Source of the DNA: an uncultured SAR86 cluster bacterium
Lineage (GTDB): Bacteria > Pseudomonadota > Gammaproteobacteria > Magnimaribacterales > AG-339-G14
Length of the DNA: 64,000 nt
Assembly (NCBI GenBank): GCA_902616715.1
Contig: CACMTR010000002.1
Location: 62,001 to 126,000 of the forward strand
Direction of reading: 5' to 3'
Position 1 is the first letter of the stretch. The number at the start of each line of letters is the position of its first letter. This document shows, in pieces, positions 1-64,000 of this stretch. Made by a program: the position numbers and the translations under genes. Below the pieces are notes generated by a model. The model did not search any database. It was not told where the DNA came from and worked only from the letters and a program-made list of their open reading frames with translations.

Positions 1-477
1 GATTTTCAATATCATGATACTTATTTTGTGGTTGCACACTTCCATTATGTTCTTGTTCCAGGAGCGCTTTTCTCTATTGTGGCTGCAGTTTATTATTGGC
101 TGCCAAAGTGGACGGGTTACATGTACGATGAAGTTTTAGGGAAGACTCATTTTTGGTTGTCTTTTATATCCGTGAACTTAACTTTCTTCCCAATGCATTT
201 TGTTGGACTGGCAGGAATGCCCAGAAGAATACCTGATTATGCAATGCAATTTGCTGATTACAATATGATCGTCAGTGTTGGTGCATTTTTATTTGGACTT
301 TCACAGCTCCTATTCTTATTCAATGTTCTGAAGTGCGTTTACTATGGTAAAAGCGCTACAGCAGAAGTTTGGGAAGGAGCAAAGGGCAAAGGTTTAGAGT
401 GGACTGTTGATTCACCTGCGCCTTATCATACCTTTGAAACCTCACCAGACTTAACTAATCCTCAAACGAATAATTAA
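1..477 (+). CDS. ctaD: Cytochrome c oxidase subunit I, C-terminal part (5' truncated by window edge)
   Basis: Open from base 1 in frame 1: DFQYHDTYFVVAHFHYVLVPGALFSIVAAVYYWLPKWTGYMYDE is the subunit I C-terminal signature; followed by cox11 and coxIII. Confidence 0.95.
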   Translation, partial: DFQYHDTYFVVAHFHYVLVPGALFSIVAAVYYWLPKWTGYMYDEVLGKTHFWLSFISVNLTFFPMHFVGLAGMPRRIPDYAMQFADYNMIVSVGAFLFGLSQLLFLFNVLKCVYYGKSATAEVWEGAKGKGLEWTVDSPAPYHTFETSPDLTNPQTNN

Positions 478-480
478 CCT

Positions 481-1005
481 ATGGGCCAAACAAAAAATGT
501 ATTTCGGTTGTTACTTCTTACATTTGGGATGTTTGGCTTTGGTTTCGGTTTAGTTCCTTTATACGATATTTTCTGTGACATCACCGGTTTGAATGGAAAA
601 GTGACTGGGCCAACTTTTTCTTCTTATGACGAAGAACTAGAGACTAGAACTATGAAGGTTACTTTTGTGACCCTTAATAATAAAAACATGCCTTGGGGTT
701 TCAAGTCAGACGCACCGCAAATGAAGATAGAAACCGGTAAGGATTACTTAATGAATTTTACTTTTACAAATACTACGACTGAGCCAATGGTTGCCCAAGC
801 GATCCCTAGTGTTTCTCCTGGTCGTGGGGCAAAATATTTTCACAAAACAGAATGTTTTTGTTTTGAACAACAATATCTTGCTGCAGGCGAATCCATTACG
901 ATTCCAGTAAAATTTATAATTGACCCAGAGATTCCAAATGATATCTCATCTTTAGCTTTGGGGTATACTTTGTTCGACGTGACTGAACAGTTTGCATATA
1001 AATAA
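481..1005 (+). CDS. ctaG: Cytochrome c oxidase assembly protein CtaG/Cox11
   Basis: N-terminal TM, FGFGLVPLYDIFCDITGLNGK and KTECFCFEQQ copper-binding motif. Confidence 0.95.
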   Translation: MGQTKNVFRLLLLTFGMFGFGFGLVPLYDIFCDITGLNGKVTGPTFSSYDEELETRTMKVTFVTLNNKNMPWGFKSDAPQMKIETGKDYLMNFTFTNTTTEPMVAQAIPSVSPGRGAKYFHKTECFCFEQQYLAAGESITIPVKFIIDPEIPNDISSLALGYTLFDVTEQFAYK

Positions 1006-1907
1006 TGAGCTCAGAATCTTCTTATTACGTTCCAGCCAGTAGCAAATTGCCAATTTTCATGGCTCTCTCTCTACTGCTATTTGTTTATGGTGCGGGTTAC
1101 ACCATAAATGATCTTGGAAAAGAGGACTCTTTCTCACATTGGATCCTAATTTCAAGCTTTCTTTTGATGTGGGGCACAATGTTTTTTTGGTTTTCTGAGG
1201 TTATTAAAGAAAACGATAAGGGGATGTACAGTGATCAACTGAACACGTCCTTTGTGCATGGGATGTCTTGGTTTATTTTTTCAGAAGTCATGTTTTTCTT
1301 TGCCTTCTTCTTGGCTCTGGGCTATGTAAGAATTTTTGCTGTTCCTTGGTTAGGTGGGGAAGGCGAAAAAGGCATAGCTAATATTTTATGGCCTGGATTT
1401 GAGGCTAGCTGGCCTTTGATGGAGACGCCAGACAATGAAAGATTTCCTGGTGCTCACCACAATATGTCAATTCCAGCCTTGAGCAAGATTCACACTTGGT
1501 TACCTTTTTGGAATACTCTATGTTTGGTAACCTCAAGTGGAACTATTGCTCTAGCGGAAGCTGCATTGAAAAAAGGAAACCGAAAAGGTTTTAAACTTTG
1601 GATGGTAGCAACTCTGACGCTTGGTTACATTTTTGTTGTTTTACAAAGTGTTGAGTACTACGAGGCTTATGCTCATATGGGTCTAACTTTGGGAGCTGGT
1701 ATTTATGGTACTACTTTCTTTTTAATGACCGGTTTTCATGGATTTCACGTTTGCCTTGGAGCCATTATTTTGACGATAATGACAATCAGAGGCTTCAGGG
1801 GAGCTTTTAGTGAGCACGAACATTTTGGATTAGCCGCCGGATCTTGGTATTGGCATTTTGTTGATGTCGTTTGGATTCTTTTGGTACTTGTTGTGTATGT
1901 TTTTTAA
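1005..1907 (+). CDS. ctaE: Cytochrome c oxidase subunit III
   Basis: MSWFIFSEVMFFFAFF, GFHGFHVCLGAI, WYWHFVDVVWILL motifs; overlaps end of ctaG. Confidence 0.95.
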   Translation: MSSESSYYVPASSKLPIFMALSLLLFVYGAGYTINDLGKEDSFSHWILISSFLLMWGTMFFWFSEVIKENDKGMYSDQLNTSFVHGMSWFIFSEVMFFFAFFLALGYVRIFAVPWLGGEGEKGIANILWPGFEASWPLMETPDNERFPGAHHNMSIPALSKIHTWLPFWNTLCLVTSSGTIALAEAALKKGNRKGFKLWMVATLTLGYIFVVLQSVEYYEAYAHMGLTLGAGIYGTTFFLMTGFHGFHVCLGAIILTIMTIRGFRGAFSEHEHFGLAAGSWYWHFVDVVWILLVLVVYVF

Positions 1908-2113
1908 CCCCAAGGGGCTCCAACTTCCAAATTTCCAGTCGTAATACCAATTGCAAGCGTAGCCAATATTAAAAGAGCTAAAGTAACTCTAACTCTCAAA
2001 GTGTAGAATGCCCTCGAAGTCGATCCCTTGTCTTTTACTAAAAAAAAGGCACTTGAAAAGAGACTAATCAACATAGCGGCAGCAAGTATGAGAATTATTA
2101 TTTTGAAAATCAT
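1904..2113 (-). CDS. DUF2909-like small twin-transmembrane protein
   Basis: 69 aa, two hydrophobic segments, opposite strand inside the cox assembly locus, the usual place for this family in gammaproteobacteria. Confidence 0.7.
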   Translation of the reverse strand: MIFKIIILILAAAMLISLFSSAFFLVKDKGSTSRAFYTLRVRVTLALLILATLAIGITTGNLEVGAPWG

Positions 2114-2134
2114 GGTTGGTAGTATAGTTTAATT

Positions 2135-2839
2135 ATGGAAAAAGTTAGATGGGCAGCGCTAATTACTTTTTTCGCTTTATTTACATTGACATTATCACTT
2201 GGCGTTTGGCAAATAAATAGAGGTTATGAAAAAAAGGAATTAGAAAATACCTATTCTTTACAGCAGTCTTATCCCATAGAAGAAATAACTTATAATCTCG
2301 ATTCAGAAATCAATTTGTATCGAAACGTATCTATTAAAGGGAGATTTTTAAAAGATCTTTTCTATCTAGATAATAAAATACATAACGGAAAACCAGGAGT
2401 AGTGGTACTGAGCCCTTTTGAATTAGATGATGGCTCAGCATTAATGATCTCTAGAGGTTGGATAGAAATGACTGATAGAAAAAATTTTAAAAGAATAAAA
2501 ACTCCTGCAGAATCCTTGTCGCTTGTAGGCACCTTAAGACCGTCTTCTAGAGGTTTAACTTTAAGTTCAAATACTACCTTTGAATTGGAGAGCTCTCTTT
2601 TCTTGATTCAATCATTAGATTTAGATGAAATAAAAAGCATCATTGGTAGAGATTTGAAAGATTTTGTTTTAGAACTTTCTGATTTATCTCCTGCAAGTTT
2701 TACTTCTATTTGGAAGCCAATTAATTTGTCCTCGTACCGACATTTTGGCTATGCCTTCCAGTGGTTTGGGCTTTCAGTAGTAATTTTGGTTGGAGTTTGC
2801 GTTTATCTTTTTAGAGGAAAAAGAAATGAATCAAAATAA
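2135..2839 (+). CDS. SURF1 family cytochrome oxidase biogenesis protein
   Basis: SLGVWQINRGYEKK N-terminus, VLSPFELDDGSALMISRGWI, C-terminal HFGYAFQWFGLSVV motif. Confidence 0.9.
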   Translation: MEKVRWAALITFFALFTLTLSLGVWQINRGYEKKELENTYSLQQSYPIEEITYNLDSEINLYRNVSIKGRFLKDLFYLDNKIHNGKPGVVVLSPFELDDGSALMISRGWIEMTDRKNFKRIKTPAESLSLVGTLRPSSRGLTLSSNTTFELESSLFLIQSLDLDEIKSIIGRDLKDFVLELSDLSPASFTSIWKPINLSSYRHFGYAFQWFGLSVVILVGVCVYLFRGKRNESK

Positions 2840-3413
2840 AGGTTTTTTTATTGCCTTAACGATATTTTTAATTCCTATATTGGTTATTACCTTGAGCACA
2901 GCATGGTACTACTTGGGTTTCGGGCCTAAAACTAAAGTTAATTATGGAGATTTAATTGAGCCTAGTTTGTACTTAGGAGAATTAGACTTGGAATTAGATT
3001 ATCAATATTTGGATATTGATAGCATGGAAAGAAAATGGATGATGATTACATTTATTAAAGATAGGTGTGATGAAACTTGTTTAGAGACTATTTACATTGC
3101 CAGACAAGTTAATGTTTTGTTATCAAGAGAGCAGGGAAGATTTAAAAGATATGTAGCTTCAACTGCAGACGAATTAAAAATACTTGAACCAAGTCTTACC
3201 TCTAGTTATGAAGATTTAAATTTCATTACGATAAATGATTTAGATTTAGTTGAAAGTAAATTTAAAGAATCAAAAGTAAACCTTTTCCAATCCACTAATC
3301 TATTTGTGGCAGATCCTTTGGGTAACGTAATTCTTTATTACTCTGGGGATATTGATGGAAAAAAGCTTTTAGCTGACTTAAAGAAATTATTAAAGGCATC
3401 CAAAATTGGTTAG
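2826..3413 (+). CDS. Membrane-anchored cox-locus protein of unknown function (thioredoxin/SCO-like fold possible)
   Basis: In-frame ATG at 2826 is a better start than 2790; N-terminal TM then soluble domain with DRCDETCLETIYIARQ; position between SURF1 and ctaA. Confidence 0.7.
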   Translation: MNQNKGFFIALTIFLIPILVITLSTAWYYLGFGPKTKVNYGDLIEPSLYLGELDLELDYQYLDIDSMERKWMMITFIKDRCDETCLETIYIARQVNVLLSREQGRFKRYVASTADELKILEPSLTSSYEDLNFITINDLDLVESKFKESKVNLFQSTNLFVADPLGNVILYYSGDIDGKKLLADLKKLLKASKIG

Positions 3414-4404
3414 TTTAAAAAAATTAAAAATTATTGCTTTTCTTGGCGTCTTTTTAGCGTTCGGAGTAGTGAGTTTGGGAGCTTGGACTAGATTAGTAGA
3501 TGCAGGGTTAGGCTGTCCGGACTGGCCAGGATGTTATGGGTTCGCAATTTTTCCTATGACCGAGACAGAAATAGCTCAAGCAAATGAATTATATCCGGAA
3601 AGAAAATTTGAAATAGAAAAGGCGATTCCTGAGGTAGTGCATAGATATTTTGCTGGATTTTTAGGGTTATTGATTATAGGGATTTTTATAATGTCGCTTT
3701 ATTTGAAACCTTATAATTCATTGGTAACTAAGTTAACGGGGGCATTAGTTGTTTTGGTTTTGTGTCAGTCAACTTTTGGATATTTGACGGTTAGCTTAAA
3801 ACTCTGGCCGCAGGTCGTAACGATGCATTTGTTGGGTGGGTTTGCTACCACAACTCTCTTATTTCTTACTTATATGAAATTGAAAGATTTAGACACTGGA
3901 TCCAGCGAGCCTTATGGAGTTAGTAAAAAAACTTTCAATCTTTTAAATTTTGCTTTTCCCGTCTTGGTTGCCCAGATTATTCTTGGAGTTTGGCTCAGCT
4001 CAAACTATGCAGCTTTTGCCTGCCCAGATTTTCCTCTTTGCCAGGGACAAATTTTGCCAGATTCAGATTTTCGAATGGGATTTAACTTTATGCAAAGCAT
4101 CGGACCAGATTATTTGGGTGGAAAATTAGATCACCAGTCCAGGACTGCAATCCATTTAGTACATAGATTGGGAGCAATATTAGTTACCTTTTATTTCGTC
4201 GCTTTGATCGCTTCTTTTTATAGTGAAAAACTAAAAAAATATTCAGGAGTCTTAAGTTTCTTTTTGCTCCTTCAGTTGTTACTAGGAATTTCAAATATTA
4301 TTTATCGCCTTCCCTTATATGTAGCTATAGCTCATAATTTAGGGGCTTTGTTTTTGTTATTAGCAATTTCTTACTTTAGACTTAAGATCAGTGTCAACAG
4401 ATAG
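3406..4404 (+). CDS. ctaA: Heme A synthase CtaA/Cox15 (TTG start)
   Basis: GAWTRLVDAGLGCPDWPGCYG and CPDFPLCQGQ motifs, multiple TMs. Confidence 0.93.
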   Translation: MVSLKKLKIIAFLGVFLAFGVVSLGAWTRLVDAGLGCPDWPGCYGFAIFPMTETEIAQANELYPERKFEIEKAIPEVVHRYFAGFLGLLIIGIFIMSLYLKPYNSLVTKLTGALVVLVLCQSTFGYLTVSLKLWPQVVTMHLLGGFATTTLLFLTYMKLKDLDTGSSEPYGVSKKTFNLLNFAFPVLVAQIILGVWLSSNYAAFACPDFPLCQGQILPDSDFRMGFNFMQSIGPDYLGGKLDHQSRTAIHLVHRLGAILVTFYFVALIASFYSEKLKKYSGVLSFFLLLQLLLGISNIIYRLPLYVAIAHNLGALFLLLAISYFRLKISVNR

Positions 4405-5278
4405 CCTAAAATATTCAAAATCCAACATCAGCGCTTATCTAGAGCTTACTAAGCCAAGCATTATTTATCTTTTGGTTCTGACTGCAGCCACCTCAATGTT
4501 TTTAGCTGAAGGCTTTGCTTCAAATCTTTTTCAGGTTTTTACTGGGATTATCGGAATTGGAATGATTGCAGCATCCAGTGCAGCGACGAATCAAATTTTA
4601 GATGTTTCGATCGACAGTAAAATGAAACGAACTAGCAAGAGACCCTTGGTTCAAAATGCCATTCCAATGTCTAATGCTATTGCGTTTGCTTTTCTTTTGC
4701 TGACAGTTGGCTCTTTTATTCTATTAACTTTTAACAACTTTTTATCGTGGTTTTTAACGTTCTTGACTTGGGTTTTTTATGCTTTCTTTTATACAAAAAT
4801 TTTAAAATATACAGGAACACAAAATATTGTAATAGGCGGTTTAGCTGGGGCAATGCCTCCACTTTTAGGTTGGGTCTCTGTCACAGGCTCAATTGATTCT
4901 CTGCCATTATTGCTTGTTTTAATAGTCTTCATTTGGACGCCTCCTCACTTTTGGGCTTTAGCTATTGATAGAAAAGAGGATTATGCAAATGCAGGGGTCC
5001 CGATGATGCCGGTAATTAAAGGAGTTTCTTATACAAAGACACAAATCGTACTTTATTCATTTTTATTGTTAGCAGTTTCTTGGCTTCCTTTTGCAACAGG
5101 TTTTTTAGGAGTTTTTTATCTTGCTGTGTCTTCATTTCTTGGAGGGATTTTAATTTATCTAGCCATTACCTTTAAGATAGATCGAGATAATAAAAAAGCC
5201 ATTCCATTCTTTTTTTACTCAATAATTTATTTGACAGTTTTGTTTATTTCCATGCCATTGGATAGAATCCTCTTTTAG
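4391..5278 (+). CDS. ctaB: Protoheme IX farnesyltransferase CtaB/CyoE (GTG start)
   Basis: UbiA-type motifs NQILDVSIDSKMKRTSKRPL and FIWTPPHFWALAI. Confidence 0.95.
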   Translation: MSTDSLKYSKSNISAYLELTKPSIIYLLVLTAATSMFLAEGFASNLFQVFTGIIGIGMIAASSAATNQILDVSIDSKMKRTSKRPLVQNAIPMSNAIAFAFLLLTVGSFILLTFNNFLSWFLTFLTWVFYAFFYTKILKYTGTQNIVIGGLAGAMPPLLGWVSVTGSIDSLPLLLVLIVFIWTPPHFWALAIDRKEDYANAGVPMMPVIKGVSYTKTQIVLYSFLLLAVSWLPFATGFLGVFYLAVSSFLGGILIYLAITFKIDRDNKKAIPFFFYSIIYLTVLFISMPLDRILF

Positions 5279-5280
5279 TT

Positions 5281-5931
5281 ATGAGTCAAAACAACAATAT
5301 TAGATACACAGTTATTTCCTGCCTAGCAATTATTTCAATGGTGATTGGACTATTTGTTTATGACACAGTCACAGAAAAAGAATTAACTGCCGATCAATAC
5401 AAACTTTTAAAATTTTACAAGTTAAATACCAAAAGAGAATTGAGTGATTTTAAACTTGCATCGGGTAATGAAGCTTTCACAAATGACAATTTCAAAGACC
5501 AATGGAACTTAATTTTTATGGGCTTCGCTTCATGTCCAGACATGTGTCCCATGACAATGAATCAAATAGCCAAGACTTCAGATTTATTAGAGGCTGATTC
5601 ACCAGAACTACTCAAAGACATAACTTTTACTATTGTTTCTGTTGATCCAGATAGAGACACGCCTATAAAAATTATGAATTATGCGCAGGCATTCAATAAA
5701 GATTTTATTGGCGTCTCTGGTGCTATTGATGAAATCTACAAGCTTGCTACGAATTTAACTCTACCTTTTGTTCCAGTTATAAATTCAACAGAAAATAACT
5801 ACGACATGGATCACAGCATGAACTTAGCTTTAATAAGTCCAGATGGCAAATATTATGGATTCTTTAAGAGCCCTCATAATCCGGAGAATTTAGCCAAGGC
5901 ACTAAAAAGCCTCATAACCTTCGCAAGATAG
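5281..5931 (+). CDS. SCO1/SenC copper chaperone
   Basis: FMGFASCPDMCPMTM CxxxC motif, TIVSVDPDRDTP, downstream of ctaB. Confidence 0.93.
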   Translation: MSQNNNIRYTVISCLAIISMVIGLFVYDTVTEKELTADQYKLLKFYKLNTKRELSDFKLASGNEAFTNDNFKDQWNLIFMGFASCPDMCPMTMNQIAKTSDLLEADSPELLKDITFTIVSVDPDRDTPIKIMNYAQAFNKDFIGVSGAIDEIYKLATNLTLPFVPVINSTENNYDMDHSMNLALISPDGKYYGFFKSPHNPENLAKALKSLITFAR

Positions 5932-5945
5932 TCACCTAATTTTTG

Positions 5946-5973
5946 TTGAAATTATCCTCTCAATGTTTATATT
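5946..5973 (+). promoter_or_regulatory. Candidate sigma70 promoter (-35 TTGAAA 5946-5951, -10 TATATT 5968-5973, 16-nt spacer)
   Basis: Hexamers and spacing read directly, upstream of the 6031 ORF. Confidence 0.5.
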
Positions 5974-5983
5974 AAACAGTGGA

Positions 5984-6002
5984 ATTGAGAGTGATTCTCA
6001 AT
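5984..6002. promoter_or_regulatory. Candidate Fur box ATTGAGAGTGATTCTCAAT
   Basis: 7-bp arms ATTGAGA/TCTCAAT; 11 of 14 non-central positions match the TGATAAT-n-ATTATCA 7-1-7 Fur model; just downstream of the predicted start point. Confidence 0.5.
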
Positions 6003-6030
6003 AAATTTTAAATTTTTTTAGGAGAGAAAT

Positions 6031-6447
6031 ATGGGTGAAGCAGAACAATTACTGTGGGACTTTTTTAACATGGGAAGGCTTATAGCTTCTATGGGTTTCA
6101 TTGGAACAATCATTGCGATTTGGTTAGCTATGAGAGTCGCAAACATGACAAGAGAAAGCGACGAATCAAATATAGTGACTAAAATACTTTCTAGCGCTTT
6201 TGGACTTTTAGTTTTAGCAGGATCTTTTCAAACTTGGACGATCGCAAGAAATAATTGGACAAACACTGCCGGATATATACAAGAAGCGGGAGTAGATACT
6301 TGCGCCGACCCTTCGTTTTGCCAAGGTTTCATTGATTTTGTCGGCACTACTGGTCCGGTTAATGGCCCTGGTGTTTTGGGAGTAGCATTTTTAGCTGTTG
6401 TAGCTTTAATGATTTTAGGCTTAGTTTGGGGCCCAAAAAATAATTAA
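6031..6447 (+). CDS. Uncharacterised integral membrane protein, first of a tandem pair
   Basis: 138 aa, about 3 hydrophobic segments; strong RBS AGGAGAG; no family recognised. Confidence 0.8.
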   Translation: MGEAEQLLWDFFNMGRLIASMGFIGTIIAIWLAMRVANMTRESDESNIVTKILSSAFGLLVLAGSFQTWTIARNNWTNTAGYIQEAGVDTCADPSFCQGFIDFVGTTGPVNGPGVLGVAFLAVVALMILGLVWGPKNN

Positions 6448-6461
6448 AAAATAGGAGAGTT

Positions 6462-6890
6462 ATGGAAGAATTGAATGGAATAATGGAAGCAAATATTGGT
6501 TTGCTTCAAGCTAATGCAATATTTGCGATTGGAAATATTATTCTTCTTTGGATGGTATTTAGAGGCGTTACAAACGCAAATATATATGGCACTACCACTT
6601 TTGGAAGAGTAGTTCATAGCATAATGTCAGTTTGTATTGTGCTGTTTAATTTAGGAGTTTTTGCAAATGTAACTTCACAGTTGAATAATTGGGCTTACTC
6701 TATATCTCAACTCGAAGGAGAAATTCCTGGAGGACTACAATTGTTTGTAGATAGAATGGGAGCGACAGAATACGTTGATCCATCTTTAATTCCTTCTAAT
6801 CCAGTTGCCTTAATTTTTTGGGTCACTGTTTTGGTTGGACTTATTGGAGGAATGTGGACTGCTCCTGGGCCAAAAGAGGAAACTGCTTAA
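6462..6890 (+). CDS. Uncharacterised integral membrane protein, second of a tandem pair
   Basis: 142 aa, about 3 hydrophobic segments; RBS AGGAGAG; similar layout to preceding ORF. Confidence 0.8.
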   Translation: MEELNGIMEANIGLLQANAIFAIGNIILLWMVFRGVTNANIYGTTTFGRVVHSIMSVCIVLFNLGVFANVTSQLNNWAYSISQLEGEIPGGLQLFVDRMGATEYVDPSLIPSNPVALIFWVTVLVGLIGGMWTAPGPKEETA

Positions 6891-6903
6891 TAAATAAGGA
6901 CAG

Positions 6904-6937
6904 GAAAAAAAGGAGGCTTTAAGCCTCCTTTTTTTTA
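6904..6937 (+). terminator. Rho-independent terminator (A-tract and T-tract flanks, possibly bidirectional)
   Basis: AGGAGGC-TTTAA-GCCTCCT followed by TTTTTTTT, between convergent genes. Confidence 0.9.
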
Positions 6938-7906
6938 TATTTCAATTACTACTTTTCCAGTAGCGGTTCTTTCCTCTAAAGATTTTATTGCCCTGACAGC
7001 CTCGTCTAAAGAATAACTTTTTGTAATTTCGGGTTTAATCTTTCCTTCTGCATGCAGGGCAAATAACTCTTCAAAATTTTTCGTGTTTTCTTCTGGTTCT
7101 CTCCCGGTGAAACTTCCCCAAAAAACACCAACAATTGAACAGCCTTTTAGCAGGGCAAGGTTTGTTGGAACCTTTGGAATTCCCGCTGGAAAACCAATGA
7201 CTAGGACTCTACCATCCCAATTAATACATCTCATGCATTGTAAAAAGATATCGCCGCCAACAGCGTCATAAATAACATCAGCTCCTAGTCCGTCGGTCAT
7301 AGCTTTTACTTTTTCTTTTAACTCGCCATCGCCATAATTAATAACCTCGTCAGCACCTAATCTTTTTGCGATATCTAGTTTCTCTTGGTTACTTGCAGCG
7401 GCTATAACTCTTGCGCCCATTGCCTTACCAATCTCTATCGCCGTTGTTCCAACTCCACCTCCAGCACCAGTTACCAAGAGTGTTTCGCCTTTCTTAAGCT
7501 TACCTCTTTGTTTTAATGCGTAGTAAGTTGTTCCGTAGTTTAGTGGAAAAGCTGCACCATCTTTATAATCCATAGTTTCTGGTAACGTCATTAGTGTGCC
7601 GGCAAAAGCTGAAACTTTTTCCGCAATCCCGCCATTTCCGATCATCGCAATCACACGATCTCCCTCTTTCCATTCAGTGACACCTTCACCTACTTCAGAG
7701 ATTACTCCAGCAACTTCACCGCCCGGTGAAAAAGGAAAGGGGGGTTGGAATTGATACTTGCCTTGAATAATTAAAACATCTGGAAAGCTTACACCTGCAG
7801 CTTTAACGTCAATAATTACCATACCTGGTTCAGCTCTAGGGTCTTCTATTTCTTCAACTTTGTGGGAATCTACAGGTCCAAATTCTCTACATATAAATGC
7901 TTTCAT
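6935..7906 (-). CDS. NADPH:quinone oxidoreductase / zinc-type MDR family
   Basis: GXGXXG-like TGAGGGVGTTAIEIGKAMGARVIAAAS and MDR N-terminal domain. Confidence 0.88.
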   Translation of the reverse strand: MKAFICREFGPVDSHKVEEIEDPRAEPGMVIIDVKAAGVSFPDVLIIQGKYQFQPPFPFSPGGEVAGVISEVGEGVTEWKEGDRVIAMIGNGGIAEKVSAFAGTLMTLPETMDYKDGAAFPLNYGTTYYALKQRGKLKKGETLLVTGAGGGVGTTAIEIGKAMGARVIAAASNQEKLDIAKRLGADEVINYGDGELKEKVKAMTDGLGADVIYDAVGGDIFLQCMRCINWDGRVLVIGFPAGIPKVPTNLALLKGCSIVGVFWGSFTGREPEENTKNFEELFALHAEGKIKPEITKSYSLDEAVRAIKSLEERTATGKVVIEI

Positions 7907-7919
7907 ATCTCTCCTTTAT

Positions 7920-9473
7920 TTAATTTAATGCATTTAAATAGTTTTTTAAAAAATCTGCAAATGGAATTTCTTTTTCTTTTTCTAGTTCATTAAATTTTTC
8001 TATCGAAGCAACAGCCTCTTTTTCTAAATACGATAAGTCTTTATTCAATTGAGAAAAATATTTTTTATGCTCTTTAAAAATTTCTAAATTGAATTCTGTC
8101 CAGTTAATATTGTTCTCCTTGAGAGTTTTTAAAATTTTCCCAGAGGGAGTTAAATTAGGATCTTCTATTTTTCTTTGTTGAAGCTTAAGTGTTTTACTTA
8201 AATTAGCTTTCAATTCTATTGCTTGGTCTGAAATGGAAGCGACGTAGGTATTAATTTTTTCTAAAATAGCTTGAGCAGCTTCCTTGATGGGAACCTCTTT
8301 GCCTTTCAATAAAATTTTAAGATCGGGGTTTCTCCCGTTTTTAACGACGTTTTGCCAATTTGTTTGAATCTCTATTATTTCTTCCTTAGAAGCAATATGG
8401 CTTTCATCAGCTAAACATGTCATTAGGTAGGCTTCTAAAAAATAACTCGTTTCTGATGAAAGGCTCAGAGGGTCAAAAGGATCATTGTCCATGCATCTAA
8501 CCTCGACATACTCTATTCCTTTTTCTCTTAGGACGTTTATTGGCCTTTCGCCAGAACCAACAATCCTTTTAGGTCTTATCGAGCTGTAGTACTCATTTTC
8601 TATCTGAATGATTGAATCGTTAATCTGAATGTATTCTCCATTTCTTTCAGTCCCAATTTCTTCATATCTAGGATGTTTTTTCTTTAAAGCAAATAGAAGA
8701 TTTTCAACATATTCATCTAAATTATTATAGGCAATATAGAGATTATCTTGAGCGTTAGACATATAGCCCAACTCGCTCATTCTAAGGCATGTGGCATATT
8801 CTAAATAATCATCTTCGTTATTTAATTCTTTTAAGAAATTTTTCCTTCCTGCTATAAAAGTTTTTGGAACCACTGGACTTGCTCCAAAAAGATAAAGCAA
8901 TAACCATGCATTCCTTCTGAAATTTCTTACCAAACTCAAATAGGATTTATTTTTAAATTCTTTTAATGAACCAATTTCAGTACCAAGTTGTAAAAAAAAT
9001 TCATCGGAGAGAGAGAAATTGTAATGGATGCCAGAAACACATTGCATCATGCTACCGTACCTCTCGCTCAAACCTTTTCTGTATAAATTTTTAAGACGTC
9101 CTGAATTGGTAGAACCGTATTCTGCAATTCTTATTTGATTTTCATCTTTAATTGCGCAGGGCACGCTGCTTGGCCAAATTATTTCATCACACTTTAGGTA
9201 GACATAACTTAATACATCCTCTAACTGCTCCAGTGAAGCGTCGATAGAGTTTTGTTTACTCGTTATTAACTCTAATAAAGCTTCAGAAAAATCAGTAGTT
9301 ATAAATTGATTGGTTAAAGTAGAACCTAATGATTTAGGATGATCCGTTTCGGAAATAGTCGTGCCCGAAACTCTTAGAGACTCTTTTTCTATGCCTCTGA
9401 ATGAGTATTTTGAAAAATCGTCAAGGTTGGAGTCTTTTAATAGGTTTAATGTCTCTTTAAAAGATTCAGACAT
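7920..9473 (-). CDS. gshA: Glutamate-cysteine ligase
   Basis: FRGIEKESLRV, GIHYNFSLSDEFF, YVEVRCMDNDPFDPLSL (gamma-type GshA). Confidence 0.93.
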   Translation of the reverse strand: MSESFKETLNLLKDSNLDDFSKYSFRGIEKESLRVSGTTISETDHPKSLGSTLTNQFITTDFSEALLELITSKQNSIDASLEQLEDVLSYVYLKCDEIIWPSSVPCAIKDENQIRIAEYGSTNSGRLKNLYRKGLSERYGSMMQCVSGIHYNFSLSDEFFLQLGTEIGSLKEFKNKSYLSLVRNFRRNAWLLLYLFGASPVVPKTFIAGRKNFLKELNNEDDYLEYATCLRMSELGYMSNAQDNLYIAYNNLDEYVENLLFALKKKHPRYEEIGTERNGEYIQINDSIIQIENEYYSSIRPKRIVGSGERPINVLREKGIEYVEVRCMDNDPFDPLSLSSETSYFLEAYLMTCLADESHIASKEEIIEIQTNWQNVVKNGRNPDLKILLKGKEVPIKEAAQAILEKINTYVASISDQAIELKANLSKTLKLQQRKIEDPNLTPSGKILKTLKENNINWTEFNLEIFKEHKKYFSQLNKDLSYLEKEAVASIEKFNELEKEKEIPFADFLKNYLNALN

Positions 9474-9485
9474 GGGTTTAGATCT

Positions 9486-11009
9486 TTATAAGACAGGCCC
9501 AGAATTTCTTATTTCGTCTGACACCTCGAACTTAGAGATGTTTTCATTGAACTTGGTTGCAAGTTCTTCAGCAGCTTTATTATAAAGATCTGAATTTGAC
9601 CAAGTTGCTTTTGGATTCAATAAGTTTGTATCTACTCCAGGTAATTCGGTTGGTATTTCGACATTCATAATATCAAGTTTATCTCTTGAGCTATTTTCAA
9701 TTTCTCCTGACTGGATTGCTTTGATTATGCTTCGGGTTGTAGGAATTTTAAATCTTGAACCGACGCCATAAGAACCACCAGTCCAGCCTGAATTTACTAT
9801 GTAAACTTTGCTTCCAAAGCCTTCGATCCTTTTCATTAATAAATCAGCATAAACCTGCGCTTTTCTTGGGAAGAAAGGAGCACCGTAACAATTAGAAAAA
9901 GTAGAATCAATATCTGAAGTGGAACCCAATTCAGTAGATCCAACTTTTGCCGTGTAACCACTCAAGAAGTGATATGCCGCTTGCTCTTTTGAGAGAATAG
10001 AAACTGGAGGCATTACACCTGATAAATCACAGGTTAAAAATATAATTGCATTTGGCTCGCCCCCATAGTTTTTGGTTAAGTGTTGATCCACATGGCTAAG
10101 AGGGTAAACGCAACGCCCATTTTCTGTAAGGGAAGTATCCGAATAATCAGTCTCCAACGAGTTTGGGTTGAAAACTACATTTTCAATAATTGACCCGTGC
10201 TTAATTGCATTCCAAATTACGGGCTCATTTTTTTCTGACAAATCTATTGTTTTTGCGTAACAACCCCCTTCGATATTAAACACAATTCCATCACCCCAGC
10301 CATGTTCGTCGTCTCCTATCAACCATCTGTCAGGATCTGCTGAAAGCGTAGTTTTGCCAGTGCCTGATAAACCAAAAAATAGTGACACGTCCCCATCAAC
10401 ACCAGCATTAGCCGCACAATGCATAGAGAGGACATCGCTCTCAGGCAGAATAAAGTTCATTACACTGAACATAGATTTTTTCATTTCACCAGCATAGGCA
10501 ATACCTAAGATCAAAATTTGATTCGTTGAAAAATTTAACATAACCGTTCCATCCGAATTTGTTCCGTGACGTTTTGGATCACAAACAAAATTAGGAGCAC
10601 ATCTTAAATGCCAGGTGGGTTTATTGATTGGGTTGAATGAACTTGGTCTTATGAAAAGGCTTTGACAAAACATATTATGCCAGGCCAATTCATTTTCTAC
10701 TCTGACAGGTTGGTAATGTTCCTCGCTAGCACCGACGTGAAGATCGGATGTAAAAACCGTTTTATCCTTAAGGTATTCTTCCGATTCATCCCAAAGTTTT
10801 TCAAAAATTTGAGAGTCAATAGGTTGATTGTCCTGACCCCAATTTACTACGTCACGAGTTTTATCATCGCTGACAATAAATTTATCTGCTGGACTTCTTC
10901 CGGTTCTTTTTCCAGTTGTAACTACTAGCGCCCCGTTTTTTACAATGGTTCCTTCGCCGTTTTTTAAAGCGATTTCAAGCAGAGAATCTGATGGTAAATT
11001 ATGATTCAT
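9486..11009 (-). CDS. pckA: Phosphoenolpyruvate carboxykinase (ATP)
   Basis: [56 protein letters not shown]. Confidence 0.97.
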
Positions 11010-11122
11010 ATGTCTCCCAAAATTTAGGGCCGGACCAGCCCCAAAAGGTTCCTTATTATGCCAAATTTAAATGTTATATCATACTCATAAATAGTAATAT
11101 TTCCCTTCATAGGAGTTTGTGA

Positions 11123-12061
11123 ATGAACGAAGATTTAACTTTCAAAAAAGGTCAGTTTGGGTATATAGAATATAAATCTTCTAATCCTTTCGAGTTTCAT
11201 CAAATCATAAAAGATTATAAAAATTCACCGCCTCAAGACGCAAAGGGTTGGCTGTTATTTCCAGAAAAATTTTCTGGCAAGTTGTCTTGCATGGTTTGTG
11301 TGCATCACAGTGGCGGCTGGGGCGGCGCTCAATACCAGATGATGATTCAGCTTCTCGAAGCAGGGTATGCAGTTTTCCAAGTTGATAGTTTCGATGCAAG
11401 AGGAGTGACAAGTACTACAGAGGATCAGTTGTCTGTGACCTATGCAATGTTAATGGCCGATGCTTATGAGGCATTGAAGTTTTTATCCAGACATCCCGAT
11501 ATAGATAAGAAAAAAATTGGAATTTGCGGATGGAGCCTGGGGGGTGCAGCGTCTCTATATTCTGCTTGGTTACCACTAGCTGAAAAATTAGCACCAGATG
11601 GGGAGAGATTTGCATTGCATTTGAATTACTACCCTTTAGCAATTTATTGGCCAGAAGAAATGCGCTGGTCTGATTCACCGATTCTAAATTTATTGGGGGG
11701 CAAGGACGATTACACTCCTTTCTCACTTGTCCAAAGACTAACTGAAGGGATTAAAGATAAAGGAGGTGATTGTAGATATATACTTTACGAAGAAGGACTT
11801 CATGGATTTGATTCTGTAATGCCGAAAACTTTTTGGCCTGATTCCATCGTTCCAAATACCGAAAAATTTGCAAGAATTGACAAGGAAGGCGATATCACTT
11901 ACGAAACTGACGACGGTGAAATTTTACCGGGCAACACAATGGAGGATAGAATCGTTTTATTCGAAAAAATTGCGGCTCTGGGAGCCTGGACTGGCGGAAA
12001 CTGGGACATTAGAAAAGCAGCCAAAAAAGATGCGTTTGAGTTTATAGACAAATTCTTATAG
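11123..12061 (+). CDS. Dienelactone hydrolase-family alpha/beta hydrolase
   Basis: GICGWSLGGAASL nucleophile elbow, LLGGKDDYTP, EEGLHGFD. Confidence 0.85.
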   Translation: MNEDLTFKKGQFGYIEYKSSNPFEFHQIIKDYKNSPPQDAKGWLLFPEKFSGKLSCMVCVHHSGGWGGAQYQMMIQLLEAGYAVFQVDSFDARGVTSTTEDQLSVTYAMLMADAYEALKFLSRHPDIDKKKIGICGWSLGGAASLYSAWLPLAEKLAPDGERFALHLNYYPLAIYWPEEMRWSDSPILNLLGGKDDYTPFSLVQRLTEGIKDKGGDCRYILYEEGLHGFDSVMPKTFWPDSIVPNTEKFARIDKEGDITYETDDGEILPGNTMEDRIVLFEKIAALGAWTGGNWDIRKAAKKDAFEFIDKFL

Positions 12062-12448
12062 TTAGAAGATGAATTCTCTTCTTGAGTAACGCCAGTAAGC
12101 TATTAAGAAGACAATTAGTTCATTTATAAAAATCAATGCTGAAGTTCCATAAAAACTGCCGTCTAAGCCAAAGCTTAACAATCTGCCAATTAAAAAACTT
12201 CCCATCAAAATCGCAAAAGTTAAATAAACTTTTTTTCTTAAATTTACATTAAAAATACTCATCAGTGACATCAAGCCCAAGATAGTAAAGAAAGCATATA
12301 ACGCTCGAGTTTCGTTCAAATAAAGATTTGATTCAGAATAAGATGTTACTCCGAGCATTCCCGCAATAATGTCAGGAAAAAACAGACCGAGGACACCAAA
12401 ACCAAACCATTCCAATCCAAACAATGTAAGAAAAATTTTGTCTAACAT
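12062..12448 (-). CDS. Small integral membrane protein (DUF4345-like)
   Basis: 128 aa, 4 hydrophobic segments, NETRALYAFFTILGLM. Confidence 0.65.
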   Translation of the reverse strand: MLDKIFLTLFGLEWFGFGVLGLFFPDIIAGMLGVTSYSESNLYLNETRALYAFFTILGLMSLMSIFNVNLRKKVYLTFAILMGSFLIGRLLSFGLDGSFYGTSALIFINELIVFLIAYWRYSRREFIF

Positions 12449-12522
12449 ATTCCTTAAAATTTAATTAAATATAGTATAAGTTAAATACTTTCTAGAAAAA
12501 AAATTTAATTTAAAGCTAATAA

Positions 12523-13383
12523 ATGAATCAAAAGCTTACTCTTTATCATGCCCATTGGTCATTATGTAGTCAAATGGTCAGAGTAGCTTTATATGAAAAG
12601 GGATTGCAATTTAAAAGTGAGAGAATAAAGCTTTGCGATCACAGCGACGAGGCTGGAAATCTAGCTGACGATTTTCTTAAAAATATAAATCCCACTGCTG
12701 TTGTCCCAGTTTTGAAACTTAATGATGAGATTATTCGTGACAGTGCTTATATTATTGAAAGAATTGATAACCTAGAGGGTGATAACGAGATAAATCTTTG
12801 GCCTCAAGATCCTCTTAAAAGAAGAGAGCTGAAAAAATGGGTAGAAGATACCACTATCACTGAAGGCGTGGGAATGGGAAAAAGTTTGGGGACTATGGTT
12901 CCATTGTTTTCTACTGGTTTAATAGAGGATCTCATTAAAAATTTAAAATTTAGTTCAATCTTGAGGATAATTTTTAAACATCCAAGAAGAGATAGGAAAA
13001 TTGCTTTTTTAATGATGTATTTTTTTTCTTTAAAACAACGAATCGGGCCTATTGTTTACAATAGATTTACTAGAGAAATAATTGCGCTTGAAAAAAATTT
13101 AATAGATAAGAATTTTTTATTAGGTGAATTTAGTCACGCCGATATTAATTTGATGTGTTGTTTTAACAGATTAACGGAAATGAAAATGGAAAGCCTCTTG
13201 GAGATGAAAGAATTACCAAATGTTGCCGAATACTGGCAAAACTTAAAGGCTAGAACTAGCTATCAGAAAGGAATTCTTGATTATCCTGATCACGAGGAAA
13301 TGTTAGAAAAAATTTTTAATTCTGGACCAAATCCACACTTAGAGGTCATTCAGAATAAAATAATTGAGAAATTAAGTTCTTAA
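12523..13383 (+). CDS. Glutathione S-transferase family protein
   Basis: N-terminal thioredoxin-like GST domain LYHAHWSLCSQMVRVALYEKGL, NPTAVVPVLKLND, IRDSAYIIERID. Confidence 0.88.
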   Translation: MNQKLTLYHAHWSLCSQMVRVALYEKGLQFKSERIKLCDHSDEAGNLADDFLKNINPTAVVPVLKLNDEIIRDSAYIIERIDNLEGDNEINLWPQDPLKRRELKKWVEDTTITEGVGMGKSLGTMVPLFSTGLIEDLIKNLKFSSILRIIFKHPRRDRKIAFLMMYFFSLKQRIGPIVYNRFTREIIALEKNLIDKNFLLGEFSHADINLMCCFNRLTEMKMESLLEMKELPNVAEYWQNLKARTSYQKGILDYPDHEEMLEKIFNSGPNPHLEVIQNKIIEKLSS

Positions 13384-13479
13384 CTTTTAAATTCGAAAAT
13401 TTGTAACTTCCGTACTTGATTGTCCAGTTTTTTGGGAGGATACTTAATGTTCATTTTAATTTTAACGGAGAGTACAAAA

Positions 13480-14289
13480 ATGAAAAATAAGTTATACATT
13501 TTAACTTTGATCACAACTCTAACCATTTTTTCTGCATGCAGTTCTGAGCCAGAAATGACTTATGCAGATCTTGGATCCGAAGAATATCCCCAAAAATTTT
13601 ATATGGAATATGTTCCATGCACTTATGGCGAAAATTGGTCAGTAGAAAATTTTAATAGCGATATGCTTCCCGAGTGGCAAGACTTGTTGGTCGAAACTAA
13701 TTCAACCTTAGTAGCAGCTTACGGAATTACTTTCGAAGGCGATAAACCAGAAGATGCACCTGGCGATGGTTTTTGGCAACTGGTATGGAATTCTAAAGCT
13801 GATGCAGAGGCAGGTTGGGAAACCTGGGAAGGTTATGATAAAACAGCTGAGTGGGCAGAATCCACTGCTGACATTCTGGCTTGTGGTTCGAAAGCGGATA
13901 CTTTCTCTTTTGATGCATACATAAGAAGAGATAGAGATGCTTTAGGAACTTTTGATTTGTCTTCTTTTTCTTCAGATTATCAACAATGTTCATATAACGA
14001 AGGACAAGGAGCAGATGAATTAATCGCGGTTATCGATCAATTTGAGGCTTGGATAGAAGCTGACCAAAACTCGTTAGGCGCGCCTTACACTTATGCAGTT
14101 TTGGCACCTGATTATGAGACAGAAGAATTAGATTTTTTCTGGGGTAATTTTCATCAGTCTGCCGAATTAAGAGATGCAGGCAACGCAAACTTTTTAGCTA
14201 CTGGCATGGACGTTCAAAACGCATTTGATGAAGTAGTTAGTTGTGAAACACCTGTAAATTACAATTCAGGCGAAATACCTTTAACTTAA
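13480..14289 (+). CDS. Uncharacterised lipoprotein with internal duplication
   Basis: ATG at 13480 preceded by ACGGAGAG; lipobox TIFSAC; two similar halves of about 100 aa. Confidence 0.75.
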   Translation: MKNKLYILTLITTLTIFSACSSEPEMTYADLGSEEYPQKFYMEYVPCTYGENWSVENFNSDMLPEWQDLLVETNSTLVAAYGITFEGDKPEDAPGDGFWQLVWNSKADAEAGWETWEGYDKTAEWAESTADILACGSKADTFSFDAYIRRDRDALGTFDLSSFSSDYQQCSYNEGQGADELIAVIDQFEAWIEADQNSLGAPYTYAVLAPDYETEELDFFWGNFHQSAELRDAGNANFLATGMDVQNAFDEVVSCETPVNYNSGEIPLT

Positions 14290-14296
14290 AGCTTTT

Positions 14297-14326
14297 TAAA
14301 AAGGCTGCTTCGGCAGCCTTTTTTTT
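14297..14326 (+). terminator. Rho-independent terminator with cUUCGg tetraloop
   Basis: AAGGCTGC-TTCG-GCAGCCTT followed by T-tract. Confidence 0.92.
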
Positions 14327-15269
14327 AGAAAATTCCAAGGACTCTTTCAATTAACCAAAAACTGCCCATTCCACCAATAGCATAAGATGATAGTTTGGTT
14401 ACGGAAAAATTTAGCTTTACCTTTTGGAGCAGCCAAATAATTATTAAAAAAATTGGAATCATTATTAGCTGCCCTATTTCGATGCCAATATTGAAGAAAA
14501 GCAAAGAAAGTAATAATTGTTCATTAGCAATTCCAATTTCACTCAATGCTCCTGCAAAACCAAAACCATGAAGTAAGCCAAATGCAAAGGCCATAATCCA
14601 TGGAGTACGATTTTTCTCTTTATCCTCGCTTATTTCTAGAGCTAAATAAATAATAGTTAGAGCAATCAATGCTTCAATAGTAATAGACGGTAAGCTCACA
14701 ATCTCAAATACAGATAAACCTAATGTAATACTGTGAGCTAAAGTGAAAGCGGTGATGGTTTTTATTAAATTTTGCCAACCAAAAACAATAAATAGTAATC
14801 CAAAGACAAAGAGAAGATGATCAGGCCCGCCGATTAAATGCTCAATTCCCAAGGCAAAATAACCTGTTGGAAAAACTTGCGCCTCTTTTGGAATGGTTAA
14901 TTTGGAGTCTTTTAAGCTAACCAAGCCCTCAAATCTTTCTCCATTTAAAAATTTAATAGTAACTAAGGCATCATTTAAAATTGACAATCCATTAATAAAA
15001 ATACTTTTCCCTTTAATTGAATTAGTACATTGCATGGATATTTTTTCAGTCAAATATTTACTTTCTTGAAAAGCTTCGATTGAATTGGATTCGCAATCTT
15101 TCGGCAAAGATAAACTCACAGGCCCCAAATTTCGAATGGGATACATCCAAGTTACATCGTACTTGAAATCTTCTTTCTCATTGATAACAAGATGTGCTGG
15201 ATTAAATTCATGACCATTAATTGCTGAAGATAAGAATAAAAGGATCAAACAAAAATAAAATTTATTCAC
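14325..15269 (-). CDS. HupE/UreJ-2 family membrane protein
   Basis: GIEHLIGGPDHLLFVFGLLFI, AHSITLGLSV, LLHGFGFAGALSEIG. Confidence 0.88.
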   Translation of the reverse strand: MNKFYFCLILLFLSSAINGHEFNPAHLVINEKEDFKYDVTWMYPIRNLGPVSLSLPKDCESNSIEAFQESKYLTEKISMQCTNSIKGKSIFINGLSILNDALVTIKFLNGERFEGLVSLKDSKLTIPKEAQVFPTGYFALGIEHLIGGPDHLLFVFGLLFIVFGWQNLIKTITAFTLAHSITLGLSVFEIVSLPSITIEALIALTIIYLALEISEDKEKNRTPWIMAFAFGLLHGFGFAGALSEIGIANEQLLLSLLFFNIGIEIGQLIMIPIFLIIIWLLQKVKLNFSVTKLSSYAIGGMGSFWLIERVLGIF

Positions 15270-16071
15270 TGTAAGTTTGTCTTAAGTTTCGGCTAATAAT
15301 AACTTCATAATCCTCTTTCAATTCGTCAAGATAGTTTGATAGAGCCGAATCCTTTCTTGCTAACTCTAGATCTACCAATACTCTTGGTTTGATTTCCTCA
15401 AGTTCGGGTATTCTTGCGTCTTGAAATCCTACTAATTTTATTAAGTGACTTCCGTAGGTCGATTCAACGGGTTTAGACCATTCATTTAGTTTAAGTTTTT
15501 CAAACTCTAATGAAAAATCTATCCCAAAATCTTTTCTCAATTCTTTAGAGCTTTTATTTGTAAAATTTTTACCTAGAAAAAAAACGTCTCCTTTAATTTC
15601 TTGAGACTTATCTAAAAGAGCTTTAGCGTTTTGTGCTCTAGTCGAACCTTCATCCTCTTTAGAGAAATAAATATGAGTGAAATCGTACTGTGCGGGGATT
15701 AAATATTTATCAAGATTGCTTTTATAAAATTCTGAAATCTCTAAATCCGTGAGTTTGGTTCCTTTCGATTCTTGTTTCAAAAACATCAACTTCTGAGCTA
15801 AACGTCTTTTAATGATTTGGTCGTTAGCGTCCAATCCTAATCTTAGTGCTTCTCGATAAAGAATTTCTTCCTCTATTAAATTATCTATGATCGCTTTTGC
15901 TTCATCAGGATTTGGGTTTCGACCTACTTGCAATGCCCAAGAGTTCATGAGGCTATAAATTTCCTCTTCGGTTACATAAATTAATTTGTCGTCTTTAAAT
16001 TTGGAAAATGTTAAATCCAAACCAAGAATTAAAACTCCAATAACAAGAAAAATAGCTATTTTGCGAAGCAT
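15262..16071 (-). CDS. Membrane-anchored parvulin-type peptidyl-prolyl isomerase (PpiC/SurA-like)
   Basis: N-terminal TM; DEAKAIIDNLIEEEILYREALRLGLDANDQIIKRRLAQK; SKPVESTYGSHLIKLVG. Confidence 0.85.
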   Translation of the reverse strand: MLRKIAIFLVIGVLILGLDLTFSKFKDDKLIYVTEEEIYSLMNSWALQVGRNPNPDEAKAIIDNLIEEEILYREALRLGLDANDQIIKRRLAQKLMFLKQESKGTKLTDLEISEFYKSNLDKYLIPAQYDFTHIYFSKEDEGSTRAQNAKALLDKSQEIKGDVFFLGKNFTNKSSKELRKDFGIDFSLEFEKLKLNEWSKPVESTYGSHLIKLVGFQDARIPELEEIKPRVLVDLELARKDSALSNYLDELKEDYEVIISRNLRQTYSE

Positions 16072-16084
16072 TCTTTAAAAAGAA

Positions 16085-18130
16085 CTAAAGCCTTTCTGCG
16101 TTTATTCTTATGGGGGGAGGATTCTCGGCATTATTTGGGGTGTACCAGATAGGAGAACTCCAAGCTCTATCTTGAATTGTATCGTGAAGGTCTTCTCTAG
16201 GTTTAAAACCTGCACGAATCGCATCCCACGTTGACCATCTACATGTAGGATTTTCTAAAACTCTTATGTAATAAAAAGAACTATCGTCTTTATTAAAATC
16301 GGGATCGGTCCAAATCGCTTTTAATTCTGCTGACCCAACGTTTTGAGAAACAGCACAGGTTTCGATATCAACTCGAGCACCGTTGTCTGGACATCGGTTT
16401 GTTTCTGGATCTACTTGAAGTCCATCAGAACAGGCAACATCGTAAACTTTTTCTGTTGGACTGGAGTCAGCTCGGCTGATTGATCCTTTGATGATTTGTA
16501 CTCTTTGCAATGGGGCACCATTAACGTCTCTTTGAGCCCAGACAAGAAAGCTTGGAGCTTTATCTGTTTCTTCTGCAAAGATGTCACCACCCATTGGCAC
16601 TCCTGTCTCATAAGCTGACTTAATTATATTTTCGTCACTGAAAGTGAGCTCGTCCAGATCAAATCCACCAAAAAATCTAACTACGATTCTTGGACCTGAA
16701 GTAGCAAATGTTTCTTTTCTTCTGAAGGCATTAAAAATTGATTCTCTAGTATTTTCTTCAGCCCAAGCACCAGCCAACCCAGACGCGCCCCAGTTTTCCA
16801 AGCCACCAATGACATAGTCTCCTTGGTCAAATTCTTTAAATGAAACACCGCCTCTGTTAGGAACAACATCTCTATCTTCCTCCGATACCGGTACAGAGCC
16901 TCTAGCGCGGGGATCCGCATCAACCAGTCCTATTTTAGACCAATAATTTTCTTCTCTAAGCCCAGCACCAAGCACATGGGTGTCGCTAGCACCGATCAGG
17001 CCAAATTTATAAGGATTTCCAGTACCAAATTGATAAGACATTAACCCTCTAATATATGCGTCTCTGACATAGCCACCCGCAGGAAAGCTAAAAGCTGGAG
17101 GTATGCTTCCTATTCTTGCCTCCATAATTTCAAAATCAGCCCATTCGTCATTTGGCGATAATAATGGATGAGTATCTGAAGTACCTTTGACCTGTGTCAT
17201 TTCTACTATAGGTTCATTTCGCATCCTCAGAGCAGCATATTCTTTAGATAAAGGCTCCCCAAAAAAAGTTTCCATTTCGAACATTTGTCCGTTAGAGCCA
17301 TTGCTGTTGTGAGGAAAGGCAATACTATCAATGCCTTGTTCTCTAATTTTATCCATCCAAGTCCAGAGATCTTCTGGATTAATTGAATCAATCCTCGTGT
17401 AAGGTCTCTTTGGCGCATTAGAAGATTTGAACATCACATTTCTATGTAAATTTTCATTTGCTACATCAGTAGAAGTCGTAAACTCATAACCGATGAATGT
17501 AGTGAAATTTCCTGGATCGTAAGCGTCATTGGCTGCTTTTACCACATCAGCCCAAGCCGATAAATGCACGTCGTGATCATAAATTTTTAAGCCTCTTGCT
17601 AGGTTATTAGTAAGGACAGCCTGCCAAAGTTCTGGATCAAAATAAGATCTAGGATTGAGAAAAAAGTTTTGAAGAGTTTGAGCAAAAGTATTTAGTCTTG
17701 TGGCTCCGTTTTCAAGTGTTAAATTTTCTGGAGCATTCATATTATGGAATACTTCAGCACCTGGAGCATTTGAGATTTCAGTAGATGTATCCGCATAAGC
17801 TTCCATCATTCCCATAAAAAAACCATGATCTGAAACCATATAAAAATCTAATGGTTCAACCAATTTCATGTCAAAACCTGCAGGATGTTTTACCGTTTCG
17901 CCTCTAGCATATCTATAAGCATCAGATGGTGAACCAGTCGTCCCAAAAAGATAAGCATCGAAGGAATGTTTTGTGTGAACATGAGTATCGCCAAAATAGG
18001 CATTTCTCAACTCATTATAATCTGCGTTTGGATCTTTAACTTTATCAATAGGAGTTTGAACTATATCCAACGATTCATCAGAACAACTGATAAGTAAAAT
18101 GACCGAAAATAATAAAATTAGTTTTTTCAA
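16085..18130 (-). CDS. DUF3604-family lipoprotein
   Basis: Lipobox SVILLISC; AYFGDTHVHTKHSFDAYLFG, YMVSDHG, ASDTHVLGAG metal-ligand-like motifs. Confidence 0.88.
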   Translation of the reverse strand: MKKLILLFSVILLISCSDESLDIVQTPIDKVKDPNADYNELRNAYFGDTHVHTKHSFDAYLFGTTGSPSDAYRYARGETVKHPAGFDMKLVEPLDFYMVSDHGFFMGMMEAYADTSTEISNAPGAEVFHNMNAPENLTLENGATRLNTFAQTLQNFFLNPRSYFDPELWQAVLTNNLARGLKIYDHDVHLSAWADVVKAANDAYDPGNFTTFIGYEFTTSTDVANENLHRNVMFKSSNAPKRPYTRIDSINPEDLWTWMDKIREQGIDSIAFPHNSNGSNGQMFEMETFFGEPLSKEYAALRMRNEPIVEMTQVKGTSDTHPLLSPNDEWADFEIMEARIGSIPPAFSFPAGGYVRDAYIRGLMSYQFGTGNPYKFGLIGASDTHVLGAGLREENYWSKIGLVDADPRARGSVPVSEEDRDVVPNRGGVSFKEFDQGDYVIGGLENWGASGLAGAWAEENTRESIFNAFRRKETFATSGPRIVVRFFGGFDLDELTFSDENIIKSAYETGVPMGGDIFAEETDKAPSFLVWAQRDVNGAPLQRVQIIKGSISRADSSPTEKVYDVACSDGLQVDPETNRCPDNGARVDIETCAVSQNVGSAELKAIWTDPDFNKDDSSFYYIRVLENPTCRWSTWDAIRAGFKPREDLHDTIQDRAWSSPIWYTPNNAENPPPIRINAERL

Positions 18131-18170
18131 TTCATCCCTCGCAAAATATCGATAAATACTGTCACAAGGC

Positions 18171-19178
18171 TTAACCTATATCAATTGAAATTTTCCCAAA
18201 ATGTTTGTTATCAATTTGATGCTGAAACGCAGCCGCTAAATTTTCAAGATCAAAACTATCGCTTATCACTGGTTTAATTTCATTTTTTTCTAAATATTCA
18301 ATCATTGCAATCTGCGAGTCTTGGTTTGCCATGGCGATACCACTCAATCGGATTTGTTTTAGAAAAATTCTTGGCAAAATAATTTCACTTACCGAAGGAC
18401 CACTCAGAACTCCTATCAAAGCAATGTGACCCGCAAGTTTTGTACAACGCACGGACTCACTGAAAGTTCCAGCCCCACCAACTTCTACGACGTGATCCAC
18501 TCCTCCGTTGTTGGTTAATTTTAAAACTTCTTTACCCCATTCTGGGTGTGTTTTGTAATTGACTAAATGATCAGCGCCTAATTGCTTTAGCTTTTCAAGT
18601 TTTTCATCGCTAGAGGATGTCGCTATTACAGTTGCTCCAAAGGTTTTTGCGAGTTGAAGAGCAAATACAGATACACCTCCGGTGCCTTGCACCAGAACCG
18701 TTTCTCCTGATTTTAGATTTCCTTCATCAACTAGAGCACGCCAGGCAGTCAGGCCCGCGCAAGGCAATGTCGCCGCTTCTTTTAAACTAAGGTTATTAGG
18801 AATTTTGGTAATCGCAGTTTCTGGAATTGAGATGTATTCAGTTGCGTAACCATCTTGATTATCGCCAATAAAACTTAGCAATTCATATTTTGGCGGTCCA
18901 CTGACCCAATTTGGAAAACACATGCTCATTACTTCATCACCTGATTGCCATTTGGTCACTTCTTCACCTATTTCAATAATTTCACCAGCTGAGTCTGAGA
19001 GAGGGACTCTTTTGTCTTCCGTAGGAATTAAGCCGAGCGCAACCATTAGATCATGATAATTCAAGCTACTAGCAGTAACTTTTAACAAAACGTCTTTAGC
19101 ACCTGGCTTTGGATTTTCAGTTTCAGTAATTTTTAAATTTTCTAAACCTCCAGGTTTAGATAGTTGAATTTGTCTCAT
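18171..19178 (-). CDS. NAD(P)-dependent alcohol dehydrogenase / MDR family
   Basis: VQGTGGVSVFALQLAKTFGATVIATSSSDEKLEKLKQLGADH. Confidence 0.88.
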   Translation of the reverse strand: MRQIQLSKPGGLENLKITETENPKPGAKDVLLKVTASSLNYHDLMVALGLIPTEDKRVPLSDSAGEIIEIGEEVTKWQSGDEVMSMCFPNWVSGPPKYELLSFIGDNQDGYATEYISIPETAITKIPNNLSLKEAATLPCAGLTAWRALVDEGNLKSGETVLVQGTGGVSVFALQLAKTFGATVIATSSSDEKLEKLKQLGADHLVNYKTHPEWGKEVLKLTNNGGVDHVVEVGGAGTFSESVRCTKLAGHIALIGVLSGPSVSEIILPRIFLKQIRLSGIAMANQDSQIAMIEYLEKNEIKPVISDSFDLENLAAAFQHQIDNKHFGKISIDIG

Positions 19179-19504
19179 TTTTCTCTCCCTTAATAAAAAA
19201 ATATCTTATCAGTTAATTAGAACTCATATAAATTTCTAAAAAAGCATAAAAAAAGCTATTTTTAATAACTTTTTGTAAATACTTTATGAAAAAAGTTAAA
19301 TCTAAGCAAAATTTTAAAATTTAGACTAGCTTGAAATCCTTTTCTGAGTATACTTTCAGCGGCATAGTGCAGAAATGGTAATAAAAAGAGCTTTTTTGAT
19401 AACTTTTAGATCAATTATGTATTTTTTACACAGTTTTTCTCTAAAAGTAGGTAAAGCTCTCTTAAATTATAATGTGCACAAGTTTAATAAACGGAGTTTT
19501 TTAA

Positions 19505-19606
19505 ATGAACTATACAAAAGCACTGTTGGGCACGTTAGGTTATGTTATCTGTCTCTCTACAGTTGTATATGTAGGTAGCTTAGGAATATTAACCTTCGCC
19601 TCCTGA
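19505..19606 (+). CDS. 33-aa single-TM microprotein MNYTKALLGTLGYVICLSTVVYVGSLGILTFAS
   Basis: ATG preceded by ACGGAG about 9 nt upstream; hydrophobic; followed 38 nt later by a strong terminator; below the ORF track cutoff. Confidence 0.6.
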   Translation: MNYTKALLGTLGYVICLSTVVYVGSLGILTFAS

Positions 19607-19643
19607 CGTTAAAGGAGTAACAAACAAGTTTCTTCTCCCCCAC

Positions 19644-19676
19644 GTTGCCCCGGTTTTAACTGGGGCAACTTTTTTT
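19644..19676 (+). terminator. Rho-independent terminator
   Basis: GTTGCCCC-GGTTTTAACT-GGGGCAAC followed by TTTTTTT. Confidence 0.92.
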
Positions 19677-19743
19677 GAAGGAAAGTCGCCCCAGTCTTTC
19701 TGAGCCATATTCTTTTTTTTTATTTATCTGTAGAATTCAAAGA

Positions 19744-19866
19744 ATGAAAGATAAAAAAGAATGTTTGAGCTGTAAAAAAGAGCTTCCTTTTTATTTTTTT
19801 GATAAAGACCGTTATGGATTAATGGGTTTGAAAAAAATCTGTCGTAATTGTGTAAGCAAAACTTAA
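19744..19866 (+). CDS. 40-aa zinc-ribbon-like microprotein MKDKKECLSCKKELPFYFFDKDRYGLMGLKKICRNCVSKT
   Basis: Internal ATG of the 19675 ORF; CxxC-22-CxxC arrangement; convergent with selO. Confidence 0.5.
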   Translation: MKDKKECLSCKKELPFYFFDKDRYGLMGLKKICRNCVSKT

Positions 19867-21278
19867 GACGAACAGGAAATTTCCAAATTTTTCCCCCACT
19901 CAGGCGACTCCTTGGCGTAATCGTCAAGACCTTTATGTTCTAGAAAAGGATTTTTCAGAATTTCTAATAGTTTGTTAACTTCTGAAAAATCTCCTTTTTC
20001 AGCTTTCTCGATAGCTTGTTGAGCCAGGTAATTTCTGAGAATAAATTTTGGATTATTTGCTTTAACTATTTCTTCGTGTTGATCCTTAGATATTTCCTCT
20101 AATTCAAACCTTGCTCTTAATTTTTCTTGGCAGTTAAATTTTTTATCTCCAAAAATAAAATCATTCAAATTCCTGAAAAAATTTGTGTAATCGAGTTTTT
20201 CTTCCTTCAAAAAATTTAAAGTCTCTTCGATCAATTCAAAATCTTTTGGATCTTTTTTTAAGAGTCCAAGTTTCCTTCTAAAGAGATCAATGAAATGAGT
20301 GTAAAAATAAGACTGATAATTTTCTAAAGATTTTTTAAGCTTTGCTTCACTTATTAATGGAGTCAACGCTGACGCGAGTGCCTGACAATTCCAAAGCCCA
20401 ATATTGGGTTGGTTGTTAAAAGAATATCGACCTTGATAATCTGAATGATTGCAAATGTAATCGGGTTGATAATTTTCTAAGAAGCCAAAAGGCCCAAAAT
20501 CAAAAGTCTCTCCTAAAATAGACATATTGTCTGTATTCATTACGCCATGTGCAAAGCCGACGCTTTGCCAAGCAGCAATGAGCTCTGCTGTTTTTTTTAC
20601 TACCGCTTCAAAAAATAATTCATTTTTATTTTCTAGCTCAACGTATTCAGGAAAGTATTCTTCGATGACATGATCAACCAATTCGGGTAAGAGGTTTTTT
20701 TTATCGTTGTGACACAAATATTCAAAGTTTCCAAAACGAATATGAGTACTTGCCGTTCTAACGATCATTGCCCCAGGTTCAGTAGTTTCTCTAAACACTG
20801 GTTCTTCGCCAGTGAATATAATCAAGGATCTTGACGAAGGAATCTTTAGGCCATGCATTGCTTCGCCACATAGGTACTCTCTAATAGAAGACCTAAGGAC
20901 GGCTCTTCCATCGCCAAATCTCGAATAAGGCGTTTTGCCTGCACCTTTTATATGAAGGTCTTTGAGACCTTCAGCAGTTTTTATTTGACCAAACAAGATT
21001 CCACGCCCGTCTCCTAATTGAGGTACCCAGTTTCCAAACTGATGTCCTGCATAAGCCATTGCTAAAGGCTCAGAGTTAGGCACAGAAACTTCGCCATTAA
21101 AAATTTTTATTAAATCCTTTGGGTCGATAGTTTCTAGTCCTAGTTCTTTGGCATGATCGTAATTAAAACTTACCAATTTAGCTTTGGGTAAGGGGCTCCA
21201 TCCTTGTTTGGTATAAAAGTCCTCGGATAAAGTTCCAAAAGAATTTTTAAAATTTATGTTCTCTAATTTTTCCATCAA
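19863..21278 (-). CDS. selO: Protein adenylyltransferase SelO (YdiU/UPF0061)
   Basis: AMAYAGHQFGNWVPQLGDGRGILFGQ, HIKGAGKTPYSRFGDGRAVLRSSIREYL, NTDNMSILGETFDFGPFGFL; C-terminal CSS. Confidence 0.95.
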   Translation of the reverse strand: MMEKLENINFKNSFGTLSEDFYTKQGWSPLPKAKLVSFNYDHAKELGLETIDPKDLIKIFNGEVSVPNSEPLAMAYAGHQFGNWVPQLGDGRGILFGQIKTAEGLKDLHIKGAGKTPYSRFGDGRAVLRSSIREYLCGEAMHGLKIPSSRSLIIFTGEEPVFRETTEPGAMIVRTASTHIRFGNFEYLCHNDKKNLLPELVDHVIEEYFPEYVELENKNELFFEAVVKKTAELIAAWQSVGFAHGVMNTDNMSILGETFDFGPFGFLENYQPDYICNHSDYQGRYSFNNQPNIGLWNCQALASALTPLISEAKLKKSLENYQSYFYTHFIDLFRRKLGLLKKDPKDFELIEETLNFLKEEKLDYTNFFRNLNDFIFGDKKFNCQEKLRARFELEEISKDQHEEIVKANNPKFILRNYLAQQAIEKAEKGDFSEVNKLLEILKNPFLEHKGLDDYAKESPEWGKNLEISCSS

Positions 21279-21740
21279 TTAATTATTTCTTCTCCAAATC
21301 CAAGGTGCAATAGGATTATTTTGTTTCCAAAGTCCTAAGTTTTTTAATCGAGCTCCATTTTGAAAACTATAGATTGTTTTATTTATTACGTACCTATCAT
21401 AAACCCAAGCACATCCTTGTTTAATCATTTCATAATTTAGATTTTTGTCATCTGTTAACAACCAACCTAGAGAACGACCGTAGTTATCTTGTCCATCAGA
21501 TTTAAATCTTAAACTAGAGTTTTCACGAATCAACTCAGATAGACATTTTTTTGAATTTGTTCCATAAGGTTGATCCATTTCAGGTGCATCGATTTCAGAG
21601 AGTCTAATTTTTATTTCAGTCCCTCGTGATTCAGCCGATACAGTATCTCCATCGATAATTCTTAAAATTTTTATTTCTTCTTCTGCAGAAAGCAGCAGCA
21701 TAGAAAAAAAAATGGGAAAAATAATTAAAAATTTGTTCAC
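21279..21740 (-). CDS. Secreted staphylococcal-nuclease-like (SNase) thermonuclease
   Basis: Signal peptide, RIIDGDTV, IRLSEIDAPE, DNYGRSLGWLL. Confidence 0.88.
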   Translation of the reverse strand: MNKFLIIFPIFFSMLLLSAEEEIKILRIIDGDTVSAESRGTEIKIRLSEIDAPEMDQPYGTNSKKCLSELIRENSSLRFKSDGQDNYGRSLGWLLTDDKNLNYEMIKQGCAWVYDRYVINKTIYSFQNGARLKNLGLWKQNNPIAPWIWRRNN

Positions 21741-21782
21741 AAAATCTTCGAATAATTGTCGTTTTATTTTTCTTATTTTAGT

Positions 21783-21797
21783 GGATAATAATTATCC
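21783..21797. promoter_or_regulatory. Candidate Fur box GGATAATAATTATCC
   Basis: Perfect 7-1-7 palindrome, 12 of 14 non-central positions match TGATAAT-n-ATTATCA; 31 bp upstream of 21828 ATG. Confidence 0.55.
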
Positions 21798-21827
21798 GTT
21801 TTTAATTTTTTCTAGGAGAGAACAAAA

Positions 21828-22514
21828 ATGAAAAAAACACTTTTAATTTTAACTTCATTTCTGGCAAGTTTTGTATTTGCAGCTCCAGCGATGAACGTTT
21901 TTACAATAAACACAGCAGATCCTATGGGATACATGGATTGGGCTAGAGCGAGTGCTCCAATTACCAGCCCACCATCGAACACAGCAAGCGCAGGCGTTTG
22001 CTTGCCAAGCGGTGGCTCTGAGGAATTTGGCGACATGTATTTTTACAGTTTGTATGACAGTCATGCTGATTCACTTAGCGGGACTTATTACGATCCCGAA
22101 ATTGTAGCTGAAATTGCAAAAATAGCTGATAAAAGAACTGTCTCTACGATAGATCATTATTCAGCATTAACACCAGTTGTTGCAGATGTTGAGGTAGGCA
22201 TGACGTACGCCAATTACAACATTAATGTTTATACCAGCACTCCGCAAAGATACATTCAAGAACTTGCGACCTATCAAGAAATTGCTCAGGTGAATGGTTT
22301 TGAAGATGTAACTTTGGGTGCATTTCAAATAAATACTGGCGATTACACTGGTCAACTTATGGTGGTTATTCAAGCACCGACTTCAGTTAGATTAGGTGAG
22401 TTTCTTGATGCAAGAGACCAAGACTGGAACATGGCTGCTGGTGCAAAATTTCCAAAGTTAAGAAAACTTAAAAGAGGCTTCATGATGACTTGTGAAGTTG
22501 TCTACGTAAGATAA
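21828..22514 (+). CDS. Uncharacterised secreted protein, two-domain alpha+beta barrel-like
   Basis: Signal peptide MKKTLLILTSFLASFVFAAPA; RBS AGGAGAG; two similar halves. Confidence 0.75.
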   Translation: MKKTLLILTSFLASFVFAAPAMNVFTINTADPMGYMDWARASAPITSPPSNTASAGVCLPSGGSEEFGDMYFYSLYDSHADSLSGTYYDPEIVAEIAKIADKRTVSTIDHYSALTPVVADVEVGMTYANYNINVYTSTPQRYIQELATYQEIAQVNGFEDVTLGAFQINTGDYTGQLMVVIQAPTSVRLGEFLDARDQDWNMAAGAKFPKLRKLKRGFMMTCEVVYVR

Positions 22515-22528
22515 TTTAAGGAGAAAAT

Positions 22529-23233
22529 ATGAAAAAAATATTACTAACATTGTTAATCTCAAACGGACTTGTCTTCGCTGATGATCACGGCATGGAAAAG
22601 GACACTTACTACGCTTTCTTTGGAATCGCTGCGAATAATCCTCCTGCGGTTGTTGCGGCCATGGATAAATTCAATGCGTCAGACTGCGGGCAAGCAAGTC
22701 CTTCTTCGGTGGCGTTAATGGGTGAGGCATTCAATGGCAATGAGCCTTCAACGCATACTTTTGTCGTTACTTATGAAGGCGCTGAAGAAATAGATGAAAC
22801 GCTATCGATCATAAATGCCTGTCCTGAATACGCTGAGTTTCTAACTGAAATGGCGGCAGTATCAGTTCCTACTGAGCAAATTTTAAACAAAGTTGTTTAT
22901 GAGGTTGGTGACTGGACTCAAGAGAGAGCCTTTGCAGTTTTTGAAATGAACGTTAGAAACGAAGCATCTTATTTAGAAGCTTACAAAAAGTTCACTGACG
23001 CTTCTGTAGCTAGTGGACTTCTTACAGGTGCTTTTGGAATACAAAGAGCAATTGCGAGTTCAGAATACACGCACTTTGCATTTATTGGTGCAGAGAATAT
23101 GACTGAGCTCATGGGTTTCATGGACTCTTTAGATATGGATAATCCAGATTTCGCAGAATTTCAAAATTCCGTTCGAAGAAATAGATCTATTGTCAGAAGA
23201 GGTATAGTCGTACCTATCAAAGGTTGGGACTAA
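22529..23233 (+). CDS. Uncharacterised secreted protein, two-domain alpha+beta barrel-like
   Basis: Signal peptide, RBS AAGGAG; internal repeat THTFVVTYEGAEE.. / THFAFIGAENMTE.. Confidence 0.75.
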   Translation: MKKILLTLLISNGLVFADDHGMEKDTYYAFFGIAANNPPAVVAAMDKFNASDCGQASPSSVALMGEAFNGNEPSTHTFVVTYEGAEEIDETLSIINACPEYAEFLTEMAAVSVPTEQILNKVVYEVGDWTQERAFAVFEMNVRNEASYLEAYKKFTDASVASGLLTGAFGIQRAIASSEYTHFAFIGAENMTELMGFMDSLDMDNPDFAEFQNSVRRNRSIVRRGIVVPIKGWD

Positions 23234-23244
23234 GAAAACTTAAT

Positions 23245-23276
23245 GAAAAAAAGGGAGCCAGTGGCTCCCTTTTTTA
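23245..23276 (+). terminator. Rho-independent terminator (possibly bidirectional)
   Basis: AGGGAGCC-AGT-GGCTCCCT with flanking A and T tracts, between convergent genes. Confidence 0.9.
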
Positions 23277-24161
23277 TTCGTCTTTAAGTTCTTCAGTTCC
23301 CTTGTTGAGCTCTCTACCTAGGACATTTATGCGTGTTTGCAAGGCAGTTACTTCTTTTACAGAAGCGTCTAATCTTTTTAAAACTCCGTCTGTGCTTTTA
23401 TCAAAACTATCAAATTGAGATTTAATTCTTCGCACAACTTCGGCTACTTTTGCTGCAGTTTCATTTAACTGTAAATAGTGATGCCCTATTCTAATGGTGT
23501 CTAAAAAAGCAGCTAACGTATTAGGTCCTTGAATTAATACTTTTTTTTCTGACAAGCAGTCCTGTCTTAAGTTTTCAATTTCATCGACAAGATCAATTAG
23601 TTTTTCAGAAGCAATATAAAGCACAGCATAGTTCGTAGTTGAATTTTGACGCAGGTATTTGCTTGCAATATCATCGGCATCTCTAAATATTGCCGTCCTC
23701 AAGTCTCTCAAAACGTTGGCTCTTAAATTCGCTTGGCCGGCTTCTTGGTATTGTTTGTACTGACCTGCGTAAAATTTCGAGTCGATTGGGATGGTAATTC
23801 CGTCTGCAGTTTTTACAGCGCAATCGACCCTGTCCTGATTTTCTGGGTTGATGTTCTCTTGGAATGCGTAACTACCATCGGGCAATATTTCTTTCACGAT
23901 GGATTCTAAACTCCATTCGCCTAGTCGTCCCGTCGTAACATTTCCACCTAAGAACCGATTTAATTCGTTAATTGGTGTTGTAACAGATGCAAGTTGGTTT
24001 TCAATATCGTTGAGATCTTTTGAAACCGAATCAATTTTATTTTCGAGTATTTCAGTTTGTCCTGAATCTTTTTGATCTTGATCTCTTAGACGAAGAAAAA
24101 TAAAAATCACCACTCCAAGCGTAAATAAAGATAAAACAAGAGTTAGTATAGAAAAGTCCAT
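23274..24161 (-). CDS. rmuC: DNA recombination protein RmuC family
   Basis: N-terminal TM and coiled coil; GRLGEWSLESIVKEILPDGSYAFQENI, IDSKFYAGQYKQY. Confidence 0.85.
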   Translation of the reverse strand: MDFSILTLVLSLFTLGVVIFIFLRLRDQDQKDSGQTEILENKIDSVSKDLNDIENQLASVTTPINELNRFLGGNVTTGRLGEWSLESIVKEILPDGSYAFQENINPENQDRVDCAVKTADGITIPIDSKFYAGQYKQYQEAGQANLRANVLRDLRTAIFRDADDIASKYLRQNSTTNYAVLYIASEKLIDLVDEIENLRQDCLSEKKVLIQGPNTLAAFLDTIRIGHHYLQLNETAAKVAEVVRRIKSQFDSFDKSTDGVLKRLDASVKEVTALQTRINVLGRELNKGTEELKDE

Positions 24162-24709
24162 TAATTTTTTACTTTAAAGACTAAAGACGACATCAATAAA
24201 ATCTGTATGCAAGCTATCAAAACCCAACCAGGTATTGAGATTCCTAAAAGACTCCAAACCACTTCGGCACAATTTCCATCGCCAATGAAGAGCATTCGCA
24301 AAGCGTCTTCAAAATATGAAAATTTTATTAAGTAGGCCAAGTCAGGCCCACAAGTGGGAATTTGATCGGCGGGGAGCGATTGTAAGTATAGATGTCGCGT
24401 GGCTGAGGCCGCTCCTCCTAGTGTGATAAAAGTTATGAAACCAAAATACCAGTTCAAACCTTGGTTATGAACTATTGCAATTAATGCCAAAAGAGCCACT
24501 AACGCGATGGCTATTCTTTGAACGATACACATTGGACAAGGTTCTAAACCTAATTGGTATTCCATGAAGAAAGCAAAAGCGATCAGATATACACAGGCTG
24601 AAAATATTGAACCAAGAATTCTTCTGCGCGTACCAAAGAAAAAAAATGCAATCTGGGTTAGAACTTTTGGCATAGGTCTAATAAACTTAATTAAATTATA
24701 ACGAATCAC
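24161..24709 (-). CDS. dsbB: Disulfide bond formation protein DsbB
   Basis: LEPCPMCIVQR, Cys pair in periplasmic loop (IPTCGPDL...GNCAEV), 4 TMs. Confidence 0.9.
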   Translation of the reverse strand: MIRYNLIKFIRPMPKVLTQIAFFFFGTRRRILGSIFSACVYLIAFAFFMEYQLGLEPCPMCIVQRIAIALVALLALIAIVHNQGLNWYFGFITFITLGGAASATRHLYLQSLPADQIPTCGPDLAYLIKFSYFEDALRMLFIGDGNCAEVVWSLLGISIPGWVLIACIQILLMSSLVFKVKN

Positions 24710-24724
24710 CTCTTAAATGTATTG

Positions 24725-27466
24725 ATGGCAAAACCCGAAAGCATTACTGACAACGACTCAGTTATTTTAGTGGATGGTTCATCTTATATTTATCGCGCTT
24801 ATCATGCGTTGCCGCCATTAACCACCTCGTCTGGCCAACCAACTGGCGCAGTGCGCGGAGTGACCACCATGGTGATGCGAATTTTAGAAGATCATCCTAA
24901 TAGTCCAGTCGGAATGATCTTTGACGCCAAGGGCGAGACTTTCCGAAATGAAATGTACAGTGAATATAAGGCCAATAGACCGCCGATGCCAGATGATTTA
25001 AGACCTCAAATTCAACCGATTCATGACATTTGCCGCGCTTTAGGATTGAAGCTTTTTATAGTCGATGGGGTAGAGGCAGATGACGTAATTGGCACCCTGG
25101 CAACTGAAGCTGAAAGCAAAGGCATCAAAACTGTTGTTTCAACAGGCGATAAAGACTTAGCCCAACTGGTGACTAAAAACATCACCTTGGTGAATACAAT
25201 GACCAATGAATTGCTTGATGAAGATCGAGTGATGAAAAAGTTTGGTGTTAGACCTGATCAAATTATCGATTACTTAGCTTTGGTTGGCGACACTTCGGAT
25301 AACATCCCAGGCGTTAATAAAGTGGGCCCAAAAACTGCTGTGAATTGGTTAAGCAAATATGACTCAGTAGAAAAGATTATTGAATCCGCAGATGAAATTA
25401 CAGGCAAGGTCGGCGAATATCTAAGAGAAGGCATTGAGCAACTTAAATTATCCAAGCAATTAACTACCATTAAAAAAGACGTCGCATTGGACTTTGGTAT
25501 TGAAGATCTTCAAGTTGAGCCAAGAGACGAGGCTAAAATTTTTGAATTATTTACCGAATTAGAATTTAAAACACTCATTAAAAGTAAAGTTGATAAATCG
25601 ACCCCAAAGGCAAAACCAACAGAGCTTCCAGAAGCTTTAAAAAAAGAAACTCCCAAACTAAAAGACATCAATGCGAGCTATCAATGCATCTTAAAAGAAT
25701 CAGAACTTGATGCTTTGATTGAAAAGTTGGGTAAAGCTAAATTGATTGCGCTCGACACAGAAACCGATGGCCTAGATTTCACGACTGCAGAATTAGTTGG
25801 TATTTCACTTTCTGCTAAAGAAGGCGAAGGAGCCTATATTCCCATCAGTCACGATTATGCTGAGGCACCTAAACAATTAAAAAAAGAATTGGTATTAAAA
25901 AAACTAAAGCCGTTGTTAGAGAAAGTACCGATTGTCGGGCAACACATAAAATTCGACCGAAACGTTCTCGCTCAACATGGCTTGGAACTCAATAATATTG
26001 GGAGCGATAGCATGCTGATGTCTTATGTTTTGGATTCAACTGCAACGCGTCACAACTTGGACGCCATGGCTAAATTTTATTTGAATTACGAAGCCACTAG
26101 CTACGAAGAAGTTGCTGGCAAGGGAGTGAAGCAAATCACTTTTAATAACGTTGATTTAGAAACCGCTACTCATTACGCTGCGGAAGATGCAGACATAACT
26201 TTGAGATGCCACAACGTTTTGCAAGAAAAATTGAGTAAAACCAAGTCTCTTGAAAAAGTTTTAGCGGATATTGACCTGCCTTTGATTCCGGTGTTATCAG
26301 ACGTTGAACAAAACGGAGCTTTAGTCAACGCAGATGAGTTGAAAATCCAGTCCAATAATCTTGGTCAGCGCATTAGTGGCCTTGAAGAAAAAGCTTTTAA
26401 AGAAGCGGGAAAAGAATTTAATTTAGCTTCCACCAAGGATTTAAGGGCCATCTTTTTTGACGAAATGGATCTGCCGGTCATCAAGAAAACTCCTGGCGGG
26501 CAGCCATCGACTGATGAATCGGTCTTACAAGACTTGGCAAGAGATTATGAACTGCCAAAAATATTATTGGAGCACAGAACTCTGGCTAAACTCAAAAGTA
26601 CTTATACAGACTCGCTGCCAGAACAAATTTCACCGGTGACTGGTAGAGTGCATACCTCTTATCACCAAGCGGTCACAACTACTGGAAGATTATCTTCCGC
26701 AGATCCAAATTTACAAAATATCCCAATTAAAACAGAAGAAGGCCGCATGATTCGTACAGCCTTTGTGGCACCCAAAGGATATAAATTGCTAGCAATTGAT
26801 TATTCCCAAATTGAATTAAGAATCATGGCACATCTCTCAGGCGACAAAAATATGATTTCAGCTTTTGAAAATGGGGAAGACATTCACTCTGCCACTGCGG
26901 CTGAAGTTTTTGCTGCACCTGGAAAAGAAGCCAGTGATGAGGATAGACGAAGCGCTAAGGCTATCAATTTTGGGCTGATCTATGGCATGTCAGCTTTTGG
27001 CTTAGGCAAAGCGCTTGGATTGCCTAGAACGGTAGCGCAAGATTACATTGACTCGTATTTTGCTAAATATCCTGGAGTCAAACTTTACATGGAACAAACC
27101 AAAGAACGGGCGCGTGAGAAAGGCTTTGTAGAAACAATTTTTGGCAGACGTTTGTATTTGCCAGGAATATATAGTGGACGCACACGTCAAGGTGCGGAGA
27201 GGGCAGCGATTAATGCGCCAATGCAAGGCACGGCAGCCGATATCATGAAACTCGCAATGATTTCCATACATGAGTGGGTACAAAAGGAAAAAGTTGATGC
27301 CAAAATGATCCTGCAAGTGCATGACGAGGTAATTTTAGAAGTCCCAGAAAAGGAAGTGGCTTCGGTGGAAGGCGAAGTTTCAAAACTGATGCAAAATGCA
27401 GCTTCTTTAAAAGTGCCACTAGAAGTGGAAAGCGGAATTGCCAATAATTGGGGCGAAGCTCATTAA
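24725..27466 (+). CDS. polA: DNA polymerase I
   Basis: 5' nuclease domain VDGSSYIYRAYHALPP, 3'-5' exonuclease LIALDTETDG, polymerase IDYSQIELRIMAHLSGD and LQVHDEVILE. Confidence 0.98.
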   Translation: MAKPESITDNDSVILVDGSSYIYRAYHALPPLTTSSGQPTGAVRGVTTMVMRILEDHPNSPVGMIFDAKGETFRNEMYSEYKANRPPMPDDLRPQIQPIHDICRALGLKLFIVDGVEADDVIGTLATEAESKGIKTVVSTGDKDLAQLVTKNITLVNTMTNELLDEDRVMKKFGVRPDQIIDYLALVGDTSDNIPGVNKVGPKTAVNWLSKYDSVEKIIESADEITGKVGEYLREGIEQLKLSKQLTTIKKDVALDFGIEDLQVEPRDEAKIFELFTELEFKTLIKSKVDKSTPKAKPTELPEALKKETPKLKDINASYQCILKESELDALIEKLGKAKLIALDTETDGLDFTTAELVGISLSAKEGEGAYIPISHDYAEAPKQLKKELVLKKLKPLLEKVPIVGQHIKFDRNVLAQHGLELNNIGSDSMLMSYVLDSTATRHNLDAMAKFYLNYEATSYEEVAGKGVKQITFNNVDLETATHYAAEDADITLRCHNVLQEKLSKTKSLEKVLADIDLPLIPVLSDVEQNGALVNADELKIQSNNLGQRISGLEEKAFKEAGKEFNLASTKDLRAIFFDEMDLPVIKKTPGGQPSTDESVLQDLARDYELPKILLEHRTLAKLKSTYTDSLPEQISPVTGRVHTSYHQAVTTTGRLSSADPNLQNIPIKTEEGRMIRTAFVAPKGYKLLAIDYSQIELRIMAHLSGDKNMISAFENGEDIHSATAAEVFAAPGKEASDEDRRSAKAINFGLIYGMSAFGLGKALGLPRTVAQDYIDSYFAKYPGVKLYMEQTKERAREKGFVETIFGRRLYLPGIYSGRTRQGAERAAINAPMQGTAADIMKLAMISIHEWVQKEKVDAKMILQVHDEVILEVPEKEVASVEGEVSKLMQNAASLKVPLEVESGIANNWGEAH

Positions 27467-27503
27467 CTTTTGAACTTTTTTAAAACTCTCTAGTCTAAAA
27501 AGC

Positions 27504-27582
27504 ATTCTCCTAAGAAATAAGGAAACTCTCTCCTTAAGCCCATTGATCTCCCCTTTTTAAATCAATGGGCGCTTAGAAGAAT
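27504..27582. repeat. Nested inverted-repeat element able to form a three-way junction
   Basis: Outer arms ATTCTCCTAAG(27504-27514)/CTTAGAAGAAT(27572-27582), 10/11 pairs; hairpin 1 TAAGGA/TCCTTA (27518-27523/27531-27536); hairpin 2 GCCCATTGAT/ATCAATGGGC (27538-27547/27561-27570). Confidence 0.7.
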
Positions 27583-27709
27583 CTTTATCTAACAATCTAA
27601 GTTCCAGGACTAACTCCACATATTCATCCCATCTTGTGTCTAGTGCTCGACAAGTATGTTTGGCGAACACAAACTCTCTGGCTTCTTTTAGGGTTTTAAT
27701 TTCTTTCAT
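27557..27709 (-). CDS. 50-aa hypothetical protein MKEIKTLKEAREFVFAKHTCRALDTRWDEYVELVLELRLLDKDSSKRPLI
   Basis: Continuous frame starting 8 nt after the stop of the 27718 ORF, same strand; stop lies in the loop of the downstream hairpin; below ORF track cutoff. Confidence 0.5.
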   Translation of the reverse strand: MKEIKTLKEAREFVFAKHTCRALDTRWDEYVELVLELRLLDKDSSKRPLI

Positions 27710-27717
27710 ATATTTTA

Positions 27718-28503
27718 TTAGTCATAGGGATTGATAATTTGAGGGCATTCATTGGTTTCAATCTTTGTTTTTGAAATATTCATTGTACTATTTGGGAAAA
27801 TCAAAGGAGTGTTCTTAGTTGTTATTTTTGTTTTAGGTGTGCATGGTTCATTCAGAGCTTTAATGACAGCGCCTTGAATAAAACCTTGAACAATAGCCCC
27901 AAAAATATCGGTAATAAATGAGTCATCTTGCTTCTTTTTCGAAATAACTTTTGAACTTAGTTTATTCGATGGATTATCATCTCTAAGGGGAAACCCGTAT
28001 TGCCATTGTCCGGAATATTTATCCCCATCCTTATACCACCTCGTGCCATACCCATCAGGTAAATTATTTTTCCACTCCCCGTCATAAGTTCCCCAATGGT
28101 CAGTTAAAATACCCTCCCCATGTTTCTTGTCATTCTGCCAATCGCCAATATATTTTTCTTTGGATGAAGTTGTTTCATAAATTCCTTTGCCGTGTCTTTT
28201 ATTATTTTTCCAATCACCAATGTAAGAATGCCCAGCTGAGACAAAATGCCCTCTTCCATGAAAAGTTTTATTATCTTTCCATTCTCCTACATAAAACCCT
28301 TCTTTATCTAAGCTAACATATTTTTCACCATAACAATTTTTCCAAATTTTAATGTCTTCACATTTAGGCAGTAATGAAAATATACCTTCTTCAACTCCTT
28401 TGACCTTCAACATATTTTTTGGTTTAGGAGAGAATGCATAAGAATAAGATTCAGCAAAAGAGCTCCCAACAAACAAAGCCAGAATTAGGAGTAGGTTTTT
28501 CAC
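27718..28503 (-). CDS. Secreted MORN-repeat protein
   Basis: Signal peptide then repeated GDWKNNKRHGKGIY / GDWQNDKKHGEGIL / GEWKNNLPDGYGTR MORN motifs. Confidence 0.85.
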   Translation of the reverse strand: MKNLLLILALFVGSSFAESYSYAFSPKPKNMLKVKGVEEGIFSLLPKCEDIKIWKNCYGEKYVSLDKEGFYVGEWKDNKTFHGRGHFVSAGHSYIGDWKNNKRHGKGIYETTSSKEKYIGDWQNDKKHGEGILTDHWGTYDGEWKNNLPDGYGTRWYKDGDKYSGQWQYGFPLRDDNPSNKLSSKVISKKKQDDSFITDIFGAIVQGFIQGAVIKALNEPCTPKTKITTKNTPLIFPNSTMNISKTKIETNECPQIINPYD

Positions 28504-28916
28504 TCTTCTACCTTATCAAATTCAGAATCGGGTTCAAGGATTGCTAGCTTTTGGAAGAATTGTTCTTTTAATTCTTTAACGCTTGTCGGATTCCCATAAT
28601 CAATAAATGCAATCTTACTAAGGATTTCTATTAACTCATTTTTTGTCTCACCAATTACGCATGGGAATTGATAATTTTTGTCTTGAATGTTTTTTGGGAG
28701 TTCATTGCGGTGTAGTACTTTTACATCGTAATGATTCTTTAGTTCTTTGATAAATGTTAACCATTCAAATCTCACAAAGAATTTATTATGAGAAATGTCA
28801 CATAGCTCGCACGCACTAGTTTTATTTAATAGATTTTTATTAATCCAATATTTAATTTCGTTCCATAGACCGCCGTCAGCATCGTAAATAAAATAAATTT
28901 TTTTAAGTTGTGTCAT
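28500..28916 (-). CDS. Conserved hypothetical protein with CxLCxxSH motif
   Basis: IYFIYDADGGLWNEIKYWINK...ACELCDISHNKF; overlaps downstream MORN gene by 4 nt. Confidence 0.7.
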   Translation of the reverse strand: MTQLKKIYFIYDADGGLWNEIKYWINKNLLNKTSACELCDISHNKFFVRFEWLTFIKELKNHYDVKVLHRNELPKNIQDKNYQFPCVIGETKNELIEILSKIAFIDYGNPTSVKELKEQFFQKLAILEPDSEFDKVEE

Positions 28917-29522
28917 TCAGTGATTTAATTTTATTTCCATCCAATCCAGAATTTTTTTCGAAAGCTCTTTAGCCCCAGAAGCTGTTTTTGCGGACAACAA
29001 CATAGGGCTATCTAACAATAAATTATGAGTAGTTTTTTCTACACATTTCATAAGCTCTTGAGACGCTTTATTCTTTGAGAGCTTATCTGATTTATTCAAA
29101 AGAATTTGCATAGGTAAATTGTATTGTTCGCACCAAGCAATGAAATTTAGGTCACTTTCTTGCAGCGGATGTCTGACGTCCATAATTAAAATAATACCTC
29201 TGAGGCTTTTACGGGAGGCCATGTATTTAGTGATTTGTTGACCCCATTCTTTTTGCATTTTTTTTGAGGCTTTGGCATAGCCATAACCCGGAAGGTCCAC
29301 TAATTTTTTTGAAGAATCTTCATTGACGTAAAAAAAGTTGATGGATTGAGTTCGACCGGGTGTGTTGGAAGTTTTTGCTAATTTTTTTTGATTCGCAAGC
29401 ATGTTTAAAACGCTCGATTTGCCTGAATTGGAGCGACCACAAATAGCTAGCTCAACGCCCTCATCGTCAGGAAAAAATTGCTCTGTAGGACAGGACCTAT
29501 CAAAGTTAATCTTTAAGAACAT
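28917..29522 (-). CDS. engB: Ribosome biogenesis GTPase EngB/YihA
   Basis: GRSNSGKSSVLN, TPGRTQSINFF, DLPGYGYAKA, LNKSDKL. Confidence 0.95.
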   Translation of the reverse strand: MFLKINFDRSCPTEQFFPDDEGVELAICGRSNSGKSSVLNMLANQKKLAKTSNTPGRTQSINFFYVNEDSSKKLVDLPGYGYAKASKKMQKEWGQQITKYMASRKSLRGIILIMDVRHPLQESDLNFIAWCEQYNLPMQILLNKSDKLSKNKASQELMKCVEKTTHNLLLDSPMLLSAKTASGAKELSKKILDWMEIKLNH

Positions 29523-29606
29523 GGTTTTTCAGACATATTGTTATAAAGGAAAATTTACCTTCAATAGTATATAATTCTGCTCACTTAGCCCACAAAAGAA
29601 TAAATA

Positions 29607-30245
29607 ATGTATAAAAATTTCTTTTTAATAAGCCTTATATTGTTGTCATCTAGCTTTGTTCACTCAGCTAGTGATGAAGTAGAGGTTAAAGCCGTCAAAC
29701 GGGGCGATCCTATGGCAGGTTCTGAGCTGGTTGCTACTTGCACTGGTTGTCACGGTGCGGATGGAAATAGTGTTGTGGGTCAGTGGCCAACACTTGCTGG
29801 GCAAAGAGAAAGTTATACTTTAGCTCAGTTAATTCATGTGCAAAAAGGTGAACGCATGATCGAATCCATGATGGGCTTGCTTGATAATTATTCTGAAGAA
29901 CAATTAAGAGATATTGCAGCATACTATGCCGCGCAAGACACCAAAGTTGGTCAAGCCGATAGTACTAACTTTGAATTGGGTCAAAGAATTTATCGAGCAG
30001 GAAATTTGTCAGGAGGAGTACCTGCATGCACAGGTTGTCATGGACCACAAGGAAAAGGAGTGGAGTCAGCTGGTTATCCTAAATTGAGCGGTCAGAAAGC
30101 TGAATACGTGGTCACTAGCTTAGTGGCATATAAAAATGGGGAGCGAGTGCATAGTAGCAATGCAAAGATTATGCAAGGAATTGCTGTCCGGTTAACGACC
30201 GAAGAGATCAGAGCGGTGGCAAACTATGTTTCAGGATTGTATTAA
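29607..30245 (+). CDS. Diheme cytochrome c4
   Basis: Signal peptide, two CTGCH heme motifs in duplicated domains; engB-cc4-dsbA order. Confidence 0.93.
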   Translation: MYKNFFLISLILLSSSFVHSASDEVEVKAVKRGDPMAGSELVATCTGCHGADGNSVVGQWPTLAGQRESYTLAQLIHVQKGERMIESMMGLLDNYSEEQLRDIAAYYAAQDTKVGQADSTNFELGQRIYRAGNLSGGVPACTGCHGPQGKGVESAGYPKLSGQKAEYVVTSLVAYKNGERVHSSNAKIMQGIAVRLTTEEIRAVANYVSGLY

Positions 30246-30849
30246 AACTCTTCTTTTAACTTTATTTTTAGGTTTTTTTAGTACTTTTACTTTTTCAAAA
30301 GACTATCAAGAAGGCAGACATTATCAGTTAATTGAGCCAATCCCCACAAGAAATCCGAAAAAAATAGAAGTTATTGAATTTTTTTGGTTTGGTTGTGGTC
30401 ATTGTTTTAGCCTCGAGCAATTGATTGCAGACTGGAAAGGCGACATTGATGAGAAAGTAGATTTTTTCAGATTGCCGGTAGTTTGGAATGCGCAAACCAA
30501 AACTCATGCTAAATTATTTTTTGCTACCGAAACTTTAAACGTGCCAGAAGCCATCGAAGGAATTTTTGGCGCGATTCACTTTAACCGCAAAATGATGCTC
30601 TCAGATAAAGAAGTAGTGCCTTTTTTTCAAGGCTACGGAGTGGAAGAAGATCAATATCTTGCGGCTGTAAATTCTTTTGGTTTGAAAAATAATTTACGAA
30701 AAGCTGAGTTATTTGCCTTTAAATACGGTATAAAGGGCGTCCCTGCATTTATTGTGAATGGAAAATACAAGGTTTCAGCCACAAGAGAACTTGGTACTGA
30801 TGAACTTTTAAATGTTGTGGATTTTTTAATTAAAAAAGAACAAAGTTGA
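30226..30849 (+). CDS. dsbA: Thiol:disulfide interchange protein DsbA
   Basis: FFWFGCGHCFSLE active site, GIKGVPAFIVNGKY cis-Pro loop. Confidence 0.9.
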   Translation: MFQDCIKTLLLTLFLGFFSTFTFSKDYQEGRHYQLIEPIPTRNPKKIEVIEFFWFGCGHCFSLEQLIADWKGDIDEKVDFFRLPVVWNAQTKTHAKLFFATETLNVPEAIEGIFGAIHFNRKMMLSDKEVVPFFQGYGVEEDQYLAAVNSFGLKNNLRKAELFAFKYGIKGVPAFIVNGKYKVSATRELGTDELLNVVDFLIKKEQS

Positions 30850-30850
30850 A

Positions 30851-31675
30851 ATGACTAATTACAGATCCAACTTATTTATACCAGGCCACACTCTAGATCG
30901 TCTTGAGCGTGCTCAAAACAGTAATGCCGATGCAATCATTGTTGATCTCGAAGACGGTTGTCCAGAAGCCGAAAAATTAGTGGCAAGAGAGACTCTGATC
31001 AGCTTGCTTAAAGAAAAAGCATTCACAAAACCACTATTCGTCCGAGTAAATGATGCGATGGAAGCTCTTGGCAGAGCAGACATTGATTCTATCTCTCCTT
31101 ATCAAGATCAAATAGAAGCAATTATTCTCCCTAAAACTCAAAGCTTTGATTTTCTGGCAACGCTCGCCCCGATGATAGACTTTAAAAACAAATTAGTTCC
31201 CCTAATAGAAACATCAAGAGCCATTGAAACCGTTACTCAAATTGCTGCTTTTAAAGATGTTGTGGGTTTGTTTTTTGGTGCCGCAGATGCTTCAGCGAGT
31301 TTAGGATGCAAGTTAGCTTGGGAGCCATTATTGTATGCAAGACATAGAGTTGTTTTAGCCGCTTCAATGTTTAACCTTTTTACAATCGACGCACCATATT
31401 TTTACATAGATAAAATGGCTGGTTTGAAAGAAGAAGCCGAAGCGGTAAAAAATTTAGGGTTTACCGGTAAGGCCGCTATTCACCCCGACCAAATAGATTA
31501 CATAAACGAGGCTTTTTCACCATCTCCTGAAGAAAAAGCCGAAGCGAAAAAAGTATTAGAGGAGTATCAAAAATCAGGCGGCGGGGCTATAAAAGTTGAT
31601 GGGCAAATGATTGATGAGCCAATTGCAGAAGCTATGAGATTAAAAATTACTCTTGGAGAAGAAGAGAAGGGTTAA
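30851..31675 (+). CDS. CitE-like CoA lyase (HpcH/HpaI aldolase family)
   Basis: RSNLFIPGHTLDRLERAQNSNADAIIVDLEDG, GKAAIHPDQI. Confidence 0.9.
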   Translation: MTNYRSNLFIPGHTLDRLERAQNSNADAIIVDLEDGCPEAEKLVARETLISLLKEKAFTKPLFVRVNDAMEALGRADIDSISPYQDQIEAIILPKTQSFDFLATLAPMIDFKNKLVPLIETSRAIETVTQIAAFKDVVGLFFGAADASASLGCKLAWEPLLYARHRVVLAASMFNLFTIDAPYFYIDKMAGLKEEAEAVKNLGFTGKAAIHPDQIDYINEAFSPSPEEKAEAKKVLEEYQKSGGGAIKVDGQMIDEPIAEAMRLKITLGEEEKG

Positions 31676-31677
31676 AA

Positions 31678-32193
31678 ATGACTGGCTCAAAAGATCTTGG
31701 AGAGGGAAGATTCAGGGAATCTTACGGTCGATATTTTGAAGATTTTGAAGTTGGCCATATTTACGAACACAGACCTGGTCGAACCATAACTCAAGCCGAC
31801 AATACTTGGTTCACTTTGCTGACAATGAATACCCACCCTTTGCATTTCGACGAAGAGTATGGAAAAGCAACTGAGTTTGGCAAAACTTTAGTTAACAGCA
31901 CATTTACTGTAGCCACCATGGTCGGTATGAGCGTTAGTGACGTTAGTCAGAAAGCAATCGCAAATCTAGGTTGGACAGATATCGTGCTGCCAAAACCTTT
32001 ATTTGTTGGGGACACCCTGTATGCGGAATCAGAGGTTGTAGAGAAAAGACTGTCCGAATCTAGAGAAAACTGCGGAATTGTTACGGTTAAAACAATTGGT
32101 AAAAACCAAAACGATGAAGTAGTAGCATCTTATTTAAGATCAGCCTTAATCCCCACTCGCGGACATGCTGTTGACGATAAGATAAATTATTAA
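31678..32193 (+). CDS. MaoC-family hot-dog acyl-CoA hydratase
   Basis: GRYFEDFEVGHIYEHRPGRTITQADNTWFTLLTMNTHPLHFDEEYG. Confidence 0.9.
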   Translation: MTGSKDLGEGRFRESYGRYFEDFEVGHIYEHRPGRTITQADNTWFTLLTMNTHPLHFDEEYGKATEFGKTLVNSTFTVATMVGMSVSDVSQKAIANLGWTDIVLPKPLFVGDTLYAESEVVEKRLSESRENCGIVTVKTIGKNQNDEVVASYLRSALIPTRGHAVDDKINY

Positions 32194-32196
32194 TTT

Positions 32197-33387
32197 ATGT
32201 CGGCACCACTAGAAAACATCAAAGTTCTAGATTTAACTCACATGTTGGCTGGACCTTATGCCAGCATGCTAATTGCAGATCTTGGCGCTGAGGTTGTAAA
32301 AGTTGAACCACCAGGCAAAGGCGAAATCACTAGAGCCCTCTATAAAGATCACCCTGATTATTCCCTTGATGGTGTAAGTCCTTATCATATTACTTTGGCG
32401 AGAAATAAAAAAAGCCTTACTTTGGATTTGAAACAAGAAAAGGGCAAACAATTATTTTATGAGCTCGTAAAAAAATTTGATGTCGTTTTGGATAACTTCA
32501 GTTCTGGAGTCACAGAAAGATTAGGAATAGATTTTCCTACTTTGAAAAAATACAATCCAAAAATTATTACTTGTTCTATTAGTGGTTTTGGGAAAGGTGA
32601 GGCAGATAGACCTGCTTATGATCAAATCCTTCAGGCTTATGGCGGCGGGATGTCTATTACCGGAGAGGACGAAAATCATCCAGTTCGAGCTGGTATTCCC
32701 ATCGCCGATTTATCATCGGGCATGTTCAGTATTATTGGAATCCTTAGTGCTTTGCAAAAAAGAGATAAAGACGGTGTTGGCGATCATGTTGATATTTCAA
32801 TGTTAGATTGCCAAGTGAGCCTTCTAACCTATATGGCCACAATGAATACAATTTCAGGAATAGAACCTAAACCGATAGGAAACCAACATTTCCTTCACGT
32901 TCCCTATAATTCCTATAAAACTGCTGATGGATTTATTATTATTTCGGTGGTGCATGAAGATTTTTGGCCTAATTTATTAGAGGCCCTAGATCTAGAGGAA
33001 TTTCGCGGCGAGGAATATAAAACTGTTCAAGGACGTCTTGCTGATAGAAAAAATATAGACAAAGTTATCTCTGAAAAATTAGAACATAAACCAAGCTCTC
33101 ACTGGCTCGACTTACTAGCAAAACATCGTGTTCCTTCTGGACCTATTAATTCAGTGAGGGATGCTTTAGAAGATCCGCTTGTAAAGAAAAGAAATATGAT
33201 TGTCGACTTGGAACAACCATCTGGCTCAACAGCGAAAATGCCTGGTAACCCAATTAAACTTGAGAGTTATGAAGAGAATTATTCTCCGGCGCCTGAGTTG
33301 GGCGAACATACAGCGGAAGTATTAGAAAAATATCTTAAAATTAGCTCTGAGGAACTTGATTCTTTAAAATCAGATAAGATTATTTAA
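32197..33387 (+). CDS. CaiB/BaiF family (class III) CoA-transferase
   Basis: LDLTHMLAGPYASMLIADLGAEVVKVEPPGKG, SGFGKG, GRLADRKN. Confidence 0.92.
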   Translation: MSAPLENIKVLDLTHMLAGPYASMLIADLGAEVVKVEPPGKGEITRALYKDHPDYSLDGVSPYHITLARNKKSLTLDLKQEKGKQLFYELVKKFDVVLDNFSSGVTERLGIDFPTLKKYNPKIITCSISGFGKGEADRPAYDQILQAYGGGMSITGEDENHPVRAGIPIADLSSGMFSIIGILSALQKRDKDGVGDHVDISMLDCQVSLLTYMATMNTISGIEPKPIGNQHFLHVPYNSYKTADGFIIISVVHEDFWPNLLEALDLEEFRGEEYKTVQGRLADRKNIDKVISEKLEHKPSSHWLDLLAKHRVPSGPINSVRDALEDPLVKKRNMIVDLEQPSGSTAKMPGNPIKLESYEENYSPAPELGEHTAEVLEKYLKISSEELDSLKSDKII

Positions 33388-33435
33388 TTTCTTAAGAATC
33401 CAAAAAAACTCCCTTTAAATTTTATCCAATTTGTT

Positions 33436-33452
33436 TTACTGTAAATCAGTAA
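33436..33452. promoter_or_regulatory. Candidate operator TTACTG-TAAAT-CAGTAA
   Basis: 6-bp perfect arms, 22 bp upstream of the methyltransferase RBS. Confidence 0.3.
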
Positions 33453-33476
33453 GAAACACTAAATGAGGAGAGTTTT

Positions 33477-34550
33477 ATGAGTGAACAAATGAATGTAGAT
33501 CACGAAAAGGTTATGGCGCTTTTTGGAAACGTCTTTAATGATGTTGCAGGCGCAGTTGCCATAATGATGTCTTATATTGGTGATCAGACTGGGGTATACC
33601 AAGCAATGGATAAGCTTGGCCCCGCAAAAGCTTCGGCTATTGCCAAAGAAGCTAAAGTAGATGAGCGCTATCTTCAAGAATGGCTAGCTTCAAATGCTGC
33701 GAGAGGTTACGTAACTTTTGATCCAGAAACCGAAGAATTCAGTTTAACTCCTGAGCAGGCATGTGTTTTTGCCCGTGAAAGCGAACCTACTTGTATTCAA
33801 GGTTTAATCCAAGGAGTTGTAGGACAATTCGCTAAAGAAGACGTCGCACTTGATGTATTTAAAACGGGTCGGGGTCGTCCATGGGGTGAACATCATGATT
33901 GTTGCTTTTGTGGAACTGAGAGATTTTTCAGACCAGCATATGCTGGACATTTATTAGACGAATGGATTCCTGCGTTAGAAGGTGTTGAAGAAAAATTAAA
34001 AATGGGAGCAAAAATTGCTGATATTGGTTGCGGCCTTGGAACCTCTTCTATATTGATGGCAGAACAATATCCTAATTCAACAATTCATGCGTTTGATTTT
34101 CATGGCCCATCGATAGAAGAAGCAAAAAAAAGAGCTGAAGAAAAAGGATTATCAAACTTGGAGTTTTTTGTTTCCGATGCTGCGGCCATACCAAAAAATG
34201 ATTACGACTTGGCATGTATTTTTGATGCTTGGCATGACATGGGTGATCCAGTAGGAATTGCTTCCAGCATCAAGAACACCCTAGCAAAGGACGGAACATT
34301 TATGGTGGTCGAACCTATGGCACTAGATGGGTTAGCGAATAATATTGCTAATAATCCAGCTTCAGGAATGATGTATGGATTTGGAACATTAGTCTGTGTG
34401 CCAGCTTCGAAAGCACAACCTGTAGGTTTAGGTTTAGGACCTCAAGCGGGACCAAATAAACTTATGGAACTTCTTGGCGAAGCAGGTTTTGGAAGGGTAG
34501 GTTTAGCTGCAAGTACGACCAATAACTTAGTTTTACAAGCTCGCGCTTGA
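33477..34550 (+). CDS. SAM-dependent methyltransferase with N-terminal winged-helix domain
   Basis: wHTH-like N-terminus (ASAIAKEAKVDERYLQEWLASNAARGYV), SAM motif IADIGCGLGTSSILMAEQYP. Confidence 0.85.
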   Translation: MSEQMNVDHEKVMALFGNVFNDVAGAVAIMMSYIGDQTGVYQAMDKLGPAKASAIAKEAKVDERYLQEWLASNAARGYVTFDPETEEFSLTPEQACVFARESEPTCIQGLIQGVVGQFAKEDVALDVFKTGRGRPWGEHHDCCFCGTERFFRPAYAGHLLDEWIPALEGVEEKLKMGAKIADIGCGLGTSSILMAEQYPNSTIHAFDFHGPSIEEAKKRAEEKGLSNLEFFVSDAAAIPKNDYDLACIFDAWHDMGDPVGIASSIKNTLAKDGTFMVVEPMALDGLANNIANNPASGMMYGFGTLVCVPASKAQPVGLGLGPQAGPNKLMELLGEAGFGRVGLAASTTNNLVLQARA

Positions 34551-34618
34551 AATTAAAAATAGTTTTGCATAACTAAATATCCTTTGTATCTAAGCCATCC
34601 GAAAAGTTTTTATTTCAG

Positions 34619-35260
34619 ATGGTTTTAGATATACTCGTTTCACAATTTATGACGTACTTTAAATATTTTTCGATTTTATTTTTCTTTAGTTTGGGAATTT
34701 TTTCCAATAATATCGATATGAGAGACGAAGCCATTGAAGCGAGAATAACGCCATTAGGCAATGCTTGCATGCAAGGCGATGATTGTGGAATTTCGACCTC
34801 AGGTCCTGGATATAAAGTTTCTCTAATTAAGACATCTTCCCCTTCAGAGCCCGCCGCTAGTGGATCTGAAAATGAGCACATTGTTAAAATGTTAAATGCC
34901 GGAGCCGATGGAGTCATGGTCTTTGAACCAGCGGCACTTAAAATCAAAAAAGGCGATACTGTCGTCTTTAAATCAGTTGATCCTGGTCATAATACAGTCT
35001 CAGCGCCAAACCTGATTCCTTCTGGTGCGACACCTTGGGAAAGTATTCAAGGTCAAGACTTTTCTATTACCTTTGATACCGAAGGTGTGTACGTTTACCA
35101 ATGCACTCCGCATTTAGTAATGGCAATGATCGGCTTAATTCAAGTGGGCGAGGCGACGAATCTTTCGGAAATCAAGTCTAACTTAGGCCCTTTTCAAGGT
35201 TTAATAGCCTTAAATCAAGATAGATTAGATAAATACTTTTCGCAATTAGAGAGTTTATAA
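34619..35260 (+). CDS. Secreted cupredoxin, pseudoazurin/plastocyanin-like (start may be 34649)
   Basis: Signal peptide; DPGHN and YQCTPHLVMAM type-1 copper ligands. Confidence 0.85.
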   Translation: MVLDILVSQFMTYFKYFSILFFFSLGIFSNNIDMRDEAIEARITPLGNACMQGDDCGISTSGPGYKVSLIKTSSPSEPAASGSENEHIVKMLNAGADGVMVFEPAALKIKKGDTVVFKSVDPGHNTVSAPNLIPSGATPWESIQGQDFSITFDTEGVYVYQCTPHLVMAMIGLIQVGEATNLSEIKSNLGPFQGLIALNQDRLDKYFSQLESL

Positions 35261-35953
35261 TTCTATAAATTCAGATTCTAATTCCTTCCAACTTTTAAGT
35301 TCAGGTACCTTCAACCGATCCTTGTGTTCCCAATCTTTCTTTAACGCATTCATCCACATGGCTTGAAAGCCAGCGCTTAACGCACCTTCAACATCATTTA
35401 CAGGATGATCACCGATATGACAAATTTCTTCTGGAGCTACTCCAGCTAATTTAGCGGCTTCGTCAAAAATTTTCTTACCTGGCTTACTTTCATTCACCAT
35501 CTCCGCATTTACATAAAAATCAAATAAGTGATCTATCTTTAAGGTTTTGATGTCAGCATTACCGTTTGTAATAACACCTAAGATATATTTATTTTTTAAA
35601 GCCTCTAAAGTTTCAAGAACATCATCAAAGTAAACAACCTTATGTCTTTCATCTAGAAAGATTTTGAAAGATTCTTTTGATAAAGATTTAGCTTCTTCAG
35701 AGGCAACTCTATTTTCAACTAGCAATTCGTAGATAACTTTTTGCCTCAATTCGGAAAGACGGTTTGCAAGTCCAGGTTCTTGGCTTACTAACTCTTTCCA
35801 TTTTTTTCTTTCTTCCGAAGAAAATAAAATTCCCTGCATCTGTGGATGTTTTTCAATCAAATAATCATTTGAGCTCTTATGAGCATGCATGATCACGTCA
35901 AAAAGTGGCCATAGAGTATCATCCAAATCAAAGGTTATAGCTTTTACTTTCAT
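35255..35953 (-). CDS. HAD-superfamily hydrolase, subfamily IA
   Basis: ITFDLDDTLWPL, GVITNGNAD, HIGDHPVNDVEGA. Confidence 0.9.
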   Translation of the reverse strand: MKVKAITFDLDDTLWPLFDVIMHAHKSSNDYLIEKHPQMQGILFSSEERKKWKELVSQEPGLANRLSELRQKVIYELLVENRVASEEAKSLSKESFKIFLDERHKVVYFDDVLETLEALKNKYILGVITNGNADIKTLKIDHLFDFYVNAEMVNESKPGKKIFDEAAKLAGVAPEEICHIGDHPVNDVEGALSAGFQAMWMNALKKDWEHKDRLKVPELKSWKELESEFIEL

Positions 35954-35957
35954 TTTT

Positions 35958-36842
35958 TTAATCTCCTTTAGCGTGAGGATGGCTATTATCGTATACCTTG
36001 GCCAAGTGTTGAAAATCTAATTTAGTGTAAATTTGAGTTGTCGATAAATTAGCGTGTCCAAGCAACTCTTGAACGGCGCGTAAATCTCCACTCGATTCCA
36101 ATATGTGTGACGCAAAAGAGTGTCTCAACATATGAGGATTCACAAATGGCAAACCCATTTTAGAGCTCATCTTCTTCAGAATATTTTGTACTGATCTTGC
36201 GCTAATTCTGCTTCCTGACTTATTTATAAAAACAGCCTGTTCAGAGTTTTCTAATTTTTTTTCTCTATGGTCATACCAATCCTTTAAAGCTTTGATAGCA
36301 AGCGCACCTATAGGAACTTCTCTTTCTTTTTTTCCTTTTCCTAAAACTCTGCAGATTCTATTTTCTAAAGAAATGTCTGAGGTATTTAATTGGCACAATT
36401 CAGACAGTCTTAGGCCTGATGAGTATAAGAGTTCTGCAATGGCTTTGTCTCTGAAATCACCCCAGGAACTGGGTTTAAAATCTAAAAGTCTATTAACCAT
36501 GTCAGTGTCCATTGCCTTAGGTAGAAGCGAATTAAGTTTGGGAGCATTTATTCCAGAAGTTGGATTGTTGCTAGCATAACCTTCATTATTTAAAAATTTA
36601 TAAAAACTTCTTAGCGATGAAAGTAGCCTAGCAAGGCTTCTTGGACTCACATCAGCTCTCCTGATGCCGCTGATAAAATCCCTAATGTCATGTTGACTAA
36701 GGTTGGACCAATTTTCAAAATCTTTTTGTTGTTTAAATTTTTCAAATTTTTTTAAATCTGCAGAATAATTTTTAACGGTATGCTCGGAATAGTTTCTTAC
36801 TTGCTCTAAATAATTTAAGAAAAGTTTGATCTCTTTATTCAT
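35958..36842 (-). CDS. xerC: Tyrosine recombinase XerC
   Basis: ELLYSSGLRLSELC, HMLRHSFASHILESSGDLRAVQELLGHANLSTTQIYTKL; chromosomal dapF-DUF484-xerC synteny. Confidence 0.93.
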   Translation of the reverse strand: MNKEIKLFLNYLEQVRNYSEHTVKNYSADLKKFEKFKQQKDFENWSNLSQHDIRDFISGIRRADVSPRSLARLLSSLRSFYKFLNNEGYASNNPTSGINAPKLNSLLPKAMDTDMVNRLLDFKPSSWGDFRDKAIAELLYSSGLRLSELCQLNTSDISLENRICRVLGKGKKEREVPIGALAIKALKDWYDHREKKLENSEQAVFINKSGSRISARSVQNILKKMSSKMGLPFVNPHMLRHSFASHILESSGDLRAVQELLGHANLSTTQIYTKLDFQHLAKVYDNSHPHAKGD

Positions 36843-37521
36843 CAGTTGATGGCAGAATTTTGTCTATTTGATTACTAAAAACTGAGATTACGAATTCTAA
36901 AAAAAGCGTTTCACTATCTTTTGGAAACTTTCCTGTCTGGCTGCTGCCTAAGGCTAAAGTTCCTGCTAGTTTATTCGACTTTAATTTACAAATTGCACCT
37001 TCAACCACATTAGCTTTTGCTCCAAATATCAATGCTGAGTTCTCTTCAGTCAAGCCACCAAGAGCGATCTCATTTGCTTTGAAAAGTTCAGCAAAGACCG
37101 ATGTTGCAATCTCAGGTGTAATTATTTTTTCAGAGCCTAAATTGAAAGAATTTTCAGGTGCAAAAAAATAAATTTTACAAATTTCTGTTTTTAATTCTTC
37201 ATGGAAAAAAGACTCAATCATATTAGCTAAATCATTAAGGTTCGTTTGTGAAATAATTTTTAAAACCAGTTTTTGTATTTTTAAAAAAAGGTTTTGATTG
37301 TGCTCAGCATTTTCAAGAAACTCGCTCAATTTATTACTAACAACAAGATTTTTTTCTTTGATGATTTCTACTTGTTTCTCAATCAACGAGGTTGCATCAC
37401 CTGAGGCGTGTTTAATCTCTAAAATTTCTAATATGTCAGGGTGGTTAATAAAGAAATCTGGATTTGCTTCTAAATACTCTAGAACTTCTGAATCGGATAT
37501 TTTTTTTTTGAAGATACTCAC
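36835..37521 (-). CDS. DUF484 family protein
   Basis: VLEYLEANPDFFINHPDILEILEIKH, between dapF and xerC. Confidence 0.9.
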   Translation of the reverse strand: MSIFKKKISDSEVLEYLEANPDFFINHPDILEILEIKHASGDATSLIEKQVEIIKEKNLVVSNKLSEFLENAEHNQNLFLKIQKLVLKIISQTNLNDLANMIESFFHEELKTEICKIYFFAPENSFNLGSEKIITPEIATSVFAELFKANEIALGGLTEENSALIFGAKANVVEGAICKLKSNKLAGTLALGSSQTGKFPKDSETLFLEFVISVFSNQIDKILPSTDE

Positions 37522-38333
37522 GGATTTATTTTAATACCTTTTTCTATGTATTTGGCTTCACCGATTAAGTTAAACCATTCTTCATCAAGGTTAACCTCAA
37601 CTTTTAGCTTTCCTTTTTTGAAGTTTACTAAAACGGATGATTGCAAAAGATTATTTTTTACGCCGCTTAGAACCGCCGCGCAGGCTCCACTTCCACAAGC
37701 CAAAGTCTCGCCAACTCCGCGTTCCACAACTCTTAAATTAATTTCTTTTTCGTTGAGAATCTTTACAAAGCCTACATTTACACCATTTTTATAGATATTA
37801 CTTTCTTGCAAAGTTAAACCCATTTCAGGTATTTGATCGGATAAGCTGTCTTGAAAAATTACGGCATGTGGATTGCCCACGGAAACGGGATAAAATTTTA
37901 TATCTGTGCCTTCAAAATTAAATTGTAATTCTTGACTGTCAGCAATAGCACAACTTGATTTAGTGAATTTAAAACTACTCATTTTTACAGCAAATTCATT
38001 TTCCTGCAGTCGTGTAATCTGGGCAAGATTGTCTTCAATTTGCAAAATAAAAGTATTTGAAAATACTAAACTTTCATCAAAAGCATATAGTGCTAATGCG
38101 CGGATACCGTTCACACAATTTTCAGCCAGGCTTCCATCTACATTGTAAATTTTAAGTTTTAGGTGAGCATGTTTCTGAGTCGGTGGTTCGAGAAATAATA
38201 ATTGATCAAAAGAGAATTCTTCTGCACAGGTTTTTAAAAGTTTTAATTCTTCCTCGGAGTCAATTTTTTGTGAGATTGCATCAATTAAAATAAACTCGTT
38301 TCCCAGAGCTTCCATGGCCTGAACAACTACCAC
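37518..38333 (-). CDS. dapF: Diaminopimelate epimerase
   Basis: MEALGNEFILID, ENCVNGIRALA, GNPHAVIF, GVGETLACGSGACA. Confidence 0.93.
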   Translation of the reverse strand: MVVVQAMEALGNEFILIDAISQKIDSEEELKLLKTCAEEFSFDQLLFLEPPTQKHAHLKLKIYNVDGSLAENCVNGIRALALYAFDESLVFSNTFILQIEDNLAQITRLQENEFAVKMSSFKFTKSSCAIADSQELQFNFEGTDIKFYPVSVGNPHAVIFQDSLSDQIPEMGLTLQESNIYKNGVNVGFVKILNEKEINLRVVERGVGETLACGSGACAAVLSGVKNNLLQSSVLVNFKKGKLKVEVNLDEEWFNLIGEAKYIEKGIKINP

Positions 38334-39554
38334 TCAAACTTCCTCTAGTCTTATTAAGTCTTCAAATGATTCTGCTTTTCTAATTACTTTAAATTTATCC
38401 TTAGAAACTAGAATTTCAGCTGGTTTTGGTCTCGAATTATAATTTGAGCCCATGCTTGAGCCGTATGCTCCAGTTGAATAAATGATGAGTTGATCTCCTG
38501 TTTTAGCATTTAATGAGTGGCCAACTCCAAAACTATCAGCAGTTTCGCAAACTGGGCCAACTACCTCATATTCTTTCACTTCGACATCGTTGACTTGAAC
38601 AGTTTCAATTGCGTGTCTTGCGCCATAAAGGGCCGGTCGCATCAAATCATTCATGCCTACGTCGACCACTAGGAAATCTCTTTGACCATTTGTTTTTTCC
38701 GTAATGACGCTAGTTATTACTGCTCCTGATTGCGCAACGATTGAGCGCCCTGGCTCCATTAACAAATCGTATTCAGTGATCGATGATTTTAAGTCTTTGA
38801 CCAATTGAGCAGGATCATATTGTTGCTCTAATTGATAATCTATTGCTAAGCCTCCACCAACGTCTAGGTGATCTATCTTATGACCCAAGTCCTTTAATTG
38901 TGCTGCTAACGCTTTTAGTTTTTCTGCTAACTCAATAAATAAATTTGCATCGGTAATTTGGGAGCCAATATGTGCAGAAATTCCAACAAGATTAATTTCT
39001 TCAGCTGAGTAAGTTTTAGCTATCTCCAAGGCTTCCAATTCGGAGATACCAAATTTACAGTCTGATTTTCCTGTTTCAATATATGGGTGCGTGTTGGCAG
39101 CCATATCTGGATTAATTCTTAAGGAGATTCTTGGCTTGTTTGGTAAATCTTTCAATAACTCAATTTCATGATGAGACTCAATATTGATCGAATAAATTTC
39201 TTGCTCAGCAGCGTACGTTAAATCTGCCTTAGATTTCCCTACACCGGAAAATACAATCTTATTTGCTGTAGCTCCTGCCTTAAGAGCTCTTTTTAATTCT
39301 CCAACTGACACTACATCAAAACCCATACCCATTTGAGCAAGAATTTTTAATAGGTTGATATTGCTATTTGCTTTAACTGAGTAACAAATGAGGTCAGAAT
39401 CACTAGCATTTTTAAGATAAGAAGTTGCAGCTGCTTCTATACTAGCCTGAGAATAAATATAGAAAGGGGTCTGAACTTCTTTACAAATTTCCGTTAGCGC
39501 AAGATCTTCAATGCACAAGCTTTCTGAATTATTAGAAAAGAAATCAGGACGCAT
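38334..39554 (-). CDS. lysA: Diaminopimelate decarboxylase
   Basis: YSVKANSNINLLKIL, HIGSQ, DVGGGLAIDY, EPGRSIVAQSG, VVGPVCETADSFG. Confidence 0.95.
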   Translation of the reverse strand: MRPDFFSNNSESLCIEDLALTEICKEVQTPFYIYSQASIEAAATSYLKNASDSDLICYSVKANSNINLLKILAQMGMGFDVVSVGELKRALKAGATANKIVFSGVGKSKADLTYAAEQEIYSINIESHHEIELLKDLPNKPRISLRINPDMAANTHPYIETGKSDCKFGISELEALEIAKTYSAEEINLVGISAHIGSQITDANLFIELAEKLKALAAQLKDLGHKIDHLDVGGGLAIDYQLEQQYDPAQLVKDLKSSITEYDLLMEPGRSIVAQSGAVITSVITEKTNGQRDFLVVDVGMNDLMRPALYGARHAIETVQVNDVEVKEYEVVGPVCETADSFGVGHSLNAKTGDQLIIYSTGAYGSSMGSNYNSRPKPAEILVSKDKFKVIRKAESFEDLIRLEEV

Positions 39555-39657
39555 ATTCAGTTTCGTTATCGGTTGGCAAGGTCAAAGGTCCTTTGATACC
39601 ACATGCAGTAAAATTTATGGCTAATAAACACATTAAGACTAAAAAAACCTTTTTCAT
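39544..39657 (-). CDS. lptM: LptM (YifL-like) lipoprotein, 37 aa
   Basis: MKKVFLVLMCLLAINFTACGIKGPLTLPTDNETEYAS: lipobox plus CGxKGPL signature, immediately upstream of and overlapping lysA. Confidence 0.88.
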   Translation of the reverse strand: MKKVFLVLMCLLAINFTACGIKGPLTLPTDNETEYAS

Positions 39658-39734
39658 TTCCTCATTATACTGCACTAATGTTAAAGAATTTTAGACAGAA
39701 AAAACTGAGATCGGTTTTCGAGTAAATAAAAAAA

Positions 39735-40829
39735 TTAATAATACACTTCTGATGCGTATTTTTTTTCGAAAGGAATTATCGCTTCAAAATCTCCAGTTTT
39801 AACTTTCTTCACCCATTCTGGATCGGAAAGTAAGGCTCTACCGATGGCAACCATGTCAAACTCATCGCTTTCCATTCTTTCGATTAAGTCATCTATTGAT
39901 TGCGATTCCACGGCGTCATCACCAGCATACATTCCAATGAAATCTGATTTCAAACCAACACTGCCCACAGTAATAGTCGGTAGACCCGATAATTTTTTTG
40001 TCCAGCCGGCTAGGTTGAGATTTGAGCCTTCGAATTCTGGCTCCCAATATCTTCTGTTACTCGCGTGAAACATATCGATGCCAGCATCTACTAAAGGCAT
40101 TAAAAAGGTCTTTAGGTCGTCTTCGGTGTAAGCCAGCTTGGCCTCAAAGTCTTGTTGCTTCCACTGAGAAAATCTTATGGCTATGGGGAAATCTGCGCCA
40201 ACTTTAGCTCTAGCTCGTTTCACAATTTCACAAGCAAATGCAGTACGTTTATCAATCGAACCTCCAAAGCCATCTGCTCTCTGATTAGTACCTTCCCAAA
40301 AGAAGTTATCAATCAAATAACCATGCGCTCCATGCAATTCCACTCCGTCAAAACCAAGATCTTTAATTTTTAAAATATCGCCGACAAAACATTCGATCAA
40401 CATCTCTACGTCTTCAGCAGTCATTTCATGCGCTGCTTTCTTATCTGCATTGACTAACCCCGATGGAGTATATCCAGGCACTTCTGGGTCTGGTGCCATG
40501 CCTGGTTTACGAAATGCGCCGACGTGCCAAAGCTGAGGAAAGATTTTCGAGCCCTCGCTGTGAACGGCGTCAACCACCTGCTTCCAACCTTCATCTGCTT
40601 TGTCTCTAAAACCTGGGACATCTGGATAACCGCTGGAAGAAGGATGACTTACTTCAACTCCTTCTGTAATTATTAGACCAACTTCACCCGCTGCTCGACG
40701 TTGATAATAATCTCTTACATTTTCTCCTGGAACACCGTCTGGTGATCGGCTTCGTGTCATTGGTGCCATCGCAAAACGATTCGGGATAGTGAGTTTGTTG
40801 ACTGTGATGGGTTTGAAGAATACGTCCAT
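39735..40829 (-). CDS. NADH:flavin oxidoreductase / old yellow enzyme family
   Basis: NRFAMAPMTRSRSPDGVPG, GVELHGAHGYLIDNFF, RALLSDPEWVKKV. Confidence 0.93.
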   Translation of the reverse strand: MDVFFKPITVNKLTIPNRFAMAPMTRSRSPDGVPGENVRDYYQRRAAGEVGLIITEGVEVSHPSSSGYPDVPGFRDKADEGWKQVVDAVHSEGSKIFPQLWHVGAFRKPGMAPDPEVPGYTPSGLVNADKKAAHEMTAEDVEMLIECFVGDILKIKDLGFDGVELHGAHGYLIDNFFWEGTNQRADGFGGSIDKRTAFACEIVKRARAKVGADFPIAIRFSQWKQQDFEAKLAYTEDDLKTFLMPLVDAGIDMFHASNRRYWEPEFEGSNLNLAGWTKKLSGLPTITVGSVGLKSDFIGMYAGDDAVESQSIDDLIERMESDEFDMVAIGRALLSDPEWVKKVKTGDFEAIIPFEKKYASEVYY

Positions 40830-40833
40830 AATT

Positions 40834-42219
40834 TTATATTTTTAAATCCATTTTAGCTTTAATGATTTGTTTTTTCACCTGTGAAGGAGCTGTGCCACCT
40901 ACACTCGTCTTAGCTGAAATTGATGTCATTGGATCTAAGTATTTATAGACATCTTTTTCAATTTTTTTAGATAGTTTTTTTAATTCCGTTAATGATAACT
41001 CTGCTAATAAGGCATCTTTTTTTTCAGCCAACTGTACTGCTTTTCCTGTTATCGCATGGGCTTCTCTAAACGGTAAACCTTTAAGTACTAAATACTCAGC
41101 AAAATCAGTTGCACAAATATGACCATCAAAAACATCATTCAACATTTCGTCGATGTTAAATTTTGCTCCAGCCACCATGGCAGAAGTTATATCGATCGCA
41201 CTTAAAACATAATCAATCGAAGCAAAGAGCGGGGCCTTATCTTCTTGATTGTCTCGGTTATAGGCCAGCGGTTGATTTTTTAATAAGCTCAAAAGTGAAA
41301 CTAAGTTGCCAATAGTCTTGGCAGCTCCGCCGCGGACAAGTTCCGCCATGTCCGGATTTCTTTTCTGCGGCATGATTGAAGATCCGGTACAAAGTTCCTC
41401 TGGCAATTCCAAATAATTAAATTGTGATGAGGACCAAATAATAAATTCCTCTGAAATTCTGGACAAATGAATTGATGCGAGGCTGATGTTAAACATCATT
41501 TCCGCAATGAAATCCCTGTCACTCACTGCGTCGATTGAGTTTTGAGTCACCTCTTTGAAACCAAGATTTTTGGCCATTTTTTTTCGATTGAGTTTGAATC
41601 GATTGCCCGCAAGCGCTCCAGAACCCAAAGGCAAAACGCTTAGGTTGTTATCTGAGTTTTCAAAACGATTGAGATCTCTTTTGAACATTTCATAGTAAGC
41701 CATTAAATGGTGACCTAAAGAAATCGGCTGAGCTATCTGTAGATGAGTGAAACCAGGCATTAAAGTTTCAGTTTCAGGCTCAGCTTTTTGGACCAACGAT
41801 TTAAGTAGCTCCTTAAGAGAGATTTTAATCTCCTCAGATTTTTTTAACATGTACAGTTTTAAATCAGTGACAACTTGATCGTTTCTAGACCTTCCGGTGT
41901 GTAGTTTTTTTGCTACCTCTCCAATATTTTTTTCTAGAGCAGCTTCGATGTTCATGTGTACATCTTCTAAAGCCTTGTTCCAGTTAAATTTTTTTGAGTC
42001 AATTTGCTTTTGAATCTGGTTGAGTCCAATTTTTATTTTTTTAAATTCAGATGGCTTTAAAACTTTTGCTTTTGCTAGAGCTTCAGCATAAGCAATTGAA
42101 CCTGCAATATCCTCGCGGTAAAAAGTCTTATCGATTTCAATTGAATGCGAAAATTCTAAAGCATTTTTAGCTGTTTCTTGTTTGAATCGGCCGCCCCAAC
42201 TACGATTTTTCTTTACCAT
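40834..42219 (-). CDS. argH: Argininosuccinate lyase
   Basis: WGGRFKQ, KLHTGRSRNDQVVTDLKL, GSSIMPQKRNPD. Confidence 0.95.
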   Translation of the reverse strand: MVKKNRSWGGRFKQETAKNALEFSHSIEIDKTFYREDIAGSIAYAEALAKAKVLKPSEFKKIKIGLNQIQKQIDSKKFNWNKALEDVHMNIEAALEKNIGEVAKKLHTGRSRNDQVVTDLKLYMLKKSEEIKISLKELLKSLVQKAEPETETLMPGFTHLQIAQPISLGHHLMAYYEMFKRDLNRFENSDNNLSVLPLGSGALAGNRFKLNRKKMAKNLGFKEVTQNSIDAVSDRDFIAEMMFNISLASIHLSRISEEFIIWSSSQFNYLELPEELCTGSSIMPQKRNPDMAELVRGGAAKTIGNLVSLLSLLKNQPLAYNRDNQEDKAPLFASIDYVLSAIDITSAMVAGAKFNIDEMLNDVFDGHICATDFAEYLVLKGLPFREAHAITGKAVQLAEKKDALLAELSLTELKKLSKKIEKDVYKYLDPMTSISAKTSVGGTAPSQVKKQIIKAKMDLKI

Positions 42220-43595
42220 TAATACTTATAGGATTTTGGTTTATAGGGCCCCTCGACTTCTACATTTATATAATCGGCCTGATCTTTAGTCAATTTAGTA
42301 ACAACGCCGCCAAAACCTTCTACCATGTATTGAGCAACTTCTTCATCCAATTCCATTGGCAGAACTTCAACTGTTAGTAGTTCTTTCTTTTTCTCTTCGT
42401 CGTTAAGCGTTGCAAAAGCTTGTTTGTAAAGAAACATTTGAGCCAAGACTTGATTCGCAAACGAACCATCCATGATCCGAGACGGATGACCTGTAGCATT
42501 ACCCAGATTGACTAAACGTCCTTCAGCTAACAAAACAATATAATTATGAGGATCGGTTTTAGTTTTTGAGACTTTGTGCACTTGTGGTTTGATTTCTTCC
42601 CAATGCCAATTGTCGCGCAGGTGTTGAGTATCAATTTCGTTATCGAAGTGACCTATATTACACACCATCGTTCCTGACTTAAGATTTTCTAAAATAAATC
42701 GATCACAGACATTCACATTGCCTGTTGCAGTAACTATGACATCAGTATCTGCAAGAAGATTTTTGTTAATACATTCATCTTTATTGGTGTTAACTCCATC
42801 TATATAAGGAGAGACTACTTCATATCCGTCCATGCAAGCTTGCATTGCACAGATAGGGTCCACTTCTGAGATTCTTACAACCATGCCTTCTTGTCTTAAA
42901 CTCATTGCAGAGCCTTTGCCAACGTCTCCGTAACCAAAGACTAACGCTTTTCTTCCAGCCAGGAGCATATCTGTTCCTCGTTTTATGGCGTCATTGAGAC
43001 TATGACGGCAGCCGTACTTATTGTCATTTTTTGATTTTGTAACTGAGTCGTTAACGTTAATTGCTGGAACTTTCAATTCTCCTTTTTCTAACATTTCCCA
43101 AAGTCGATGGACTCCGGTGGTGGTTTCTTCAGAAATTCCATGAATGTTATTGAGCATGTCGGGATACTTTTCGTGAACCATTGCTGTCAGATCACCTCCA
43201 TCATCTAGAATCATATTCGCGTCCCAGGGAGCACCGTCTTTCAGAATTGTTTGCTCAATACACCAATCGAATTCTTCCTCGTTCATTCCTTTCCAGGCAA
43301 AGACAGGAATTTCAGCGGCCGCCATAGCAGCTGCAGCATGATCTTGAGTCGAAAAAATATTGCAAGAGGACCATCGGACTAAAGCTCCTAATTTAACGAG
43401 CGTTTCAATCAACACTGCCGTTTGAATAGTCATATGTATGCAGCCCATTATCTTGGCGCCTGCTAAAGGCTTGCTGTCACCGTATTTTTCTCTCAGCTTC
43501 ATTAACGCTGGCATTTCTGCTTCAGCTAACGCAATTTCTTTTCTTCCGAAATCAGCTAAGCTAATATCTGCTACTTTGTAATCTTCAAATTTCAT
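42219..43595 (-). CDS. ahcY: Adenosylhomocysteinase
   Basis: [40 protein letters not shown]-terminal [10 protein letters not shown]. Confidence 0.97.
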
Positions 43596-43598
43596 TTT

Positions 43599-44756
43599 TT
43601 ATCTTTTTATTTTGTCAGCTTTGTTAGTATTTTCCCAAGAAAATTCTTTATCTTCTCTTCCAAAATGACCATATGCTGCAGTTTTCTGATAAATAGGTTT
43701 TTTTAAATCTAGCATTTGGATTAATTCTTTCGGTTTAAGTTCAAAGTTATCAGCTACGATTTTAGCTATCTCAGTCTCAGGTATAGAATTGGTACCAAAG
43801 GTATTAATGCTAATTGAGGTTGGTTCAGCAATTCCAATTGCGTAAGAAACTTGAATTTCACATTTTTCAGCTAAGCCAGCTGAGACAATATTTTTTGCTA
43901 CATATCTTCCTGCGTAGGCGGCAGATCGATCAACTTTTGATGGATCTTTTCCAGAGAAGGCGCCCCCGCCATGTCTCGCCATGCCTCCATAAGTATCAAC
44001 AATAATCTTACGTCCAGTCAGTCCACAATCTCCCACAGGCCCACCGATTACAAACCTACCAGTCGGATTGATATAAATTTTGGTTTCAGGCGATAGCCAA
44101 TTGGCTGGAATTACTTTGTTGATAATTTCCTCTCTTACTCCCTCTTCGAGGTCCGAAAAACTTACATCTTCGTCATGTTGAGTTGATAGAACAATTGCAG
44201 AAAGGTGTGAAGGTTTTCCAAAGTCATCGTAAACAAAACTCAATTGGCTTTTTGCATCGGGCCTTAACCAAGGCAAAATTTTATTTTTTCTAACCTCTGC
44301 TTGTTTTTTTACTAACAAGTGTGAATAAGTGATGGGAGCTGGCATGAGTACGTCGGTTTCGCTGGTAGCGTAACCAAACATTAAGCCCTGATCTCCAGCG
44401 CCTTGATCGGTATCGGTTCCGGTACCCTCATTAACTCCTTGAGCGATGTCATTTGATTGTACGCCAATCGCATTGACAATCTCTACACTGGATCCGTTGA
44501 AGCCTACGTCGTCATTATCGTACCCAACTTCGTTTATTACTGAACGTACAACTTTTTCCAGATCAGGAGTTGCATTTGAAGAAATTTCTCCAGCAATAAC
44601 TACCAAATCCGTTTTCACTAAAGTCTCACAAGCCACTCTAGATTCAGGATCGTCCATTAAAAAAGCGTCAAGAATAGCATCGGATATTTGGTCTGCAAGT
44701 TTGTCGGGATGACCCTCAGACACTGATTCAGATGTGAAAGTTTTGTACTCGGACAT
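43599..44756 (-). CDS. metK: S-adenosylmethionine synthetase
   Basis: [58 protein letters not shown]. Confidence 0.97.
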
Positions 44757-44825
44757 AAAATTAAAAACGAGAAAGAATTCTACTATGATATTCTCTTTTT
44801 TTAATAGAAAATATCATTTTGATTC

Positions 44826-46805
44826 ATGTCCAATAAAGTAAATTTAGCAGATGCCGTAAGGGCACTTTCGATGGATGCCGTTCAGGCTGCTAAGTGTGGT
44901 CATCCTGGCATGCCTATGGGAATGGCAGAAATTGCTCTCGTTCTATGGACAAAACATTTAAAACATAATCCAAAAAACCCAGAATGGTTTAATCGAGATC
45001 GATTTGTACTCTCTAATGGTCATGGATCTATGTTGCTTTACTCATTGTTACATCTAACCGGCTATGATTTACCATTAGAAGAACTTAAAAATTTTCGAAA
45101 ACTTGGATCTAAAACACCAGGACATCCGGAATGTGACGTCACGCCTGGAGTTGAAACAACTACCGGCCCGTTAGGTCAGGGTCTTGCTAATGCAGTTGGT
45201 ATGGCTTTGGCAGAAAAAATTCTTGCGCATAAATTCAATAAGCCAAATTTAGAGTTAATAAATCATTACACGTATGTCTTTTGTGGAGACGGCGATTTAA
45301 TGGAAGGAATTTCACATGAAGCCTGTTCTTATGCGGGCACGCATAAACTCGAAAAATTAATAGTTCTTTATGACGACAACGATATAAGTATCGACGGAGA
45401 AGTTGCTGGATGGTTTACCGACGACACTGCGAAAAGATTTGAAAGCTACGGCTGGCATGTAATTCCTAAGGTCGACGGCCACAATGAACAAGAAATTGAT
45501 AAAGCCATCACTGCAGCAAAAAAATCAAATCAACCAACATTGATTTGCTGTAAAACAGTTATTGGAAAAGGCTCTCCAAATAAAGCAGGTACGTCCGGTG
45601 TTCATGGATCTGCATTAGGTGACGAAGAAGTACTTTTGACAAGAAAAAATATTAATTGGAATTTTGAGGCATTTGAAATTCCTGAAGAAGCTTACGCTGG
45701 ATGGAATCAAGAAGCTGCTGGGAAGGAGAGAGAAAGTTCCTGGGAAGAAATACTCAAGGATTATCAAGAAAAGTGTCCTGAAGAATTTCTTGTGTTTGAT
45801 CGTATGGTAAAAGGTGAATTGCCTGCAGAATTTGATTTAGTAATAGAAAAATTAATAAAAAGCTTCGAAGAAGATGAAACAAACTATGCAAGTAGGAAAT
45901 GCTCAGGTTTGTGTTTAGATGCTTTAGGCCCTGTTTTGCCAGAATTAATAGGAGGGTCGGCAGATCTGTCTCCTTCAAATAATACTGAGTGGAAAGGTTC
46001 TACTGTATTAACTCCAGAAACAGGTGGAAATTATTTGAATTATGGAGTGAGAGAATTCGGAATGTCGGCAATTATGAATGGCATGTATCTGCATGGCGGT
46101 ATAAGACCCTATGGAGGAACTTTTTTAACCTTTTTGGATTATGCAAGAAATGCTTTGAGAATGTCAGCATTGATGAAACTTCCAGTAATCTACATCTACA
46201 CACACGACTCGATAGGGGTTGGAGAAGATGGGCCGACTCATCAACCGGTGGAACATATAAGCATGCTTCGAGCAACTCCTGGAGTATTTACTTGGAGACC
46301 GTGCGATGGTGTTGAAACCGCTTTTGCTTGGCAACACGCTTTGAAATCAAAAGAAAAGCCTCATGCTTTAGTTTTGTCGCGTCAAAATCTTCCCCCTCAA
46401 ACAAGAAATGACTTAGGCGATATTTCTAAAGGTGGTTACGTGCTAAAAGAAGCTGAACAAGAGGATTTAACTATTATTGCCAGTGGATCTGAAGTAGGTT
46501 TAGCTATAGATGCAGCGGAAATTTTAAAAGAAGATAGTCTATCTATAAAAGTCGTATCAATCCCTTGTACAGAATTATTTGACTTACAAAGTGATGATTA
46601 CAAATATAAAGTTTTGGGAGATGGTGCCAAATTAGTTATTGAAGCAGCTCAGCCAGATTTTTGGCATAAATATTTAAATCAAGGCGACAAAGTCTTAGGA
46701 ATGAATTCTTATGGCGAATCAGCACCTTTAGAAGATTTGTTAGAACACTTTGGTTTTACAGTACCAAACGTGGTGACTTTATCTAAACAACTTATTGGCA
46801 AATGA
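44826..46805 (+). CDS. tkt: Transketolase
   Basis: MDAVQAAKCGHPGMPMGMA, GPLGQGLANAVGMA, GDGDLMEGISHEA, THDSIGVGEDGPTHQPVEH. Confidence 0.97.
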   Translation: MSNKVNLADAVRALSMDAVQAAKCGHPGMPMGMAEIALVLWTKHLKHNPKNPEWFNRDRFVLSNGHGSMLLYSLLHLTGYDLPLEELKNFRKLGSKTPGHPECDVTPGVETTTGPLGQGLANAVGMALAEKILAHKFNKPNLELINHYTYVFCGDGDLMEGISHEACSYAGTHKLEKLIVLYDDNDISIDGEVAGWFTDDTAKRFESYGWHVIPKVDGHNEQEIDKAITAAKKSNQPTLICCKTVIGKGSPNKAGTSGVHGSALGDEEVLLTRKNINWNFEAFEIPEEAYAGWNQEAAGKERESSWEEILKDYQEKCPEEFLVFDRMVKGELPAEFDLVIEKLIKSFEEDETNYASRKCSGLCLDALGPVLPELIGGSADLSPSNNTEWKGSTVLTPETGGNYLNYGVREFGMSAIMNGMYLHGGIRPYGGTFLTFLDYARNALRMSALMKLPVIYIYTHDSIGVGEDGPTHQPVEHISMLRATPGVFTWRPCDGVETAFAWQHALKSKEKPHALVLSRQNLPPQTRNDLGDISKGGYVLKEAEQEDLTIIASGSEVGLAIDAAEILKEDSLSIKVVSIPCTELFDLQSDDYKYKVLGDGAKLVIEAAQPDFWHKYLNQGDKVLGMNSYGESAPLEDLLEHFGFTVPNVVTLSKQLIGK

Positions 46806-47959
46806 GCTTTGAAAGCAGTTTTATTGCATCAAAAAGTTTTGAAGACAAAGCAGTTGTATTGAGAGTTGATTACAACGTTCCTATAGAAAAAGGTGTGTTG
46901 TTAGATGATGAGCGATTGTTGAGATCCATCCCCACGATTGAATATATATTAAAACAAACTGATAATTTAAAAATTCTTACTCACTTAGGAAGGCCTTCCG
47001 AGCAAGATTCCATTACAGAAGAATTTTCACTTGCTCCAGTAGCTAAAAGGTTGGGGGAACTTTTACAAAAAGAAGTAAAGTTAGTTGATTCTATCGATGA
47101 GTTAAAATCCAGTAACTCTTTAGCTATGTTGGAAAATGTTAGAGCTTTTATTGGAGAAAAAAATAATGACGACGAACTTTCAGAAAAATTAGGCGAGTTA
47201 GGAGATATTTTTGTAATGGATGCTTTTGGAACGGCGCATCGAAAGCAAGCTTCAACATATGGAATCGTTAATTTTGTTGAAGAAGCGTGTTTTGGATTGT
47301 TGATAGAACAAGAAATGAAAGCACTTGAAAAAATTGTTCTTTCGCCTGATAAGCCGTTATTGGGAATCATTGGCGGCTCTAAAATATCAACAAAAATTAA
47401 TGTAATAGAATCGTTAACAAATCATTGCGATTGGTTGATAGTCGGAGGCGCATTAGCAAATACTTGTTATGCAGCTCAGGGTAAAAACATTGGGAAATCT
47501 TTATTCGAACCAAGTTACCTTGATGTTGCGAAAAAAATTATTGAACACCCACAAATTGTTATCCCTACTTTTGTTGTCGTGAGTAACGGCTCCAATGTTT
47601 CCGAGAAAAGTATCAACGACCTATCAAGTGAAGATGTAATTTTTGATGTCGGCCAACAATCCGTAGAGGCTTTTAGCCAATATATAGAAGATGCAAACAC
47701 AATTGTTTGGAATGGTCCGCTTGGAAAATTTGAAGACGACAGATTTTCTAAAGGCACAGAAGGTATAGCCAAAAAAATTGCCGAAGCTAATGCAATGTCA
47801 ATCATTGGAGGAGGGGAAACTTTGGCAGCTTTTTCTAAGATTCAGATGATGGACTCAGTAGATTATGCCTCCACGGGAGGGGGTGCTTTTCTAGAGTATA
47901 TTGAACTAGGCTCATTACCGAGTTTAGAATTAATTAATAAGAAAAATTTAGGGGGATAG
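46802..47959 (+). CDS. pgk: Phosphoglycerate kinase
   Basis: VLRVDYNVPIEKG, LTHLGRP, VMDAFGTAHRKQAS, IGGSKISTKI, STGGGAFLE. Confidence 0.93.
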   Translation: MSFESSFIASKSFEDKAVVLRVDYNVPIEKGVLLDDERLLRSIPTIEYILKQTDNLKILTHLGRPSEQDSITEEFSLAPVAKRLGELLQKEVKLVDSIDELKSSNSLAMLENVRAFIGEKNNDDELSEKLGELGDIFVMDAFGTAHRKQASTYGIVNFVEEACFGLLIEQEMKALEKIVLSPDKPLLGIIGGSKISTKINVIESLTNHCDWLIVGGALANTCYAAQGKNIGKSLFEPSYLDVAKKIIEHPQIVIPTFVVVSNGSNVSEKSINDLSSEDVIFDVGQQSVEAFSQYIEDANTIVWNGPLGKFEDDRFSKGTEGIAKKIAEANAMSIIGGGETLAAFSKIQMMDSVDYASTGGGAFLEYIELGSLPSLELINKKNLGG

Positions 47960-47961
47960 AG

Positions 47962-48972
47962 ATGACATTTTCAAATATCGAAGACATTGCAAATTACCTC
48001 GTAGCTGATGGTAAAGGATTTTTAGCTGCAGACGAAAGTACGCCGACCATTGGTAAAAGGTTTGACGCAATCAATACTGAATCAACCGAAACTTCTAGAC
48101 GTGATTATCGGGAACTATTATTTCGTGCCTCAGGTATGAATGAAAATATTAGTGGTGTGATTTTATTCGATGAGACTTTGAGACAAGCGTCTGCAGACAG
48201 CACTGCATTGAAAGATATAATTTTGAAAACCGGAGCACTTCCAGGAATTAAAGTTGATAAAGGCGTCTCACCAATAAATGAATCTGAGGAGGTTCTAACT
48301 GGAGGCCTAGATGGCCTCGAAGAACGTTGCGCAGAATATGAGAGTCTAGGAGCCAAGTTTACTAAGTGGCGCGCTGTTATCAAAATTGGTGAAAATATGC
48401 CAACTGATGAATGCATTGAGGCCAATACACAAGCACTCGCCGATTACGCAAAAATAGTTCAGAACAACAAGATGGTACCGATCGTTGAACCTGAGGTTTT
48501 GATGGACGGCGAGCACTCAGCAAATACTTGCTATGACGCAACTTCAAGATGTTTAAATTCTTTATTTTCTAACTTAGAGAATAAAGGAGTAAATATTAAA
48601 GGAACTATCCTAAAACCTAACATGGTACTGGCAGGACAAGATGCGCCTTCTCAACTGAGTCCTGAAGAAGTAGCTGAACTTACAATGAAATGTTTATTAG
48701 AAAATGTTCCAGCAGAGTTGCCTGGAATTGCTTTTTTATCTGGTGGTCAGTCCGATATAGATGCCACTGCAAATTTAGACGCATTAAATAAAAAAGGCGG
48801 GAATCCTTGGAAGCTTACTTTTTCATATGGCAGAGCTTTACAACAAGCTGCTTTAAAATCCTGGCTTGGGCAAAGCGAAAATACATTAAGCGCGCAGGAG
48901 GCTTTTTCACATCGCGCAAAAATGAATAGACTTGCTGCTTTGGGACAGTGGACCAAAGATCTAGAAAGGTAA
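47962..48972 (+). CDS. Class I fructose-bisphosphate aldolase
   Basis: GKGFLAADESTPTIGKRF, YRELLFRA, KGTILKPNMVLAG, FLSGGQSD (eukaryotic-like class I Schiff-base aldolase). Confidence 0.93.
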   Translation: MTFSNIEDIANYLVADGKGFLAADESTPTIGKRFDAINTESTETSRRDYRELLFRASGMNENISGVILFDETLRQASADSTALKDIILKTGALPGIKVDKGVSPINESEEVLTGGLDGLEERCAEYESLGAKFTKWRAVIKIGENMPTDECIEANTQALADYAKIVQNNKMVPIVEPEVLMDGEHSANTCYDATSRCLNSLFSNLENKGVNIKGTILKPNMVLAGQDAPSQLSPEEVAELTMKCLLENVPAELPGIAFLSGGQSDIDATANLDALNKKGGNPWKLTFSYGRALQQAALKSWLGQSENTLSAQEAFSHRAKMNRLAALGQWTKDLER

Positions 48973-49203
48973 AAAACCTCTTATAGTATTTATTAAAGGT
49001 AAAATTCTCTGTAGAAATCCAGAAACATTGATTCCTAATCTTGGAAGCAACCAAATGCTAAACCCTATGATTGCGGCAACAATAATAATCGCAATTAAAT
49101 AACTAAAAATTTTTGGTCTGTTCTGATTTTTATTGGTAAGAAGTTTTCCAATAATTAAGAAGGTAATTAAAACAAAAGCAGCAATTAATATGATTCTTAA
49201 CAT
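48961..49203 (-). CDS. Small hypothetical membrane protein
   Basis: 80 aa, hydrophobic, same strand as and adjacent to DUF3429 gene. Confidence 0.5.
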   Translation of the reverse strand: MLRIILIAAFVLITFLIIGKLLTNKNQNRPKIFSYLIAIIIVAAIIGFSIWLLPRLGINVSGFLQRILPLINTIRGFLPF

Positions 49204-49205
49204 TG

Positions 49206-49625
49206 TTAAAATGTGGTCAAAAGGCTAAGTAAAAAACATCCCGATACTGCAGATGTAAGATTTCTTCTAAGTTTTAGGTAAGTTTCATCACTCATAAATT
49301 TATTCGCCCGTTTTTCAAAAATATAGAATAAAGGAAAACTTATTGCAAAAATTATCAAAGCTATTTTTAAAAAAAAATAGCCAATAATTATTGTAAAAAA
49401 CCCAACTAATGAAAATAAGATTCCTACAGCTAAATTTTTTCTACTTGAAATATTCCAACCCCAGCTCATGCCTGCAAGAAAAGACATAATTATTGCGCCG
49501 TAAACAATCAATAAAAAGTAAGCTTGTTTTGTATAGACTTCGCCAAAGACCCAAGGAAAAATAGAAAGGATTCCAAAAGGAATGAATCCCAGATACCCTA
49601 GCAACATTCTTAAATTGTTGTTCAT
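49206..49625 (-). CDS. DUF3429-like membrane protein
   Basis: LGYLGFIPFGILSIFPW, YGAIIMSFLAGMSWGWN. Confidence 0.75.
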   Translation of the reverse strand: MNNNLRMLLGYLGFIPFGILSIFPWVFGEVYTKQAYFLLIVYGAIIMSFLAGMSWGWNISSRKNLAVGILFSLVGFFTIIIGYFFLKIALIIFAISFPLFYIFEKRANKFMSDETYLKLRRNLTSAVSGCFLLSLLTTF

Positions 49626-50356
49626 TTTTTTATGAACCTTGATAAAAATAAGCCTAATTCGAATAGAAGCCAGGTTGGAATGGCTAGTAAAGTTTGGCTA
49701 ATCACATCGGGTGGAGTGAGTAACATCCCAATTACAAAACAACCCACAATTACATATGGTCTAGCTTTCGATAAGCTTTCTCGAGAAGATAATCCTCCCC
49801 AAATCAATGCCAAAATCAAAATTGGCATTTCAAAAGCAAATCCAAAAGCTAATAAAAGCGTGATAATAAAATCCAGATATTGTGCGATATCTGTCATCAC
49901 AGCCACTTCTGAAGGAGCAGATTGAATAAAGAAAGAAAAAATTAAGGGGAAAACTAAAAAGAAGGCAAATGCCATGCCAGAGTAAAATAAAATAATACTA
50001 AAAGCGCTTAGTGAAACTGATAATAGTCTTTCGTTTCGATATAGTCCTGGCGAAATAAAGTTCCAAAGTTCTACAATGAGATAGGGAATTGCTAAAAACA
50101 ACGCTGCGTAAAAACTTAATTTTAAAGGGGTTAAAAAAGGAGAGGCCACCCCTGTAGCGATCATCGACGAATTTTCAGGAAGAAATTTCATCAAGGGCTC
50201 TGCAACAAAAAGATAGATAGTTTCTTGAAAGAAGGTCAGAGCGATAAAGCAAAGCGCTAAGACACACATAGCTCTCAATAGCATATTTCTTAGTAAGCCT
50301 AGCTGGAAGATGATTGAGCTTTTGCCTTCAGTCATCTTCTTTTTTTTGGTTTTCAA
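49622..50356 (-). CDS. tatC: Sec-independent translocase TatC
   Basis: FYAALFLAIPYLIVELWNFISPGLYRNER, FAFEMPILILAL, LTPPDVISQTLLAIP. Confidence 0.93.
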   Translation of the reverse strand: MKTKKKKMTEGKSSIIFQLGLLRNMLLRAMCVLALCFIALTFFQETIYLFVAEPLMKFLPENSSMIATGVASPFLTPLKLSFYAALFLAIPYLIVELWNFISPGLYRNERLLSVSLSAFSIILFYSGMAFAFFLVFPLIFSFFIQSAPSEVAVMTDIAQYLDFIITLLLAFGFAFEMPILILALIWGGLSSRESLSKARPYVIVGCFVIGMLLTPPDVISQTLLAIPTWLLFELGLFLSRFIKK

Positions 50357-50519
50357 ATCCTTCAGAATAAAGTTCTTGCTTTAGTTTTCTAAAGCCGCTT
50401 TTAAGCTTAAGAAAAATTTCTTCGACTGAAGTTATGAATGCAGGAAGTCTTGATGGTCCTAAAATGACTAGGGAAATAAAGCAGATTATTAAAATCTCAA
50501 AGAAACCGATATCAAACAT
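50328..50519 (-). CDS. tatB: Sec-independent translocase TatB (short)
   Basis: MFDIGFFEILIICFISLVILGPSRLP followed by amphipathic helix; between tatA and tatC. Confidence 0.9.
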   Translation of the reverse strand: MFDIGFFEILIICFISLVILGPSRLPAFITSVEEIFLKLKSGFRKLKQELYSEGFENQKKEDD

Positions 50520-50699
50520 TTATTGAGGATCGTCTTCTTTTTTTTCCTCTACAGGCTCTTCTTTGACAGCTTTTCTAAAATTTTTAAAAGCAGAGCCTAA
50601 ATCACCACCCATATTTCTAAATCTTCTTGTTCCAAAAATAAGGATTATTATTGCTAGTATGATTAAAAGTTGCCAAATACTTATTCCACCAAAACCCAT
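50520..50699 (-). CDS. tatA: Sec-independent translocase TatA, 59 aa (missing from the ORF track)
   Basis: [59 protein letters not shown]. Confidence 0.93.
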
Positions 50700-50701
50700 T
50701 T

Positions 50702-51028
50702 TTACCTCTTAGATTTTTCTTCTAAACCTGAAACACCTTCTCTTTTCTCTAATTCCTCCAAAATTTTAGAGGGATCAATATCTTTGTATGCTAATAATAC
50801 CATGACGTGAAACAACAGGTCTGCAGCTTCGTGAATAATTGAATCCTTATTCACAACATCTGTCTCTGCAGACTCAATCAATTCTTCAGATTCCTCTCTT
50901 ATTTTTGCAATTATTTTTTCTACTCCTTCAGTAAAAAGTTGTGATGTATAAGAATTAGAATTTGGAGAACTTTTTCTTTCTTTTAAAAGTAAGGACAGCC
51001 TATTTATTATGCTAGTTGAATCACTCAT
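50702..51028 (-). CDS. hisE: Phosphoribosyl-ATP pyrophosphatase
   Basis: [46 protein letters not shown]. Confidence 0.92.
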
Positions 51029-52572
51029 AGTGTTAATGATATCGATATTACCGAAATAATTATTACTGCAGAAGTTATTAATAAATAATTCATAGAGGTT
51101 TTTTGGGTATTTATTTCCTTTCTTAGACTTTTAACTTCATCATTAAATTCATCTAAATTAGAAATATTTTCAAATATAGCTTCCAATTTTTCAGGAAGTT
51201 CATATGCTTTTTCAAACAAATTAGGCACGTCATCTTTAATTTTTTTAAATAAATTTGCCGGATTGTATTTTTTATTAATCCACTGCTGAATGAATGGTTT
51301 CGCTGTACTCCATAAATCTAAATCAGGGTAAATCTGTCGGCCTAGGCCTTCTATGTTTAGAAGAGTTTTGTGAAGCAAAAGTAATGAGGCTGGAAGCGAC
51401 AAATTATAAATTCTAGTCTCTTCAAAAAGATACAAAAGCATTTCCCCAAATTTTATTTCGCTGAAAGGCTTTTCAAAAATTGGATCTAGAGCAGTTCTGA
51501 TGGTTACTTCAAGCTCAATGGGTCTTGTTGTTTGGTCTACCCAACCAGCAGAAATCATAGTTTTTGCTACTCCTGAATAATTTTTACTGAACATGTCTGC
51601 AAGCATTTTTCCTATTAGCAACTGCTCTTTCTCACTCAAGCTACCGCAAATTGCGTAATCCACGGCAACGTAGGATGGAGATTTAGGATCGGAAGCATTT
51701 ACAAAAATATTTCCTGGATGCATATCCGCATGAAAAAAATTGTCTTCAAATAATTGCTTAAAAAAAATACTAACTCCACGCTCTGCAAGCAACTTTAAAT
51801 CTACTTCTTTTTTTATTAATGTTTCTATGTCAGTTACAGGAATGCCTTCAATTTTTTCTAAAGTAAGAGTTTTAAGACCCGAAAATTCTGTGTATGTTTT
51901 TGGTACGTACAACAGCTCATTATTTTCGAAAAAATTAGCAGTTTGGATAGTATTGCCAGCCTCTTTTTTTAGATCTACTTCTGAATTTATAACCAATTCA
52001 TACTCATCGATCATTTCTTTTAATTTCAATCTCTTTGCGTCAGATTTAAATTTGTTGGCAAAATAGCCAATAGCTTTTAACAATGCTAGATCTTTTTTTA
52101 TCTTTTTTTCTAGGTCTGGACGCACCACTTTTACTACGACTTTTTCTCCAGTCTTGAGTTTCGCTTCATGAACTTGAGCAATTGAGGCCGCAGCAAGAGG
52201 TTTCTCATTGAATTCAACGAAAATTTCGTTTATTGGCTTTCCCAGGTCCAGCTCAATTATTTCTTTAGCAACTTTTGTTTCAAAAGGTTCTAAATCGTTT
52301 TGAAATTTTTTTAAAGCGCTTACTATTTCTTCATCTAAAAGATCAGGTCTCGTCGATAATATTTGTCCGAATTTTATAAACACTGGACCAGCTTTCTCTA
52401 AAGCATCTGCAAGCCTTTCTCCAGAAGATCTATTTTTTTTAGAAAACTTAAAAGGATTTAATAAAAATAAGAAAAAAAGCCATTTAGGTAGTGCCTCTTT
52501 AGGAAAAATTTCATTTAAGCGATAGCTAAAAAATAAGTAAGTAATTTTTAAAAAACGAAAGAGTGCTGTCAT
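51025..52572 (-). CDS. ubiB: UbiB (ABC1/ADCK-like kinase family)
   Basis: KAGPVFIKFGQILSTRPDLL, AAASIAQVHEAKLKTGEKVVVKVVRP, ADMHPGNIF. Confidence 0.94.
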   Translation of the reverse strand: MTALFRFLKITYLFFSYRLNEIFPKEALPKWLFFLFLLNPFKFSKKNRSSGERLADALEKAGPVFIKFGQILSTRPDLLDEEIVSALKKFQNDLEPFETKVAKEIIELDLGKPINEIFVEFNEKPLAAASIAQVHEAKLKTGEKVVVKVVRPDLEKKIKKDLALLKAIGYFANKFKSDAKRLKLKEMIDEYELVINSEVDLKKEAGNTIQTANFFENNELLYVPKTYTEFSGLKTLTLEKIEGIPVTDIETLIKKEVDLKLLAERGVSIFFKQLFEDNFFHADMHPGNIFVNASDPKSPSYVAVDYAICGSLSEKEQLLIGKMLADMFSKNYSGVAKTMISAGWVDQTTRPIELEVTIRTALDPIFEKPFSEIKFGEMLLYLFEETRIYNLSLPASLLLLHKTLLNIEGLGRQIYPDLDLWSTAKPFIQQWINKKYNPANLFKKIKDDVPNLFEKAYELPEKLEAIFENISNLDEFNDEVKSLRKEINTQKTSMNYLLITSAVIIISVISISLTL

Positions 52573-53324
52573 ATGATTTTTTCACCAAAGTGTAATGCAA
52601 CAATTCCACCAGTCATATTTTGGTATTCAGCATTTTTAAATCCTGCTTTATTCATCATTTTTAAAAATTCATCTTGTTTTGGATGCATTCTTATAGATTC
52701 GGCCAAATATTCGTAACTTTTGCTATCTCCAGCAATCCATTGCCCAAGTTTCGGTAATAGATTAAAAGAGTAAAGGTCATATAATTCTGAAAGCCAATTG
52801 TATTCAGGATTAGAAAATTCTAAAACCAATAATCTTCCACCAGGCTTCAAACATCTATAAAACTCATTTAAAGCTTGATCTTTATTAGTAACATTTCTTA
52901 TCCCAAAGGCTATAGAAATACAATCAAATTTCTCATCTTCGAAAGGTAACGTTTCTGCATCTGCCACAAGATTTAAAACGTTGTTACATCCTGAATCTAT
53001 AATTCTGTCTCTACCAACCTTGAGCATCTTCTCGTTTATATCTGAGAGAAATACAGTGCCTGATTCACCTACTAGATCTGAAAACAAGATGGCAAGATCT
53101 CCAGTTCCACCAGCGACATCTAAAACGGAATTTCCTGATTTTAAGTTACTCATCTGAATAGTAGCCTTTTTCCATAATCTATGAACTCCTAACGACATAA
53201 GATCGTTCATAAGATCATATTTATTTGATACCGAATCAAAAACTTCTTTAACCAAATCGGGTTTTTCTTTAGAGTTAACTTTTTTGTAACCAAAATGAGT
53301 TTCGTTTTTATTCTCTTTCGTCAT
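52569..53324 (-). CDS. ubiE: Ubiquinone/menaquinone methyltransferase UbiE
   Basis: VFDSVSNKYDLMNDLMSLGVHRLWK, VLDVAGGTGDLA, FGIRNVTNKDQALNEFYRCLKPGG. Confidence 0.96.
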   Translation of the reverse strand: MTKENKNETHFGYKKVNSKEKPDLVKEVFDSVSNKYDLMNDLMSLGVHRLWKKATIQMSNLKSGNSVLDVAGGTGDLAILFSDLVGESGTVFLSDINEKMLKVGRDRIIDSGCNNVLNLVADAETLPFEDEKFDCISIAFGIRNVTNKDQALNEFYRCLKPGGRLLVLEFSNPEYNWLSELYDLYSFNLLPKLGQWIAGDSKSYEYLAESIRMHPKQDEFLKMMNKAGFKNAEYQNMTGGIVALHFGEKII

Positions 53325-53361
53325 AAATTCTCTTATTTTGTTACTATTGTAGAGTAATCGT

Positions 53362-53907
53362 ATGGAAAAAAAATTAATCTGGTTAGATTTAGAAATGACA
53401 GGGTTGGACCCTAGCGCTGAACGGATTATTGAGATCTTTACAGCAGTTACTAATGAAGATCTTACTGAAATTATTGATGGACCAAATTTAGTAGTTTCTC
53501 AACCTCAAGAGTATATAGACGCTATGGATGATTGGAATCAAACTCATCACGGAGACTCTGGGTTAATTGAAGACGTGCTTAACAGTAATATTTCTCAAGA
53601 AGAAGCGGAGCAAGAAACTTTGAGATTTTTAAGGGAACATGTGAAAAAAAATTCATCTCCACTTTGTGGTAATACAGTATGGCACGATAGAAAGTTTTTA
53701 ACTTTATATATGCCAGAATTGGAGGATTATTTTCATTATAGATGTATAGATGTTAGTTCAGTTAAAGAGCTGACGAAGAGGTGGAGACCAGAGATCTCAA
53801 TTCAGCATACTAATAAAACTGCTGCGCATAGAGCACAGGCGGATGTTTACGAATCTATAAATGAATTGAGATTTTATAGAGACACTATTTTTGCTAAATC
53901 AGGTTAA
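53362..53907 (+). CDS. orn: Oligoribonuclease
   Basis: [44 protein letters not shown] (DEDD). Confidence 0.96.
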
Positions 53908-53912
53908 ATGAA

Positions 53913-55235
53913 ATGAGAAAAGTCTTTATTAAAACTCATGGCTGCCAGATGAATGAGTATGATTCTGAAAAAATGCTAGACCTTTTGTCAGCGGAGGAGC
54001 AATTCATGTCAACTGATAATCCTGAAGACGCTGATTTACTTGTACTCAATACTTGTTCTATTAGAGAAAAGGCCCAAGAAAAGGTTTTTCATCAAATTGG
54101 TAGGTGGAAAAAACTTAAAGATAAAAATCCTCAACTAAAAATTGCAATTGGCGGTTGCGTAGCAAGCCAAGAGGGGAAAAAGATTACGCAAAGAGCACCA
54201 GCAGTTGACATTGTCTTTGGGCCTCAGACTCTTCATAGGCTTCCAAATATGTATAAAGATGCAAGCCAAACCTCAAATAGACAACTTGATGTAAGTTTCC
54301 CAAAAATAGAAAAATTTGATTATCTGCCTCAATCTAATACTGATGAAGTCACAGCTTTTGTATCGATCGCAGAGGGCTGCAATAAATATTGTTCTTTTTG
54401 CGTAGTGCCGCATACAAGGGGACATGAAGTCAGTCGTCCAGTAGAAGATATTTTATTGGAAATCAATTCACTAGCGAATAGAGGAGTAAGGGAAATAAAT
54501 CTTCTTGGACAAAATGTAAATAATTTTAAGGGTACATATCGGGATAAAAAAACTTCTTTGGCTTTTTTAATTGAAAAAACTTCGGAAATTGATGGAATTG
54601 ATAGAATCAGATATACCACTAGTCATCCTTATGAATTTAAGGACGATTTAGTCGAGCTTTACAAACACATTCCAGAATTAGTAAGTCATGTTCATTTACC
54701 TGTTCAAAGTGGATCAGATAGAATTTTAAAATTAATGAGACGAAGATACACTGCATCGGATTATTTAGACCTGATTGCTCGAATTAAAGCTAACAGACCA
54801 AACATAAGTTTTTCGTCAGATTTTATTGTTGGATTTCCTGGAGAAACAGATAAAGATTTTCAAGATACAATGGATTTGGTTGAAAAAGTTGGGTTTGATG
54901 AGTCTTTTAGCTTTGTTTATAGTCCAAGGCCCAATACTCCGGCTGCTGAAATGGAAGATAACATTACTCTGGAAATTAAAAAAGAAAGATTGACTATTCT
55001 TCAACACAAGTTGAATGAACTTTCATCTAAAATATCTAGAAAAATGGTAGGTACAATAGAAAATTGCTTAGTACTCGGAGTTTCTAAAAAAAATCCTGGG
55101 GAGCTTCAGGCGAGAACAGAAAACAACAGAGTTGTTAATTTTGCTTCAAGTCATGACAAAATAGGTAAATTCGTAAATATAAAGATTGTTGATCAGTTGA
55201 CTAATTCATTAAGAGGTAAGTTAGAAAGATTCTAA
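53913..55235 (+). CDS. miaB: tRNA-2-methylthio-N6-dimethylallyladenosine synthase MiaB
   Basis: [35 protein letters not shown] radical SAM motif, [13 protein letters not shown] domain. Confidence 0.97.
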
Positions 55236-55238
55236 TAT

Positions 55239-56210
55239 ATGCCAAAGCTTAAATTTAAATTACCTGAAATCGAGACTCAAAATCTCTCTCTAATTTGCGG
55301 GCCTGTGAACGCAAATATTGAACAAATAGAAAGCTCTCTATCAATTAAAATTAAGAGTAGGGGAAATAGTTTTTCAATTTCTGGTGAAAAAAATAATGTT
55401 GTAAAAGCAAGAATGATTCTGGAAGACCTCGCCGCTCTTGCCCAAACTAGTGAATCAGTTTCACCTGACGAAGTCCATTTTTCAATTTGTAGAGCGCTAA
55501 ATGGGACCACATCAGATGTCGATGGAACAATTTTTGAACTTGAAAAAGAAAAAGATTTAACGATTCAAACTCCTAAGTTATATGTCACTCCAAGAAATAA
55601 ATCACAAAAAAACTTTGTTCAAGCAATTATGGACCATGATATATCTTTCGGGATTGGCCCTGCTGGGACGGGTAAGACTTACATCGCAGTTGCAGCAGCA
55701 GTTAATATGTTTGTTGAAGAAAAGGTTAATAAAATTATCCTGACTAGACCGGCTGTGGAAGCTGGAGAACATTTAGGTTTTTTACCGGGCGATCTTTCTC
55801 AAAAAGTAGATCCTTATCTTCGTCCCCTTTATGATGCTTTGTTTGACATGATGGGCCCAGAAAAAGTTGGTAGATTGATAGAAAATGGAAAAATAGAGGT
55901 CGCACCTCTCGCGTATATGAGAGGAAGAACTTTAAATGATGCCTTTTTAATTTTAGACGAAGCTCAAAATTGTACTCCCGCTCAAATGAAAATGTTTCTT
56001 ACAAGAATTGGCTTTGGTTCAACGGCAGTCGTTACCGGGGATATTACTCAAACAGACCTTCCTAAAGGCACGCCTTCAGGTTTATCTGATGCTGTTAAAA
56101 TCTTAGACGGTCAAAAGGATATTGCCTTCCATTATTTTCACGCGGACGACGTTGTAAGACATAATTTAGTACAAAAAATTATTGAAGCATACGAACGAAA
56201 AAAGGATTGA
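55239..56210 (+). CDS. PhoH-like ATPase
   Basis: GIGPAGTGKTYIAVAAAVN, LTRPAVEAGEHLGFLPGDLSQKVDPYLRPLYDAL. Confidence 0.95.
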   Translation: MPKLKFKLPEIETQNLSLICGPVNANIEQIESSLSIKIKSRGNSFSISGEKNNVVKARMILEDLAALAQTSESVSPDEVHFSICRALNGTTSDVDGTIFELEKEKDLTIQTPKLYVTPRNKSQKNFVQAIMDHDISFGIGPAGTGKTYIAVAAAVNMFVEEKVNKIILTRPAVEAGEHLGFLPGDLSQKVDPYLRPLYDALFDMMGPEKVGRLIENGKIEVAPLAYMRGRTLNDAFLILDEAQNCTPAQMKMFLTRIGFGSTAVVTGDITQTDLPKGTPSGLSDAVKILDGQKDIAFHYFHADDVVRHNLVQKIIEAYERKKD

Positions 56211-56671
56211 TGCATCTTAGTCTAAATAATTTTAAATCATCAAAATTTATCAAATTATCAAAATCAGAAATCTTGGATGTTGTTATAGAAGTATTGAAAA
56301 CTGTTGAATATAAATTTACAAAAAATCATCAATTAAACTTAAGTTTTGTTAGTTCTGAGGAGATGCAATTATTAAATAAAACTTATAGAAATAAAGATAA
56401 ACCCACTAATGTTTTATCTTTTGAATTGCCTGAAAATTTTCCAGTAGGTGATGAAAAAACTTTAATCGGTGAAATTGCTTTATGCGAAGAGATAATTTAT
56501 GAGGAATCAAAAAAATATAAAAAAATCTTTGAAAATAGATTAAAACATATGATAATCCACGGCCTTCTTCACTTAATAGGATTTGATCACATTAAAAAAG
56601 AAGAAGAAAATAAGATGGAAAGTATTGAAAAGAAAATTATGAAAAGTATATCCGCAGGAGATCCTTATTAG
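56207..56671 (+). CDS. ybeY: Endoribonuclease YbeY
   Basis: [32 protein letters not shown]. Confidence 0.95.
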
Positions 56672-56672
56672 G

Positions 56673-57560
56673 ATGAAAGAAGAACCTCCAAGTACTGAGG
56701 CTCAGTTGCATCAAAAACTGGGCATCTTCAAAAGAATTAGAAACAATTTAAGAGAGATTTATAGAAAAATTTCCTTTAAGCCTGTGAATCAGAACGAGTT
56801 AGCATCTGTTTTAAAAGAGGCTGAAGAAAATAACATCATTGACAAAGATGTGCTTGAGATGATGGAGGAAACCATTGAGTTTGCATCGATACCAGTAAGA
56901 GATGTAATGGTTCCAAGATCACAGATGATTTCTTTAAATGAATCCGATAGTACTGATCAATTAATTAATAAGGTTGTTAAATCCTCCCACTCTAGGTTTC
57001 CAGTTTTTAATGAGGACGAGTCCAAAATTATTGGAATATTACTTGCTAAAGATTTATTGAAATTTGCCCCAGGGCTCATAAATGAAGGTTTCAATATTGA
57101 CGAGTTTGAAATACAGGAAATAGTAAGGCCTGTTAACCACATACCTGAAAGTAAAAAAATAAATGTCTTATTAGATGAATTTAAATCTAATAGAAGTCAC
57201 ATGGCGCTTGTTGTAGATGAATTTGGAGAAGTCAGTGGATTGGTTACTATTGAAGACGTATTAGAAGAGATAGTCGGAGAAATAGAAGATGAGACAGATA
57301 TTGGAGAAAAAACAAAAATTATTCAAAAATCTGAATCAGAATATTCTGTTCAAGCAATTACAGAAATTGAAGAATTTAATAAAAGTTTTTCTACTAATTT
57401 TTCCGATGAGGATTTTGATACTATTGGAGGCATTGTCACGAACAAATTTGGAAGATTTCCTAAAACTGGAGAGTCAATAAAAATCGACAATATAAAATTC
57501 AGCATTCTTTCTTCAAACAAAAGACAAATTAAAAAACTTAAAGTAGAAATTAAAAACTAA
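56673..57560 (+). CDS. CorC/HlyC family CBS-domain protein
   Basis: [66 protein letters not shown]. Confidence 0.93.
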
Positions 57561-58468
57561 TTAATTTGAATATTTTTGTGTTTTATTAACTCTTCTGAAA
57601 ATAATTTCACCAAGCCTTTAAGTTCTCTTTCTCCAGCATAATTTTGTCTAGATATTAAAGCAATCTCTCTATGAGGACCTTTTTCATCTAGTCTTATTTT
57701 TGATAACTCTGGATTGTCAGCAATAAGCTTAGTTACTGCCATTTCTGGAACAAGCGTGGTTCCTATTCCTCCTTTTACCAACTCAATCGAAGTGCTTAAA
57801 GTAGATGCGTTGAAAGTAATTTTTGAAGTATTCTTTATTTTGCAAGCATTCAAAATATGGTCTTTTAAACAATTTCCTTCTTCGAGCATTATTAATTCCG
57901 ATAAATCTAGGTCTTTCGCCTTAATTGAATGTTTATCTGATCTAGGATCTTCTTTTTTCGTAATCCAAAAAAAATTTTCGTTCCAAAACTTATTTACTCT
58001 GTAACCAGAGGTTTCAAATGGTAATGCCATAATTGCCATTTCTATTTCTCCAGAAGATATCTTTTTTAAAAGTACATCGGTTTGAGCCTCAACAATATTT
58101 AAATTTAAGTTTGGATAATCCTTCTTTATTCTTGGCAAAAGTATCGGAAGAAGGAAGGGTCCAATGGTCGGTATAATTCCTAAAGATATTGAATTTGAAA
58201 AAGGCTCTGAATTAAGTTCACTTAACTTACTTATGTTCTCAATTTCATTTTTAATATTTTTAGCTTTCTCTATTATTGATTGGCCTAGGTTTGTAACAAT
58301 AACTTTTTTATTATCACGTTCAAAAATTTTAAGTCCAAGCTGACTTTCCATTTCTGTTATTGCATTACTTAACGTGGAAGGGGAGACAAAACATTTTTCT
58401 GCCGCTTTTTTGAAATGCAGAGTTTCAGCTACAGCAATTGCGTAATTAATCTGTTTTATTGAAATCAT
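57557..58468 (-). CDS. oxyR: LysR-family regulator, probable OxyR
   Basis: LysR HTH N-terminus; conserved C-terminal region [16 protein letters not shown] carrying OxyR-like redox Cys; divergent from katG. Confidence 0.85.
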
Positions 58469-58473
58469 TTATG

Positions 58474-58488
58474 TTCGATTTTATCGAA
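58474..58488. promoter_or_regulatory. Candidate LysR-type operator TTCGAT-TTT-ATCGAA
   Basis: Perfect 6-bp inverted repeat containing T-N11-A, in the oxyR-katG divergent intergenic region. Confidence 0.4.
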
Positions 58489-58536
58489 TTATAAGTTAGA
58501 AAAATATATATTTAACAATATATGAAATAAAGGTAA

Positions 58537-60711
<2,175 letters not shown>

Positions 60712-60772
60712 GCTTTCATAACTCGGAGGTATTATTTCTAAATTACTTAGGTAAATAGAATATAATACCTCA

Positions 60773-61252
60773 ATGAGTCAAAAAGCTATTTATCCTGGTA
60801 CTTTTGATCCAATCACCAAAGGACATGTCGATTTAATTGAAAGGGCTTGCGAATTATTTGATTCAGTTGTTATAGCCATTGCAGCTAGCGAAGCTAAAAA
60901 TCCTTTATTTACTCTTGAAGAGAGAATTGAAATTGCAAAGAAAATATTTTCTGATAACAAAAAAATTGAAGTAATTGGCTTTTCAGGTCTATTGGTTGAT
61001 TTAGCAAAAAACAATGATGCAAAAATTTTGATCAGAGGGTTAAGGGTTGTCGCCGATTTTGAATATGAATTTCAATTAGCCAATATGAATCGCGCAATGA
61101 TGCCTGAATTAGAAAGTGTGTTTTTAACGCCTAAAGAAAAGTATTCCTATATTTCATCTACTCTTGTAAAAGAAATCTGCAAAATGGGCGGGGATGTTTC
61201 TGAATTTGTTCACCCAATTTCATTAGAAGCGTTAAAAAGTAAACTTTCTTAA
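60773..61252 (+). CDS. coaD: Phosphopantetheine adenylyltransferase
   Basis: [45 protein letters not shown]. Confidence 0.97.
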
Positions 61253-62064
61253 TTTTGACAAACAGGGCAGTACACAGTTTGCCTGTTTGCTTGTTTGATT
61301 AATTTCAACTTGGCTCCGCAAGTTAAACAGGGAAGATTGCCACGATCATAAACTCTTAGCTCTTTCTTAAAGTAACCAGGCGCTTCAGATGCGTTGGTGT
61401 AGTCTTTGAGTGTGGTTCCACCAGCTTCTATTGCCTCAGTCAAAGTCTGCCTTATGGCTCGAGACAGATCTTCGCAGTTGGTTTTTGAGAGTCTTCGTGA
61501 TTGTTTCCTTGGGCGTATTCCAGCTAAAAAAAGCGCTTCATTAGCATAAATATTCCCTACGCCAGTGACAACATTTGCATCCATGATTAAATTTTTTATC
61601 GGACGTGTTTTTTTTCTTGTGACTGAAAATAGGTATTCTCCGTTAAAGCTGTTACCAAGTGGTTCGGGTCCTAAATTTTTAAGTAATTTATGTTGATCAG
61701 GTTTAGTATCAATTTTTATTAAGGCACCAAACTTTCTAATGTCTGTATATCTTAAGGTCCAACCATCAGTAAAATTGATATCCCAATGTTCATGTTTTTT
61801 TGGCTCAGTAGGTTTATTGAAAACTCTAAGTTTTCCTGACATACCTAAATGAATTAATAGATGCCCTTTTGAAAGATTTAAAATAATGTATTTTCCTCTG
61901 CGTTCTGCAGAACATACCTTTTTGTTTTTAAGAAATTTTTTAAGGTTTTTATTTATTGGCCACCTTAGTTTCTCAGTTCGAGGCTCAAAAGAATTTATTT
62001 GCTTATTTAGAATTTTTTTTGAAATTCCACGCAGAGTCGTTTCTACTTCGGGAAGTTCAGGCAT
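61249..62064 (-). CDS. mutM: Formamidopyrimidine-DNA glycosylase
   Basis: [31 protein letters not shown]-terminal zinc finger [15 protein letters not shown]. Confidence 0.97.
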
Positions 62065-62065
62065 A

Positions 62066-63424
62066 TTAATCTGTCATAAAATTACTGATGTCATAAATAT
62101 CAGCAGGAGATAAGATGCCAGCAGATAATTTGAGATTAAGTTCCGCAATAATAAAATCATATTTAGAAGAATTAAAATCTCTCTGAGCTGAGAAAAAATT
62201 TCTTTCTGCATTAAGCAAATCTACGATATTTCTTGTATCAGATTCATACCCAAATTGAGTAGCTCGCAAAGCTGATTGGGAAGATTTTAATGCTTGTTCA
62301 CGAGCTTTAACATTCGCTAGGTTTGTGAGTACAGATGAATAAGAAGATTTGATTTGTTGTTTAATTTTTCTTTCCATTAATATTTCTTCTTGTTGGGCTT
62401 TTTCAAAATTTGCATAAGCTTCCCTTCTTTCTGAACTTATAAGCCCACCAGCCATTAAAGGCCAGGAAAATTGAAGGCTGTATTTTCTATCTTCAATATA
62501 ATTTTCTTCAAAACTAAAATTCCCACCAGCGAAGGAAGGTTGTCTACTATTGTTTCTAGTCACATTAGCGACAAGGTCAACATCTGGGAAATGATCAGAA
62601 AGCTTACTTTGCGCATTTCTCTTAGAGGCTCTGGTAGCAAGTTTTGCAGCTTTCAAAGAAAAATTATTAGTTAAGCCCATACCTACCCATTGTTCTTGAG
62701 ACTTAGGGTTAGGCGAGCTAACTGGATACGTTTCATTTAAATCAGCTAAATCTGGCGCTTCTCCAATAATTGCAATTAATGCTTCACGAGCAAACTCCAA
62801 TTGACCTTGACTAGCAATCCTTGAAACTTGGGATAGGTCATAAAATGCTTGTGCCTCTTGAAAATTTGTAACAGAGGAAACTCCCTCTTCAAAAAGTCTT
62901 TTTGCTATGTCTCTTTGCCTCTTGATTGCACTTTCTTCTGCTTGAGCTACTTCCAAATTTTTTATCGCTTTTAATAAGTTGAAATATGTTATCGAAACCC
63001 TAGTTATTGTTTCTTGTTGAGCAAAAGCAAATTTGGCTTTAGCAATTTCGCTCATCGCTTTTCCTTGGCTGAATTGGAACCATCTATCAACCCTAAAGAT
63101 GGGTTGAATTAAATCCGCAGAATATCCATAAGTATTATTTCCAGTACCATCAAAAAAGGTGGATTGAGAACCTCGAAGAACTTCTGATTCATTCCAACTA
63201 GTAATGCCTCTAGTGGTCAGGCTTGGCAAGAGACCTGCTATTCCCTTAGCTTTAGCTTCTTTTTCAGCACGATAAGTTGCTTCTGCTATTTTTAATTCGG
63301 GATCTTTATCTAATGCTAATTCATAAATCTCGGCAAGAGATAATGATTGCCCACTTACAAAAATCGAAAGGAAGAATGAAAAAATAAGAAAATTTAATTT
63401 GAACACATAAGAATTATATATCAT
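62066..63424 (-). CDS. tolC: TolC-family outer membrane channel protein
   Basis: Signal peptide, LSLAEIYELALDKDPELKIAEA, two OEP repeats, GYESDTRNIVDLLNAERNFFSAQRD. Confidence 0.93.
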   Translation of the reverse strand: MIYNSYVFKLNFLIFSFFLSIFVSGQSLSLAEIYELALDKDPELKIAEATYRAEKEAKAKGIAGLLPSLTTRGITSWNESEVLRGSQSTFFDGTGNNTYGYSADLIQPIFRVDRWFQFSQGKAMSEIAKAKFAFAQQETITRVSITYFNLLKAIKNLEVAQAEESAIKRQRDIAKRLFEEGVSSVTNFQEAQAFYDLSQVSRIASQGQLEFAREALIAIIGEAPDLADLNETYPVSSPNPKSQEQWVGMGLTNNFSLKAAKLATRASKRNAQSKLSDHFPDVDLVANVTRNNSRQPSFAGGNFSFEENYIEDRKYSLQFSWPLMAGGLISSERREAYANFEKAQQEEILMERKIKQQIKSSYSSVLTNLANVKAREQALKSSQSALRATQFGYESDTRNIVDLLNAERNFFSAQRDFNSSKYDFIIAELNLKLSAGILSPADIYDISNFMTD

Positions 63425-63535
63425 TTAAAGTTGACACTGTAAACATTATACAAATGATTATAATTTTATATAAAAATTAGTTTTTTTTTAAAAAAACAAT
63501 TTTGTTCAGACGTAAATAGTTTTAAAATATCAGAA

Positions 63536-64000
63536 GTGAAGAAATTATCATCTAGAACTCTAGACACCTCTCCAGAATCAACTCAAATTCTTCACACCGC
63601 TACCAAACTTTTTAATGGATCCAAAAAGATTTATGTCAATGGATCTAATAAAAATATTAAGGTTCCAATGAGAAAAGTTTTGCAGACTCAATCAATAAGT
63701 TCCGAAGGAAAACAAGATAATCCTCCCATTTATTTATATGATACATCGGGGCCTTATTCTGATCCTGAAGTTTCTATAGACATTGAGAAAGGACTGCCAA
63801 AGTTAAGAGATAATTGGTTAAAATACAGAAAAGCTTCTCTTCCAAATTCAACTCAAATGTCGCTAGCTAAGCAAGGCAAAATAACTGAAGAGATGGAATA
63901 CATTGCAATTCGTGAGAATCAATGCAATGAAGAAAATGAAAATTTAAGACATGGAACATACCATACAGGTGAAAATTTAGGAGCTAATCTTCCAAAGATA
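63536..64000 (+). CDS. thiC: Phosphomethylpyrimidine synthase ThiC, N-terminal part (3' truncated by window edge; GTG start proposed)
   Basis: KIYVNGSNKNIKVPMRKV, YDTSGPYSDPEVSIDIEKGLPKLRDNWLKYR, QGKITEEMEYIAIREN, GANLPKI. Confidence 0.93.
   Translation, partial: MKKLSSRTLDTSPESTQILHTATKLFNGSKKIYVNGSNKNIKVPMRKVLQTQSISSEGKQDNPPIYLYDTSGPYSDPEVSIDIEKGLPKLRDNWLKYRKASLPNSTQMSLAKQGKITEEMEYIAIRENQCNEENENLRHGTYHTGENLGANLPKI

Follow-up and report, generated by a model that had tools for sequence, protein, structure and literature searches.

The window, a stretch of 64,000 nucleotides from an uncultured SAR86 cluster bacterium, contains a compact structured element on the plus strand just downstream of polA. 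The preliminary description had placed this element between polA and engB. It does lie between the two genes, but three further minus-strand ORFs come before engB here: a 50-aa ORF, a MORN-repeat protein and a 138-aa ORF with no Pfam match. In genera g4 and g2 there is a converging reading frame, taken to be engB, directly next to the RNA. The features of the locus are:

24722-27466, plus strand: polA, upstream of the element
27472-27477, plus strand: -35 element GAACTT of a putative sigma-E/AlgU-type promoter; the same motif class precedes rpoE here and in relatives
27493-27499, plus strand: -10 element GTCTAAA, kept in g1, g2 and g4, and GTCATA in g3
27504-27581, plus strand: proposed sRNA, with its start placed by promoter spacing and its 3' limit at the end of the block conserved in congeners
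27504-27514 (ATTCTCCTAAG) with 27572-27582 (CTTAGAAGAAT), plus strand: outer stem, genus-level, closing a three-way junction; 10 of 11 pairs form and C27509 x A27577 fails
27505-27513, plus strand: 5' segment UUCUCCUAA, complementary to the Shine-Dalgarno sequence UUAGGAGAA
27518-27536, plus strand: hairpin 1, 27518-27523 with 27531-27536, 6 bp, loop AACUCUC (AACTCTC as DNA)
27538-27570, plus strand: hairpin 2, 27538-27547 with 27561-27570, 10 bp, loop CTCCCCTTTTTAA (CUCCCCUUUUUAA as RNA)
27557-27709, minus strand: 50-aa ORF with no Pfam match, its 3' end antisense to the sRNA
28917-29522, minus strand: engB/YsxC-type GTPase with an MMR_HSR1 match, identified as engB from sequence and synteny

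Reading the window sequence confirmed the three helices where they had first been described, with an outer stem enclosing two perfect hairpins. The minimum free energy is -28.7 kcal/mol, against -14.5 +/- 2.8 kcal/mol in dinucleotide shuffles (z = -5.0), and 0 of 200 shuffles were as good. The loop of hairpin 1 contains CUCUC and that of hairpin 2 contains CCCC. The stop codon of the 50-aa ORF falls within the hairpin-2 loop, a point missed by the preliminary description, and a relative of this ORF occurs at another place in G028 (L017).

The promoter motif GAACTT-N16-TCTAA (27472-27498), which we take to be of the sigma-E/AlgU class, directly follows the polA stop and had likewise escaped notice. 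Its -10 box region (GTCTAAAAA) is conserved, and g3 has a promoter at the same place (GAACTTTTATACC...AGTCATA). Because of the spacing expected for such promoters, the transcript would begin near 27504, which is also the first nucleotide of the outer stem. A T-run on the minus strand, which had been read as part of a terminator for the engB-side operon, turned out to be the complement of the -10 box region, and no terminator-like site was found at the element on either strand.

A sigma factor of the RpoE family was found in the window genome at 204 bits, which is under the NCBIfam equivalog cut-off, and the gene order read from the sequence there is rpoE / anti-sigma-like / DegP-like. This rpoE is preceded by GAACTTATGCACAATGCACATGTCAAA, which is conserved in g1 and g4 and has variants in g2 and g3, implying that rpoE may be autoregulated; the predicted sRNA promoter is presumably sigma-E dependent. 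Sigma-E-type promoters stand directly before rpoE at G000:C1:90428 and in L255-L269. The RseA_N family adjoins rpoE in several genera, and no match to it was found beside rpoE in the window genome itself.

Three SAR86 genera (g1, g2 and g4) have conserved the promoter, the 5' segment and both hairpins. Genome searches recovered the block 27470-27581 at 93-100% identity in six congeners and at 73-87% identity, over shorter stretches, in g2 and g4. The congener flanks are unrelated past about 27581, and the unit is therefore bounded there. The 5' segment UUCUCCUAA is present in all g1, g2 and g4 sequences and reads UCUCCUA in g3. An exact pattern of the promoter and 5' end gave 42 matching stretches in a collection of 84,980 species; the ones among them with the remainder of the unit are labelled SAR86 cluster or marine gammaproteobacterium, and the others, which are scattered, are taken as chance matches. 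A query match in G056 was likewise judged, on inspection, to be chance. In G025 (L046), about 0.8 kb of inserted DNA lies between polA and the unit, whose promoter and RNA are both intact. Because the promoter was kept after this split, the sRNA is an autonomous unit.

Just after polA, g3 (L052-L056) carries a shorter RNA that shares the promoter type, has a GTCATA -10 box and ends in a canonical plus-strand terminator (ACCCCGGG...CCGGGGTTTTTTT), which supports the plus strand for the RNA. In g1 and g4, the RNA is not followed by a U-tract terminator on the plus strand. In families f2, f3 and f4, where few intervals could be delimited, the RNA beside polA seems absent. Rfam scans of the window, the interval and the relatives L009, L018, L023 and L052 gave no match for the SAR86 RNA, while the positive control L135 scored 121 bits with the ErsA model. 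From these features we infer that 27504-27581 on the plus strand is very probably a small-RNA gene of SAR86 and, judged from the open-access literature, very probably one that is undescribed and specific to this lineage.

A covariance model built from four g1 sequences only found the g4 RNAs at 53-64 bits and the g2 RNAs at 23-35 bits, at the right place. Because plain MAFFT misplaced the g2 stem, we used an alignment fitted to the model; being fitted to the tested structure, it leans the covariation result towards that structure. Across both hairpins, 98.2% of cells are paired in this alignment and 8 of the 16 pairs changed on both sides (3 of 6 in hairpin 1, where 100% of cells are paired, and 5 of 10 in hairpin 2). 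The hairpin covariation score was 0.484, compared with 0.258 in shuffles, 0 of 500 of which reached it, and with at most 0.163 in slid versions. The stem of hairpin 2 is rewritten from GCCCAUUGAU to GCCCGUCAGC and its loop is still C/U-rich (UCUCUCUCCCC in g2, ACUCUCUCUCCUCC in g4). The earlier reading of the loops as complementary to Shine-Dalgarno sequence is supported. When the g1, one g4 and the g2 RNAs were folded separately, both hairpins formed; a second g4 sequence (G018) folded alone kept hairpin 2 and lost hairpin 1.

In the outer stem, 82.8% of cells are paired and both sides have changed in 1 of 5 pairs; G005 has one mismatch. The three-way junction had been presented as the defining feature of the element; because the outer stem barely covaries and does not form in g2, this junction is a genus-level elaboration, and the conserved core consists of the promoter, the 5' segment and the two C/U-loop hairpins.

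The element is likely to be a gene for a trans-acting regulatory RNA with its own sigma-E promoter, whose C/U-rich loops and 5' segment block ribosome-binding sites (RBSs). Envelope stress would free sigma-E from its anti-sigma factor, and the freed sigma-E would direct synthesis of the compact RNA, some 80 nt long, from 27504-27581. The loops and the 5' UUCUCCUAA would then pair with G-rich RBSs and block translation; other stress sRNAs suggest by analogy that the mRNAs concerned may encode outer-membrane proteins. The RNA may do so through its structured loops without the chaperones Hfq or ProQ, as reported for sX13. We propose this chaperone-free action because neither Hfq (PF17209) nor ProQ (PF04352) was detected in any of 61 SAR86-order genomes (G000-G060) in which controls were detected; 29 of the 61 are at least 90% complete, some are incomplete, and very divergent Hfq or ProQ could escape such a search. 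A tblastn search of the window genome with E. coli Hfq gave nothing significant.

In the window genome, complementarity to the hairpin-2 loop is higher for the start regions of TonB-dependent receptor genes than for other genes (p = 0.001; p = 0.026 once matched for Shine-Dalgarno strength); 1 of 100 shuffled loops did as well. GGGGA is present in 4 of the 11 receptor RBSs and in 9 of the 1141 others (p = 3e-6, for a motif picked after inspection). However, GGGG is found in 9 of 15 receptor RBSs in each of two f2/f3 genomes without an RNA seen beside polA, compared with 3/12, 3/7, 1/8 and 4/12 in genomes that have the RNA. Being commoner in those two genomes, G-rich receptor RBSs are not dependent on the RNA. 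With a negative control that is equally or more G-rich, we do not claim TonB receptors as targets and treat them as a hypothetical target class. Unusually G-rich TonB-receptor RBSs (GGGGA/GGGAG) were observed in G000, G005, G007, G009, G011, G040 and G041.

Other explanations of the element may be considered. The RNA could work through its 5' UUCUCCUAA and not its loops, with the outer stem switching this segment between a hidden and an exposed state. The 5' segment is indeed the most conserved part of the RNA and is paired in g1 and free in the g2 fold; yet the C/U-rich loops are conserved too, and with an outer stem that is not conserved across genera the switch would have to be genus-specific, so that we find this version unlikely. 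We think it quite unlikely that the element has no regulatory role of its own and serves as a terminator, or as a stop for transcripts converging from polA and the engB-side operon. Such a role would suit the strong hairpins and the convergent gene arrangement in the window, but not the absence of a terminator-like site from both strands, the conserved sigma-E-type promoter and 5' segment, the loops kept C/U-rich while the stems change, or the persistence of the unit in G025 after its separation from polA.

In most genomes, no more than 40 nt separate the polA stop codon from the start of the RNA, as would be expected of an element of the polA 3' UTR; its own promoter motif, retained with the RNA after the G025 insertion, makes this very improbable. 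Equally hard to credit is a protein-binding or titrating RNA, such as a CsrA sponge: the window genome does have a CsrA homologue and hairpin 1 contains one GGA, but this sole GGA sits inside a stem and the conserved loops are C/U-rich. Returning to the trans-acting sRNA that we favor, SAR86 bacteria are abundant and uncultured, and such an RNA would be an early regulatory-RNA candidate for them, no earlier one having been found in the open-access literature. It would also offer a way of testing how an sRNA acts in a streamlined genome with neither Hfq nor ProQ detected.

Across a class-wide sample of 68 polA-downstream intervals from other Gammaproteobacteria, the motif GAAC[TA][TA]-N15-17-.TC..A is present on the plus strand in 22 intervals and on the reverse strand in 0, against a shuffle expectation of 0.76 (maximum 4 in 200 shuffles). 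Hairpins with C-rich loops were found in 32 of the 68 intervals versus 3 on the reverse strand, and two or more of them in 18 intervals versus 0. A typical RNA of this kind has a C-rich-loop terminator and several hairpins, among them one whose loop is CCUCCCU and another with CCCC. C-rich-loop RNAs were seen after polA in L122, L126, L133, L139, L140, L144, L148, L154, L155 and L157, and further in L161, L172, L177, L178 and others; most have sigma-E-type promoters and almost all lack an Rfam match. One interval (L135) corresponds to the Rfam ErsA family at 121 bits, three match anti-hemB, and the other scanned intervals match nothing. The g1-based covariance model does not recognise the g3, ErsA or class-wide RNAs, and R1, a model made from the class-wide RNAs, gave a poor consensus structure and was set aside.

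Whether other polA loci encode sRNAs was left open in the sX13 paper (PMC3771888); our data answer yes for many gammaproteobacterial lineages, with many of these candidates linked to one promoter class. We propose the polA-locus sigma-E C-rich-loop sRNAs as a putative functional and positional grouping, which is not a claim of common lineage. The SAR86 RNA would belong to it, as it lies after polA on the same strand and has a GAAC..-N15-17-.TC..A promoter and hairpins with C/U-rich loops. More tentatively, the slot after polA might be an ancient envelope-stress riboregulator locus of Gammaproteobacteria, housing a sigma-E-driven RNA with C-rich anti-Shine-Dalgarno loops. ErsA, and possibly sX13, the Burkholderia anti-hemB RNA and Spot 42, would then be local descendants, and the SAR86 RNA a minimal Hfq/ProQ-free version; we regard this scenario as possible, if somewhat doubtful.

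ErsA (Pseudomon-1, RF01719) of Pseudomonas lies in the polA-engB interval and depends on AlgU (sigma-22). The SAR86 element had been suggested to be a positional homologue of ErsA or Spot 42, and neither of the two Rfam models matches its RNA. As an ErsA-type positional counterpart it stands, and the case is stronger for its own sigma-E-type promoter, its conservation and covariation, and the Rfam ErsA match at the same place in another gammaproteobacterium. The link to Spot 42, with no Rfam match and another promoter type, is not supported. The likeness to ErsA extends to locus, promoter class, C-rich apical loop and, presumably, a stress sigma factor: an ErsA-like sigma-22/sigma-E promoter sequence, compared as a motif, is present at the SAR86 RNA and common to rpoE, and the ErsA-positive locus L135 carries the promoter GAACTTCGGGCCAAACAGGCGAGTCATA. 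The SAR86 RNA differs in lacking an RF01719 match and in its size, about 80 nt versus 132 nt. ErsA, which contains an unstructured U-rich domain, is dependent on Hfq (PMC8575079, PMC7264166), a protein not detected in the 61 SAR86-order genomes.

Spot 42 (spf, of Enterobacteria and Vibrio) shares the position downstream of polA, but its model, RF00021, does not match the SAR86 RNA. It is Hfq-dependent and cAMP-CRP-repressed (PMC3771888 and its references), in contrast to the sigma-E-type promoter and the lack of detectable Hfq in SAR86. The alpha-r7 sRNAs of Alphaproteobacteria are polA-linked and form stem-loops with apical C-rich motifs (PMC3771888); they resemble the SAR86 RNA, by description only, in polA linkage and C-rich loops, and belong to another class of bacteria. 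The anti-hemB family (RF02837, Burkholderia RNA 7) matches the RNA downstream of polA in L141, L147 and L166, and in L141 and L147 the match is preceded by the same promoter class. This suggests that anti-hemB belongs with the polA-locus RNAs, although RF02837 does not match the SAR86 RNA.

The sX13 RNA of Xanthomonadaceae is a polA-adjacent, Hfq-independent sRNA with C-rich loops (PMC3771888). It represses by way of these loops and G-rich motifs in mRNAs. Like the SAR86 RNA, it lies downstream of polA and has stable stems with C-rich apical loops, a likeness of locus and loops and not of established sequence similarity. sX13 has three hairpins with 4C/5C loops in 115 nt, whereas the SAR86 RNA has two in about 80 nt. 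The Hfq-independent action of sX13 fits genomes without detectable Hfq or ProQ, and by these analogies the SAR86 RNA is probably like ErsA in its control and like sX13 in its mechanism.
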